DNA from: Cucumis sativus
Taxonomy: Eukaryota > Streptophyta > Magnoliopsida > Cucurbitales > Cucurbitaceae
Assembly: GCF_000004075.3 (NCBI RefSeq)
Contig: NC_026657.2
Coordinates: forward strand, 29,358,408-29,422,407
Direction: 5' to 3'
Length of the DNA: 64,000 nucleotides
The position numbers were made by a program, and so were the translations under genes. Shown piece by piece: positions 1 to 64,000 of this stretch (its first letter is position 1; each line of letters begins with the position of its first letter). Below the pieces are notes generated by a model, which ran no database searches, was not told the origin of the DNA, and saw nothing but the letters and a program-made list of their open reading frames with translations.

Positions 1-181
1 ATCTTGGATTTGGCTGTGGAAAGGAAAAGTTTCTCAGAGGATTGTAAAGATTTCATTTCGTAACACTCTGTTCTCGTAAACCAAAACAGAGCCAACCAAC
101 TTCTTCGGCTTTCTTCCTTCTCTATCTTCCAACTGCTCCAACTGTCTATCAATTCCAAATTTTCAGGAAAGGAAAAAGAAA

Positions 182-1531
182 ATGAGGGATTATTGCTTTG
201 CTTTTAATTTCTCAAGCGTTAAATTTCTCAAATCTTGTTTTCTTTTCTTCTTCTGTACTTTGTTTTCTGTCTTTCACAGTATTCATCTTTGTTCCTCACT
301 AAACCCAGCTCTTGTTCTTCCTCTAAAAACCCAAGTGATTCCTCCGGAATCTGTCCGGAGATCTCCCGATAAGCTTCCTTTCCGGCATAATATCAGTCTC
401 ACCGTCTCACTGACAGTCGGAACCCCACCGCAAAATGTCACGATGGTCATCGACACTGGCAGTGAACTCTCATGGCTCCATTGCAACACATCACAAAACT
501 CTTCTTCTTCATCTTCGACGTTCAACCCGGTCTGGTCATCGTCTTACAGTCCGATCCCTTGCTCTTCCTCCACCTGCACCGACCAAACTCGAGATTTTCC
601 TATTCGGCCTTCTTGTGATTCCAATCAGTTCTGTCACGCCACTCTGTCTTACGCTGATGCCTCTTCTTCAGAAGGAAATCTTGCCACCGATACTTTTTAC
701 ATCGGTAGTTCCGGAATTCCAAATGTAGTCTTCGGTTGTATGGATTCAATTTTCAGCTCCAACAGTGAAGAGGATTCCAAAAACACTGGTTTAATGGGTA
801 TGAATCGTGGATCTCTCTCTTTTGTTTCTCAAATGGGTTTCCCTAAATTTTCCTACTGCATATCGGAATACGATTTTTCCGGTTTGTTATTACTCGGTGA
901 TGCAAATTTTTCATGGCTGGCTCCATTGAATTACACTCCACTCATCGAAATGTCCACCCCATTACCATATTTCGATCGGGTAGCTTACACGGTTCAGCTC
1001 GAAGGAATCAAAGTCGCCCACAAGTTACTTCCGATACCGGAATCCGTTTTCGAACCGGACCACACCGGAGCAGGTCAGACAATGGTCGACTCAGGCACCC
1101 AGTTCACTTTCCTTCTCGGACCGGCCTACACCGCACTACGTGACCACTTCCTAAACAAAACCGCCGGTTCACTACGGGTTTACGAGGATTCAAATTTTGT
1201 TTTCCAAGGGGCCATGGATCTTTGCTACCGGGTTCCAACAAACCAAACCCGGCTCCCGCCTCTACCATCAGTAACGCTGGTCTTTCGAGGCGCGGAAATG
1301 ACGGTAACCGGTGATCGGATTCTGTACCGAGTGCCCGGGGAAAGAAGAGGAAACGATTCGATTCATTGTTTTACATTCGGAAATTCGGATCTGTTGGGCG
1401 TGGAAGCGTTTGTGATAGGTCATCTTCATCAACAGAACGTGTGGATGGAATTCGATCTGAAAAAATCCCGAATCGGGTTGGCGGAGATTCGGTGCGATTT
1501 AGCGGGTCAGAAACTGGGGATGGGCCTGTAA
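182..1531 (+). CDS. PCS1: Aspartic protease, PCS1-type (pepsin-like A1 family)
   Basis: Single-exon gene for a 449-residue pepsin-like aspartic protease. The N-terminus has a hydrophobic, Phe/Leu-rich segment (about residues 15-38) that should act as a signal peptide or anchor. The two catalytic motifs are clear: DTGSE with Asp91 in the first lobe and DSGTQ with Asp303 in the second. Many cysteines lie between them, as in the plant A1 'atypical/nucellin-like' group, and there is no plant-specific insert. Length and the intronless structure fit Arabidopsis PCS1 (PROMOTION OF CELL SURVIVAL 1), an ER-located protease that restrains cell death in gametophytes and embryos. The first ATG is preceded by an A-rich leader (GAAAAAGAAA) and begins the hydrophobic segment, so it is taken as the start. 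The PCS1 assignment rather than another A1 member rests on overall resemblance and on its nearness to FHY1/FHL, which is also true in Arabidopsis. The promoter is mostly outside the window. Confidence 0.88.
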   Translation: MRDYCFAFNFSSVKFLKSCFLFFFCTLFSVFHSIHLCSSLNPALVLPLKTQVIPPESVRRSPDKLPFRHNISLTVSLTVGTPPQNVTMVIDTGSELSWLHCNTSQNSSSSSSTFNPVWSSSYSPIPCSSSTCTDQTRDFPIRPSCDSNQFCHATLSYADASSSEGNLATDTFYIGSSGIPNVVFGCMDSIFSSNSEEDSKNTGLMGMNRGSLSFVSQMGFPKFSYCISEYDFSGLLLLGDANFSWLAPLNYTPLIEMSTPLPYFDRVAYTVQLEGIKVAHKLLPIPESVFEPDHTGAGQTMVDSGTQFTFLLGPAYTALRDHFLNKTAGSLRVYEDSNFVFQGAMDLCYRVPTNQTRLPPLPSVTLVFRGAEMTVTGDRILYRVPGERRGNDSIHCFTFGNSDLLGVEAFVIGHLHQQNVWMEFDLKKSRIGLAEIRCDLAGQKLGMGL

Positions 1532-3370
1532 ATGAACCGGGCCCCTTTTGATTGAAGCGTTTTAACTATCTGGGTAACTTATCACGTGATATTGATTAAA
1601 ATCTTACGGGTTTTCGTGTGTAGTCGTAGGTCCATGCTATTATGATGGTCCTTCATCTTTTAATACTCTCCGTATAATTGGGTCCCACCTACCATCTCAG
1701 ATATTATAAACTAAAAGATAAAAAAAGAAGAAGCAAAAGTGAGTTTGATCCTACGGATGAAGTCAGTTTCAGTGAGCTGCGATAGCGCCACGTGTGACAG
1801 TTTTCTTTTCTTTTTATTTTTTTTCTCCCTCCCTAGCTGTACATTTTTAATATTCATGAGCTTTTATGTAATAAATATATATAAAGAAAGTAAAATATTA
1901 ATTACCTGTGATTTTTTTTACAAAATACATAGTTTACATCATAAAATAATATAAATTAACTGTTTTTTAACCTAGTTTTTAGACAACATTGAAAATGTTG
2001 ACATTTAATGCAGATATTGCAAAGTCAATAAAATAAATGTGGAGATTAGAGAGTATATTTTGGAGAAATTCTATATATAAACATCTACTCCCCACGAGAC
2101 TATGTTGAAAAATTATGCAATTTAATGAAGTAGTAGAAAATATGAACACCGATTTATGATTTGTATAAGTCTAATTTATTCATGTGATGACTTTTCTTCC
2201 TAATTAATTGAGTTGTTGATTAAATTTAGATATTATTTTAATTATTTTTCACACCCACCCATCCTTAATTTAAAAGAATATTTTGGTATGGAATTCAAAT
2301 TTAATACCGTATTCCTATATAGCCATGACTTACATTTTGTTATGATCAGCTTTCAAAAGCATATATATATATAATAATGCTTTTTTATATACAATATAAC
2401 TCAACTAACGTATGAATAAATAAATAAATATTTAAAGTATTAAAGGTTTGTTTTACTACAAGAAAAATAAAATAAATAAAACCACCATAAAAGAAAATAG
2501 GGGTTGGAGGTGAAGGGGTGGGTAGAACATTTTATTCCTACTTAGCTTTTGATTAGAAAGTGGCACCAATTGGAAGTTGAGCTCTGCCTCCCCCCCTCCC
2601 CCCTATTTCCCTCCCCTCAAACCTCCATTTTGATTGATTATGCTTATATCACAAATCTTCCCTAACACTTTTTTTCTTTTCTACTCTAAGAAATTAAAAC
2701 TTTCTAACATTTTTGTTTTAAAAATATGTTCAAATTTAATTTGGGTAGATTTTAGTTTTTATTTTTTTATTTTCAATAAATCTTCAAATTAGTCCATTAG
2801 GTAAGTTTTCATCTTGCTAATTATTTAGTCAATCATATACAAGTATGGATTGAGCTAAACTTTTAACTATGTTTGAATGGTTTGTTACATAAAAGTTATT
2901 ATTATTACCTAGAAAAATTATAAAAAAGATATACTTTCAAGTACTAAATTTAAAGTTTATTGAAATTAGATAGAATTTCAATATAAAGTACTAGAATGAA
3001 GCTAATTGGATGATTAATATAGGTGATAGTATCTTTTTGTTATTTAAAAAAAAAAAAATGTAAACATATAGAAATTATGGGACCGTGAAGAAATATAAAA
3101 TCCAAAGTCATCTTTAACATAATATAGAGTTTAAAATTGTGGTGTAGTGAAGAAGGATGAAAATATTCGTTTTAGAATGATGGGTATTTTATCTACTAAA
3201 CCATAGGGACATCAAGTAGCTGATTAAAACAAAACCTTCAATTTCACTCTAAAACAAAGCTCTAGCAGCAACTACAAGTTGATGGTTGAGAAACTCATAA
3301 GATACACAAGATAACAAATATGCTGTTAAATTCATCTAATTAACCAAACCCACCAATTGATTTTTCCCCC
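1532..3370. other. Intergenic, PCS1 to laccase 1
   Basis: AT-rich spacer holding the 3' region of the protease gene and the promoter of the first laccase. It contains polypyrimidine and poly-A/T runs (a C/T-rich stretch near 2585-2625, A runs near 3048). No open frame resembles a known protein. Confidence 0.6.
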
Positions 3371-3378
3371 TATAAAAC
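3371..3378 (+). promoter_or_regulatory. Putative TATA box of laccase 1
   Basis: TATAAAAC follows a C run, about 85 bp before the laccase ATG. This leaves room for a short A-rich 5' leader, the usual arrangement for a plant laccase. Confidence 0.55.
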
Positions 3379-3456
3379 AAACATCTCATTTCATGTCATT
3401 CTCTTCATCCAAAAAAAAAACACAACTCAAGAGTCATAATCAAGAAGAAAGAAAAA

Positions 3457-5730
3457 ATGGTCGCCCTCTCTCAAAAAGCCATCTTTGTTAACATTCTTCT
3501 CTGTTTCATTTTAAACATAGTCAATGCAAGAATCACCAGACACTACAAGTTTCAAGTAAGCTTCATTCTTCACCCTTCACCCTTTCCAAAAACAACACAC
3601 ACAACTTCTCTTCTCATTATTTCTCAAATTGTCTTGCAGATACAACTGCAAAATGTAACAAGGCTCTGCCAAACAAAAACGATCGTGACTGTCAACGGAC
3701 AGTTTCCTGGGCCAAGAATCATCGCTAGGGAAGGCGACCGTCTCTTAATCAAAGTCGTCAATCACGTCCAAAACAATATATCCCTACATTGGTATATGAT
3801 ATGACAATGATCCCTAAAGTTTAAACGAATGGGTTAGAGTACTTGCATTAACTTTGTATATACATTCTTAGGCATGGAGTGCGGCAGCGGCGGAGCGGGT
3901 GGGCGGACGGGCCAGCGTACGTGACCCAATGCCCAATCCAAACAGGGCAGAGCTATGTGTATAACTTTACAGTGGACGGGCAGAGAGGGACATTGTTTTG
4001 GCATGCTCATATCTCATGGTTAAGGTCCACATTGTACGGTCCAATCATCATTCTTCCAAAAACTCACCAGCCTTACCCTTTTCCTCAGCCTTTTAAAGAA
4101 GTTCCCATCATATTTGGTGAGAACCTGTTTGAAAATTTGAAACAAATATTGTTTATTGGGTAAGTTAAAAGTTGAAGAGAATTGATTTCGGTTCATTATA
4201 CAGGGGAATGGTGGAAGGCTGATACAGAAAATGTCATAAACCAAGCCATGCAAAATGGTGGTGCTCCAAATATTTCTGATGCTTTTACTTTTAATGGCCT
4301 TCCCGGTCCATCTTATAATTGCTCTGCTCAAGGTCACTTCTTCACATTCGTGCTTAACTTCCCTTTTCTATTACTTTCTCAACTTTCCAAACTTTATGCT
4401 TGAAAACACATTTGAAAAACTATATGATTATCCATTTTTCCCTGAGCAAAAGGGTTGATTTTGCATGGGAAATTGTGTATTGCAGATACCTTCAAGCTCA
4501 AGGTAAAACCAGGAAAGTCCTATTTACTCCGATTGATCAATGCCGCACTCAACGATGAGCTCTTCTTCAGCATTGCCAACCACACCCTCACTGTCGTCGA
4601 AGCCGACGCCGTTTATGTCAAGCCCTTCAAAACCGATGTCATCTTGATCACTCCAGGACAGACCATGAACGTGTTACTCCACACCAAATCCAACTCTCCC
4701 AATGCCACATTCCTCATCGCCGCCCGTCCCTACGCCACCGCACCCGTGGCCTTCGATAACACCACCGTCACTGGCCTCCTCGAATACGAACCCACAAAAT
4801 CTCTGTTGAACAAGAACAAGAAACTCCCTCTTCACAAACCGGTCCTCCCCCGGTTCAATGACACGAGTTTTTCGATCAAATTTAATGGGAAGATTCGGAG
4901 TTTGGCGAATTCAAAATTCCCAGCGAAAGTACCGATGAGGGTTAAATGGAGATTCTTTTTCACGGTGGGTTTGGGGTTGCTGCCGTGCCGTAGGAACCGG
5001 TCTTGTCAAGGCCCCAATAACACGAGGTTGTCAGCGTCCATTAACAATGTGACGTTCGTGCAGCCGAACACGGCTCTTCTACAATCACACTTTTTTAACA
5101 AATCTAATGGCGTTTACACTACTGATTTTCCGGCCAATCCCCCGATCAAATTCAATTACACAGGTAAGCATAAAAATCTCTCTGTAGTATTGAAATGTAG
5201 CATTATTAGAAACGTTTTAGTTTGGTCAAATTGAAGTTTGTGTTCGATTTGAATCTAAATTTTTTTAAAAAATAGTAACGTTATCTAAAATTTGTAATTG
5301 GTTGGCACGTGCAGGTACGCCGCCGAAGAACTCGATGGTGAGTAGCGGAACGAAGGTGGTAATGCTACCATACAACTCCGCCGTGGAATTGGTACTGCAA
5401 GACACGAGCATTGTGACAGCGGAGAGCCACCCGCTCCACCTGCACGGCTTCAATTTCTTCGTGGTAGGTCAAGGCATCGGAAATTTCGACCCGAACAAAG
5501 ACCCGCCCAAATTCAACCTTGTCGATCCGGCCGAGAGGAACACCGTCGGGGTCCCGTCCGGCGGCTGGGTAGCGATCCGGTTCATCGCTGATAACCCAGG
5601 GGCTTGGTTTATGCACTGTCACTTGGAAGTTCATACCAGTTGGGGTTTGAAAATGGCTTGGATTGTTGAGGACGGGAAACTCCCTAATCAGAAGCTTCCG
5701 CCGCCGCCTTCCGATCTGCCCAAATGCTAA
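3457..5730 (+). CDS. Laccase 1 (LAC4/11/17-type multicopper oxidase)
   Basis: Six exons: 3457-3555, 3640-3791, 3872-4116, 4204-4332, 4486-5163 and 5315-5730. Together they give 1719 nt and a 572-residue protein, typical for a plant laccase. It has a signal peptide (first ~24 residues) and three cupredoxin domains. All four copper-ligand motifs are present: HWHG (split by intron 2), HAHISW, HPLHLHG and HCHLEVH followed by an axial Leu. Laccases are secreted, oxidise monolignols with O2 in the cell wall and drive lignin polymerisation. The closest remembered relatives are the lignin laccases LAC4, LAC11 and LAC17. Many N-x-S/T sequons fit secretion. Two small departures from the family consensus are [10 protein letters not shown] (usually RQLRSG) and [10 protein letters not shown] (usually NPGVW). 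Exon 5 carries a miR397-type target site. The orthologue number is not certain. Confidence 0.9.
4535..4555 (+). promoter_or_regulatory. miR397-type target site in laccase 1 exon 5
   Basis: This 21-nt stretch encodes part of LINAALNDE. It is largely complementary to miR397 as I remember it (UCAUUGAGUGCAGCGUUGAUG), with about three mismatches plus one G:U pair. miR397 is known to cleave laccase mRNAs at this conserved place. The pairing is weaker than in laccase 2, so regulation of this copy is less certain. Confidence 0.55.
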
Positions 5731-6508
5731 ATATTTCTTATTTCTTTTTTCAGAGACATTCCCGAAGGGACCTTGAATTAGATTTCATCGTTAATTAAGT
5801 TTTCAAAGTTCATCCTTTTGAATTGCGGAAATTGGAATTTGTTGTTAATTTTGATTCGTCCACATAAGTAATAATGAGAGTTATATTCTTGAATTATAGC
5901 TATGAAACTGTAATGGTAAATTTGTTTAAATGAAACCATTATTTTATTAACTTTGTTAATGACCAATTTCTGCAGGTCAAAGATATGCAAAGTGATAATA
6001 TATTTTTATTTCTTGGAAACTTCTTATATTTCGTTTCCTCTCTTTTCTAAAATCCAATAAAATAATCAAACTGGAATCCTTTAAATTTCAGTAATTAAAA
6101 AAATAGGAATTTGACACTCAAATTAAATAAAAAGGGAAATTTGGGAAAGATTTAAAGTAAGAAATACACATAAGCAATTAGAATTCATTTTGAGAAATAT
6201 AAAAATTTAAATATTTTGAGAAATGGAAATATTAAATAATAATAATAATAAAACGCAATAAGCTTCGAAACTAATTAATTTACTGTTCAGTACTCACCTA
6301 AAAGAGGAAGGCTTTCGTTAAAGAAACAATGAGCCAAAGCCCAAATTCGTAAAACGCAAGCCACCGGTGCCGCTCCCCTTTCTACATAATTAACCCGCCA
6401 TTCTTTTCTTTCTTAACATCGCATTTCGCACCGGAATAATTCCCCTAAGTCACCGGAGCCGCCGGAGCCTTGCCGCCGGTGTGTCTCCCTATCCCGCTTC
6501 CTTATAAG
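5731..6508. other. Intergenic, laccase 1 to PAT16
   Basis: AT-rich spacer with an ATT/AAT trinucleotide patch near 6236-6250. The last ~150 bp are GC-richer and include the 5' leader of the S-acyltransferase gene. An upstream in-frame ATG at 6470 would add 13 residues. Nothing else is recognised. Confidence 0.5.
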
Positions 6509-8671
6509 ATGAAGCAGGGCTTTACCTTTTCTCCTCCTGTTACCGTCGTCGTCTTGGCAATCTCCTTTATCTACTTCTCCACCGTCTTCATCTTCATCGA
6601 CCGGTGGTTCGGCTTTATGTCCTCGCCTGGAATTATGAACGCTATCGTCTTCACCGCCGTCGCTCTCATGTGCATCACCAATTACGCCCTCGCTATCTTT
6701 ACGGATCCTGGTCGGGTTCCTTCGACCTACATGCCTGACATCGAGGATTCCGAAAACCCTATTCACGAGATCAAGCGTAAGGTACCCAATGCTCGGTGTT
6801 TTCTTTGGTAATTGTTTTTTTTTGTATCTTTTTCTCTGTTTTATTTGGTAATTACGATCTTTCACGGAGTTGAAGCTGTTTGATAAACAACGACGATGCA
6901 GATCTTATTCCCTTGATTTCATTCTGAACGAGATTTTGGTATTGAAGTTGAAAAATCTTAGTTAGTCCTGTGGTTTTGTTGTCAGGTATAGCGAATTAGT
7001 AATTTGATCCTCTCCTTTTTCCTGTTTCTAGGTGAATGTTGTTCTTGATGTATTTCTGTTGTGGATTTGTAGAATATGATTATCGTTTATGATTTCATTT
7101 CTATATTAATAGAACTAATTGATGAAGGAAATTTGATCAAATATTTGATCATGTGTTTTCTTTCATTATAATAAGCCTTGAAGAATTGCATCGTGTCGAT
7201 TCTATTGCAGGGAGGTGACCTGAGATACTGCCAAAAGTGTTCTCAATACAAGCCTCCTCGTGCTCATCATTGTCGAGTTTGCAAAAGATGCATTTTGCGA
7301 ATGGTATGTATTGTATTTATATAGTACCTTACCGCCTAAAATTTTATGCAGATGTTGTCCTAAAGGTTGTTTATAAACTTTAAAGGACCACCATTGCATT
7401 TGGATAAATAATTGCGTCGGCCATGAAAACTATAAGGTGTTCTTCGTGTTTGTCGTGTACGCTGTAGTTGCATGTATCTACTCCCTGGTAAGACATTTGA
7501 TGCAATGTGATTTAGACTCTCTATGTACAGTCTATTAGCTTATTTACTTGTGATTCTTCCTTTGTTTTTTCCTTCTGTCTTACTCATTGAAATAGTTGCA
7601 CATAGACATCCTCCTTATAATTAAATTTCTGCAAATTTTTTTGTTGAATCTTCAGATATTACTCATTGGCAGTCTTACAATTGAACCTCCTAAGGATGAG
7701 CAGCAAGTTGGAGGCCCTTTTAGGACTGTTTATGTAAATACATACTGCATTCTTGCTTTTTTAATTCTTTTTTTCATCGTTTTGATGTTCATTTCTCTTT
7801 AATCGGTTCTTGGTTAAATTATTTATGCTCATTGTCACCGATACAGGTTGTAGCTGGGCTGTTGCTATTCCCTTTAAGTATGGCTTTAAGTGTTCTTTTA
7901 GGTTGGCACATTTACCTAATTTTGCACAACAAAACTACAATAGAGGTTAGTTTCTAATGGTTCTGCTTCTTGTCAGTTTGTTTGCCAGTGAATTGTTAAT
8001 TCAGGCAGATTTACCGGGCATTTTGTTTGCTTTTCAGTATCACGAAGGTGTAAGAGCTATGTGGCTTGCGGAGAAAGGTGGGAACGTGTATTCACATCCA
8101 TATGATCTTGGTGCCTTTGAGAATCTTACCACGGTATATACTACAGTTTGTTTCTCTTCCTCTCTTTTGCTTGGTTTTTAGGTGAGAGAAACCATTGGCG
8201 TCATAAAAAAGACTTAGGACTTAGGGTCATCTATGCTCAAGGTCACGGCTTGTTTATGCCTATGGTTGATCATGAAACGTGGAAAATATTATCTAATATC
8301 CACATAATGTTTTTACTTCATCGTGGGCTTCATTTTGTTTCGCTCTAACATGACATTTATTAGACTGTACAACCTAGAATGCATTCATCCATTGTCAGGT
8401 AGCTCATGGACACATGAATTCAAATAGACATGGCTGCATAAATGTAGTGCCAGCTGGTCACCTTCTTACATTTGTACTTCGGGCTTTTGTAACCCAATAT
8501 TTGAAAAATACTGTCTGGATCATATCAGTGCACTATCTCAGCTGTTCTATCTCATTACTACAGATTCTTGGCCCAAATATTTTCAGCTGGATATGCCCCA
8601 CGTCGAGACATAAAGGCTCTGGTCTTCGCTTCCGAACAGCTTACGACAAATCTATTACTGCATCAATGTGA
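6509..8671 (+). CDS. PAT16: DHHC-type protein S-acyltransferase (PAT16-like)
   Basis: Seven exons: 6509-6781, 7211-7303, 7386-7487, 7656-7733, 7847-7945, 8038-8133 and 8564-8671. They give 849 nt and a 282-residue protein. Palmitoyltransferases of this family attach palmitate to cysteines of target proteins through an acyl-Cys intermediate. The cysteine-rich zinc-binding region sits mainly on exon 2, and exon 3 opens exactly at the catalytic DHHC (residues 123-126), followed by [12 protein letters not shown]. Four membrane segments flank it in the usual 2+2 pattern, and the DPG motif after segment two (FTDPGRVP) is present. The C-terminal part ([33 protein letters not shown]) closely resembles Arabidopsis PAT16 (At3g09320 from memory). 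I start at MKQGFTFS because this matches the family N-terminus; an in-frame ATG lies at 6470. Intron 6 (430 bp) is the longest after intron 1. Confidence 0.88.
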
Positions 8672-11122
8672 AAAGGAAAGTTTCATTTCTACCCATTTGT
8701 TTAAGAACAAAGTTAGGCACCTCTTGATGACCATATAGGATTCAGATTTACTGAGCTCTTCATCAGAGTAATGGTTCTTTGGAGAACCCAAATCTCAAAC
8801 AGCATTCTAACTGTTCCATCCATATATTTTTCCACGACTGCCGTGACTTGTTGGAGAGTTTCTTAGGCTACTACAGTATTTTCGTCTACGACATCAAGAG
8901 GTCAGCAAATCTGTTTTGGGTATACTTTATCCTTTACTGTTTGATTTTAGAAAATCCATCTGAAGTTAGAGTCTGCAAAACGACGCAGTTTATAGGTTAA
9001 TGTAGGAAAAGAGAGATCCCAAATGTGGCCGAGTGTTTGTGTACATGAGTTCATTCGACACGCTAACAAATTGTTTTGTGTAGTTGTAGCTCTGTAACTT
9101 GTAACAAAAAAAATGGAGGTAAATTGCAATTAAGATACCAATATGATCTTCCACCCCCCCCCCCCCCCCCCCCCGAAAAACTGTATACTGCTTTCATCCT
9201 TACTTCTTTCTCCAAAGTTACTTTGCCTGAATTCAACAACACATCAATTTACATTCATATAGTATATTCTTTGAATTGCTTTTTCCTTCCCTTTGACAGC
9301 TGAGAATCTGTTTCTAATATATTTCCTTTTTAGAAAAGACATCTTTTTTCTTTTTTCTTTTTTCTTTATATATTCCCATTTTAATCTTTTCATTGTTTTG
9401 GTTGGCTGAATATGTTATTGAAAAGCACTCTTATTTCTTATTTACGTATTTAAACTCTCTAAAGCTTGAGGCTGAGTCTCAATTCTTTAATATGTTCTTT
9501 TTCTAACAAATTGTTAGTGAACTAAGTAAATTTGTGTACATCTCTTTTGCTTTACTTTTTCTATTTATCATGGTTTGTCAAATCTTAACAATATATACTA
9601 ACAAGTTTCTTCGAAGATCAATGATTCTGGAGAGAGCATTGCATTTTTTTTTACTTCCAGATCCGAGCTTAGTTAAAACTTCTTGTAGTTTCTAGAGGGA
9701 AAAAAAAGAAAGTCTTAGTAGATTTCAGAGAAGTGATGAAGGTAAAGTTAATTAAATTGCTTCCGAATTGAGGAATCAATAAATTACGTAAACTTCTATA
9801 AACAGTCTATTCAAACTCGAGATAATACTTCAAGGGAAAAGAACTTGTTCGAGTTAAACAAAAGCAAAGTGCAGCTATGATTTCACTTGAAAACAAATTT
9901 TAAATTTTTAATTGTGATAAATGCAGGAGTTAATAATTGAGTTGTTGAAATAAGTAATTAAGCAAAGTTATTAACTCAATTTAATAATTGACTTGGTAAA
10001 TGCCAATCAATTCTTGGATCCATGACTTATTCTGTCCTCGTTTCCAGTTCAACAATTTGGAGAATATTCCAGCTTCTTGTGATTTTGGTCCATCTCTCAT
10101 TGTTTCTTTTTAGAGATAATCATGCAATCATAATAATTCAATAACTTTTGTGCAAAAATTTGAATATTTTTTCTTTAGATCGAGGTTATGTTCAAACAAG
10201 GATTAAATTGTTGATGTTCATGTCAATATTGAAAATTTAATTTTACAAATATTTCGATAAATTATCGATATCATTGTATACTTTTGTAAATAAAATGAAA
10301 TTAAAAAAGTTCTAAATCAATAACTAATTTTTCTTATTTATAAACTAGACATATTTTCATATTTCAACTACCTTTTTAGGACAATATTTCAATTGTTTCT
10401 TAATGCTTTACTATTATTTTACAAAAAAATAATCAAAGATATGGGTTAATTTTTAAAATCAACGTCAAACATTTTTTATCATCAATACTTACAAGTATTT
10501 TGATAAAGGGTGGAGTTGTGAAATCCAAGAATAGCGTAAAATAAAAATGAATATTTTTGAGCCGTGAAGCTTAGAGAATCCTCAGTTATAATCCCCCAAC
10601 CTCAACTTCAACGTGCTTTTTGCTTTCACTCAATAGTCTATTTCATTTGTTCTTTTGAAACTTTCTATAAATAGTTTATGAAATATTGTGCAAACATTAA
10701 TATTTTTTTAAAAAAAGATTATAAAATATGAATATCTTAACATTATCCTCCGGATTTAGGAAAGTAGCTTTCAACAGTTTTATCCGTTTAAACTTTCTTA
10801 GAAGAAAGAGAAAGAAACAAAGGTAAAGAGCAGTGATGAGAGGGATGGGATGAGATTGGGGAGGACGACGATGAACGAAGCAACTTCCTCGTGCCACCCA
10901 CGTGAACCCGAAATGGACGTGTCTCAATCTCACTCGTTGGTGCCCACCATTGTTAACCCAATTCCCCCAACTTTTGTTCCCCATTTTCTCCTTTTCTTCT
11001 GGGTCTCATTTCATTTGAAAGCGCACCCAAACAGGATTATCCTCTGGATTTCATTTCTGGGTTTAGGGGCTTGGATTTGTGTCTCTGCTTCTGATTGGTT
11101 TTCTCGTCTTCTGGGCTTCAGA
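8672..11122. other. Intergenic, PAT16 to FHY1/FHL
   Basis: AT-rich spacer. It holds the PAT16 3' region, a 21-base cytosine run, T-rich hexamer-like repeats at about 9341-9366, and from about 10,800 the leader of the next gene. The leader includes CCACGTGAAC, a G-box core, near 10,899. No other gene is recognised. Confidence 0.5.
9154..9174. repeat. Poly-C tract (C21)
   Basis: An uninterrupted run of 21 cytosines (guanines on the other strand), some 480 bp after the PAT16 stop codon. The exact length may be unreliable because homopolymers are error-prone in sequencing. Confidence 0.9.
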
Positions 11123-12790
11123 ATGGAGGAGAAGGAGCAGAACCCAGCTGAGATCAACAGGTTTTCCATCTGGGTTTTCAAGATTCTTCTACTGTCTTTC
11201 AGTTTTCGAATCTGTTTCTTCTACTGTTTTAACTAGACTTTACTCTTCCTTTTTTCTTTTTTCTTTTTTTTTTTGTTTGATTGAGTGATGTTTCTAGTAG
11301 GTTTTGTTCTTTTGTTGGTTTAATTACTGAAATTGTGGATGTGGATGAAGATGGGGTACTTTTCTAGTAAAGAACAATCTTGATCCGCGTCATACTAAAT
11401 TAAGGAAGTTTGATTTCTTTCCTTTTTTAAAGTTTCAATCTCTTGGTGGGATCTGCGATTTTGCCTTTACTGGTATGGATAAACTTATTAGCTATTTTAA
11501 TTATCTAGAATACAAATTGGGAAACTAGAAGACTGGAAACGCATCCTAACAATTGGATTTCCATGAATTACAAACCCCTTTTGGGAAGAGATTGCATCCA
11601 GCCAAACTGTTGATCAAACTCATGTTTAAAATTTTATTAGACCTTGTTTTCATGTTTTCGTTGCAGGAACCCTTTGGATTATCAAACTCTGACCCGAATA
11701 TGTATTGTTTTCGGTTTTTACTGTTATTATGATTTGTGTTTGTCATTTTATTGGATTTCATATGTTCCCCAGTTCTTGAATTTCTCACAACGTATTATCG
11801 TGAAGTAATTTTGTGAGAGTTCGAAGATTTATCTATTGTAGTTCTTGTCTTTCATTTGAACTAATGGAAGATTGCCGCTTTTTTTTTTCCGTCTCTTAAC
11901 TGATGAATCATGTCGTTTTCTACTTTTTTGCAGCTTCTATGTAATTTCTAAGCTTAGGTCAAACCCTTTTGACTTGAACAAGAAAAGAAAGCTACCAGCT
12001 GAACATTTGGGCTTGCCTTCACCAAAACACAAACACTGCAGTGAAGAATTCGCTTCTAAATCTGCTTTTCTGTATGGTGGGTTACCCGAAACCGAGCACA
12101 TGAACGTACAATTCATAAAGGAGAATGCCAATGTACTGTGTTTTGACGAGGTGTCGAGGCCAGAATCGGTAAAAGATAGCAATAGCTTGAGTGAAGAGTC
12201 TGATTCTGCAACATCCGTATTTCATGGCGCAAAATTTGAACTGAACCAGGCTATAACTTGCACACACGACACTTCTACCACACGATCTATGAGTTTTGGT
12301 GGGGCAAGTTCTGAAAGCATCCACTTCTCTGTTGAAAGTTCCACAGCAATGGAATCGAGCTCTACCGAACAGGAAACAGCTTTTCCAAGCGGCGAAAATA
12401 GAATGGAAACAATTCAAAAACTTCAGGAGCAGCTACTTGAATTAGATAGCCATGAAGATTATAATTGTGCAGAATATGAAAATGATGACACTAAGCAATG
12501 CACAGATCAGGAACTTGAGGAACTTTTCTACTCAAACGGGTTGAATCCAAATACATACATTCTTTCGTCCGGACGATGGGCCATAAACCACGGTAATAAA
12601 GACACCATACATAAGATAAGAACTTTTATGAACTGAAGTAAATCTATGTTCAATTGCTTTTTTCTGATCTTCTTGTGTTTGCCATTTACTAAATCACATC
12701 CATTCTCTTAATGCAGAGGCTCAATCAAGAGCTAGAGCTCCGACGATTGATCAAGAATTTGAGCAGTACTTTTCTATGCTGATGCTGTAA
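11123..12790 (+). CDS. FHY1: FHY1/FHL-type phytochrome A nuclear-import factor
   Basis: Three exons: 11123-11160 (only 12 complete codons plus two bases), 11934-12592 and 12717-12790. They sum to 771 nt and 256 residues. FHY1 and FHL carry light-activated phytochrome A into the nucleus and so are needed for far-red responses. The family landmarks are present. The N-terminus reads PAEINSFYV. A basic nuclear localisation signal NKKRKLPAEHLGLPSPKHK starts about residue 28. The middle is acidic and Ser-rich. The short C-terminal phyA-binding segment ends in TIDQEFEQYFSMLML. A leucine-rich stretch (LQEQLLELD) may be an export signal or small coiled coil. Splicing of the tiny first exon is inferred: AG joined to C makes the Ser of EINSF, which matches remembered FHY1 sequences. 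FHY1 versus FHL cannot be separated by eye. The gene is convergent with laccase 2, with 418 bp between stop codons. Confidence 0.85.
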
Positions 12791-13208
12791 CCTATTTAAT
12801 GTATATATTTTTATTAATAAATGTGTATATCAGGCTCATCCTTTCTGCTTAGTATTCGTAAGGAATTGTACTGAACTAACATTCGGAAAATTGAGTCGAT
12901 GGCAATGAGATGTTTGAACTCTAAAGTAAGTTTAATTGTTTATACTAGACAGTGGGTGAAAGAAAGAGATAACAGAGACAGAAGATTGAAGAAATGAAAG
13001 AGACAGATTATTCATTTGGAGAATGCATACGCACAAGTAGGGGTTGTTTGTTCTCAAGTATTACATAAAAAGGAAAGATGCGATAGGAAGCCAACTCTGC
13101 TACCTTAAACAAAACACACACGAAACAAAGAAAAGAATGGGCCAATTATTAACTTAAGGAAAAGAAAAGACCAAAATTTTGAGGCAAATTGAAAAAAGTG
13201 TTGATCAT
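12791..13208. other. Convergent 3' spacer, FHY1 / laccase 2
   Basis: A 418-bp stretch shared by the two 3' untranslated regions. It is AT-rich, with AATAAA-like signals on both strands; nothing else is seen. Confidence 0.5.
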
Positions 13209-15836
13209 TTAACACTTGGGAAGATCAGCCGGCGGCGGCGGCAGTTTCTGGTTAGGCTTTGGGCCGTCGAGTACTATCCAGGCCATTCTCAGCCCCCAAC
13301 TTGTATGCACATCCAAATGGCAATGCATGAACCACACCCCTGTTTCATCATCCAAAATATATACAAAGTTTACTTTGATATTGAAACCTTTTTAGGTTTT
13401 AGAAATAAAATTGAAATCTCGTAACTCAATCATTTAAAAATTCAGAATGAAAACTCAATCTAATCTCACCTGGGTTATCGGCGAAGAAACGGAAGGCGAT
13501 CCAGCCGCCGGCAGGAACGCCGGCGGTGTTCCTCTCAACAGGATCAACGAGATTGAAATTAGCCGGATCCTTATTAGGATCAAAATTTCCAAAACCTTCC
13601 CCTACTATGTAGAAATTAAATCCATGAAGATGAAGAGGATGACTCTCCGCCCCTAAAATACTCGTCCCCTGCAAAACCACCTCTACACTCGCATTAAACG
13701 GCAACACCACCAAACTCGTACTATTACTCACCAACGTATTATTCGGCGGCGTTCCAGTATAGTTAAACGGAAACACCGGCTTCACCGGAAAATCAGTCCT
13801 GTAAACCCCATTAGCTCGGCGGGAGAAATACGCCTCCAAAATCGCCGTCGATGGGAGGGCAAAAGAGATATTATTAACAGAGGCAGCAAATTTCGTGCCA
13901 TTGGGACCTTGACACGTAGCGTTTTTAGGGCAGGGGGCAGTTCCCAGTCCGACGGTAAAGAAAAATTGCTTATCCACCGTTTGTGGGACGTTAACAGGGA
14001 ATTTAGCGGTGGCTAGAGATCGTAGTTTTCTGGAGAAATTGGTGACGAAATTGGTGTCGTTAATGGCGGGGAGATTAGGAATTAAAGTGGTAATTGGAGT
14101 GGGCAGCGGCGAGTGGCCGGGGCCGTAATGGAGGATTCCGACGGTGGTGGAATTGTCGAAAGTGCCCTGGCCGGTGAAGTAAGGGCGAGCAGCCATGAGG
14201 AAAGTGGAGTTAATGGGGAAATTAGGATTGGTTTTGAGAAGAACATTGGAGGTTTGGCCAGGACTGAGTAATACGACATCGGTTTGAAAGGGTTTGATGT
14301 AGGAAGCGTCGACGTCGACGACGGTGAGAGAATGGTTGGCGATGGAGAAGAAGAGTTCATCGTTGAGTGCAGCGTTGATTAGTCGGAGTAAGTATGTGTT
14401 TCCCGCCTTCACCTTTAACTTGAATGTATCTTTTAACAATAATATAACAAAATGCCATTAATTTAAAATTGATTTTATATCTAATACATATCAATTACTA
14501 CATTGCTATTAGGTATTAACTTAAACTAAAATTAGTTTAGTGAGCTTTTAAAAAATGGAGTCAAACAAAGTAAGATTAATAGTGAGAGTACCTTTAGAAG
14601 AGGAATTATAGAGAGGGCCGGGATGTCCATTAATGGTGTAAGCATCAGAAACATTAGGTCCTCCTCCTGTTTGCAGAGCTTGTTGAATTACACTCTCTGG
14701 GTTCACATTAAACCATTCTCCTACAAAATAAAAAAACAACCTTGTTTAGATCCATATCTAATCCAATCCATTATCCCAAAATAGAAAAACGAGCTCACCC
14801 AGAATAATTGCCACTTCTTTATGGGGGTTCTCAAAAGGATACGATTCATTTCGACGAGGGAGGATGATTATGGGACCATGAATTGTAGCCCTAAGCCACG
14901 AGATATGGGCATGCCAAAGCAAAGTCCCCCTTTGGCCATTGAGTGTGAAATTGTAAGTGTACGATTGACCTGTTTGGATCGGACATTGGGTCACGTAAGC
15001 TGGTCCGTCAGCCCACCCAGTTTGCAACTGGCGAACCCCATGCCAATGGATGGTCACATTCTCAGCCACGTGGTTGATCACCTTGATTAGGACTCTATCA
15101 CCTTCTCTGGCCACCAACGGTGGCCCTGGAAGCTGATGGTTTACCGTTAAGACTCTCACTGTGTGCCTTAATTTTGTCACATTCTGGTATCTTATCTATA
15201 ACATAAAAACCCAACCATTTAGAAGTTATTGTATAATTCCAATAAGTTACATAAGCTAAAGTACAACATATTTAAGTAACACTAAAAAGAAAATTTTAAT
15301 AAGAGTATAGACATAATAGTGTTATATTGCGAATCACATATATATATAATAACACTTAATATTTATATTACAATAATGATCAATATAATAACTCTTAATT
15401 TTAAATTACTTTCATCCCTTCCTTATTTGTAATTCTAAGCCTTTATATGCATGCATGTTTGGATTGATTTTATAAGAGATTAAAATGTCAATCCAAACAA
15501 CTTGTTATTAAAGACATCAGTAAAGCAAGAACAGATAATAATAACGCATTACTAACCAAAATAAATTCTTAAAAAGAAAGAAAGAATGCAAAAGCAGAAA
15601 CCAAAATGTGGGTATAAACCACCAATGAGGAATCAAATTAAAGAAAACCAAAGATTTCTTTTTGCTGTCAATTAAAAAAAGAAAAGAAAAAGGAAAGATA
15701 CATTGAAAGTATAATGTCTGGTTTTTGCAAATGCAAGCTCTGGCAAGAAACATGACAGAACACAGAGAAAAACAGCCAAAGCTGCCATTGATGATGAAGA
15801 AGGCAATGGACGAAGAAGAAGGTGAAAGGCAGCCAT
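13209..15836 (-). CDS. Laccase 2 (LAC4/11/17-type multicopper oxidase)
   Basis: Five exons on the minus strand, in transcript order: 15836-15702, 15195-14799, 14720-14592, 14429-13470 and 13339-13209. They give 1752 nt and 583 residues. It is a secreted plant laccase with N-terminal hydrophobic signal, HWHG, HAHISW, HPLHLHG and [12 protein letters not shown] copper motifs and the LPKC terminus, expected to oxidise monolignols in the cell wall. Exon 2 (397 nt) equals the sum of laccase 1 exons 2 and 3 (152 + 245), so the HW/HG intron is absent here. The YTG/TPP intron of laccase 1 is also absent, while an intron at NPG/VWF is present only here. A second in-frame ATG, 16 codons downstream, could be used and would still leave a signal peptide. 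Exon 4 carries a good miR397-type site. Confidence 0.9.
14360..14380 (-). promoter_or_regulatory. miR397-type target site in laccase 2 exon 4
   Basis: On the mRNA strand this 21-mer differs from perfect complementarity to miR397 (as remembered) at only two positions, one of them terminal. It encodes LINAALNDE, the conserved place where miR397 cuts laccase transcripts. Confidence 0.7.
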
Positions 15837-18668
15837 GGAAATTGAAGTAAAGCTGATGTAACTTATAATTAGTTGGTATAGAAAGAAGATGAAAGATTGG
15901 GTTTAATATATATAGAGAGAAGAAACTGCACTGCACTGATAGTCATATTTATTTATTTAATTTTTGTGCTGTTAGATTAGGTAGCACTAGCAGCAAAGGA
16001 GTTGGGAAGACATTAATTTGGTGGGAACTTTCTCTAGAGTCCTTCATGTTCACAAGTGTTTGAATTTCTTTTGGCCATGTTGGTCAAGTTTAATTTTAGA
16101 GTGTTGATTAAGTAATTAATTACGAATAATGGAGTTTTTGGAAGCTAATTACTTAACCATATATATGTAATTAATATCAGGGATTAAGGAATAGCTACCT
16201 CTTCATTATTTATTCATATTTGATATCTTTTTTGTCTCCTTTTTCCTTAGTAGTTATCTGTTTTATAGAATATATCAATGCTATAAGGTCTAAGTCAAGA
16301 TATGAATAGAAAATAACAGGAAAATTAGAAGAAGAAAAAAAAGTATCTCAATTGTTATGAAGTGACAAGTTTGATACCTACATGGAAGTTGAACACTTCG
16401 ATCTAAGTTACCATATTTTGAAGATAGTTAATGTGGTACTTCCCTTCTTTTTTAATTTATACATCCCTCCAAATTTGGTGTCTCGATCACATATGTTTTC
16501 CCCTTTTTTCTTTGTTTTCAATTGCCTTCAAAACTAAGAAATAGTACTACCTCCCAAAACCGTGCAAAACCCCTTTTCCCTTCCCATCCATAACCATACC
16601 TTTACATTAGGTTGGACAAGAGATTCATGTCATTCAATTTGCCACGCTACAATATCATTAATAGTTTTCAATGTAGTACTTTAAATTTGTATCAATTAAT
16701 ATTAAAGTCAGGTTTGTGAGAACATATTTTGGTACATATATTGAGTTGCATCTATCTTTGTGCAGCTCACCTAAGTGTCAAATCACAAGTTGTCACGTGA
16801 CAAACTTTTAATTTTACTTTTTAAATATTTTTTTTCTATTGTAATTAATGAGATGAAGTTGGAATGAATAAGATCTCTACAAAGTAGATTTCAACCTATG
16901 ACCAAAATGTCAACAACAAACCACTTGGTCCCTTATAATCTACTAAGGAACAACAATGAATTAGCTCTAAGAGAATTCAATTCTTGTTCTCAACCCATGA
17001 GCAAAGTGAGCTCAAGATTTCCATGGCAGTGGCTCTTCGAGAAGATGCTAAACTTTGATAACATTGACCTATTGATCCATGATTAAAACTTCATAAAACC
17101 AACAAAGGTGCTCAATAGAGGAGAAGAACCAAATAGATGAATTTGAGGGGAGAGGAGTCAAGAAGACAACTATGTCACCCTATATTTGAGAGAAAGATTA
17201 CTGAGAATACAAACAAAGTCTTGCATTGAGCTGATAAGAGAAAAACAAAGATACGAGACGTGCTTACTGTAGAAACATGTGAGCTTCGATTGTCCAAAAT
17301 GGCTAGTTGAAAAGTTAGTGGATTGAGTAATTAAGTAGAAAGAAAGTGCATAAAAATAGAAGTTAAGAGGGATAAGCTAAGAGATGTGTGTGAGAGAGAG
17401 GGAGAAACGAAGGTAGTTTTCGGCCAACTCTACTAAGAACAAAGATGTTTGATCTAATTGACCTTCTGTTTTGCTCTTTCCAAAGCGTAGGAGAATTCCA
17501 CGGTGCATTTTCTCATGTGTTGAGATGTCCTTTTTGCTTATTAACCTTAGCTTCTTTTGGACCAACACACTTACAACTCCATTTCATCTCTATCCTTTCT
17601 CCCATGCAATTCCCTTTTTTATATATTATACCCTTTTGTTTTCCTCCATTTTTATATATTCTTTTTTATCTTCTTTACTTCTTACCCATTTTTCTATATT
17701 TATATTCATGTTGTTAGTTGTTTGTTTGTCCTTGTTCATCATATCAAATTATATTCTTACTTAACAACACTAATACGTCTTTCACAAATGTTTATTTAAC
17801 ATCATTATACAAAATTAAGCTAAAAAAATCAGTTAGAGTTATATATATATTAAAGTTGGTGAGAAGAGAGGATTAGTCCACACCATGAAAACATGAAGGA
17901 AATGAAAAGCTCCCATCTTGAATTGTCATTTTATCTTTGATTTATGATATTTTCAAGAGTTGTTTAACTCATCCTGGCATATTATTTTCTTAGTGATGAT
18001 ATTGATAGAGAATAAATTAGTGATTAATTATAAGATTAGGTACAAAAGATCACATGAGCTCTTAATTCCTTTATCAATGTCGATTAATATTTTCCAAATT
18101 ATGTGGAAAGAAATAATTCTTACATATTAATTTCTAAATTTGAATAATATCAAACATGCTTTCTTAATTTTCAATCTTTGTGTATATTAGATCTTTTAAC
18201 ATATTCCAAACAAACCTATCGTTAGACATACAATTGATTATGCCCAAAGCAGGTTTTGAAAATTTTAAAGTTGTAAGTTAAAAGATTTAATCACAATAAA
18301 CTCAAGTTACAAAGAAATATATAAATAAAATCAAAGACTAGGGTAAGGATTTAAATATGAATTTGCTAGTGAAAAGGCAATACAGACTATGATTATCAAG
18401 TAAATTTAGCAATCTAAATAAAATCCAATAATGAGAAACATGAAGTTTTATGTTTCCCCAATTAAAACTAACCCATAATATTTCAACCCAAGATTCTTCC
18501 ATTCTCAATACAAATTCTCATAAATGGCAACCTAAAAAAAAAAAACCCAAATCAACTTTCAAACTCTCAAAATGTATTCACAATTCAATAGAACAATCTA
18601 ATCAAACAGAAGAAGAAGCAAAAAAAGAAAAACCCATTTCCTTAAAACCCTAAAACAGAGCATAAAAT
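15837..18668. other. Intergenic, laccase 2 to SMR4
   Basis: AT-rich spacer containing the laccase 2 promoter. The part at about 16,890-17,560 is less AT-rich, with short open frames on both strands. None resembles a known protein and no terminal repeats were seen. It could be old repeat DNA or a non-coding transcript. Confidence 0.4.
15906..15914 (-). promoter_or_regulatory. Putative TATA box of laccase 2
   Basis: TATATATA-type box on the minus strand about 70-80 bp upstream of the first ATG, with a short leader between. Confidence 0.5.
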
Positions 18669-18893
18669 TTAAGCGCAGGCTTCCCTTCTGGGAGGAATAG
18701 AAAACAGAGCCTCAAGATCAGGTGGCTGAAAATAGCCATGTTTCGGTGGTTCCCGCTTCTTTCCAGCAGTTGCATTCTTTTTCTTCGGGGGCGGAGGACA
18801 GTTAAAGACCGCCGGAATCCGACACTCCCACCGGGTCGGCGTCGAACACTCTTCCTCGTAATTGCCAGTCCCCTGCTTCGAGTCCATAGCCAA
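18669..18893 (-). CDS. SMR4: SIAMESE-related CDK inhibitor, SMR4-like
   Basis: Single-exon gene for a 74-residue protein. SIAMESE/SMR proteins bind CDK-cyclin complexes in the nucleus, block mitosis and promote the switch to endoreduplication. Two family motifs are visible: [20 protein letters not shown], the conserved 'CxTP...IP...CPPxP' block, and the C-terminal [20 protein letters not shown], which closely recalls Arabidopsis SMR4 (At5g02220 from memory). A basic stretch, [13 protein letters not shown], may be a nuclear signal. MAMDS and MDS are both possible starts; the first is used. The leader and the early coding part are GC-richer than the surroundings. Confidence 0.87.
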
Positions 18894-21800
18894 GGAAATG
18901 AAAAGTAAGAGGTAGAGGTTTATTGAGTACAGTTTTAGAAGAAGGTAATGAAAATTCGAAACTACGAACAGAGCGCGGGCGTGGACGGTGGCGAGAAGGA
19001 GAAGAGGAGGAGGCGGAGAATGAGAATTTGATTTTGAAAAATTGGGAGTGTGTTTGAAAAGAAACAGAAAAATAAATGAATGGCGGGGAGTGGCGTCGAT
19101 GTGGGAGACAGCTAAGAAATGAGAAGTCGTCTACGCGTCAATTGTTGACTGGGTCTTCCCTTCCCTTCACCCCCTTTTTTTATTATTAATCCTTAAGAAA
19201 AAAATATACCTTTTGAATTTTCATCTCCCCCAAAGTTAAACATAATTAAACTCTTCTTCTACTTTCTTTCTAGGTGTGCCCAATAAAATCAGATTACAAT
19301 TAGGTATTTTTTTTTTTCTTAAAACAAGGCGGTGGTGAAAGTTTTGAGGGCGGGCGGTGCGTGAATGAGCGGCAAAAAAAGGAAAGGAAAAGGTTAAGGC
19401 TCTTTTGAAATGTGGACCGTACGGAGTCCATGATTTCGTCACCACGCTGTCACTTGATACCGTATCTTTTTAATATTCTAATCACCGATTCTTCTCATTA
19501 ACTGGGGTCCATGACCTCTCTTTCTCTGGGACTCATTTTAGAAAAGAAAAATAAAAACTCTTGAACCCTAAACTCCCTCCTCTCATTCAATTTTCCTTTT
19601 CCTTTTCCTTTTCCTGCTATGAGAACTAACAACAACGGTTCCCTTCTACGTACAAATAAGGACAATCACAATCAATTGCTAACCAACAATAGGGTTTAGG
19701 TCTTGATCCTCATACTCATAATTATGTAAACAAATAGGGTATAGTGGTAAATGTTTGACTCTAAACCTACAATTGCATAACTAATTTTAAGGTAGGAATT
19801 CTAAACAAATTTAATTAGTCAATATTTATTATTTTTGGGTGTACTCTCAAATTATTTTTATTGAAACTTGCTATTGTTTTTTGCAACGAAAACAAGTCAT
19901 TAATCGGATCTTCCTTGGTTTGGGCGTCAGATGGGCCCCTACTATTAATCGAAGCCCTTAACTATCTAGGCCCAATTCTGCTGGATCAACCGAATGTGTA
20001 ATGGACCAAGCCCATCACAAGTAGGCTCTACCATCCTATTGACGACGAACAAAATACTTGAAATTACAAGAATTTGAACATCCTGATTTATTATTTATAC
20101 TTTATTCAATCTCACTCCAATTCATTTTAAAAATTGATATCTCTAACTAAGGTGTGTGTTGCAAAAAATAATAGAACACGAGAGTCTCACTCTCAAATCT
20201 AAATAGAATTAGTAGATTTAAGCTTAAAATGTTCATAATTAATTTACAACACAAAAAAATATGCTTCTTTTGATCAACTATTTGTAGTCTATCAATCCTT
20301 TTATTTTTAATTTTATATGTGACGTCTTGCACAAATTATAATCACAATTGAAAGAAGATGTTTATCAATCAAATTTTTGACATGGACGTTAAAATGAGAA
20401 TATAATGTTATCTAAATCTCTTCTCTCTTGAAACATTTCAAAGTCAACGAAAGCAGCCCACATACTTTTATTTTTTTATTTCTTATATGATTTTAAAATA
20501 ATCAGAATTTGATTGGGATTAAGTATACATAATAGTGATTAATAATTAATAACGTGAGGCTTTTAAAACGAGGGGAGGGGAATTGGAGGCCAATAATATG
20601 AAGATAAGGTTCATACATATATATATATTGTTTCCAAAACGGTTCGTTTTAGGGTTTGTATTGAATTGTTTATTTTGTGGTTCATAAAATCCAAAACATC
20701 TCAGCCATTACCCTTTCTTTATGCCTTTCAACTTCAATACATCCTTTTCCTAAACTCAAATTCTAAAAGTATATTCTGCCCAATCCATAGCCTAATATTC
20801 AAACAAACTCTTTTGAATTTTTTTTAAAAAAATCCAAACCCTAAGTTATATTGAGACAATCTGGTGGTTGTTTGATAAAGATTAGTTAAATGAGGTGTAC
20901 ATTAATTTGATATTCACATTTTTCTTTCAAAAGAATAAATATGTGGTATATATATGTATACACAAGCTTAAGAATCAAACAGAAATTACTGTATATATAT
21001 ATATTTATACTTTTCATAAGATTTATTGTTCATTTGTTCTTATCACTTTATCTATCCACATAATACATGGAAGGTATATATATATATATATATATATATA
21101 ATCTCTCATCCACAGCAACAAAGAAAAAAAGAAAGAAAGAAAATAAGTCATATTCCTATTCGATTATATCGATACCTAAAGGGTTCTTCATTTTTATTTT
21201 AAAGTTGTACTATCAATATAAAAATCGAACATTCGATTCTCTTACCTCACATATGGTAAACATTAGCTTTTTATTTGCATATATACTTTTTATATATCAA
21301 ATCTACAACTCATATGAAGAGACAAATACCTAAAACTTTGGACTCATATTTCTCAATTATAGATTAAGTGAATACTTACAAATTTTCAAGAACAACGTGG
21401 TAAAAGTTTGGCATATACAATAAATTAAGTCAAGTTGGTAAAAGTCTAGGTAAATGAATATTAAATTGGGTTGATATTAAGTATTTTCATCAATGCATTG
21501 TCCCTCTTTTCAATTAATATATATAGAGATTATGAGTGACCCTTCTAACAATAACAATAAAGTTATGTTGGGGTTGGTATTTCTTAATTGTATAATAAAA
21601 TATTTTAATATAAGTATGTGGTAAAAGTTAGGTATATGAGAACATGATTGTTGTTGAACCTAAGTGATGTATGAGTGACATTTTGATAGTAACTTAAAAC
21701 CTTAAGAATATAATATATATTTTTCATTGAAATGAATGTCCATATAGAGATGAACAAGAAAAAGAAAAATGTAAGGACTAAATTTATTGCGTTTAAGTTA

Positions 21801-24800
21801 TACAAGTCAAGTCATATATATATATAGGTTTGATGGGGTAAAAATACAATATGATATATATTGGTATATATTATATGGTGTGAAAGGATAATATTAAATT
21901 CCAAAAATTGAAAGATTCCCAAGAAAATGACACATTTTAAATAGTGGAAATTAGATGAATATATAGACAAAAGAAAATTGGTTTGCTCTCCAACCTTAAT
22001 GGGCTCCTTGTTGGAAAGCAGACAACCAATGCATGAGGAGAAATGACATTTAATAATAGTTTCTTCTTATTTTAAACTATATATCAATTTCTATATTATT
22101 TTATTTCTGTGGATCCAATTATTATTATCTTTTTCTCTTTCTAATTTCCATATTACTGCAAGAGCTAAGTTTTCTTTTTTTCTAAAAAAAAAAAAAAATC
22201 AAGATTGGTATTCAATCAACCTTTTTGGGTTAAATTACAAAATTTGCACGATGGTTTGAAAATAATTCAACTTTGTATTTATCCCCTTAGTCTTAAATTT
22301 ATATATAAAAAAATTAATATACATTAAGAAGAAAAACGAATCTAATAGAAAAATAGTAGAAATTCGTCTAATTCACATTTCAATAACAATTTTAGTTTTA
22401 GTTTTTTTTTTTTAATTTGTGTTTTTTGAGAACATATAATCAAATGAAATCCTTATCTAACAGATTAATAATTAATGTGTGAGATTTGTTTCTTTAATGT
22501 ATGGATTGGACCAAAGCCAGTTATCTTCACATGTAATATTTCAAGAATATTCTTTTTTTTTTAAAAAAAAATGATAGATTAATATAGAATAATTATTTAT
22601 TTTTCAGAAAAAGAATATAACTTAAAATTTGGAATATAAATTATTGTTCTTCCAAACTCCAAAGTGAAAATGGCATTTTGACTTATTTTATCCTTGAGAA
22701 ATTAATTTCAGCTTAATGATGATTACTTATGATCAAGACTAATTGGGTATTGGTTTGGTATGGTGTTATCTTTTTGGAAGCAGTGCTTTTGTTGAGCTTC
22801 AAAAGTCTTTGTTTTAATTAAACAACATATATAATAATACTAGTGAATCAAAAGGTGAAATTGACATGTTTAATTAATACTATACATCACTTTATACAAT
22901 TTCCTATGAATTTAAACAACCAAAATATTAGCACTTTTTTAAAAATAATTAAACGAGAAATTTAAAAGAAAGAAAAAAACATATGAGTAAATAATCATTT
23001 TTCACACCGTCCTTTGTGTCACACAATATCATACAAACAAGTAAAAATATTAAATTAAATCAAAAAAATAAAAATAATTTCAATATTGAAAATAACTATT
23101 TTCCATACAAATAAGCATATTCATGATCTATCATTATTTTTTATTAAAAATTTGAACTTAACAATAAAATTTTCTTTCAAAAAAAATAAAAATACCTATC
23201 ATTGGCTTAAGAGTTGAAAACTTTTATAAAAAAAGTTGTTGCAAAGATTACTGGACCTAGAGGTTGAGTTTTTGTCAAGTGTCATGAAATGAAAGAGGAT
23301 TTTTCATCCAAACAAGAAAACTTTCATAAATATCAAATCTATGTATGGTATTTAATTTATAGTCCATAGGGAAAAAGGGAATGAAGCTAAATTTTGTAGT
23401 TATTCCTATTAGTAAACATTCTAGAGGTAACCACCGGCCATCAAAACTCCTTGGTCCAAATTAGAATTTATTTTTTTCTAGTGGAAAGAAAGATGCATTT
23501 TTGCTTTTGACTATAAATAAGATCCATGCATGAGCTTTCTAAATTCTTATCTCTACCTATGCAAATGTTCATTCAATTTACCCACAATAATCATATCTTG
23601 GTTTAATTTAATTTACATACATTCTTTTTTCTTTACTTCTTAACCCTTCAAAATACTCTATAATTGATGAGAGAGAAGTAATTTTTTATATTAATACTGC
23701 CTATGTTATAAATTAATTAATTAGTTTCTTCTTTTAATTTTCGTATGAAGTAATAATTGTATAAAACTTGTCAAACTCCATCCTATTATTTTTTTAGAGA
23801 GAAAACTTATAATTATTTCCATTAAACTCAATTTTGATTAGTCTTAGTCTTTTTTTAAAAAAATTTGTCATTGTATTTATCCTAATTAACTATTTTGTTA
23901 ATTATATTAATTCAAAATTTCAATTTTAGTGAGTGTAGTAGTTTGCATCAAATTGGACTAAGTCAATTAAACTTCTAAATTTTTTATAAGTGAACCAATT
24001 TAAATCATTCACAATCTACATTAATTCTCAAATGCATAGGTTTCTTCATATATTGGTTTTACAAAATGTATGAATATTGATTCACATAGAATTTCTTTTA
24101 CAAATTCTATTTATAAAAGTGTAAGGGTTTAATTGATACAATTAATATTAATTAGTTTTCACTCAATGTTTTTTCAAGTGAAACACAAACCAAAATGTTT
24201 GGATTTAAATTGTTGTAATTATTAGTCATAGAATAATAGCAAATAATGATAATATGAAATTGGTAGATAATAAATTAACCCTTAATTACAAATGAAAATA
24301 GTAAAAGAAAAACCACCATTGTATTGCATCCGTTGATGTATCTTTCAAACAAGTCAACCAAACTCACCAACTTGAAAGATTGAGCAATAATTAAATCCAA
24401 ATTATGCAATGATATATATTTTTTTAATGTATATTATTAGCATAAACTACACAAATTATATGATGTTTATTATAATATAATGTCATGGTCATAGCCAGCC
24501 TAAATGGTTCACATAATTGAGAGAAAGAGTTGGAAAATTGTTCTTTAATAAGACCCAGCAGAGCAATTCCATCACCTTTCTCCCTTTTTCAATTTTTTTT
24601 AATAAGAGCAAAAAGAAAAAATAATTAATTTATATACCAATCTTTCATAACATAAATATACAATATTCTATGCCACCATATGTTACTTTTTCCCACTACT
24701 TTACTTTTCTTGTTGTTTTCCTTTTGCTTGTGTGGTTGTTTTGTATAACAAAACTTTCTTCTTAAATTTTGACTTGGCACCCAAAAAACTAAAAAAATAA

Positions 24801-27800
24801 TAAAAAAGAAAAGATCCCTTAAAGAATCTATGTACCTTTCATTGAGGTTTAGATGTGATTTTTTGTTCTCATTTTAATTATTTAACTATACAAACATATA
24901 TAATAATTGATATAAAACCACATTATAATATATATGATTGACTTTTAAAAAGTTAATGTTTATTATTATTGTTTAATTATGTATTAAAATAATTTCACCT
25001 CGTGATGAGGATGCTTATATTAATTAATTATATTTTCTTTTCTATTATTGTTGAATTTTACATTGAAAGAAAATCATATGGACTGCGTATAATGTAAATA
25101 ATGTAGTGCATGTCCTAAGATCATCGTCAATATAATGTAAATTAATATTGTGCACGCAAAATAATATATATATCCAATTTAGGAACAAAGCATTTTTATT
25201 AGATAGCCATTTCTTTTTTTTTTTTTTTTTAATAGAGTGTGTATCATGAAGAAATTTTTTACTATAAGTTTATTGATTTTGTATAATTTCTCCAAATGTA
25301 ATAGGGACTTGAGTATTGGCAAATGTCACTATCCCCACCACATAATTTGAAAATATCTTCCCAATTAATCAAGGTAGGAAAGAAGAAAGTGTTAAGTAAA
25401 AATTGTAGCTAATAATAAAAAATAAGGAATAAATGGCAGAAGATTTATAAATATTTTAGCTAATTTTGTTATATTTAAAAGTGTAAGTATGTTTGATATA
25501 AAATGATATTAAATTTGTATATGGTTATGAATTATTATTTGCAATAAAAATGCAATTTGTGTGTGATTATAAAATAATTATATTTAACACAAGAAATTAA
25601 AGGTAGATGAAGATGTGGGTTTGGTGTTTGGTGTGTGCTACACAACACAATACAATTGACTACTCCTCCTCTTCATTTTAATAATTAATTCTAAACTCCC
25701 CCAATCAATCATTCATACATTTCATCTCATTCATCTCATCTCAACCGTCTTTTGTATGCTTTCTTTAAGAAACAAACCTCTCTTTCTTCCCTTTCCTTAA
25801 AACCCCACTCAATTATTACTCTCTTTTCATCCTAACATACCCTCCTATCCCATTATATTCAACTTCAATTAGTGGTGAAATTACTTTTTTAATCTTTAAT
25901 TAATCACTAACCTAGTATATGTCTAGAAACATTTACGACCTAGACTAGTATTATTGTTGTGTGTGTGTGACAGCTAAATGTCACCATCTTTATGTATATG
26001 TTATATATATTACTTTGTTGTTGTATAGACTCATGAGAAAGTAATTATAGCATGACTTATCACAAACCATCCCTTTCAATGCTAAACATTTTTACTTTAG
26101 GCATGCTAAAGCATTATTTAATCTTAAAAATTGAAAGAGTAATCCATATTATATTCTACCATTATTATGGTAAAAGAAGTTGTAAAATGAGAGTTAATTA
26201 AAATAGAAATTAGGATGGGAAGAATAGGGGGATTTGCTAGGCTTGCAAGATCTTTATGCATGGCGTGTTGAAGAAGAAAGTGTGTGAGCAACTAATTGTA
26301 TATTTGTGTAATGCTAAATGATATCATTTGTGCATTACATTTGTCGTCTATCTAAAGTGTTAAATTATTGGGGTCTTTGTTTCTTCTCAAATGAGTGAGG
26401 GCCCAAATTCTTTCTAATTTTTTTATTTTTTATTTATGAAGATATAGACATTTCATTTCCTAATTACTTAATCTCCATTTAATTTGTTTTCCTTTCTTTT
26501 TTAAATCAATAATTGGTGTGAGAAATTTTGCAATTCGGACGTGGGATTTCTACCTCCATTCCAATTTTAAATGTACGAACGACTTTGGTTTATGGGATAG
26601 GTTTGTATTCATATTTTGAGCTACAAATTAATAATGTATATACTAAAGTAAAAATATTTACTAATTTACTCATTTTAGTTTCAATTTTATTCCCTTTTTA
26701 AGTTATCATATGCTTTGAAAGTGACTAATTATTAAAGTTTATTGGTATGTAGATATTTGAGAAATGAAGAAGTACCATTTACATAAATTGATTTCCATTT
26801 CAACCTAACTAAAAAATTAAATTGGAATTGAATAAATTCAAAACGATAATTATTTGAAAATCTTTATTATTTTCTACATTTTGTTTCTAATTTGTATTTT
26901 AGGAATGTTTTCAAAATTAAAATCAAAATTTGAAAGAAAAAAAGAAGAGAGTATCTATTAATTATTTTTTTATTTTGCGTTTTTTAAAATTAATTTGATA
27001 TTATAAACCTCTCTTTCAGTTTTCACATTTTTCTGTGTTGCTATTTACTTTGCTCTTTTAAAACTAACCATAAGAGAAAATAAGAGAAAATAAGAGAAAG
27101 TGAGTTTAATATTTTAAAAAATCAAACGGTTATCAACAAATAGTAACAAAAAAAGAGTTCAAATATTCAAAATTTGAGACTTCTTGAATGAATTTTCATA
27201 CGAAGAAGCAACAGAAACTAACAAACGTAGGTACAATGAATAGCCATAAAAGAGAGGAACAAAATGAGTACGAAGAAAAGAGAATTGAAGCCATAAATGT
27301 AGTACACAACAAAGAGGGAAATTGGGGGGAGAAAGATGTATGTGTGTATGCAACCACCATTGCCCACCAACTGTTCGAGGAAATGTCTAAATGAAACCAA
27401 AGAACTCCAAAAAGAACCCTATTTTCGGAAGAAGAGAGGGTGCTGGCAATATGAGCTGTGTGTGTTATTTTTGTTCACACTTTTCATTTACTTTTGAAGA
27501 TTGTTGCATGTGATGAATCCAGAAGCCTCCACAAAAATGTATTAACTCCTCCCTCACACCCACCCTCCACCTAATCAACCTTTCTTTCTTTAGTCTTTGT
27601 GTTTTTTAATTGGATTCACACCTTCCACAAATTTTTTTATCTTAGCATTTACTTTTCATTAAATTCAAGTTTGTTAGAATATAAACATGTCAGAGCTCAT
27701 CGTTGAGTGCACTATACAACCTTGTGGTCTCACACTCATTTAGAAACCAAGCATGTATTATTAGCAGGGTTGTGTAAATAGCCTTGTGTGGATATTCTCA

Positions 27801-30800
27801 AGGGGTAGTTAACTTTAAATAATTATCATTTAGGACCAACTTCAACGACATCTCTAGACTTAAAGGAAACGAGTTGATTGAGCGCTCAAGACCTACATGC
27901 AACTTTATTGTGTAGAAAATTTATATACCTTAAACTTGAATGATATACTACCTTTTAATTTATGATGTGAGTAAACTTTCTTGATGAAACTTGTCTGTTG
28001 AAATGAGATTAAAGTTTAGAAAAAAACCAAAATGACAAAACTATGATATAGTCCAAAATTGATTGAACTATAAAGAAATACAATATAATGCCAAAGCTTA
28101 GAATTTTCCTTTGAGAATTTTGTGGAGGTTTATTCTGTGGTCAATCTTATTGAATTGACTAAGTTTTATTATTATTATTGGTCAAAATTTGGGAGTTTTG
28201 ACCTTTATAAAATTAATAAGGTAAAGTTTGAAAATAATTTAAATATTGCCAACCTTGATCCAAATAGATCGTGAAATTGAGAGATTAATTTTGGGAGTTA
28301 ATACACCGTGTAAGATCTTTTTTTTTAAAAAAGTGAATACTAAATTTTTAATTTTGAAAAATATATAATCTAATTGTTTTGCAAATAAACTAAACACGGG
28401 TGCGACGAATTAAGTTAGTAAGAAATCAAGATTGACAAGTAGGGAGTAATATGGAATATTTTTGCCAAACCTTTTACCTAGTAATTTAAATGATTTATAT
28501 AGAAATTCCTATTATATAACTAATACTTATTAAGCTCGTAATGTCACATCATTAATCTATGAAACTGTCATGTCGTATCACTTGGAACAATTACAGCCTC
28601 CACCACTAAAAATGACCACCATTACCTCATTTGTTAGGCTAATGCTTTCATAGGTTATCCGTGTATGACTTTGTTGCCACCACAACCACACGACTTTTCT
28701 CCAAAAGTCCACTAACCTCACTCTAGGTTCCCACATAGGTCCTCTTGTACTTACTCTCGACCTAGACCTAGTCCTCATTCAAAGGTATTCTAAAGCTTAC
28801 TCTAGACTTCCTTCCAGGGGTAGCATGAGTGATCATCTCTTTGCTTCCTTATAATTCATCTAAACTACGTTTACGCTCTCTTATAAGTCCACTAAACAAT
28901 ACTTCTCTCTCGAGAATCTTAAATTTAACTTACCTAGATAAATTTATTTACAATAAAACAATAGAATAATTTTTCTTTTTTTACCATATGGGTATCAAAC
29001 TTCTCATGATTATTTTATTACTATTGAAATCCTTTGATCAATTAAAAAGAAAGGGGAAGGTTTATTTATAAATAATTGGTTATAGTAATGTTAATATATA
29101 TAGATTGAGATGTGTACGACTCAATCTCTATATGATTAATTGAGTCGAACACGTCAACAAAAATTCAATTGGGTTTTATTGCATTCCATTCATTCCTCTC
29201 TTCCCCATAACGTAACCAACTTTCTTTGCCTAATTTTGTTTTTACTTTCATTATATAAACAAAATCCCTTCATCTTATAATTTTCACTTTAAAACCTCCT
29301 TTTAGTTCCGTGGCTTACAAACAACAATTATTACTCTTCCACCTTAACTTTCTCTGCCTCACAATTTACATATTCATACATACCCACTATTTTAGTATAG
29401 TTTCAAAGACTCGAGTATGTTCTCAACTTTATGCTCTTCATATAATATATATTTTTTTTAGAAAAACTGTCTTACAGCCTTCTCCAGACACAATTTCAAG
29501 CTTCACTCTTCAGTAAAACTTTTGACATCCATTTTAATAAATTCTTTTTTTAAAAGAAAGGTATTATTGTGTTGAAAAATTTAGACCACAAAATAAATAA
29601 GACGACATACAATTATTGTTGTCGGTTCTAGATCAAATGTAGTAGTACTTACAAAGTTGATATTTGATATAGATGCATGTATTTGGCATTATTGCAAGGG
29701 AAGTTACACAAATTTAGTCATATTGGAGATTGAATTCAAAACTTCTTCACATATATTATTCTATTTTTATGTTTTCTTTTTAAAGATCTTTTTAAGCCTA
29801 TAAACTCATTCAAGACTCGTCAATTTTCTAATCATCTTTTTCATAATTTATTGGAATTACGAAATCCAACCGTTATATAATATTTATTGGTACGAGACTT
29901 TTTTTGGTGATTTCGAAAAAGAAATTATAGAATTTTACATTTAAAGTAAACAATATTATATTATTACATAAATATGTAGGAAAGATCACCGTTTCATGTA
30001 AACATGGACTCGATGCAACACTTGGGAGAAAATTAGCGGTGTGTGGTGTAGTGTGTTGTGTTGTTCACATGATTGTATCTTTTCTTATAGTTTATATTTG
30101 TATTTTTTTTCCTATCTCTACGCTAAGAAAAATAAAGAATCTTTTTATTAAATTAGAGTGGTAATCGTTTTAAATAGTAAAATTATTTAAAATATTTTTC
30201 AAAGATAATAAAATGTCACAAATGATTAGATATATAACATAAGATAACACTTTGTTATATTTATAAATACTTTAGTTTATTATACCATATTTAAAAATAA
30301 CTATTGTTCATACCTCTTTAAACTATATGATTATAACTCGAAACATCTTTTATCAAACCCAAATTTTGCTTCTAACATGTCAAATTATCACTATAAACGT
30401 ATTAAACAAAATTAGATTGGGTAAATCAAAAGATTAATTACTATCTTAGTTTACATAGTAATTAATGTGTTTTTTTTGGTTGAAGTTGATGAACTTTTTA
30501 GATGAGAGAGTGTAGAAAAATCCCAAACAAAGCTTATAATTGATATTAAACTAAAGAAAAACAATGATTGGTCCACGTATATTCATAAAATAGGATTTGA
30601 TAATTGGAGCATACAGCTGGAGGGTGGAAAGGACCATAAAGGACAAATATGAGTCCAGAAAGTACAAGGAACCGGACTCCTCCCTTGTTATTGTTTACGT
30701 TATGCCTTTCTATTCAATCTTTCCCCAATTCCCACCACTTTCTTTTGATCATCTTTTAATCAAACGTGATTAGCATTACACTTCAAAGATTAAAAACTAT

Positions 30801-30862
30801 TTCCTTTTCTTTTTCTTTTTCTTGTTCAATTCAACAATGAACGAACCATGCCAATCCTTTTG
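18894..30862. other. Gene-poor AT-rich region (~12 kb)
   Basis: No recognisable gene. The first ~700 bp hold the SMR4 promoter and GC-richer upstream DNA, including four TTTTCC units at 19,591-19,614. The remainder is strongly AT-rich, with poly-A/T tracts, (TA) runs and only short low-complexity open frames. A small hairpin lies at 21,977-22,030, an AAGAGAAAAT-type triplet repeat near 27,070-27,100, and a laccase-antisense 19-mer at 27,692-27,710. Stretches near 27,670-27,900 and 28,560-28,930 are less AT-rich and may be decayed repeats of unknown family. Confidence 0.5.
21075..21100. repeat. (TA)13 microsatellite
   Basis: Uninterrupted TA dinucleotide run in intergenic DNA. Confidence 0.9.
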
Positions 30863-30876
30863 CCTATATAAACCCC
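30863..30876 (+). promoter_or_regulatory. Putative TATA box of the HAD gene
   Basis: CCTATATAAACCCC precedes a C/T-rich leader. A 5' untranslated intron is likely at 31,034-31,443 (TTG/gtaagt donor, T-rich tract, tag acceptor), ending 15 bp before the start codon. Confidence 0.55.
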
Positions 30877-31458
30877 TTTAACCCTCCCTTTCTCTTCCCC
30901 CACTCGCTCCATTCTTCATTGTTTCTTAAGGAGAAGAGCAACAACCTTTTCTTTCTTTGGCCCTCTTTCTGTAATAACCTTCTTCTCTTGTTCCCTCATT
31001 CTTCTTTTGCTCTTGCCATTTCGTTCCTAGTTGGTAAGTCCAGTTTCTTCTCATGTGGTTCCCTGATTTTGCCTTCTTTTCTCCATTATCTTCCTTGTTT
31101 GATCTCTGATTTGGATTTCCTTTCTGGGTTTTGTTGGGTTTTCTATTCTTGCATTTTTTTTAAAAAAAGTTTTTAATGGGTATCTAAAATGGGGTTTGGA
31201 TTGAACTTGTAATTTGACTGTTTGATAATACTGAGTAACATAAACATGGGTGTGGTTTTCTTTGTTGGAATTCCTTATGGAATATTGAACTTATGAATGA
31301 GATTGGTGTGGACTGAACTTTTTAACAGACTATTTTGTACTGCATTCTTGAATGAACCATTAAAATTGAAATTTTGAAGAGAGAGTATGTTGTTCAAGCA
31401 TACTGAGATCAGTTGTGATGTTTTTTTTTTTTTTTTTTTGTAGGATTTCTAAATCAAA

Positions 31459-32914
31459 ATGGAATACGAGAACCGGTTCAGGCAGGCTCAGAGACCAAAA
31501 TATGATTGTCTTCTTTTTGGTAAGAACTTCGTCTTTGAACAATCAGATTCTTTTCTCATATGATTTTTTATTTCTTTCATTTGGAATATAATTTGGTTCG
31601 TTTCTAATGTGTGTGGCTGAAACTGTAGATTTAGATGACACTCTGTATCCCTTGAGTTCTGGCATTGCAGCTTCGTGCCTTCAGAATATCAAAGGTAGGA
31701 TTATAAATATAAAATAAAGCCTGAAATTTCCATTGTGTTGCGATCATCAGTTTCTTGATGTTGTTTGTTACTTCCCTTTTTGTAGATTACATGGTTGAAA
31801 AACTGGGGATAGAGCAGAGTAAAATCCCTGACCTGTGCAATTTACTGTACAAGAACTATGGAACAACCATGGCAGGTCTCAGGGTATAGCTTCTTGAACT
31901 AATTACTTGTTTCAAAAATGCTTTGAAGAAGTGTAGAACAATAATAACTAATGGGGTTTTTTTTTAATAGGCAATTGGCTATGATTTTGATTATGATGAG
32001 TACCACAAGTTTGTTCATGGAAGACTTCCTTATGATAATCTAAAGCCCGATCCTGTTCTAAGGAATCTTCTGTTGAACCTGCCTTATAGGAAAGTTGTAA
32101 GTATTTGTGTCTTCTTTTTCAGATTCTGTAGAAACTTAAGATTCATTTTGCTGATTTTTTTCTCTTTTTGTGTGTGTATAGATCTTTACAAATGCTGACA
32201 AGATCCATGCAGTTAAAGTTCTTAAAAAACTTGGATTAGAAGACTGTTTTCAAGGCATTATCTGCTTTGAAACCCTGAATCCAACCAACAAGAATTTTGT
32301 TTCAGTCGATAAAGATGAAATGAATCCAATCCCATCTGACTCGAAAATTTTTGACATCATTGGCCACTTTCTTCATCCCAATCCTGGGACGGAATTACCA
32401 AAAACTCCCATCATTTGCAAACCATCAGAGGCTGCCATTGAAAGAGCTCTCAAAATTGCAGGCCTCAACCCTCAGAGAACTGTAAGAGAAAGAGAACCAT
32501 CTTATTCTTCACTTATAGCTCAATTTACAGTCCATTCCCTTTCAACTTCATTTTTGGTTTTAACTTGTTCCTTTTGCTGTTTTCAGCTGTTCTTTGAAGA
32601 TAGTGTTCGAAACATACAAGCTGGGAAACGTGTTGGGCTCGACACCGTCTTGGTAAGACATTTTGAAACCATGTAGATGAGAAAACAAAGGGCAGTTCCT
32701 GCTGAAAATTTGAGATATTGTTGGCTAATTTGTTTGTCTTTTTTGTTGTTTGGTACTATAGATTGGCACTTCACAGAGAGTTAAAGGAGCAGATTATGCC
32801 TTGGAAAGCATCCACAATCTAAGGGAAGGAATACCTGAGCTTTGGAATGTTGAAATCAAATCAGAAATGGGTTATGCTGGCAAAGTTGGAGTTGAAACTT
32901 CAGTGACAGCTTAG
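31459..32914 (+). CDS. HAD-superfamily hydrolase, pyrimidine 5'-nucleotidase-like
   Basis: Seven coding exons: 31459-31519, 31629-31694, 31786-31883, 31971-32096, 32182-32481, 32587-32652 and 32762-32914. They give 870 nt and 289 residues. HAD motifs are complete. Motif I is DLDDTL, with Asp21 the expected nucleophile and Asp23 the acid/base. Motif II is IFTNAD (around residues 118-123), motif III Lys lies in ICKPSEAA, and motif IV is FFEDS (Glu221/Asp222). This fits the SDT1-like pyrimidine 5'-nucleotidase group, which hydrolyses nucleoside monophosphates; the true plant substrate is not shown by the sequence. From memory the Arabidopsis counterpart At5g02230 also lies near SMR4 and PRT6. 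No signal peptide is seen, so it is probably cytosolic. Exon 5 contains an acidic insert (SVDKDEMN...NPGTELP) between motifs II and III that varies in the family. Confidence 0.87.
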
Positions 32915-35641
32915 AACTACAACATCCTTGTTAGGTTCTTCAAATCCTTCCCCCAAAAAATAATGAAAGAAAAACACAAGAAAAGGGGAAATCTTCCGCC
33001 TCCAGTTTCACTGGGCAGCTGTTGTAAATAAGCATTTTGATTATGAGAGTAAAGTTCATAAGTGTAATCTTTTCTGTTTTTCTACAATCACTTAATTAAC
33101 AAAATCATTGAAAAAAATCACTAAAAAAGATGTTGCCATCTATATTAGATGAATAAAACACAGAGTTCTCATACTCTCCACTAATTTTCTATCCATTCAA
33201 ATTCATTGCCACCATGTTTTTGCATGGCTGTAGTTCACATGTATCATGTTATGACAACTCCATCCATTCTCTTTACACCTAAATCACATCATGTACTGTT
33301 TTATTATCGTAAAATGCATTCTAGACTCAACTCAATATAATTGACAAAACAAATTCTTTCACTGATTTGGATGAGATATGATATTATTTTTTAGGTTCAA
33401 TGCAACTCATCAAAATCTAGTTATACGTACAATAATTTTTTTTTTGTCAAAAGATGCTCACACTATTTTCAAATAATTGCGCGTATTGCAACCATAACCT
33501 TAATGATGAAGATTGAATGTCAAAATAAGAATTAAAAAGGTCCATTATTGATTGTACAAAGAACGTGAATGAATACAATTAATAAAGAAAGATGATAGGA
33601 AATGACAAGACGTAAAAAGTTTTATAAGATGAATATGAATATAGATATCGATTAAAGTTGAATGGAGTGAGTTCTATAAATGATGTACAAGGAAAAAGCA
33701 TATTATGAAAGGATGTTAGTCCAAAATGGCAAAAATAAAGGAGGATCAGTTCCCAATTGCATTATAGAAAGAAACCAAGTTCAAACATTTGAGTCTTTTA
33801 TAGTAAACATTACAAAATGCTCAACACTCATATTTTTTCTTACATTTGGCCAATCATGGCTATTTAAATATGATGTGAGACTTGTAAAATACAGTTGTAT
33901 ATTATTTGATGTGGTTTAAATTGAATGGCGGAAACAAATTTGGACCATCCTCATTTGGCCACATAGCCCACATATGGGCGACCTTATAGATCAACCTACT
34001 TTTTTATATAGAGATTTGGCAAATACAATCCATCTTTCAGATTGAAGCTTTTTAATTAGTAAATTGCAATCGTGATGGTTTTATAATTCATATATTTTGA
34101 GGGCAATATTGAGATTGTTTCATATTCGAATATCTTATCTCTTCCTAACAATAGTCCATGATTTGGAGCGTTTAATTTAAAAAGTAAGTTATTTTAAAAT
34201 AATAATAAAGTGTTTGTCAACTAATCAAAATAATATCAAAACTCCTTTTAAAATTTTGTTTGATAAGATCCAAGTGATATATGTCTAAATCTTTAAAAAA
34301 AACTATAATTGACTCGTATATCAATTTTTAGTTCAAATAATTTATGGAATTGCGAGATTTTTAATAAGGAGTACATTGAAGTTTTGAAAAGAAAAATAAG
34401 ACTAGGTTGAAATTTTTCTACAATTAGATAAGATTGGAGATTAATCTTCTAGTGCCATTAGAAAATTTTCATTGACTATTTTTACAAACAGACCTTAAAA
34501 GATTGTGGACTGAAAATTGCACCAGATTTGATTAGTTGAATAGTCAACCAAATTTTGAAAACTATTTTCTTTTAGTTTTCAAAGATAACTTTAGGTTTAA
34601 TTTTCAAGAACTACAAAGTTAAAGCTAAAATGATTGCAAAAGGGAGATACAAAGAAATTGAGAATTGGTCAATGAAAGATAGACAATGGCATCAGCCTCT
34701 CGGCATTGAAAGACTCTTATTAAGAGCCCTCTTCTCCACTCCTTTTGGGAAAGTATATCTCATTATTCAAGAAATTGCATGCCCTTCGGATCCATGTTCC
34801 CCCACCCCCAAACTTGGCTAAGGACAGAAAGTCCCCACAACAGCAACATTGGGTTTTAGTTCACAGAAAACAGAGCCTTCATAGGTTGAGGAGAATGATA
34901 ATAATTCAGCTCACTTTCTATTATTCTATAGTAATAATATAATGCCTTTACTATAGTAATTCAGCTCACTTTCTACTCTATAATAATAATATAATATCTT
35001 TACTATATACTTCAAGTTGAAATCTCATTCTAGAATTCCACTTTTTTCTTTTAGTCTCATATGAAAATGAGTAAGAAACAACAGACAGGGTTTGAGAATG
35101 GTTTCTGTACTTCTATCAGAAAATTGATCTATATTGAGATTCAAGTACAACATTGTGACTACAAAATTCTGACACAAAAAGTAGAGAGGTTCAAAACTTC
35201 TTGTGAAGAACACTCTCAAGTGAAAACGGAGGAAGGCAAAAAAATTCAGTTATGTATTCCTACCCGTACAGGTAGAACGAATGGCAATGATAGCTCTTGT
35301 TGATTCTCTAACTGAACCTCACAAGACAGTTGCTAAATAAGATTTATATACTTGGAATGGGAAGACGTCTTCCGTCTAAAAAATTACATGGAGCATTGGA
35401 GCTTTCCTCAACAATGAGTTTCAAATTTCAAACGCTATCTCCATAGTTAAAACTGTTGAAAAAATTGAGAGAATTATTAGTTATGAATAGAGGTGGGGTT
35501 ATCAAAAACCAAGATAAAAACAGAGATACTTGTATAGTAGTTACCTCTTGGTCCTCGTGCAATCTCTTTCGGTTTGAATAGCTAAGGGCCAAAAGACACT
35601 TGCATATGTGATCAGCACAAAATACAAATCCCATCTCATGT
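32915..35641. other. Intergenic, HAD gene to GRAS gene
   Basis: AT-rich spacer with the HAD 3' region at the left. Short open frames at 33,680-33,919 and 34,630-34,942 have no recognisable motifs. An imperfect tandem duplication lies at about 34,903-35,010. The right-hand ~300 bp are likely the GRAS 3' untranslated region (the genes converge). Confidence 0.5.
34903..35010. repeat. Imperfect 55-bp tandem duplication
   Basis: Two adjacent copies beginning AATTCAGCTCACTTTCTA, offset by 55 bp, followed in each by a TAATAATATAAT-rich part. Confidence 0.8.
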
Positions 35642-37924
35642 TTACTCGACAGAAGGTTTCCATGTAGAGATGGCATATATAATTCGACCCTTCCAACCCT
35701 GAAGTAACCATCTGCTATCTTCATCAATCAAAAAATCTCTGTGGTAACTTGATCGTACCTTTTCAACTGCTCTCTCAAAAATCTCAGGAGCAAAAGGCAG
35801 TTGCACAAATCCAGCCCTCATGATCCGAAATTGCCACTGCTTGTATGTTTCCGGTCTTTCCACTCTCTCCCATCCCTCACATGCTATAACATTTAAAGCT
35901 TCCCTGCCAAAAATCTCTCTCTCCAACAGCATTCTCTCGTAATCCTCGCGAGGTACAACGGTTTCAAGCATATCAAAAATAGCAGAAAAGTGAAACAAAG
36001 CCTCTCGGAATCGAGTAACAAAGAAAGGGGCATTATATGCCCCATTGACAATGCCACTGATGAATAAGTTAGGACTAATTTTGTGAACCAATTTAAGAAC
36101 AGTATTTCTAGCACTCTCTGTAGAAACGCTCTCATCAAGTAAATTTTTTGCTCGATACAAACAGTTAACAACTAGGAACTCGTCTTGATCAATATTGAGA
36201 TCTTCAACAGTAACAGATTCCCATTTTTTTGCTATAGCATTATACTCGAATGGCACATTGAAAGTCTCTGCATAAGCCGCCAAACGACGACCTGTCTCCT
36301 CAACTCTCTCTGCAGGACGAAACCCAGGCTGGGGAAATTCTATTCCAGTAATTCGAAGCTTCGGAGGTCCACCTTTTCTCCATGACAATCTCTGGATTAA
36401 AGTAGGCCACTGGAAACCGTAAAGGATACCAAAATCTATGACATGAAGCCTAGTTGCGCTTTCTGCAGCAATCATTATAGTCCTGTTTGAAGTAAAATTA
36501 GAGATCTTTCTAAATGGGCATGCAGCAAGGTACAAGTGGTAAGCTTTCAGTACATCAGCAGCAGATGTCCTTTTATTAATTAGACCTTTGTAAATCTGGC
36601 TACCAGTACCTGCCAACCGTGCCTCCAGACCATCAGCAAAACAACTAGCTAACCTCTGACTTCCATCACCAAAAGGAGAAGCATGTTGTCTGACCTGCTT
36701 TAGAAGTTCACTGGCATTCCTATGGTCATCAGCTGCAACAGCTTGAGCACAGCTAATTAGAAGAGTTCTCAAATCCACAACCTCTTTTTTCGCACTCTGC
36801 TTCTTCCGACGACCCCTACCACCATTAGACACTTTTAGCTGCCCACTCTGCAGCATGCTTTTGATTTTAGCATCATGTAATTCCTGTCGAAATGAAACTA
36901 ACCGTTCATGTCCCTCTCCAGCACTACAAAGCAACACAATATCAAACATCTTAGATCGCAGAGGCGACTCTGCAAATACGGCTGCTTGCTTGCTGCTTCT
37001 CTCTTCTTCCAAATCTCCATTCTCATCATGAGGATTCTTTCTACCACGTGATTCAGGTGAGAAAACATTCCTCTGATCCTTTCTAGCTGCCTTCAAATAT
37101 ATTTGGCTCGTACCCTCATCGGGACCCTGAGTTGCTGACCCATTTACCTCAAAATCAAGACACAATTTGTTTCCACCAGGTAAAAATTTGCTTGCCTCTT
37201 CAAAGCCTTTTTGAAACTGCCAAATCGATTGGCTTCTGTTATTAGGCTCAGGAACTTGAATTGTATTATTAGAGAAGTCCACCCACCCATCACCCCCACT
37301 AATTACACTATTTGAGGAACTATTAGATGATGGAGATATGGTATCACCTAAAGCGCTTCTGATTTGAAATACATCTTCACTCAGAGTTTGAGGATCATCA
37401 TCGCCACGATAAGAAGTACTACTGTAATTACTCAGGTAATTACTACTATCTCCACAAAGTTCTTCGTTCAAGCTATCGGTGTATTGATTGGCCAGAGATC
37501 TATTTACCTCAGGGGAAGGAGGATACTTTTTTCCGAGGACCTCATAGAATGATTTCTCAGCAGCTTGAAGATCCAAAGAATCTTGAAGCATGCAAGTCTT
37601 GTCCTCCATATCTTCTTCCATGAGAATTTGATTTATGAATGTCAAAACAGCATCCGAAAAATCGCAATCTTCCAGATAATCTTCCTCATGACTTGCATCA
37701 TTAGAAGATGAGGTTCTAATGCTGGAACTTGAGGCTATGTTGCTCGGTGATGGATTAGGGAGAAGGCAATCAAATTCTTGAAAGTTATGACTAAAAATGG
37801 TATTCTGAAATCTAGGCCTGCCATGGGTGCCCTCTTGTGCTTGAATCCCAAAAGGACGATTATCTATGTACCGATCCGACTTTCTAAGTTCTCTATCTGG
37901 GGTCATTACGATATTGCTAGTCAT
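35642..37924 (-). CDS. SCL9: GRAS transcription regulator, SCL9/SCL14 (LISCL) type
   Basis: Uninterrupted 760-residue frame. The C-terminal ~375 residues are a complete GRAS domain. It opens with LRTLLISCAQAV (leucine heptad repeat I, about residue 385), then LHVIDFGILYGFQWP (VHIID motif), LRITGIEFPQPGFRP, FLVVNCLYR, NGAYNAPFFVTRFREAL (PFYRE region) and a final SAW region ending GRIIYAISTWKPS. The long acidic, Ser/Asn-rich N-terminal half and the basic GGRGRRKKQSAKKEV just before the domain are typical of the LISCL subfamily, whose N-termini activate transcription. SCL14 works with TGA factors in xenobiotic stress responses. SCL9 (At2g37650 from memory) lies near AS1 and FHY1 in Arabidopsis, so SCL9 is the best positional guess. 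A 5' untranslated intron is likely (about 38,780 down to 37,983), joining a GA/CT-rich leader exon to the coding exon. Confidence 0.88.
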   Translation of the reverse strand: MTSNIVMTPDRELRKSDRYIDNRPFGIQAQEGTHGRPRFQNTIFSHNFQEFDCLLPNPSPSNIASSSSIRTSSSNDASHEEDYLEDCDFSDAVLTFINQILMEEDMEDKTCMLQDSLDLQAAEKSFYEVLGKKYPPSPEVNRSLANQYTDSLNEELCGDSSNYLSNYSSTSYRGDDDPQTLSEDVFQIRSALGDTISPSSNSSSNSVISGGDGWVDFSNNTIQVPEPNNRSQSIWQFQKGFEEASKFLPGGNKLCLDFEVNGSATQGPDEGTSQIYLKAARKDQRNVFSPESRGRKNPHDENGDLEEERSSKQAAVFAESPLRSKMFDIVLLCSAGEGHERLVSFRQELHDAKIKSMLQSGQLKVSNGGRGRRKKQSAKKEVVDLRTLLISCAQAVAADDHRNASELLKQVRQHASPFGDGSQRLASCFADGLEARLAGTGSQIYKGLINKRTSAADVLKAYHLYLAACPFRKISNFTSNRTIMIAAESATRLHVIDFGILYGFQWPTLIQRLSWRKGGPPKLRITGIEFPQPGFRPAERVEETGRRLAAYAETFNVPFEYNAIAKKWESVTVEDLNIDQDEFLVVNCLYRAKNLLDESVSTESARNTVLKLVHKISPNLFISGIVNGAYNAPFFVTRFREALFHFSAIFDMLETVVPREDYERMLLEREIFGREALNVIACEGWERVERPETYKQWQFRIMRAGFVQLPFAPEIFERAVEKVRSSYHRDFLIDEDSRWLLQGWKGRIIYAISTWKPSVE

Positions 37925-39290
37925 GTGGCACCGTAAACAAACAACTTAGTCATATGCCCTATACATTCTTTTGTGTCTTTACCTACAAATTTTAAGAAAG
38001 AAAGTGATGGAGCATTAGAAATAACGAGTAACCTTACAGTTGGGGTTGCAATCTTATGAAAATGTAAGCTAAATAACTTTAAACTAGTGAGATCTAAAGT
38101 TGTCTTCTTAGCTTTCACTATGCTTCCATTTTCCAGGATATGTGTCAATTTCACAACATTAGTTCAATGTACATCAATTTCATAGGCATTGAACCCAATG
38201 GATATGTATCAATTTCATGCATCGATATACCGCAAAAATTCTAAGAGCGTCAATTTCACTTGGAGCTATTGAACTTGCATCAATAATTTCATGCCACAGA
38301 CATGCATAAATTCCAACATAAATTCACATAACATTTTTGTGATGCTAAAAGCACATCTGACCATGGATATCGTTCTTAAACTTGTATAGTAAATCACAAA
38401 AAAAAAAGTTATTCTCAATTTACATAAATCATACATAACATTCTCTTCGGCCAGCCAAAAACATCATTAAATAATTTTTCGCTGACACTACGGCATTTTA
38501 GTAGTAGTGCCACTCACTTCAACTCAAGAAAGTTAAGTTTTTTCTAGGGTTACGGGAACCTTAACAATTCTGAGAGCAAATTAGTGACCCGAAGAGATCA
38601 ATACAAAAGCTTAAAACATGGAGCCTAGCTTCACACGAACGATCTCGCTCTTGAAGATAGCCTTACGCCTTAATATATTTAATCTAAACTAAACCAAGAA
38701 AATTCCAGAATTAGGACCTAAAGTAAACTCATGCAAACTTGAAAAGGCTAAAGGAACCGTTATTACCAACGAAAACTCACCCAACACAATCTGAATCCTT
38801 GCTTGATTGACTACAAAAGGACTTGATTTCACCGTTCCGAGCTCCCTGGATCGTAAACGAATACAAGATCTTTTGGATAGTGGGTCACGAGACTAAAGTC
38901 TTTGGAGACCCAAAAATCACAGGTTCACTCGCCGGGACGAGTATGTGAGCGTCGGAGCAGCCTTGCCGTCGCCTGATCGGGATGTGAGAGCCGCAGATGG
39001 AATCGTGGAGGTATGATGCTTCGTGCCGCGACCGAAGGTGAGACGGCGACCTGAGGTACGACCGGCGCAGGGCGGAGCTGTAGACACAATTCGAGAGAGG
39101 TAGAGAGAGAGAGAGAGCAGTTCTCTCGTGATATAAATGGATACGGCGGTGCAGGGGGAGCGGCAGCCGGAGTGAGAGAGTCGAGCGAAAGAGAGAGAGG
39201 GAAATGGGATCGAGAGAGAGAGAGATGCTGAGACCTGAGAGTGATCAGGGAGAGAGATCGTGAGACGGAAGTGACGGCTGGGGGTTTTTC
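37925..39290 (-). promoter_or_regulatory. Leader and likely 5' UTR intron of the GRAS gene
   Basis: On the minus strand, a GC-richer, CT-rich leader (about 39,290-38,781) ends at a GTTGG/gtgagt donor. A candidate acceptor atttgtag lies at 37,983-37,990. The leader contains CT repeats (GA on the plus strand at 39,102-39,117) and no obvious upstream ATG. LISCL genes commonly have such untranslated first exons. The boundaries are inferred. Confidence 0.5.
39102..39117. repeat. (AG)8 repeat in GRAS leader
   Basis: Short AG/CT microsatellite, one of several GAGA-type patches between 39,090 and 39,255 within the presumed leader. Confidence 0.8.
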
Positions 39291-39828
39291 AGGAAAAGAA
39301 AAAGGTTATAATAATTATTTTCTTTTAAAGCCAAATCCTAGTAGACTTAGTCCACCACCAAACCAAAACTCACCCTTTTTAAGTACAAAACTCTACTCGG
39401 TTTAACTTTACAACACCACCATAAATCAACCACTTTATAACTCCACCATAAAAGTTTTATCTTTTATCTTCTTTCCTAACATCAAAATCATTCATTACAA
39501 AGTTACCATAAATCTATCCAAATTTTCATTTTAACTTAAATAACTAACTCCTATCAGATTCAAATGTGAAACTATTACGAAGCAAAAACTATATACAAAT
39601 CCAATTTTGAAAATAGAAATTAAATTTGACTTAACAAGAAAGAAAAAGTACTTTTTTCTCATATAAATAAAGCAAAGGCGTCCGGTCCGTTTGAACCTGT
39701 GAAAGATGCTAAAACAAAAAGTCGTCGATTTTGAAGACCAATCACGACCGTTGATTCTAATCGAACCGGCTTAATCGGTTGTTCCATTGAAAATTGACCG
39801 ATAATCTCCGTTTTCTCTTGATAAACAT

Positions 39829-39970
39829 ACACGTGTCCATTTCAAAACAAAACTCAATCCGCATTAATCACACGGGTTTACTAAAATACCCTTGACTTAA
39901 AAGTGTGTGTCAACATGTACTAAACCACTAGTCCACACGTGTTGGCACGTGGAACAAATCAGACGTGTAC
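39829..39970. promoter_or_regulatory. Cluster of four ACGTG boxes
   Basis: ACACGTGTCC (39,829), CACACGTGTT (39,934), GGCACGTGGA (39,944) and GACGTGTAC (about 39,962) lie within 142 bp, some 550-700 bp upstream of the presumed GRAS leader. These are G-box/ABRE-type cores bound by bZIP and bHLH factors. Confidence 0.55.
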
Positions 39971-40460
39971 GGTGGAGGGAATATTATGATTTTTTTAGGA
40001 AAAGGTTTTGTAATAATTTGGAGTTGGGCCTACAAAGGAAAAAGCACCAATTGGACGAAGAGAAAGATGGAGAAGTCTCCAGTAAAGTGCAAGATCATCG
40101 TAGGTTTGACTTGTTTTTTGAACTTTCCCGCAATTACGGGTTTGGTGCCAACCGAAATCGGTTGCTTTGGATCTCTTTTTCCCACTAGCGGTCACGGTGA
40201 GCGACTCCACCCTTAACGTTCGGTTCGATGCATTGCTCGCATTGAATAAGATTAGTCATAAGGTGATCAGTGATGTCCTCTGTACTTCTATTTTGTTTAT
40301 TTGTTTTTAACATCAATTTGTAAAGGCTACATTTTCAATTTATGTCAAAATGGATACAGATTAGCTGATAACAACCATAAATTTACTTGAAAGAAAAATA
40401 ACATAATTGTAGTTGTAGAACAAACAAAATTTACAGCGGAGCAATATTTTTGAAGTACAA

Positions 40461-40587
40461 GTTATATTAGAGTATTTATAAGTAAAAATATATTAAGAGT
40501 ATTTATTAGAGTCTAAGTACAAGTTTGAGGGGAAAGATGAAGTCACTCATTCTTGAAGTTATATTAGAGTATTTATAAGTAAAAATA
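40461..40587. repeat. 30-bp direct repeat, 97 bp apart
   Basis: GTTATATTAGAGTATTTATA begins both copies (40,461 and 40,558); each continues with AGTAAAAATA. The copies are identical over about 30 bp. Confidence 0.85.
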
Positions 40588-42276
40588 GAAGAAACGAGGC
40601 TTGAAACTAAGCTTACCGAAGACTAAAAGACAGTTTTATCATTCTAGTTATTACTGTTATTGGTACTTTGATTTTATATTATATAAATAACGTAAAGTTG
40701 AGGGGTTCAAGCCTCCTATAATTATAAGAAAGTTTGGTATGTGTTTATTTTCATTTTCTTGATAGAATGCGTTAATTGGAGAAATAGTTGAATCATGCTT
40801 GGTGTGAACATGTTTGGGGCGATTTTATTTTGTCGTGTCGTTGGATTAATTTTAATATTTTGGATCACATTTATCTATAAAACTATTGACCTCTCATTTC
40901 TGCATTATGTTGGTCTGGATGATATAGTGACAAATGAATATGTAAATAATCTTCTATAGCCTTCCTATATTGGTTTTTAGATTTGGAGATTGATAAAATA
41001 TAAGACACACTTGTAAGAAATAAATAAGTAAATTCAAAGAAACGTTAATGGTTAGTGAAATTATATTGCACTTGCATGGTCATTATATTTCATTTTAAAT
41101 GAATGCAGTAACAACGTACTAGCAAGCAAACATGTAAGTAGTTAACTAATTAATCATTAGTCAGCGATAAAAAATCATATCAATAGTTCTTAGTCTTACT
41201 GAAGATTTACTGACATAGATCTGTCGCTAATACAACTTGCCAATAGCTTATAGTTAATGTTAAATATTTAATTTGTTATCGATAAACTCATGACGTTTGT
41301 GATAACTTGATAGATATTTTATAATTTTGACAAGTATACATTTGAAATACTTAAAAATATTTCAAACAAATTGTAATCGATTAAGACTAGTTTTCTCTCG
41401 GCTTGCTCAATTGCTTTAGTATTTGCATCAATGATTTCTTGATTTCTTTCGTTCAATATTGGCTGTTCAAATGACAACAGTATCTGCAACGTCGATTTAA
41501 GACAGCTTCCTTTCAGTTTGTTTAACTTACAAGTCAAATGAAAGAGATGAAGCTTAAGAGCTTCCTATTTCGCTCTGTGAAGCAATATTTCTTACTTTTT
41601 TATCAAGGATATCTATTTTGGTCTTTACAATACACTCACTTTTACTAATACTTATTTACTTTGGATGTAAATCCTATTAGTTTTGCCTTCCGTCTTGTTT
41701 CAAAAGATCTCGTACCATTTAAGATAGTTATTGTCAATCATTCCTTTACCAATGGATCTAAGACTTTGGTTGCATTTCCAACATGCTATTGTTCAAGAAA
41801 CATGGTTTTCTTGATATTTTTGTTGTCCAGAGGTTTAAGATTTATCTATGTGGACTTGCGGGTTTATCTGCAGGATAGGTACTTGATAGCCTTGAAGCTG
41901 AAAAGGGTTTGCAGTCATTCATTTTGTTGTTGTTACTTGTTAGTTTGACACTCAACAATGATTGAAAAATTGTTGATTGTGCACGGAGGCCTGAATCTTG
42001 AATTGCTATGAAATGCTGTATGATCAAGTGAAACTCTATGTTGTTTTTTAAGTTTCTTTGCGCCAGATTGGTAAGAGTTTGAATTCGGTTTCAAATGCAA
42101 ATGGTTCACTTAGGATAGAAAAATGCAAGTGTTTATCTATGAATTTCACATGTAGTCGGTTTCAGGCAAAACTTGTATACTTTTAGTAATTGGAAAAGGA
42201 ACGGAGACAATTGACAGTTAGTACTTTAATAGCTCACTTGGTACGTTTTGCGTTGGTTTCGGTTTATATTTATCCA

Positions 42277-42575
42277 GCCTGCTTGTGACATGATGTTGGG
42301 CACTGGGGAAAGACATCTGGAAGACGATGCCAATGAAGCAATTGATGACATAGAAAGCAAGAGCGCACAAGAGTCGACCACAGCCTTTCGTTGGAAAAGG
42401 TGACGAAGGTGTCAATAACTGATTCATCAAACACTATCCATTGCTCTATAGTCACGAGCATGGGGGAGATTTTCAGGTGCTCTTTCTGAAGTAAATCAAG
42501 TGTCCAGAGAGAGTCAACACAGCACATATAGAGCAAGAGGAAGTATATGAATTATTAGCAAGAGTTGAGGTGAGC
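42277..42575 (+). pseudogene. Possible decayed coding fragment, unrecognised
   Basis: After a tatccag acceptor-like site, the frame from 42,277 reads PACDMMLGTGERHLEDDANE then AIDDIESKSAQESTTAFRWK before a stop. A one-base shift continues as VTKVSITDSSNTIHCSIVTS up to TTCAG/gtgctc. After a further short gap, CPERVNTAHIEQEEVYELLA runs into a gtgagc donor-like site. Composition and length of these pieces look coding, but no start, no intact frame and no family match were found. It could be a pseudogene, exons of an unrecognised gene, or chance. Confidence 0.25.
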
Positions 42576-43644
42576 GACTAAACATTTTACTTGGTGTTTA
42601 CTTTCTCATCATGATGGACAACAGAGTCAAGAATTGCTCTCTAGGTTGACTGCAAAAAGATGTATAGTTTTCCACAGGCCCATTAAACTTTTTTTAAAAA
42701 TCCAAAATCTTGATTGCTAAAGCCCAGTCTCAGGTCCAGTCCTTTTGTTATTTTTACTCATCTAGTTCAGATGATCTGTGAATATTGAGTCAAGTGTATG
42801 ACAAATAATATCATCTCCAGTAGACCCTTGCAGCATGAATTAATTATTTAAAGTTCGTTATCTTGTGAAACAAATAACAAACATCTTTGAATTAGTTATT
42901 TTATAGTTTATTATTGACTTTGATTCTTCTTATTTAGAGTAGGTCAACCAATTCACTTGAAGAATCTGATGGTTGAAGTTTTCTTAAAAGGGAGTTGCTA
43001 GCTCAACTGCAACCGCCTGATTGTTGATGTGTGTCTATTATAGAAAAAACCATTAACTTACTGAAAATAATTGTGTATTTCTTTCTTAATTAATTGGTAA
43101 AAGCGTTTGATTGTTGCAAGGAATCATACAACCAAAAATTTACATATGCATAATATCAATTGACGTATTGAAGACTACAGCAAATATGTAGCCATTATAC
43201 GGCATATTATATTTTAATATATTTGACAATTCTGTTTCTGTTTCATGCCATACACAAGCTATAGTTTGAACTTAATAGTGATTCATGAAGACATACGAAA
43301 ATTTCAATTCTTGTTAGTCGTGGAAAAGGAAATAAATAAAACGAAGTTAATTGGGGTCTGAATTTTCTTCTTGTTTGTATATGACTATCTAAGCAGCCAA
43401 AAAAAGAAGTTTCTTTGTGTGAGAGAATTTTAACACAAGCCATCTCTCGTTAAGAACAGTTGGGCGTCTATCAAATATTAAGCGACCATGGTAGGTGATC
43501 TTTGACACTTGCACCCCAAACCATCATTCGTTAAGCTTCTATCATTGTCTAAAATAAACATACTGTTTTCTTCCATCTTTTTCTCTTTTGGGTTGTTGAT
43601 CAGGTTCATCCCACCGTCTCATCCTAAACTTGAGAAGAGCTTCA

Positions 43645-46271
43645 ATGGCAGAACACCATCCTTTAGATATTCAAATCAATTCCCGGCAAGGTACTGCAAT
43701 CCACCCTATAGAGGCGGATGGCCAGTCGTTACAGGCATCAGGTTCAGTTGCTTTTTGGGAAGTCAAGCAATTCAGGAAATGGATACCTTGGTTAATTCCA
43801 TCATTTGTTATAGCCAATATTGTTACGTTCTTTATCACCATGTCCGTTAATAACTGCCCTAAGAATTCAGTCTCTTGTATTGCTCGATTCTTGGGTAGAT
43901 TCTCTTTCCAGTCCCTAAAAGAAAATCCTCTGCTTGGACCTTCATCTCTAACGTAAGTTGCTTTCACTGAATTCTTCCTTTTTTTTTCTTCCAGAATCCA
44001 GTTTGTATCAGTTAATCTTAAACTTTTCATCATTCAAGTGGTATAAATTTTCTGGGTTATTGCAAATTAATATGAACTATGCATCTTCCACTGAACCAGT
44101 TATTGCTTGTGTTTCAGGCTACGGAGGATGGGTGCACTAGAAGTTAATAAAGTTGTTCATGGAAACCAACTATGGCGTCTTATTACTTGTATATGGTTAC
44201 ATGCCGGTGTTTTTCATTTATTGGCAAATATGTTAAGTCTCTTGGTCATTGGAATTCGTCTTGAACAAGAATTCGGATTTAGTATGTATCTTTTATCATT
44301 CTTTCTTTTTCTTTTCTGGTGTTGGTAGCAGAACTATTGTTGGGCACTTTATTAAGAGTTATGTTTGTTGTATTCTCGGATATGGATTCTTTTATGTTTA
44401 TATATTTAGTGGATTTGATCATCGCCATTCCACCCCTTACAAATTCGTTTGTGGATGTTTTACAGTACGGATAGGTTTGCTATATGTTATATCTGGATTT
44501 GGTGGGAGTCTGTTGTCTTCACTATTCATCCAATCTAACATTTCTGTTGGGGCTTCTGGTGCCTTATTTGGGTTGCTCGGAGGAATGCTTTCTGAACTCA
44601 TCACTAACTGGACGATATATTCTAATAAGGTAGTCTTCAAAACGCATTTGTATTGGAATTTTCATATGAATCCTGACACTTGTCTTGGTTGTATTTTCTC
44701 GTCTTGTTGCCCCTTCAGGTTGCAGCTCTTGTTACTCTGTTGGTTATTATAGCGATCAATTTGGCAGTAGGAATTCTTCCTCATGTTGACAATTTTGCTC
44801 ATATTGGAGGATTTATTTCTGGATTTCTTCTGGGGTTTGTATTTCTCATTCGCCCGCAGTTTGGATGGGTTAGCCAAAGATATACTTCTCAAACAAATTC
44901 TTCCTTTGGTGCCAATCATAAATTCAAGATATATCAATGTGTATTGTGGATCATTTCGCTAATACTTCTGATTGCCGGGTAACCAAATCACTCTATATTT
45001 CTACTCCCTTCTACCAATTCTATTGAGAGAGCATACAAAATTAGACGTGGAGTCACAGGGTATACCACAAGTAACCACGAACTTGTCCAAATATGCTTAT
45101 AACTCTTGTTTTGATGGTGAAACAATATTCCAGTGTCCTATTTAACATTCTTTAGCTATTACACACGACGATAATCTTCAGAAATGTTTTTGTAATTATG
45201 GAAGGAATGATCTTGGAAAAGTTGTTAGGTTACTCCACGCCGTTTGTGGGTTTTGCCCTATAAACTACACTGGCAATTCTGAAATGTTGGGTAATTGGTT
45301 GCCCACTAGAAGTAAATACACCTTCACTCTATGATCTGAACACTTTATTCCTTCTAATGCCTTAAAACTGGACTCATGAAATGAGACCATGTTCTAGAGA
45401 GATTGTCTGTAATGCAACCTCAGATTCATTGTTGGTTGTAGTTCTTTAATTCCAAGGTCTCTTATTGACAGTAAAACTAAAAGATTCTTTATTTCAAAGA
45501 AGTTATTGAGAGTATACCTATCTTGTTGGCCTATTTGAGCAAAGATGTAGGAATTTCGAAACTGATTACTGATCTAAGATGTTATTTTCAGGTTCACCGT
45601 TGGTATGGTTTTACTTAGTCGAGGATTTGATGCAAACCGTCATTGTTCTTGGTGTCATTATTTGTCTTGCGTTCCTACTTCAAAATGGAGCTGTAATTCA
45701 GAACCTACATACTGTTTGGTAATATTTCCTTCTGCATTCTCTTTTCTCTGTTATTTTCTCCTTCGTTTTTTCTTGCAGAGTATTTTCTATAGCCTTTCCT
45801 ATCAAAATTCAAGCGCTACTTAACAAGTATTCAAGGCCCTATCTTATAGTCATTTTGTTGTGTCTATTTTTTGGGAAAAAGTCACTTGACCCTACCCTAA
45901 ACTTCCCATTCTAGGTGTTAATTTTACCTCTGTTCAATTGCTTTCTAATTTGTCCAATTTTAATGGAAAACAGTATACAAATATTCACAAACGCATTAAT
46001 CAATCAAATAAAATTTACCAAAAAATCAAATTAGTGATGCACAAATTAAGCATCTAAAATTTTTTAGTAGCAACTCTTTTTTAATCTAACTGTTTGGTAG
46101 TAGCAACTTGAATCTAAACTTTTTCCAAATTTCCACTGTGGTTTTCAGTCACAGCAAGTAGGTAACCAGTTGAATCTAACATGCTCAAGCAACGGCAAAT
46201 TCAGGACGTATATTCTACCAAATGCTTCAAATTCAGCGATACAAGGTTTGTGTTCTAGTCTTTGCAATTGA
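43645..46271 (+). CDS. Rhomboid intramembrane serine protease (RBL family)
   Basis: Six coding exons: 43645-43952, 44118-44281, 44466-44629, 44719-44978, 45592-45718 and 46149-46271. They give 1146 nt and 381 residues. Rhomboids cleave membrane proteins within the bilayer using a Ser-His dyad. Visible are the first membrane helix ([18 protein letters not shown]), the Cys-containing lumenal loop, [20 protein letters not shown], the catalytic-serine motif GASGALFG (exon 3) and the catalytic-histidine helix with HIGGFISGF (exon 4). The lumenal Cys-rich tail ending LCSSLCN is typical of plant RBL1-RBL4-like secretory-pathway rhomboids. The ATG at 43,645 gives the soluble N-terminus usual in the family. 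The last two exons were placed from splice signals and the conserved Cys-rich tail, so they are slightly less certain. Confidence 0.85.
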
Positions 46272-47278
46272 TTTAATGTAAACTAGATCACTCGAGATTT
46301 GAGAAAATCACCCTTTGTTGGACATGTTTCATTGCGAAATATGCTTCTCTTCTTACTTCTTTTTGTATATGATATGTTTTTTTACCCCAAAACTCTTACC
46401 TAAGTCACAGCCATGGAGTTATTTCATCAGGTTTCACGAATGCAGCTTCAAATACATAATTAGAAGTCAAGACTTCGTACCTAGGAAAAATAGTAACTCA
46501 AAATCCAAAGTTTTTTAATTTGTGGTTGCCAAATGCCCATGTGCTACAATCTTGTTGCAAATTTTTATTAGTAATGCTGAGATAGAAAAATTAATGGTCC
46601 AAGTCTTAAATCACCCGTTTAATTTAGAAGTCTAGACGTGTAGAAAGAAGAAAGCAAGTTTAATATAATATTAGGGGAGGCATATTAAGTATAATAGTTT
46701 GCAACTTCTATGGTCTATTCTTTAAAATTTGAAACACATATATGCTCAAATATGAATTTCTAACATATTAGTGCTATGTATATAGTTTAAGAAGACAACA
46801 ACATCAATAACATTCTGACTCATGCTCTGGTCATTGCATTAAAGTGTGTTTGACATACTAAACAGATGTCTCATCATAATGAGTTTATTAACAATAAGTA
46901 CTAAGCGGTTGTTAGTTATTAGAGGAATTGATACAAATAAGGAATTAGTAAGTAAATCTTTTTAATTAATGGGTAAAGCAAAGATGGAGTGGGTGTGAAA
47001 AAGGGAGAAAGGAAATCTGGAAGGGTATATTATTTGTTGGCAGTATCGTTAATTCCAATGGAGAGTTTTAAGGCGGGTGGTGGGGCTTTATAAAGCCAAA
47101 CATCCCAAAAAATTCCACGTGTCCACACCATACCACAACTTGGGTGTGGGCCTTGGATTTGTCTACAACAACATCCCTACCTCTAGGCCTTATTCTCTCA
47201 CTAACAAACGTTACAAACACCAAACTAATTTCTTTTTTAAAAAGTTTGAAAACACAATATAACCAACCACTACTACAC
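46272..47278. other. Intergenic, rhomboid to tRNA
   Basis: AT-rich, with the rhomboid 3' region at left and CCACGTGTCC (a G-box/ABRE core) near 47,138. No gene recognised. Confidence 0.5.
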
Positions 47279-47351
47279 CGCCGTCTGTGGGAATCGAACC
47301 CACGACCACATGGTTAAAAGCCATGCGCTCTACCGGCTGAGCTAAGACGGC
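47279..47351 (-). tRNA. tRNA-Lys (anticodon TTT)
   Basis: A 73-nt cloverleaf on the minus strand. The acceptor stem GCCGTCT pairs with AGACGGC, followed by discriminator G. The A-box region is TAGCTCAGCCGGTAGAGC. The anticodon loop CTTTTAA gives anticodon TTT for lysine. The T arm is GTGGG TTCGATC CCCAC. There is no intron. It appears intact and is a nuclear-type Pol III gene; a short T run for termination is not obvious just downstream. Confidence 0.96.
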
Positions 47352-49372
47352 TTGACGGTAAAACAGTAAAATTGCAAAATAAAACTGTTTCTATTTCTTA
47401 AAAAGAGAAAGGGCAACATGATCGTACTGTGTGGTTGGTTGTTTGTGAGGTGGTGGGTGGATGTAATTTTAGTTAGAGGGCGGCGGTGTTCCGGCGAAAA
47501 TGGGCGGGTGAGAGTGTCCCTTTCGAAATGGGAGGCGATGTTCAATCTCGGAATGGTTCAGTGTTAGTCGGCTTTTGGCAGACTGAAACTGATTTTGGGT
47601 TAAAGAAGAGGATCCCCCTCAATTTCACGGCAGCTTTGAAACATCAAATCCCACTTTCCTTTTCTTTTAATACTATTTTCATAGATACCCCCATTTTACT
47701 TTCTACATTTCTTTTTCTTTTTCTTTTGTTTTGTTGTTATTGAAATAAATAAATAAATAAATAATAAAATGGGGGGGGGGAATGAAAAAGAAAAGAAAGG
47801 AAAGAGAAGTTGAGAAGATAAAAGGGAGGTAACGCATCACTGACAAAAGCAGAGGAGAGGGGGAGAAGGTGAAGGTGGTACAGATTTACAGAGAAAAAAG
47901 AAAAAGGAAAAAAAAGGTCGAGTCTCTATCAAACTCCGTCACCTCGGGCCGCGAAATCCGGACTACAGTCCACTCTCTCTATCCTTCCCATTTCCAAAAA
48001 CTCTCACAAAATAAAAGAAAAAACATCCCATCTTCATTTTCATTTTCATTTTCGCTTCTCCGGGGCCACCGCAACCCAACCATTCCTACCTCCCCTCTTC
48101 TCCTTTCTCCCTCTTTCCTCTTCTAATTCTGCGCCCTACCCTCTTCCCTTTTCTCTCCCTCCCTAAACTACCTTCTTGCCTTCAATTTTACGCCTATAAT
48201 CACAAGACTTTTTAATTCTTTTTTTAAAAAACAATTTTCATAATTCAATCTTTTTTAAGTAAAATTTAAATTTATTTCTTAAATTTAGAATTTTTATAAA
48301 TTTAAATCTAAAACCAATAATTGTATAATTTAAATATCAACCTTTTATCCTCAAACTAATAAGTATATTAATTTAAATTTTAAATTTATATAAATATATA
48401 AATTTGAATGGAACTTTTTTAAAATAACAAAATAAATTAAAATATTTACTAGTTATAATAAAAGTTTAGATTCTATGACCTATATCAATAACTATCAGTA
48501 TTTGTCGTAGGTTGTAAATATTTTGTAAAATCTACCGTTTTAAAAAATTCTCCAAAATTTAAATTTAAAAAGTATGGAATTAATATTTGTTAACTCTTAC
48601 CCGTATTATCTACCAACAGTTTTAAATATTGTTTGTTAACTTTAAAATTTTATTGGCTAAAAGAATTGCAACTTTTTTAGAAAAAAATAAATATGAAAAC
48701 TAATTTTGTACTTGCAAGATTTATTTTCTTAGGATACCATAGTTTGGAGGTTAACTTTATAAATTCAAAAGTCACCACGTTAATGCTATCTACAATGGCT
48801 GTCTTTTTTACAGTATATTTACTATTTTTTGACAATAGCATGTACCTCAATTACAAACTGTTTTCTGTATTCAATATCTCCATTTCAAAAACAAATTTTA
48901 TAGTATTGTAATTTTTTTAGTGCAATAACTGTGGAAAGAAAAATTGAACACTTTACTTTTTTATTAAAAGACATATGCTAAACTCATTTTAATGTTATGT
49001 TAATGCTACAAAACTTAAGAGTTAAAATTGAACTATTATGGGCATATTTAATCATATGAGTAGAGGAACCAAATTGATTAGAGTAAATGAGTGGGAGTGT
49101 GGAGAGTGGCGCAGGTTAAGCGGTGAAACCAAGCTTAAAAGCTCTATACGCCATTAAACGCCAAGCAACACCCACTCTCTTCTTCCCTTTCCCTTTCTTC
49201 TTTTTTTTTTTTCCTCTGTGCAGCAGTTTCTGATTCTCAGCTGTTTCGCTCTGTCTCAATCGTCCCTTCTGGCTTTATACATATATATGTAACAGTGACT
49301 AAACGAAAGCCTAATGCTGCGTGCTGTGGCCTCTGCCCCTTGCCCCCAGTGGAACACCCACTCTTTCCTCTT

Positions 49373-49403
<31 letters not shown>

Positions 49404-50246
49404 TCATTATATTTACCTCTTTAGCCTTTTCAAATTCCATCCTTCCCTTCCTCCTTCCATTCTCTCTCCTTTTCTAGCTTCTTAAACGAATTGGGTTTCC
49501 TTTTCTCTCTTTGTTTCTACACATTTTGATTCTCTTTTGGCTGTGGATGCTCGTACTTACCACTCCCAGTGTATTTCCTCTTCTCTCTTTTCCCTTTTTT
49601 CTACTTTTTATTGTGTTCTCAAGGACTGAAATTGTTCTGATGGTTTGGTTGTAGTCCTTTTTCGAGAATGGAAATTCTGGGTTGCTGTTTTTGTTTAATT
49701 CTGTTGAATTTTGCTGATTTTTTTTGGATGGGGGACAGTTTTTGGTGTAGAATTCAACTGGGTTTCGTTTGAATTTTGGTATTTGTATATTTATATACTG
49801 TTTGGTTGTGTCTGGTTTGGTTTGTTGTTTAGTTGAGGTTGAATTTATCTTTCTGTTATCTTCATGGCACAGTGAAGGAACTTCTTTTGTGGAATGTATG
49901 AACTGTGAAGTAAATTTTGGCCAAGTTTTTGTTATGGATTGCTGTGTTTAGTCAGTCTTTTCCCTGAATTTTATTTCCATTCTGTTCTCTTCTTATGATC
50001 AGTCCTTTTATCTTACATATTGAAATCATTTTTTAGATACTATAAAGAAGAAGGCTCTGGGAAGCTAATAAATGAAGCACATATGAACTATTGGTTTGTC
50101 CTTGAAGGCTTGAATTTAGCAGTGAGTGGATGGAACAATGCTTAAAAATTGTGGGAGAATATAGTAGTAGAAAGAAGAAATTTTACTTTGAACTTACTTG
50201 TAAGGCTATACAATAAATAATAATAATAATTAAAACAACTTACTTC
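47352..50246. other. Region between tRNA and the AS1-type gene
   Basis: 47,450-48,170 is richer in GC and pyrimidines than its surroundings, with an (AAAT)n patch and a G10 run (47,769-47,778); it looks like a leader or promoter but no coding gene follows. 48,200-49,060 is AT-rich with nothing seen. From about 49,100 a promoter- and leader-like stretch with (TC)13 leads toward the AS1-type frame. No R2R3 MYB motif was found in any frame here. Confidence 0.5.
49377..49402 (+). repeat. (TC)13 microsatellite in the AS1-type leader
   Basis: CT-type run in pyrimidine-rich sequence about 850 bp before the AS1-type ATG, as is common in plant 5' untranslated regions. Confidence 0.85.
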
Positions 50247-50879
50247 ATGGCCACTTCCAATGGGGGATTTCTTCAAACTGATTCATCCACTTCACCACCA
50301 TCTCTTCCTCCTTGGCTTTCCAACTCCAACGGTGGCTCTTCGCTCCGACCGCCTTCCCCATCAGTCACCTTAACATTATCTTCCCCCACAGTTCCAGCCT
50401 ACACTCCCATCCCCTGGTTGCAACAGCCAGACAGAATGCCAGAAAACATGCCTCTTGTATTAGGCAATTTAGCACCTCAAATGTCAATGCCATCATGTGG
50501 TGGTAGCCTCTTTGCTTCTGAGCTCGTCGAGTGCTGCCGAGAGCTCGACGAAGGCCACCGTGCTTGGGCAGCACACAAGAAGGAAACAGCATGGAGGTTA
50601 AGAAGACAAGAGTTGCAATTGGAGTCGGAGAAGGCGTCTCGGATTCGACTGAAGATGGAAGAGGTTGAAGGGAAAGTAAAAGCTCTTAGAGAAGAAGAGA
50701 AGATTGCTTTGGAAAGGATTGAAGCTGAGTATAAGGAACAATTGGCAGGGTTTAGAAAAGATGCTGAGGCTAAAGAACAAAAGTTGGCTGAGCAATGGGC
50801 TGCTAAGCATATGAGCCTTACTAAGTTTCTTGAGCATATGGGATGCAGGACTAGAATTGCTGAGTCAAGTGGGAGGTGA
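50247..50879 (+). CDS. AS1: AS1/PHANTASTICA C-terminal half, MYB domain absent
   Basis: Single-exon 210-residue frame. It matches the C-terminal half of ASYMMETRIC LEAVES1/PHANTASTICA, the R2R3 MYB repressor that acts with AS2 to silence KNOX genes in leaves. The match covers [12 protein letters not shown], the Pro/Ser-rich linker with [10 protein letters not shown] and IPWLQQPDR, and then the conserved coiled coil. The coiled coil runs [69 protein letters not shown] (about residues 90-205). Full-length AS1 is about 365 residues with the two MYB repeats in the first ~125. Here the frame begins exactly at the internal Met of the remembered 'VVMANSNGGFL' stretch, and the sequence upstream has no MYB or linker homology. 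A promoter- and leader-like region is still present. It may be a truncated gene, a truncated second copy, or an assembly deletion. The coiled coil alone could still dimerise. Confidence 0.8.
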
Positions 50880-53010
50880 GAAAACCACTTGCCACAGTTT
50901 CAAGTTTTGTGATTGCCTCTATGAATTTCTTCATGGGAAATTCTCTTTCCTTTTCAATCTCTCTTTTCTTTATATTTTTACTTCCATTTTGTATCCATTG
51001 ACATCTGAAATTATGCATCAATGTCATCCTATATTTGCTTTGTAATTGATACTCTTGCAAGCAAAATGTCAAGTATTTATTTTGATTCTGCTTAACAAGT
51101 CCCCTCACCTCTTTTAATCTTACTAAACATTTGTTTAGGATATGACATTAGAAATAGCATTGAACAAACTCGAATTTGAAGCATTAACACAACCAAATCT
51201 GAGTTGACTCAAACCTTTATAATCAGTCCCAAATCAACTAACTTGTTTTACTTTACAAAAGAGAAGATATACCAATGAAATTTCATCGACGATGTGTCAG
51301 AAATTTCAGAAAATATATTAGTAAAAAACTTATGTGAACTTAGGTAATATCAATTATCACATGAGTGATCAATATTATTGATCAATAACCGACTATTTCC
51401 TCATTCACATTTTAATATGAATAGCTAGAATAAAGACTATCTCGAGGTAGTTAGCGTATACTCTATTACTCTATTTTTTTTGGAGTTGAAAGTCTTAAAA
51501 TTATGGAAATATGACGATATTAATAACAATAAAATAAAATGTAAAGTTTTATCTAAGTCAGTAGAATGCCAATGTGTATGAACACCAATTAAGAAACACT
51601 ACACAACCACTTTCATGATGTAATTTATAATTTAAAATCTAGAGACATTTTGTGGTTGATAGGGTGGTTGGTCATATTGGATACCACATTCAGTAACCTA
51701 TCTTTGAAATATTGATGTTCTCACTGTATTGGATGCATAATTTAATTCCTACCTAATCTTTTATAATAACATATTTAAATGCTACAAATATTAATTAAAC
51801 ACAAAAGACCATAGTTCTAATGTCGTATCTAAGAAATAATGCATTATGGTTGTTGGTTGCACATTCAATACTTTATGTAGTTAATTTTATTTAGTGAAGA
51901 AGTAAAACTCAGTATCAATTGTGGTCTAAAAACAAATTCGTATCCGATTCTAAGTTATAAATTTTGCCACATAATTTATCACACTGGAGCAACGTTTCAA
52001 ATTTGCTACATAGTATACTAGATATCTACATGGGTGGAACTTAAGATTGTGGACCATATAAACGACTTAGGGTAGCTTGAATACCAAGTCCACTGTTTAT
52101 TTAAATACACGTGGACTAGACACACATTTTCTTATAATCACATATCAATTTCCTTTAATTCTATTATTTTCTATCAACTTTATATTCAAAAAATGGATAA
52201 TTACAAAATGTAATTATAGGTTTCAAACCAACTTAACCCCACAAAAACTGAATGACTGACGGACTCTCTGAATGACTGACGGACTCTTACTTATAGATAT
52301 TGAACTCAATTTGAACCTTTACTAAATGAATTATCAATTTTGTGAAAAGAAAACAGATAGCTAAGGATGAATCCTAATAGACAACGTAGACTAACTAATA
52401 TATATGGAGGAGGAAGAGAGAGAGAGAATGAGGTGGGCCAGGAATGTGAAATGGGCCTGGGCTGTTGCAAACGAGAGTCATTTTGTTACAATTCACCGAC
52501 TCTAAGCATTGCATGAGACAAAAAATGATATGAACTTTATAAAATTGAAAGGAAAAGAAAAAAAAAAAAGGAACAATAGTTACGCAACCGAAGAAGATAC
52601 GATCAGGATCAACTACTTCGCTTCGAAGGGTTTCTGCAATTTTCTTTTTTGTAATTTTCAACGACTTTGGACGCAAATTTATTCCTTAATACTTACCTTC
52701 TTCGATGAACTTTTCTGTGGACGATGTTTATTTCTCTCTACGTTGTTTCTGGTTCTGAAATTTTGTGAATACACCCAACTTTTTTTTTTATGCCAAGAGG
52801 GACAAACAAGATAATCTCAGTCTTGAATTTCACTCCTACGAGATTGAATGATCGAGGTGGAACGAATTGGAGGATTGAATTTTAGGGTTTCGGATTTCTT
52901 GTTGAGGAGTAGTTGTTGGCTGGAGTTGAAACCTGGGGAGTACAACCTCTCGGTTACGGCGCTGTTTTTGTTGCGCTGACTGGCTGGTGCCGTATTGGCG
53001 CTCTCGGAGA
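50880..53010. other. Intergenic, AS1-type gene to PRT6
   Basis: AT-rich spacer with no gene recognised. A 20-bp perfect tandem duplication lies at 52,248-52,287. From about 52,580 the sequence becomes the PRT6 promoter and 5' leader. Confidence 0.5.
52248..52287. repeat. 20-bp perfect tandem duplication
   Basis: Two head-to-tail copies of CTGAATGACTGACGGACTCT, about 725 bp upstream of the PRT6 start codon. Confidence 0.92.
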
Positions 53011-56000
53011 ATGGATGAAATGGATATTGGCTCCCCTTCTGAATCTGCGCCACTTAAGCCGCGTGATCGAATTCTACGGGTAATGCTAGATTTTCTTTTT
53101 TCATTTCTTGTTTGTACATTGTATTTGAAATACGGCGCTGATTTAGATGGGGTTGTTATTTTTTAGTCCCATGTATTCTGTTGCTCATCCTGCAACTAGT
53201 CGTTTATGTTGTTGTGTTACTTTGTAAACTCGTTTATCGTTATCTGTTATTGGATTTTCTGTTCAATTTCGACTTGGATTTGGGATTGTGTAGTGTGTCG
53301 ATTAAATTATGGGTATCATCGCTTTGCCTCGTTTATAATTCTGATTCTCTTTATCAGCGGCTTGCTGTACTTGGAGTTCCTGATGAGCTATTGGATCAAC
53401 TTTTTCGCGGTCTAGTTACTTTTGTTAAGGACAACAAGTTTCTTATACCGGAGCTGGTATCTGCAATTTTGCCTACTGATGTCGAAGTGGTAGAAGTTAT
53501 ACGAGATGCTATACCTGGGGCAAAAAAATCTCTAGCAGGCCCAACCATGAAAGCTAATTTCCGTGAAAGCATGATGTGGTTACAGTGGTTGATGTTTGAA
53601 AGTGAACCAGCTTATGCTCTGAAGAACCTGTCAAAAATGAGTGTTGGCCAGCGTGGTGTATGTGGTGCTGTTTGGGGACATAATGATATAGCTTATAGAT
53701 GCCGAACTTGTGAACATGACCCAACTTGTGCAATTTGTGTCCCTTGCTTTCAGAGTGGAAACCACCAGGATCATGATTACTCCATAATTTATACAGGTGG
53801 TGGTTGCTGTGACTGTGGTGATGCCACGGCATGGAAGCGGGAGGGGTTTTGCTCAAAGCATAAAGGTGCAGAACAAATACAACCACTTCCAGAAGAATAT
53901 GTTAAATCTGTAGGGCCTATACTTGATGCACTCTTCACATCTTGGAAAAACAAACTCTTATCTGCAGAAGATATTAGCGTGGAAGACCCTAAATTGAGTG
54001 ACCGTGTTACAGAGCATAAAAAGGTTGCAAACGAGTTAACATTTGCTGTGGTTGAGATGCTTTTAGATTTCTGCAAGCACAGTGAAAGCTTACTCAGCTT
54101 TGTTTCAAAGAGAGTGATTTCTTCAGCTGGCTTGTTGGATATTTTGGTGAGGTTAGAGAGACTGTTAACTGATGGCGTAGTGAAGAAAGTCCACGAGTTA
54201 CTTCTTAAATTGCTGGGAGAGCCTGTATTTAAATATGAATTTGCAAAAGTTTTTTTGAATTATTATCCTACTGTTATCAGTGAAGCTATAGAAGACAGTA
54301 GTGACCACGCTCTTAAAAAGTATCCACTATTGCCAACTTTCTCAGTGCAGATATTCACTGTTCCAACACTTACTCCTCGTTTGGTGGAGGAAATGAACTT
54401 ATTGTCTATCCTTTTGGGATGCTTAGAAGATATTTTCATTTCTTGCGTAAGCGAAGATGGTCGCTTGCAGGTAAAGCACCCTTATTTTCAGCTCTGAGCA
54501 CACAGTCAATTGTTGCCTTGCTTAATGTGTTTTTAATAGAGGATAGATGTGGTATCTTCACTTATTTAGACTCAGGCAACTAAGTACCATTGAATTTTGT
54601 AATTATAATTGAGTTATTAATAAGTATCCTCCCCCTTAAGGACTTCCTATGTTAACAACCACAACAAGAACAATTTTCAATTAGTCTTTTTGGTATAGTT
54701 CTGCCTTTTGCTTTCATATTCTTAATCTTTTTCCTTTTCCTTTTCTTTTCTTATCCAGAAAAATGATTTTTCCTTTCCGTATATAGGTTGTAAAGTGGAG
54801 TAATTTGTATGAAACCACCATCCGTGTAGTTGAAGATGTCAGATTTGTTATGAGTCATGCTGTAGTGCCCAGATATGTAATCTATCAGCAGCAGGATATC
54901 CTAAGAACTTGGTTGAGACTGCTGACTTTTGTGCAAGGAATGGATCCTCAGAAGAGAGAAACAGGCCTCCATATAGAAGAAGAAAATGAAAATGTCCATT
55001 TGCCTTTTGGTTTAGATCATTCTGTTGCTAACATTCATTCTCTATTGGTGAAGGAAGCATTTTCTGCTGCTAGTAGTAGTAGTTGTGAAGATTCAGCTGA
55101 TGCAATGTATTTCCAAACGTACAAGCAGAACGTAGACGACATAGATAGTGTTAGACATGCTAAAGTAGGACGTCTATCACAGGACAGTGCTGCATGTAAT
55201 GTATTGGGAAAGAGTAGTGCATCCACATCTGCATCAAGAGTTGATGACGTGTGTTCAGATGCAATATCATCAACTATTATGTGGCTGACTTACGAGTGTT
55301 TGAAGATTATTGATAGTTGGTTGGGAACTGAAAATATATCTGGAAGCATTCCAAACATGCTTGATGAGAGCATTAGTCTAGCCCCTAGTTGCAAATTTTA
55401 TTCATTGAGAAAAACGTCTGCCCTGGCATCAAAGAAATTGTCATACAAGATGGAGAAGGGTAAATTTGAGAAGCTTTCTAGAAGAAGCAAATACCATAAT
55501 AGACAATATTCCTCTCGTATGTACAGTGGCCTTCAAATGAGTATTGACAATGAGCATGGTATAAGTCTTGGAGAAGACAACCACTTGATGGATGTGACCA
55601 ATGATACAGTTACTGATGAAGACTATGCCATGGAGATCGATGCTCTACATTTCCTAAGCTTATCTTCTTGGCCAAACATTGTTTATGATGTTAGTTCACA
55701 GGATATATCTATTCACATCCCATTACATCGGCTACTTTCCTTGCTTTTACAGAAGGCGTTGAGAAGCTGTTTTAGTGAATCTGGGGTGCCAAGTGCAACA
55801 GGTGCTAGTTCCTCAAATTTGTCATCTGAATATGTGGACTTCTTTAAAAGTGTTCTTACAGACTGTCATCCATTCGGTTTTTCTTCATTTGTTATGGAGC
55901 ATCCTCTACGCATTAAAGTTTTTTGTGCTGAGGTTAATGCTGGAATGTGGCGGAGGAATGGAGATGCAGCCCTATTGTCATGTGAGTTGTATCGATCGAT

Positions 56001-59000
56001 CCGGTGGTAAGTTAACTTTTAGGGAACAAAGCACTTATGTTCTATCTTCTCATTTTCACACGGTTTAAGGAAACTTGCTTCTTAATGGCTTTGCAACAGG
56101 TCAGAACAATGTCTGGAGCTTGATCTCTTTCTATTGCAGTGTTGTGCGGCAATGGCTCCACCTGATCTTTATGTCAGTAGAATTTTAGAACGCTTCCGAT
56201 TATCAAACTATCTTTCACTGGATGTTGAACGCCCTAGTGAGTATGTACTCATCTATTACTTCGACTTGGAACATATTATTTTCTAAATTCGGGTGCAATT
56301 CAAAACCCTTGTTTAATGCTGCTAGGAATTATTGATTATAATATCCATATCTATCTATATATTCATAATTTGTAAAGAAACCTAAATTTCATTGAATTGT
56401 TAAAAATTTGCAATAATACAGAAATCCAAATTTCCACACAACATACTCGAATACTCCATGTACATCATTCATTTGGATTTTTTTAAACAATTTTAAGAGC
56501 TTGGTATTATTCTTTTCGATCGAAGTTCTTTATTCTCATTTAGGCCTCCTTTGTGTGCTTGATTTTTTGTATGGCCTTGGGCATTCTTTCATTTTTCTCA
56601 ATAGAAGCTTAGTTTCTCATTAAAATATTAATAATAACAATCATAGCAACAACTCTCCCTTTATATTAAGCCGTAGTTTAGACATTCCTTCATGCACAGA
56701 GGTGTTGAAGATACTTATTAGGTTATAATACATTTGACAATAATAACTTATCATAGAAGTAACGTTAACATTCATCTCCGTTTTTTGGTATTTGAACTAC
56801 TCCTTATAAAAAGTTCTTAAATTTTTGCAATTGTATGAGATCAAAGGAATACGTTCTGTAGATGTGATAATTCTATGAGACAGCAAAATACATCACAAAA
56901 GTGTTGAGAAAAAGATGGAGCAATATATACTATTTGTCAAATTATTTGGGTGTTGATAATTGTATTTTAAACAAATTTATATAATGGTTGGGAGCGGAAT
57001 TGCAATCACGTTGAACTATATGTACTTTATAATTATCCCTTTCAGAAAGCAAATGTTTTGTTTTTAAAATTTTCACATAAGGTATGAAACAACTATTCTT
57101 CAGGTACGAGCCTATTTTAGTGCAAGAGATGCTCACATTGATCATACAAGTAGTCAATGAAAGGAGATTTTGTGGACTTACAGTTGCTGAAAGCTTGAAG
57201 AGAGAGTTGATTTACAAGTTGGCAATTGGAGATGCTACTCATAGTCAACTTGTAAAAGCACTCCCTCGTGATCTTTCCAAATGTCATCAGCTGCAGGAAA
57301 TTCTAGATACAATTGCTGTCTATTCCAATCCCTCTGGATTTAATCAGGTTATGCCCTTCACCAGTTTGGGATTTCTGATACTTATTTTTGCTCATTGTTA
57401 TTTCTCAAGGTATAAATTTGTTTCAGGGGATGTATTCTTTACATTGGAAGTATTGGAAAGAGTTGGATCTGTACCACCCTCGTTGGAGTTTACGGGACCT
57501 GCAGGTTGCTGAAGAACGATATTTGAGGTCATGTGGTGTATCTGCTTTGACCTCACAGCTACCTAAATGGACAAAAATCTATCCTCCTTTTAGAGGATTG
57601 GCTAGAATAGCTACTTGTAAAACAGCCCTTCAATTCATTCGTGCTGTACTGTTTTATTCTGTTTTCTCTGAGATATCAACTAAATCACGGGCTCCAGATA
57701 GTGTCCTGTTAAGTGCTCTGCACTTGCTAGCGTTGGCATTGGACATCTGCTTTCAGCAGAAGGAATCAAGTGACCAATCATTTGATGCTCCAGATTCTAT
57801 TCCTTTGCTTCTTTTTGCCACCGAAGAAATTGACGAGGGTTTAGCATATGGTTTTGGCAGACAAAGCTTATTATCTCTTCTTATTTTGTTAATGAAAATG
57901 CACAAGAAAAAGGAAGGTCGAGAAAACTTGTTGGAGGCTGGAAGTTGCAACCTGTCCTCTCTGGTTGAAAGCTTGTTGAAGAAATTTTCAGAGATTGATT
58001 CTCATTGCATGGGAAAAGTTCAGCAACTTGCCCCTGAAATTCTTGGTTACTTGTCTCAATCTGTACCTACTAGTACTACCAGTAGACCGACCGAAACTTC
58101 TGATAGTGAGAAGCGGAAGGCAAAGGCTCGAGAGAGACAAGCTGCTATATTGGTAAGATGTTTTCTTTTTGTTAAGTACCTTTTTTTTTTGTTTATTTCT
58201 ATTTTTTTAAAACGGAAAATGAGCCTCTTTATTAATACTAATAAATGAGACTAAAGCTCAAAGTAATGAACCTTTTCTTTCAAAGAAAAATATTGCTTTC
58301 CATTTGATAGATAATTGTCTTGTATTTGGAAGGCTTCTTTTTGTTCTGACCTTGTAAAGGTTAAGTTGAAGTTAAATTTTCTTCGTAGATTGTAAATTCA
58401 TTGCCCATTGCCCTTTTATGCCTTGTCTACCTTGGTAAACTATGGCTACACTTAAACTTGGGGATGATGTCCTTTTATGCCTTGTCTACCTTGGTAAACT
58501 ATGGCTACACTTAAACTTGGGGATGATGTTTATTGTACTTTCTCTTCCAAATGAACTTCATTCTGAACTCCTTGGGTGGTTGTCTGCAGGAAAAAATGAG
58601 AGCCGAGCAATCAAAATTTTTGGCCAGTGTTGATGCCTCTGTGGATGACGATGATACAGAATTTGGGCAAGAACCTGAGAAACCCAATGTCAGTGACAGT
58701 GCTGAACAATCTGAAACAGTTTGCTCGCTTTGCCATGATTCTAGTTCCAGTGTTCCTATTTCTTTTCTGATTCTTTTGCAGGTATGCAGTTAGTTGTTTG
58801 TATTGTCTGTCAACTTCATTTTATTTCCCCATTTGGTTTCTTTTCATAACTTGATACATCCTTTCCAGCTTTCTGTTCTGATTTTAAAATTATATCTTTC
58901 TTAAACAAGAAATCGAAGCTTGTGAGTTTAATTGATCGAGGTGCTGTATCATGGGATCAACCTTACTGCAGAGATGAACATACCTCAACAACGTCAAAAA

Positions 59001-62000
59001 GGGATCTTGATCAATCAGGAGTAAGCACCTCCTCTGCAGGTTCAGTAGTGATTTCATCACCACAGTTTTCAGAGCTCATTCAGAATGCTGTAAAAGAATA
59101 CACCAATCATGGACTACCTGGGGAAGTTGGCGCTTTCCTGGATTTTGTGAAGTCTCATTTTCCTCCCTTACGAGACATCCAAGTGCCTGGTACATCAAAT
59201 GTTAAAGGAGAAAAGATAATATTCAGCTTTGATACTTTGGAAGAAGATATTTATTTATCTGTTTGTAAAGAAATGCATGATACTCTGCATTCTAAATTCA
59301 ACGACGATGAAAAAATTTCTAAAGTTGCAAGTGGAGGAGATTCTAGGTCTGTGCTGCATGTAAAATATATAGCTGCTCTATCAAGGGAACTGGCAGAAAA
59401 TCATTCAACTTCTGAAAGCGCTCGTAACATTCACATGCCTGTTGAATCTTTACAGCCTACCATATTGAATGAAATTGGTCCTACAGATTGTGATGGAATT
59501 TATCTTTCTTCTTGTGGGCATGCTGTGCATCAAGGATGTCTTGATAGATACTTATCTTCATTGAAGGAAAGGTATCCTTTTCAACATCAATCCATTTTTA
59601 CTCACAACAGATGTTTGTTTAATTGTTTTTATTTTTCGTTGCAATTTATGGATTTTGTCATTTTTGGCCAACCTTAATATCATAGTCTGATGTTTCTAAG
59701 TTTGAGTTTTGTGGCATTATAGAGCAGAGGGCAAAAGCAGGAAAAACTAGTTGTAGGAAAAGGGAACTTCTTGTAGCAATTTGTGAATTCCTTTCTTTAG
59801 AAAGAGAAAAGTGATGGTTAAATTTTGTTCTTCAACGGATTGAGAATTGAATTATCCCTTAAATAGACTGTGGGTAGTTTGAGTGACTAATAGTATATGT
59901 TAGCTGTGTCTGTTTCCTCTTCTTTTATCATATATTTTGACTGTAACAGTAGTTCTAGGGCCTGGGAGGGTTTACCAGCACTCTCAAACTTCCTGGGTGT
60001 TATCGTTCTAACTTTGAAATTGTAATTGTGATATCTTAACTTTTTGAGGATCAAATCAATTGCAAGTATTAGGGAAACATCCTTACATTCCTGCCTCGTT
60101 TACATGTACTTGGGCCTTTTTAGGGCAAGGTCTGAAGAGGACTTTGTGCCCTTCCACTGTTGTATAGCTAGAAATAGGACATTATAATAACCTTGCTTGA
60201 ACAAGATTCATTCTATAGGTTGTCTACGTTATCCTTGAGTTCTGAGAAATAAGGTATCTTTAGTTGTATGTTTAAGTGCAACATTACGTATTTTCGTAGA
60301 CTGCTTGTGGTACTTTTGGTTCCTTCTGTTCCAATATATATTTTAATGTCAAACATACGTTCTTTTGTTGTACTTTCAGGTTTGCTCGTAGAATTGTATT
60401 TGAAGGAGGGCATATTGTTGATCCTGAGCAGGTATGTGCTTGTCTCATGTAGTTCTTCTTTCTGTGTTTTCTTCGAATAAAGAGCCAGAAATTTTAATTA
60501 ACCTAATCATAATATCAATCATCTTCATTGAAAGTTCGGTATCCCAACTTAAGTCAAAGTTTGATGCTTCAATTACCTGATCAGATTATCCTCTCAATCC
60601 AAACCCAGAAATTTTACATCCAAAAATTAACGTTGTGGCTTTTATCTAGTTTTGTAGTCTCTGTTCTAAAATATTCTCTCTCGACCTTATGTATGATTGT
60701 ACATCACAAGATCTAGATGCTTCATGAAAGCAGGCATATACATGGTTCTTATTAAATGGAGCTATATGTTTCTTCAAGTAGTAATCTTCATTAGTCTTTA
60801 TTATGCAGATTTAGTGGTTAGGATTGTAGGTTTTTCAGAGGCGTTTAGTAAGCACTAAGCAACTACAAACCATTTGTTTATAATCAATTGTCAAGTCTAT
60901 ACTTGGACTAAGATATAATCCGTTTGATATTTGGATGACACCTAGCCTGGTGCTAATCATCCCAACTTCTGATCACTTGTATGCTTGACCATGTATTGAA
61001 ATAGTACTATCTTTTGAATTTTAGGGACAGGATGATGGTATGGTTTGTTGTTTTATACAGGTTCATAGTTATATATATTTATATAACTATAATAAGGAAA
61101 TTTGGTTTTATGTAACAGGGAGAATTCTTGTGCCCGGTGTGCAGACGTCTTTCAAATTCCACTTTGCCTGCATTTCCTAGGGAATTTCAAAAGATTTGGA
61201 GCCCGAGGACGAGTTCAGTTGGGACTCTTTCTCATGTTTCAGGTCATCTTAATAAATCAAATGAAAGAGTGAATCCACTTTATATTCAGGAAGCAGTAGC
61301 TCTCTTGCAATCTGCAGCTAAGGCTGTTGGGAAGAATAACGTTCTTAAAGATATTTCTGTACACAGACATAAGAAAGTGAGTCGCAATCTCGAAGCTGTT
61401 TCACTTGTTCTGTCTAAGTTGTATTTTTCTTGGAAACAGGATAAGTTAATAAGCTCCTCCCGGGTTAATCCATCAATTCTTATGTGGGACACTCTCAAGT
61501 ATTCCCTCGTATCAATGGAAATTGCTGCTCGTAGTAAGACTGATATGAATCCCAGTATTGGCCTTAATACATTGTATAAGGAGCTTAAAACTTCTGGTGG
61601 TTTTGTGTTGTCTTTATTGCTAAAAGTGATCCAAAGCGTTAAGTGTGAGGATTCTCTCCTTTTGCTTCAAAGATTATGTGGTATTCAAAGGTTTGCAGAT
61701 TCCATCTGCTCTGGAATGTCAAATGAAAATGCTAGTGACTCATGTGGACGAGGTACAACTCTAGGGCCTAGAAGCATTTTTTTCCTCTTAGTCTTTCTGG
61801 GTTATTTTGGGTGCTCCTATATTGGATTTTAGTTGTTTCTTGCATTTTAGGGACTGAGCTGATTGGATAGTTGAAATCTTGTTGAATGTGTTTCTAAATG
61901 TGCATCCATATTCTGTTTAGGGCAAGTCCTTTATGAAGTAGTTGTCGAGGATATTAGATACAATGGCTCTTTACCCGTACATGAACTTCCAATAAATGCT

Positions 62001-63733
62001 AAGATAGATTCCCATCTGGAACCCTTTCTAGGAGTTTTTCTATATATATCTTTAACTGTTCAACTTATAGTTTGCTAATTGATGCTATTGCAGGTATCCT
62101 CCACATCTTGACCAGTCTTCGTTCAGAATTGCCACAATTTGATAGCCAGTTCTTGAGCAGAGGATCTGATCCTGTTATTGCCCATGATCCATTCGCATCG
62201 TTGATGTGGGTTCTCTTTTGCCTTCCTTTCCCCTTTTTATCGTGTAGGGAATCCTTGCTTTCCCTTGTGCATATCTTCTACCTAGTTTCTGTGACGCAGG
62301 TATGTATGAGGCCTTTAAAGTTCCAATGTTGAGTATGTTTTACCAAATCTAGATTTGTAATTTTTAAGTATTTATTTCAGGCTATAATCACATATTTCAT
62401 CAAGTCTCAATGGGAGGTAGATGGGTTGGGTTCTAGTGATTGCTTGATCACTGATATCTGCAAAATTATGGGAGAATCTGGATATGCCCGACAGTATTTT
62501 GTTTCAAATTACACAGAGCCATCTTGTAATGTTAAGGATACAGTACGTAACTTGACTTTCCCTTATCTTCGGAGATGTGCATTACTTCTACAACTACTAA
62601 GTTCTTCTGCACGAGTGCCAATTTTTGATGGAGAGACTGCTTTGGAAACATATCTTGTGGGTAACAATATGATTGACAACATCACAGTGGAACTCAACGA
62701 AGTTGAGAAGCTCCAGAAAATGTTTGAGATTCCTCCATTGGATATTGTTCTTAAGGATAGAACCTCGCGGTTACTTGTTTCAAAATGGTTTTGTCATTTT
62801 AATAAAGAATTTGAATTTCAGAGATTTAAAATTATAAAGCACTGCACACCTGCAGTAGCTTTTCAATTAATTCGTTTACCTCATGTCTACCATGATCTAT
62901 TGCAGAGGTATGTTCGACATCTATTGAATTTCTCTGTTTTTTTTGGTACCATACTGAAAGTTTGGCTAACAAATTTTCTGCTTGAACAGGTACATAAAAA
63001 AGCGGTGTGCTGACTGCAAACATGTCATTGATGATCCTGCATTATGCCTGATATGTGGTAAACTGTGCTCACCAAGCTGGAAATCATGTTGCAGGTCTTT
63101 TTGCCTTTTATAAATAATTGTACTTTCAGATTTGACTTAGATGGGATGCAGTTAACATCATCAAATGTTTTATTTGTGCTTTACTGTTAGCTATGAAGTT
63201 CTGAAAGTTAATTATGCTTGTCTCCAGAGAAAGTGGATGCCAAGCTCATGCAAATATCTGTGCTGCCGGCACTGGTGTATTTTTGCTGATTAGGGTATGT
63301 CAAAATGTCCTTTAATCTTGTGTTTAGGGATCCTTCTGTGGTACATATTTTTTTTCCTGCTGTGGGTTCACTAATAAGATATCTTTTTCTTTTGACAGAG
63401 GACAACAATTCTACTGCAGAGATCTGCACGTCAGGCTCCTTGGCCATCACCTTATTTGGATGCTTTTGGTGAGGAGGTAAATCGTCATCAACATTTACTT
63501 TTATTTACTTGATTATATGATTGCTTTATGGTTCAAGGCATGATTGTAAACTATGATGGAATGATGATGGAATCTCTTTATCATTTCAAATCTAGTATTC
63601 TATAGCATTTTTTTTGGTCATATTCATATTCTGCCTTAATATTTAGTTTCCTCTCATGCTGCAGGATATTGAAATGCGTCGTGGAAAACCATTGTATTTG
63701 AATGAAGAACGTTATGCTGCCCTATCATATATG
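53011..63733 (+). CDS. PRT6: PRT6, N-degron E3 ubiquitin ligase (3' end outside window)
   Basis: Sixteen exons were placed: 53011-53079, 53358-54470, 54787-56006, 56100-56240, 57104-57347, 57427-58152, 58590-58781, 58910-59571, 60380-60431, 61119-61752, 62094-62299, 62381-62907, 62990-63094, 63228-63294, 63399-63476 and 63665-63733. They total 6105 nt, or 2035 codons, open throughout. PRT6 recognises N-terminal Arg and other basic residues and ubiquitinates the protein. In plants it destroys Met-Cys-starting ERF-VII factors, VRN2 and ZPR2 when oxygen and NO are present. The UBR box (about residues 122-192) is rich in Cys/His, with RCRTCEHDPTCAICVPCF and GGGCCDCGD. The RING-type domain spans exons 8-10 (SSCGHAVHQGCLDRY ... 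CPVCRR). The C-terminal Cys-rich UBR-family domain starts at KKRCADCKHVIDDPALCLIC. The frame at ERYAALSYM meets a GT; known PRT6 proteins continue with a short last exon, which must lie beyond 64,000. Confidence 0.92.
58412..58529. repeat. Perfect 59-bp tandem duplication in PRT6 intron 6
   Basis: Two identical adjacent 59-bp units (58,412-58,470 and 58,471-58,529), each beginning CCTTTTATGCCTTGTCTACC and ending GGGGATGATGT. They lie in the sixth intron, which splits exons 6 and 7. The second copy ends about 60 bp before the acceptor at 58,589. Confidence 0.95.
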
Positions 63734-64000
63734 GTGAAGAAAACGAACTCTTTATGTTTTGTTACTCTACAATAAAAATATTTCCTCACCTCCTCAAGTG
63801 ACCAAGTTTTCTCTGGTTTGGAAATTTGAAATGAAGCCTCTGTTAAGCTATCGAACTCAACTATTAATCTTTAATGGCGTAGCCATCTATCTAATTCTTG
63901 TTTACTGTTGTTTAAGGAGATAGAAGAACAAAAAGAAACATTTATTATTTTTGCATCGTAGTTCACTTTTTTATTTGATAGTGTTCCTTTGACTTCTCAA
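63734..64000 (+). other. Start of the last PRT6 intron
   Basis: Begins with a GTGAAG donor after codon ATG. Reading through gives a short tail and a stop at about 63,775, unlike known PRT6 C-termini. Read-through is therefore judged to be unspliced intron, and the final exon is outside the window. Confidence 0.6.

Follow-up and report, generated by a model that had tools for sequence, protein, structure and literature searches.

What is an AS1 gene that carries no MYB domain? The question arises from a 64-kb stretch of Cucumis sativus DNA (hereafter the window, with positions counted from its first base), in which a first-pass annotation read one open frame as the C-terminal half of AS1/PHANTASTICA, and both MYB repeats and the following linker as missing. 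Such a locus could encode a microProtein-like regulator, be a dying copy or come from a deletion in the assembly.

Results

An intact C-terminal half of AS1

In the open-reading-frame list the frame is intact from ATG to TGA and encodes 210 residues, beginning with MATSNGGFL and ending with AESSGR (Table 1). It has a GC content of 48%. None of 500 first-order Markov sequences modelled on positions 49000-51500 contained a frame of at least 210 codons, the longest reaching 155. The frame was compared by BLASTP with a hand-entered sequence of A. thaliana AS1, which also served for the tblastn searches and column counts given below. Identities were found at 134 of 214 positions (E 6e-85), residues 1-201 of the frame corresponding to AS1 residues 156-363. 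The whole C-terminal half is retained, up to the normal end of AS1, and the proposed origin of the frame at an internal Met of AS1 agrees with this alignment. Against Pfam, the frame gave no Myb match and only a coiled-coil match below threshold. No relatives were found in the PDB at E values up to 1, no match was obtained by tblastn in the plasmid collection, and no relative was confirmed in the viral_contigs and genome_contigs collections.

Nothing in the frame corresponds to AS1 residues 1-155. When the whole 64 kb was searched on both strands by tblastn, with the hand-entered AS1 and with the full-length paralogue described below (L002), the best match to the N-terminal half had an E value of 0.93 and lay elsewhere in the window. 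Both MYB repeats and the linker are therefore absent from the window, as the first-pass annotation had stated. For this assembly, the evidence that the locus carries the C-terminal half of AS1 without its MYB half is strong.

AS1 genes commonly have their coding region in one exon. Here the coding region is a single uninterrupted frame, with no AG acceptor ahead of residue 40. An upstream MYB exon spliced onto the frame, for which the first-pass annotation had allowed, would make the gene split but complete. The sequence upstream is a leader-like region only, which would suit such a gene, but AG dinucleotides are lacking from 50204 until 50364. An acceptor at the AG at 50204 would precede the in-frame TAA at 50214, which is reached after ten in-frame codons upstream of the start, and an acceptor at 50364 or beyond would cost residues 1-39. 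Because of this AG gap and of the TAA, an upstream MYB exon cannot join the start of the frame canonically, and we rejected it for canonical splicing in this assembly. Furthermore, with the exception of L002, an AS1-type MYB segment was found in neither the window nor the genome. A split but complete gene is thus extremely improbable.

The upstream region and the junction

The leader-like region noted earlier upstream of the frame could be placed, together with its (TC)13 run. Splice sites were scored with an approximate matrix. In this rough scan several acceptors competed, 50002 ranking first and 50036 fifth, and no donor scored well; a leader intron is our guess. Four ATGs precede the start codon (50072, 50083, 50130 and 50138), one of them in frame and stopped at 50214, and 15 would be counted from 49200 if the leader were wholly unspliced. 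The start codon itself lies in a weak context (T at -3, G at +4). Together, the four upstream ATGs and this context would make translation less efficient if initiation is not leaky. The putative leader also contains a 20-codon upstream frame, perhaps a uORF native to AS1.

An AT-rich stretch occupies the expected place of the MYB half. A search for its origin with positions 50030-50260 returned only this segment itself. The stretch contains a 9-bp direct repeat, which is weak evidence because repeats of such length arise in 3% of mononucleotide shuffles and in 10% of Markov sequences made from 50182-50246. It possibly hints at a deletion scar or at end-joining filler.

Table 1. Features of the window and the full-length paralogue (window positions unless a contig is named).
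Feature	Position	Strand	Remarks
Laccase-like multicopper oxidase gene	4455-5231	+	tail to tail with the next, about 8 kb apart
Laccase-like multicopper oxidase gene	13429-15180	-	
GRAS gene	35642-37924	-	760 aa
tRNA-Lys (TTT)	47279-47351	-	
Pyrimidine-rich leader-like region	49200-49600	+	read from the sequence
(TC)13 run	49377-49402		
Last part of putative 5' leader	50038-50180	+	after AG at 50036
Upstream frame	50083-50145	+	20 codons, MNYWFVLEGLNLAVSGWNNA
AT-rich stretch	50181-50246	+	66 bases, 20% GC, abuts the start codon
9-bp direct repeat	50191-50199 and 50237-50245		AACTTACTT, 46 bp start to start
AS1 C-terminal frame	50247-50879	+	210 aa
Long predicted helix, coding part	50505-50837	+	frame residues 87-197, AlphaFold2
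20-bp tandem repeat	52248-52287		ctgaatgactgacggactct, two copies, read by eye
PRT6-like N-recognin gene, frames	53181-63013	+	begins some 2.3 kb beyond the AS1 frame
UBR box (Pfam), in frame	53181-54494	+	
PRT6_C (Pfam), in frames	61128-61829 and 62426-63010	+	
L002	C3:16505805-16506866		intact 354-residue gene, two Myb stretches; same chromosome, 12.9 Mb from the AS1 frame

A divergent paralogue carries the only AS1-type MYB domain found

The genome (226.6 Mb, 88 contigs) was searched three times, with the MYB half among the queries, and the best candidates were scored (best 115 of 154, 150 of 157 and 135 of 135). The frame found a full-length match at its own locus only. Among the candidates scored there was one AS1-type MYB domain, that of L002, and a MYB half relocated or left on an unplaced contig was therefore rejected. 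The next-best match to the hand-entered A. thaliana AS1 among these candidates was a general MYB, with 48% identity over about 84 residues. The other MYB matches in the genome look like ordinary MYBs; a second AS1-type MYB domain, with an identity of at least 70%, should have ranked ahead of them.

L002 and the window frame have a homologous C-terminal region in common, and L002 alone carries Myb stretches. Over residues 1-122, L002 is 72% identical to the hand-entered A. thaliana AS1. In BLASTP, L002 and the frame shared 75 identities over 194 positions (39%; 45% by the measure of the alignment tool, and 50% over frame residues 91-201), and L002 has neither MATSNGGFL nor the IPWLQQ part. In 163 ungapped columns of the C-terminal half, A. 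thaliana AS1, L002 and the frame were all identical at 62 and all different at 30. A. thaliana AS1 agreed with the frame against L002 at 46 columns, whereas L002 agreed with A. thaliana AS1 against the frame at 12 and with the frame against A. thaliana AS1 at 13. From these counts, the frame is much closer to A. thaliana AS1, and L002 is the divergent member. The search for a full-length AS1 elsewhere in the genome, which the first-pass annotation had suggested, thus yielded one AS1-type gene, but this gene is a divergent paralogue and not a second copy of the window gene. Since the sole AS1-type MYB found sits in this paralogue, the window frame appears to be a remnant of canonical AS1.

In the available part of a Populus study, AS1 proteins of 12 species fall into subgroup I, present in all species, and subgroup II, present in woody dicots only (PMC12439027). 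By extension, the window gene may belong to subgroup I and L002 to subgroup II.

In Arabidopsis, too, a GRAS gene presumably lies near AS1. The possibility that the two cucumber AS1 loci are duplicate segments was tested through the paralogues of the window GRAS gene. It received no support, because the two best paralogues are on C1 and C6 and the GRAS match nearest L002 (C3, 17.15 Mb) has 32% identity and lies 0.64 Mb away. In the PRT6-like gene, the frames between the UBR box and PRT6_C gave no Pfam match.

Predicted structure and constraint

AlphaFold2, run on a two-sequence alignment, predicted a single helix of 111 residues, most ten-residue blocks of which had a pLDDT of 95-98; residues 1-86 were of low confidence (overall mean 73.8, pTM 0.41). 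By homology, the helix would be a coiled coil. The long coiled-coil helix, described as well preserved in the first-pass annotation, is thus retained as a predicted helix, with pairing by homology.

In the same 163 columns, private changes numbered 12 in the frame and 13 in A. thaliana AS1 (8 and 6, respectively, in the coiled-coil part alone), and 62 of the 74 sites common to A. thaliana AS1 and L002 were kept in the frame. These comparisons suggest no clear acceleration or relaxation of the C-terminal half, and the constraint may wholly predate the deletion, which is undated. Neutral decay of the frame was then simulated in 400 runs with assumed rates and model. At 6.5e-9 per site per year, 63%, 41%, 8% and 0.25% of frames were intact after 1, 2, 5 and 10 My, as compared to 37%, 14%, 2% and 0% at 1.3e-8. 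Since simulated neutral frames mostly break within 1-5 My, the intact frame means either that the loss is recent or that the frame serves a purpose.

Discussion

We propose, with a probability of about 0.42, that canonical AS1 of cucumber lost its MYB half and that the product of the remaining half pairs, tunes the complex as a microProtein would and is kept by selection. A deletion would have taken everything from the start codon to the end of the linker, including both MYB repeats, so that the AT-rich stretch now connects leader-like sequence with an intact C-terminal half. The product, if made, would have an estimated mass of about 23 kDa, start at the former internal Met and form an AS1-type helix or coiled coil without a DNA-binding domain. 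Its most likely partners would be the L002 protein or AS1 partners such as AS2. The repressor complex would be lowered or tuned, and selection for pairing would keep the frame intact.

According to the accessible passages of PMC3521718, AS1 interacts with itself in BiFC, and also with AS2 and HDA6. The interaction with KYP involves mostly the N-terminus of AS1 and not its C-terminus in the part of PMC9958104 consulted, so that a C-terminal form should largely be without KYP recruitment. A product of the C-terminal half would still pair, without binding DNA and with little recruitment of KYP left, and the complex built on the L002 protein would become weaker or be tuned. Pairing with the L002 protein is not assured, because the matching parts share only 50% identity.

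MicroProteins such as LITTLE ZIPPER derive from transcription factors, and 210 residues exceed their typical length. Like them, the window frame keeps the interaction domain of a larger transcription factor (the interaction being assigned by homology), and its DNA-binding domain is gone. A full-length AS1-type MYB relative, the L002 protein with its two Myb stretches, is available as a target, which supports a possible microProtein role. Compared with the ARP family (AS1, PHANTASTICA, ROUGH SHEATH2), the frame has in common the whole C-terminal half with its long predicted helix; it differs in having neither the MYB repeats nor the N-terminal linker and in beginning at an internal Met. A precedent from the same leaf pathway is KNATM, a KNOX protein without a homeodomain just as the frame is without the DNA-binding domain of its family, which forms heterodimers with KNAT1 and BELL proteins (passages of PMC3521718). 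KNATM belongs to a different family, however, and was tested by ectopic expression.

A dying copy is almost as probable: the MYB half may have been lost recently from a gene whose function the paralogue covers, and the frame would then be intact for lack of time. The weak start context, the upstream ATGs and the presence of an intact L002 are in keeping with this, and between 14% and 63% of simulated neutral frames survive 1-2 My, depending on the rate. Nevertheless, 210 codons have been preserved without a disabling mutation or clear acceleration, and under the assumed rates the loss would have to be younger than roughly 5 My. We consider it unlikely that the deletion is an assembly error or private to the line sequenced, with a full canonical AS1 at this place in other cucumber plants. 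AS1 is usually complete and conserved, and leaf diversity is attributed to AS1 regulatory networks rather than to protein changes, in the available passages of PMC12652363; the usual completeness would favour such an explanation. However, the window contains no N, the missing part was found on none of the 88 contigs among the best candidates scored, and the junction consists of 66 AT-rich bases and not of a simple join. Cucumber 9930 v3, if it is the same assembly, was moreover built from SMRT long reads (excerpts of PMC6582320).

A more far-reaching version of the proposed microProtein-like function is rather doubtful. Canonical AS1 would have turned wholly into a selected coiled-coil protein without DNA binding, L002 would have taken over DNA binding, and KNOX silencing would rest on a split between two genes.

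Among the matches listed in the literature, judged by titles and the beginnings of abstracts, we found no report of a cucurbit AS1 lacking its MYB domain, and the portions of PMC7117775, PMC5891604 and PMC12157137 consulted contain no description of one. AS1 and MYB91 are unmentioned in the accessible main text of the cucumber R2R3-MYB survey (PMC3479133), and the passages available from the CsIVP paper (PMC7117775) give no gene identifier for CsAS1. What is new here is that sequence comparison among the candidates scored turned up a divergent paralogue as the sole full-length AS1-type protein, and the possible pairing partners of the fragment change as a result. Papers on 'CsAS1' would need to specify the gene used. 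In a crop in which canonical AS1 is without its DNA-binding domain and a divergent paralogue alone is whole, nature would have provided a test of what each half of AS1 does.
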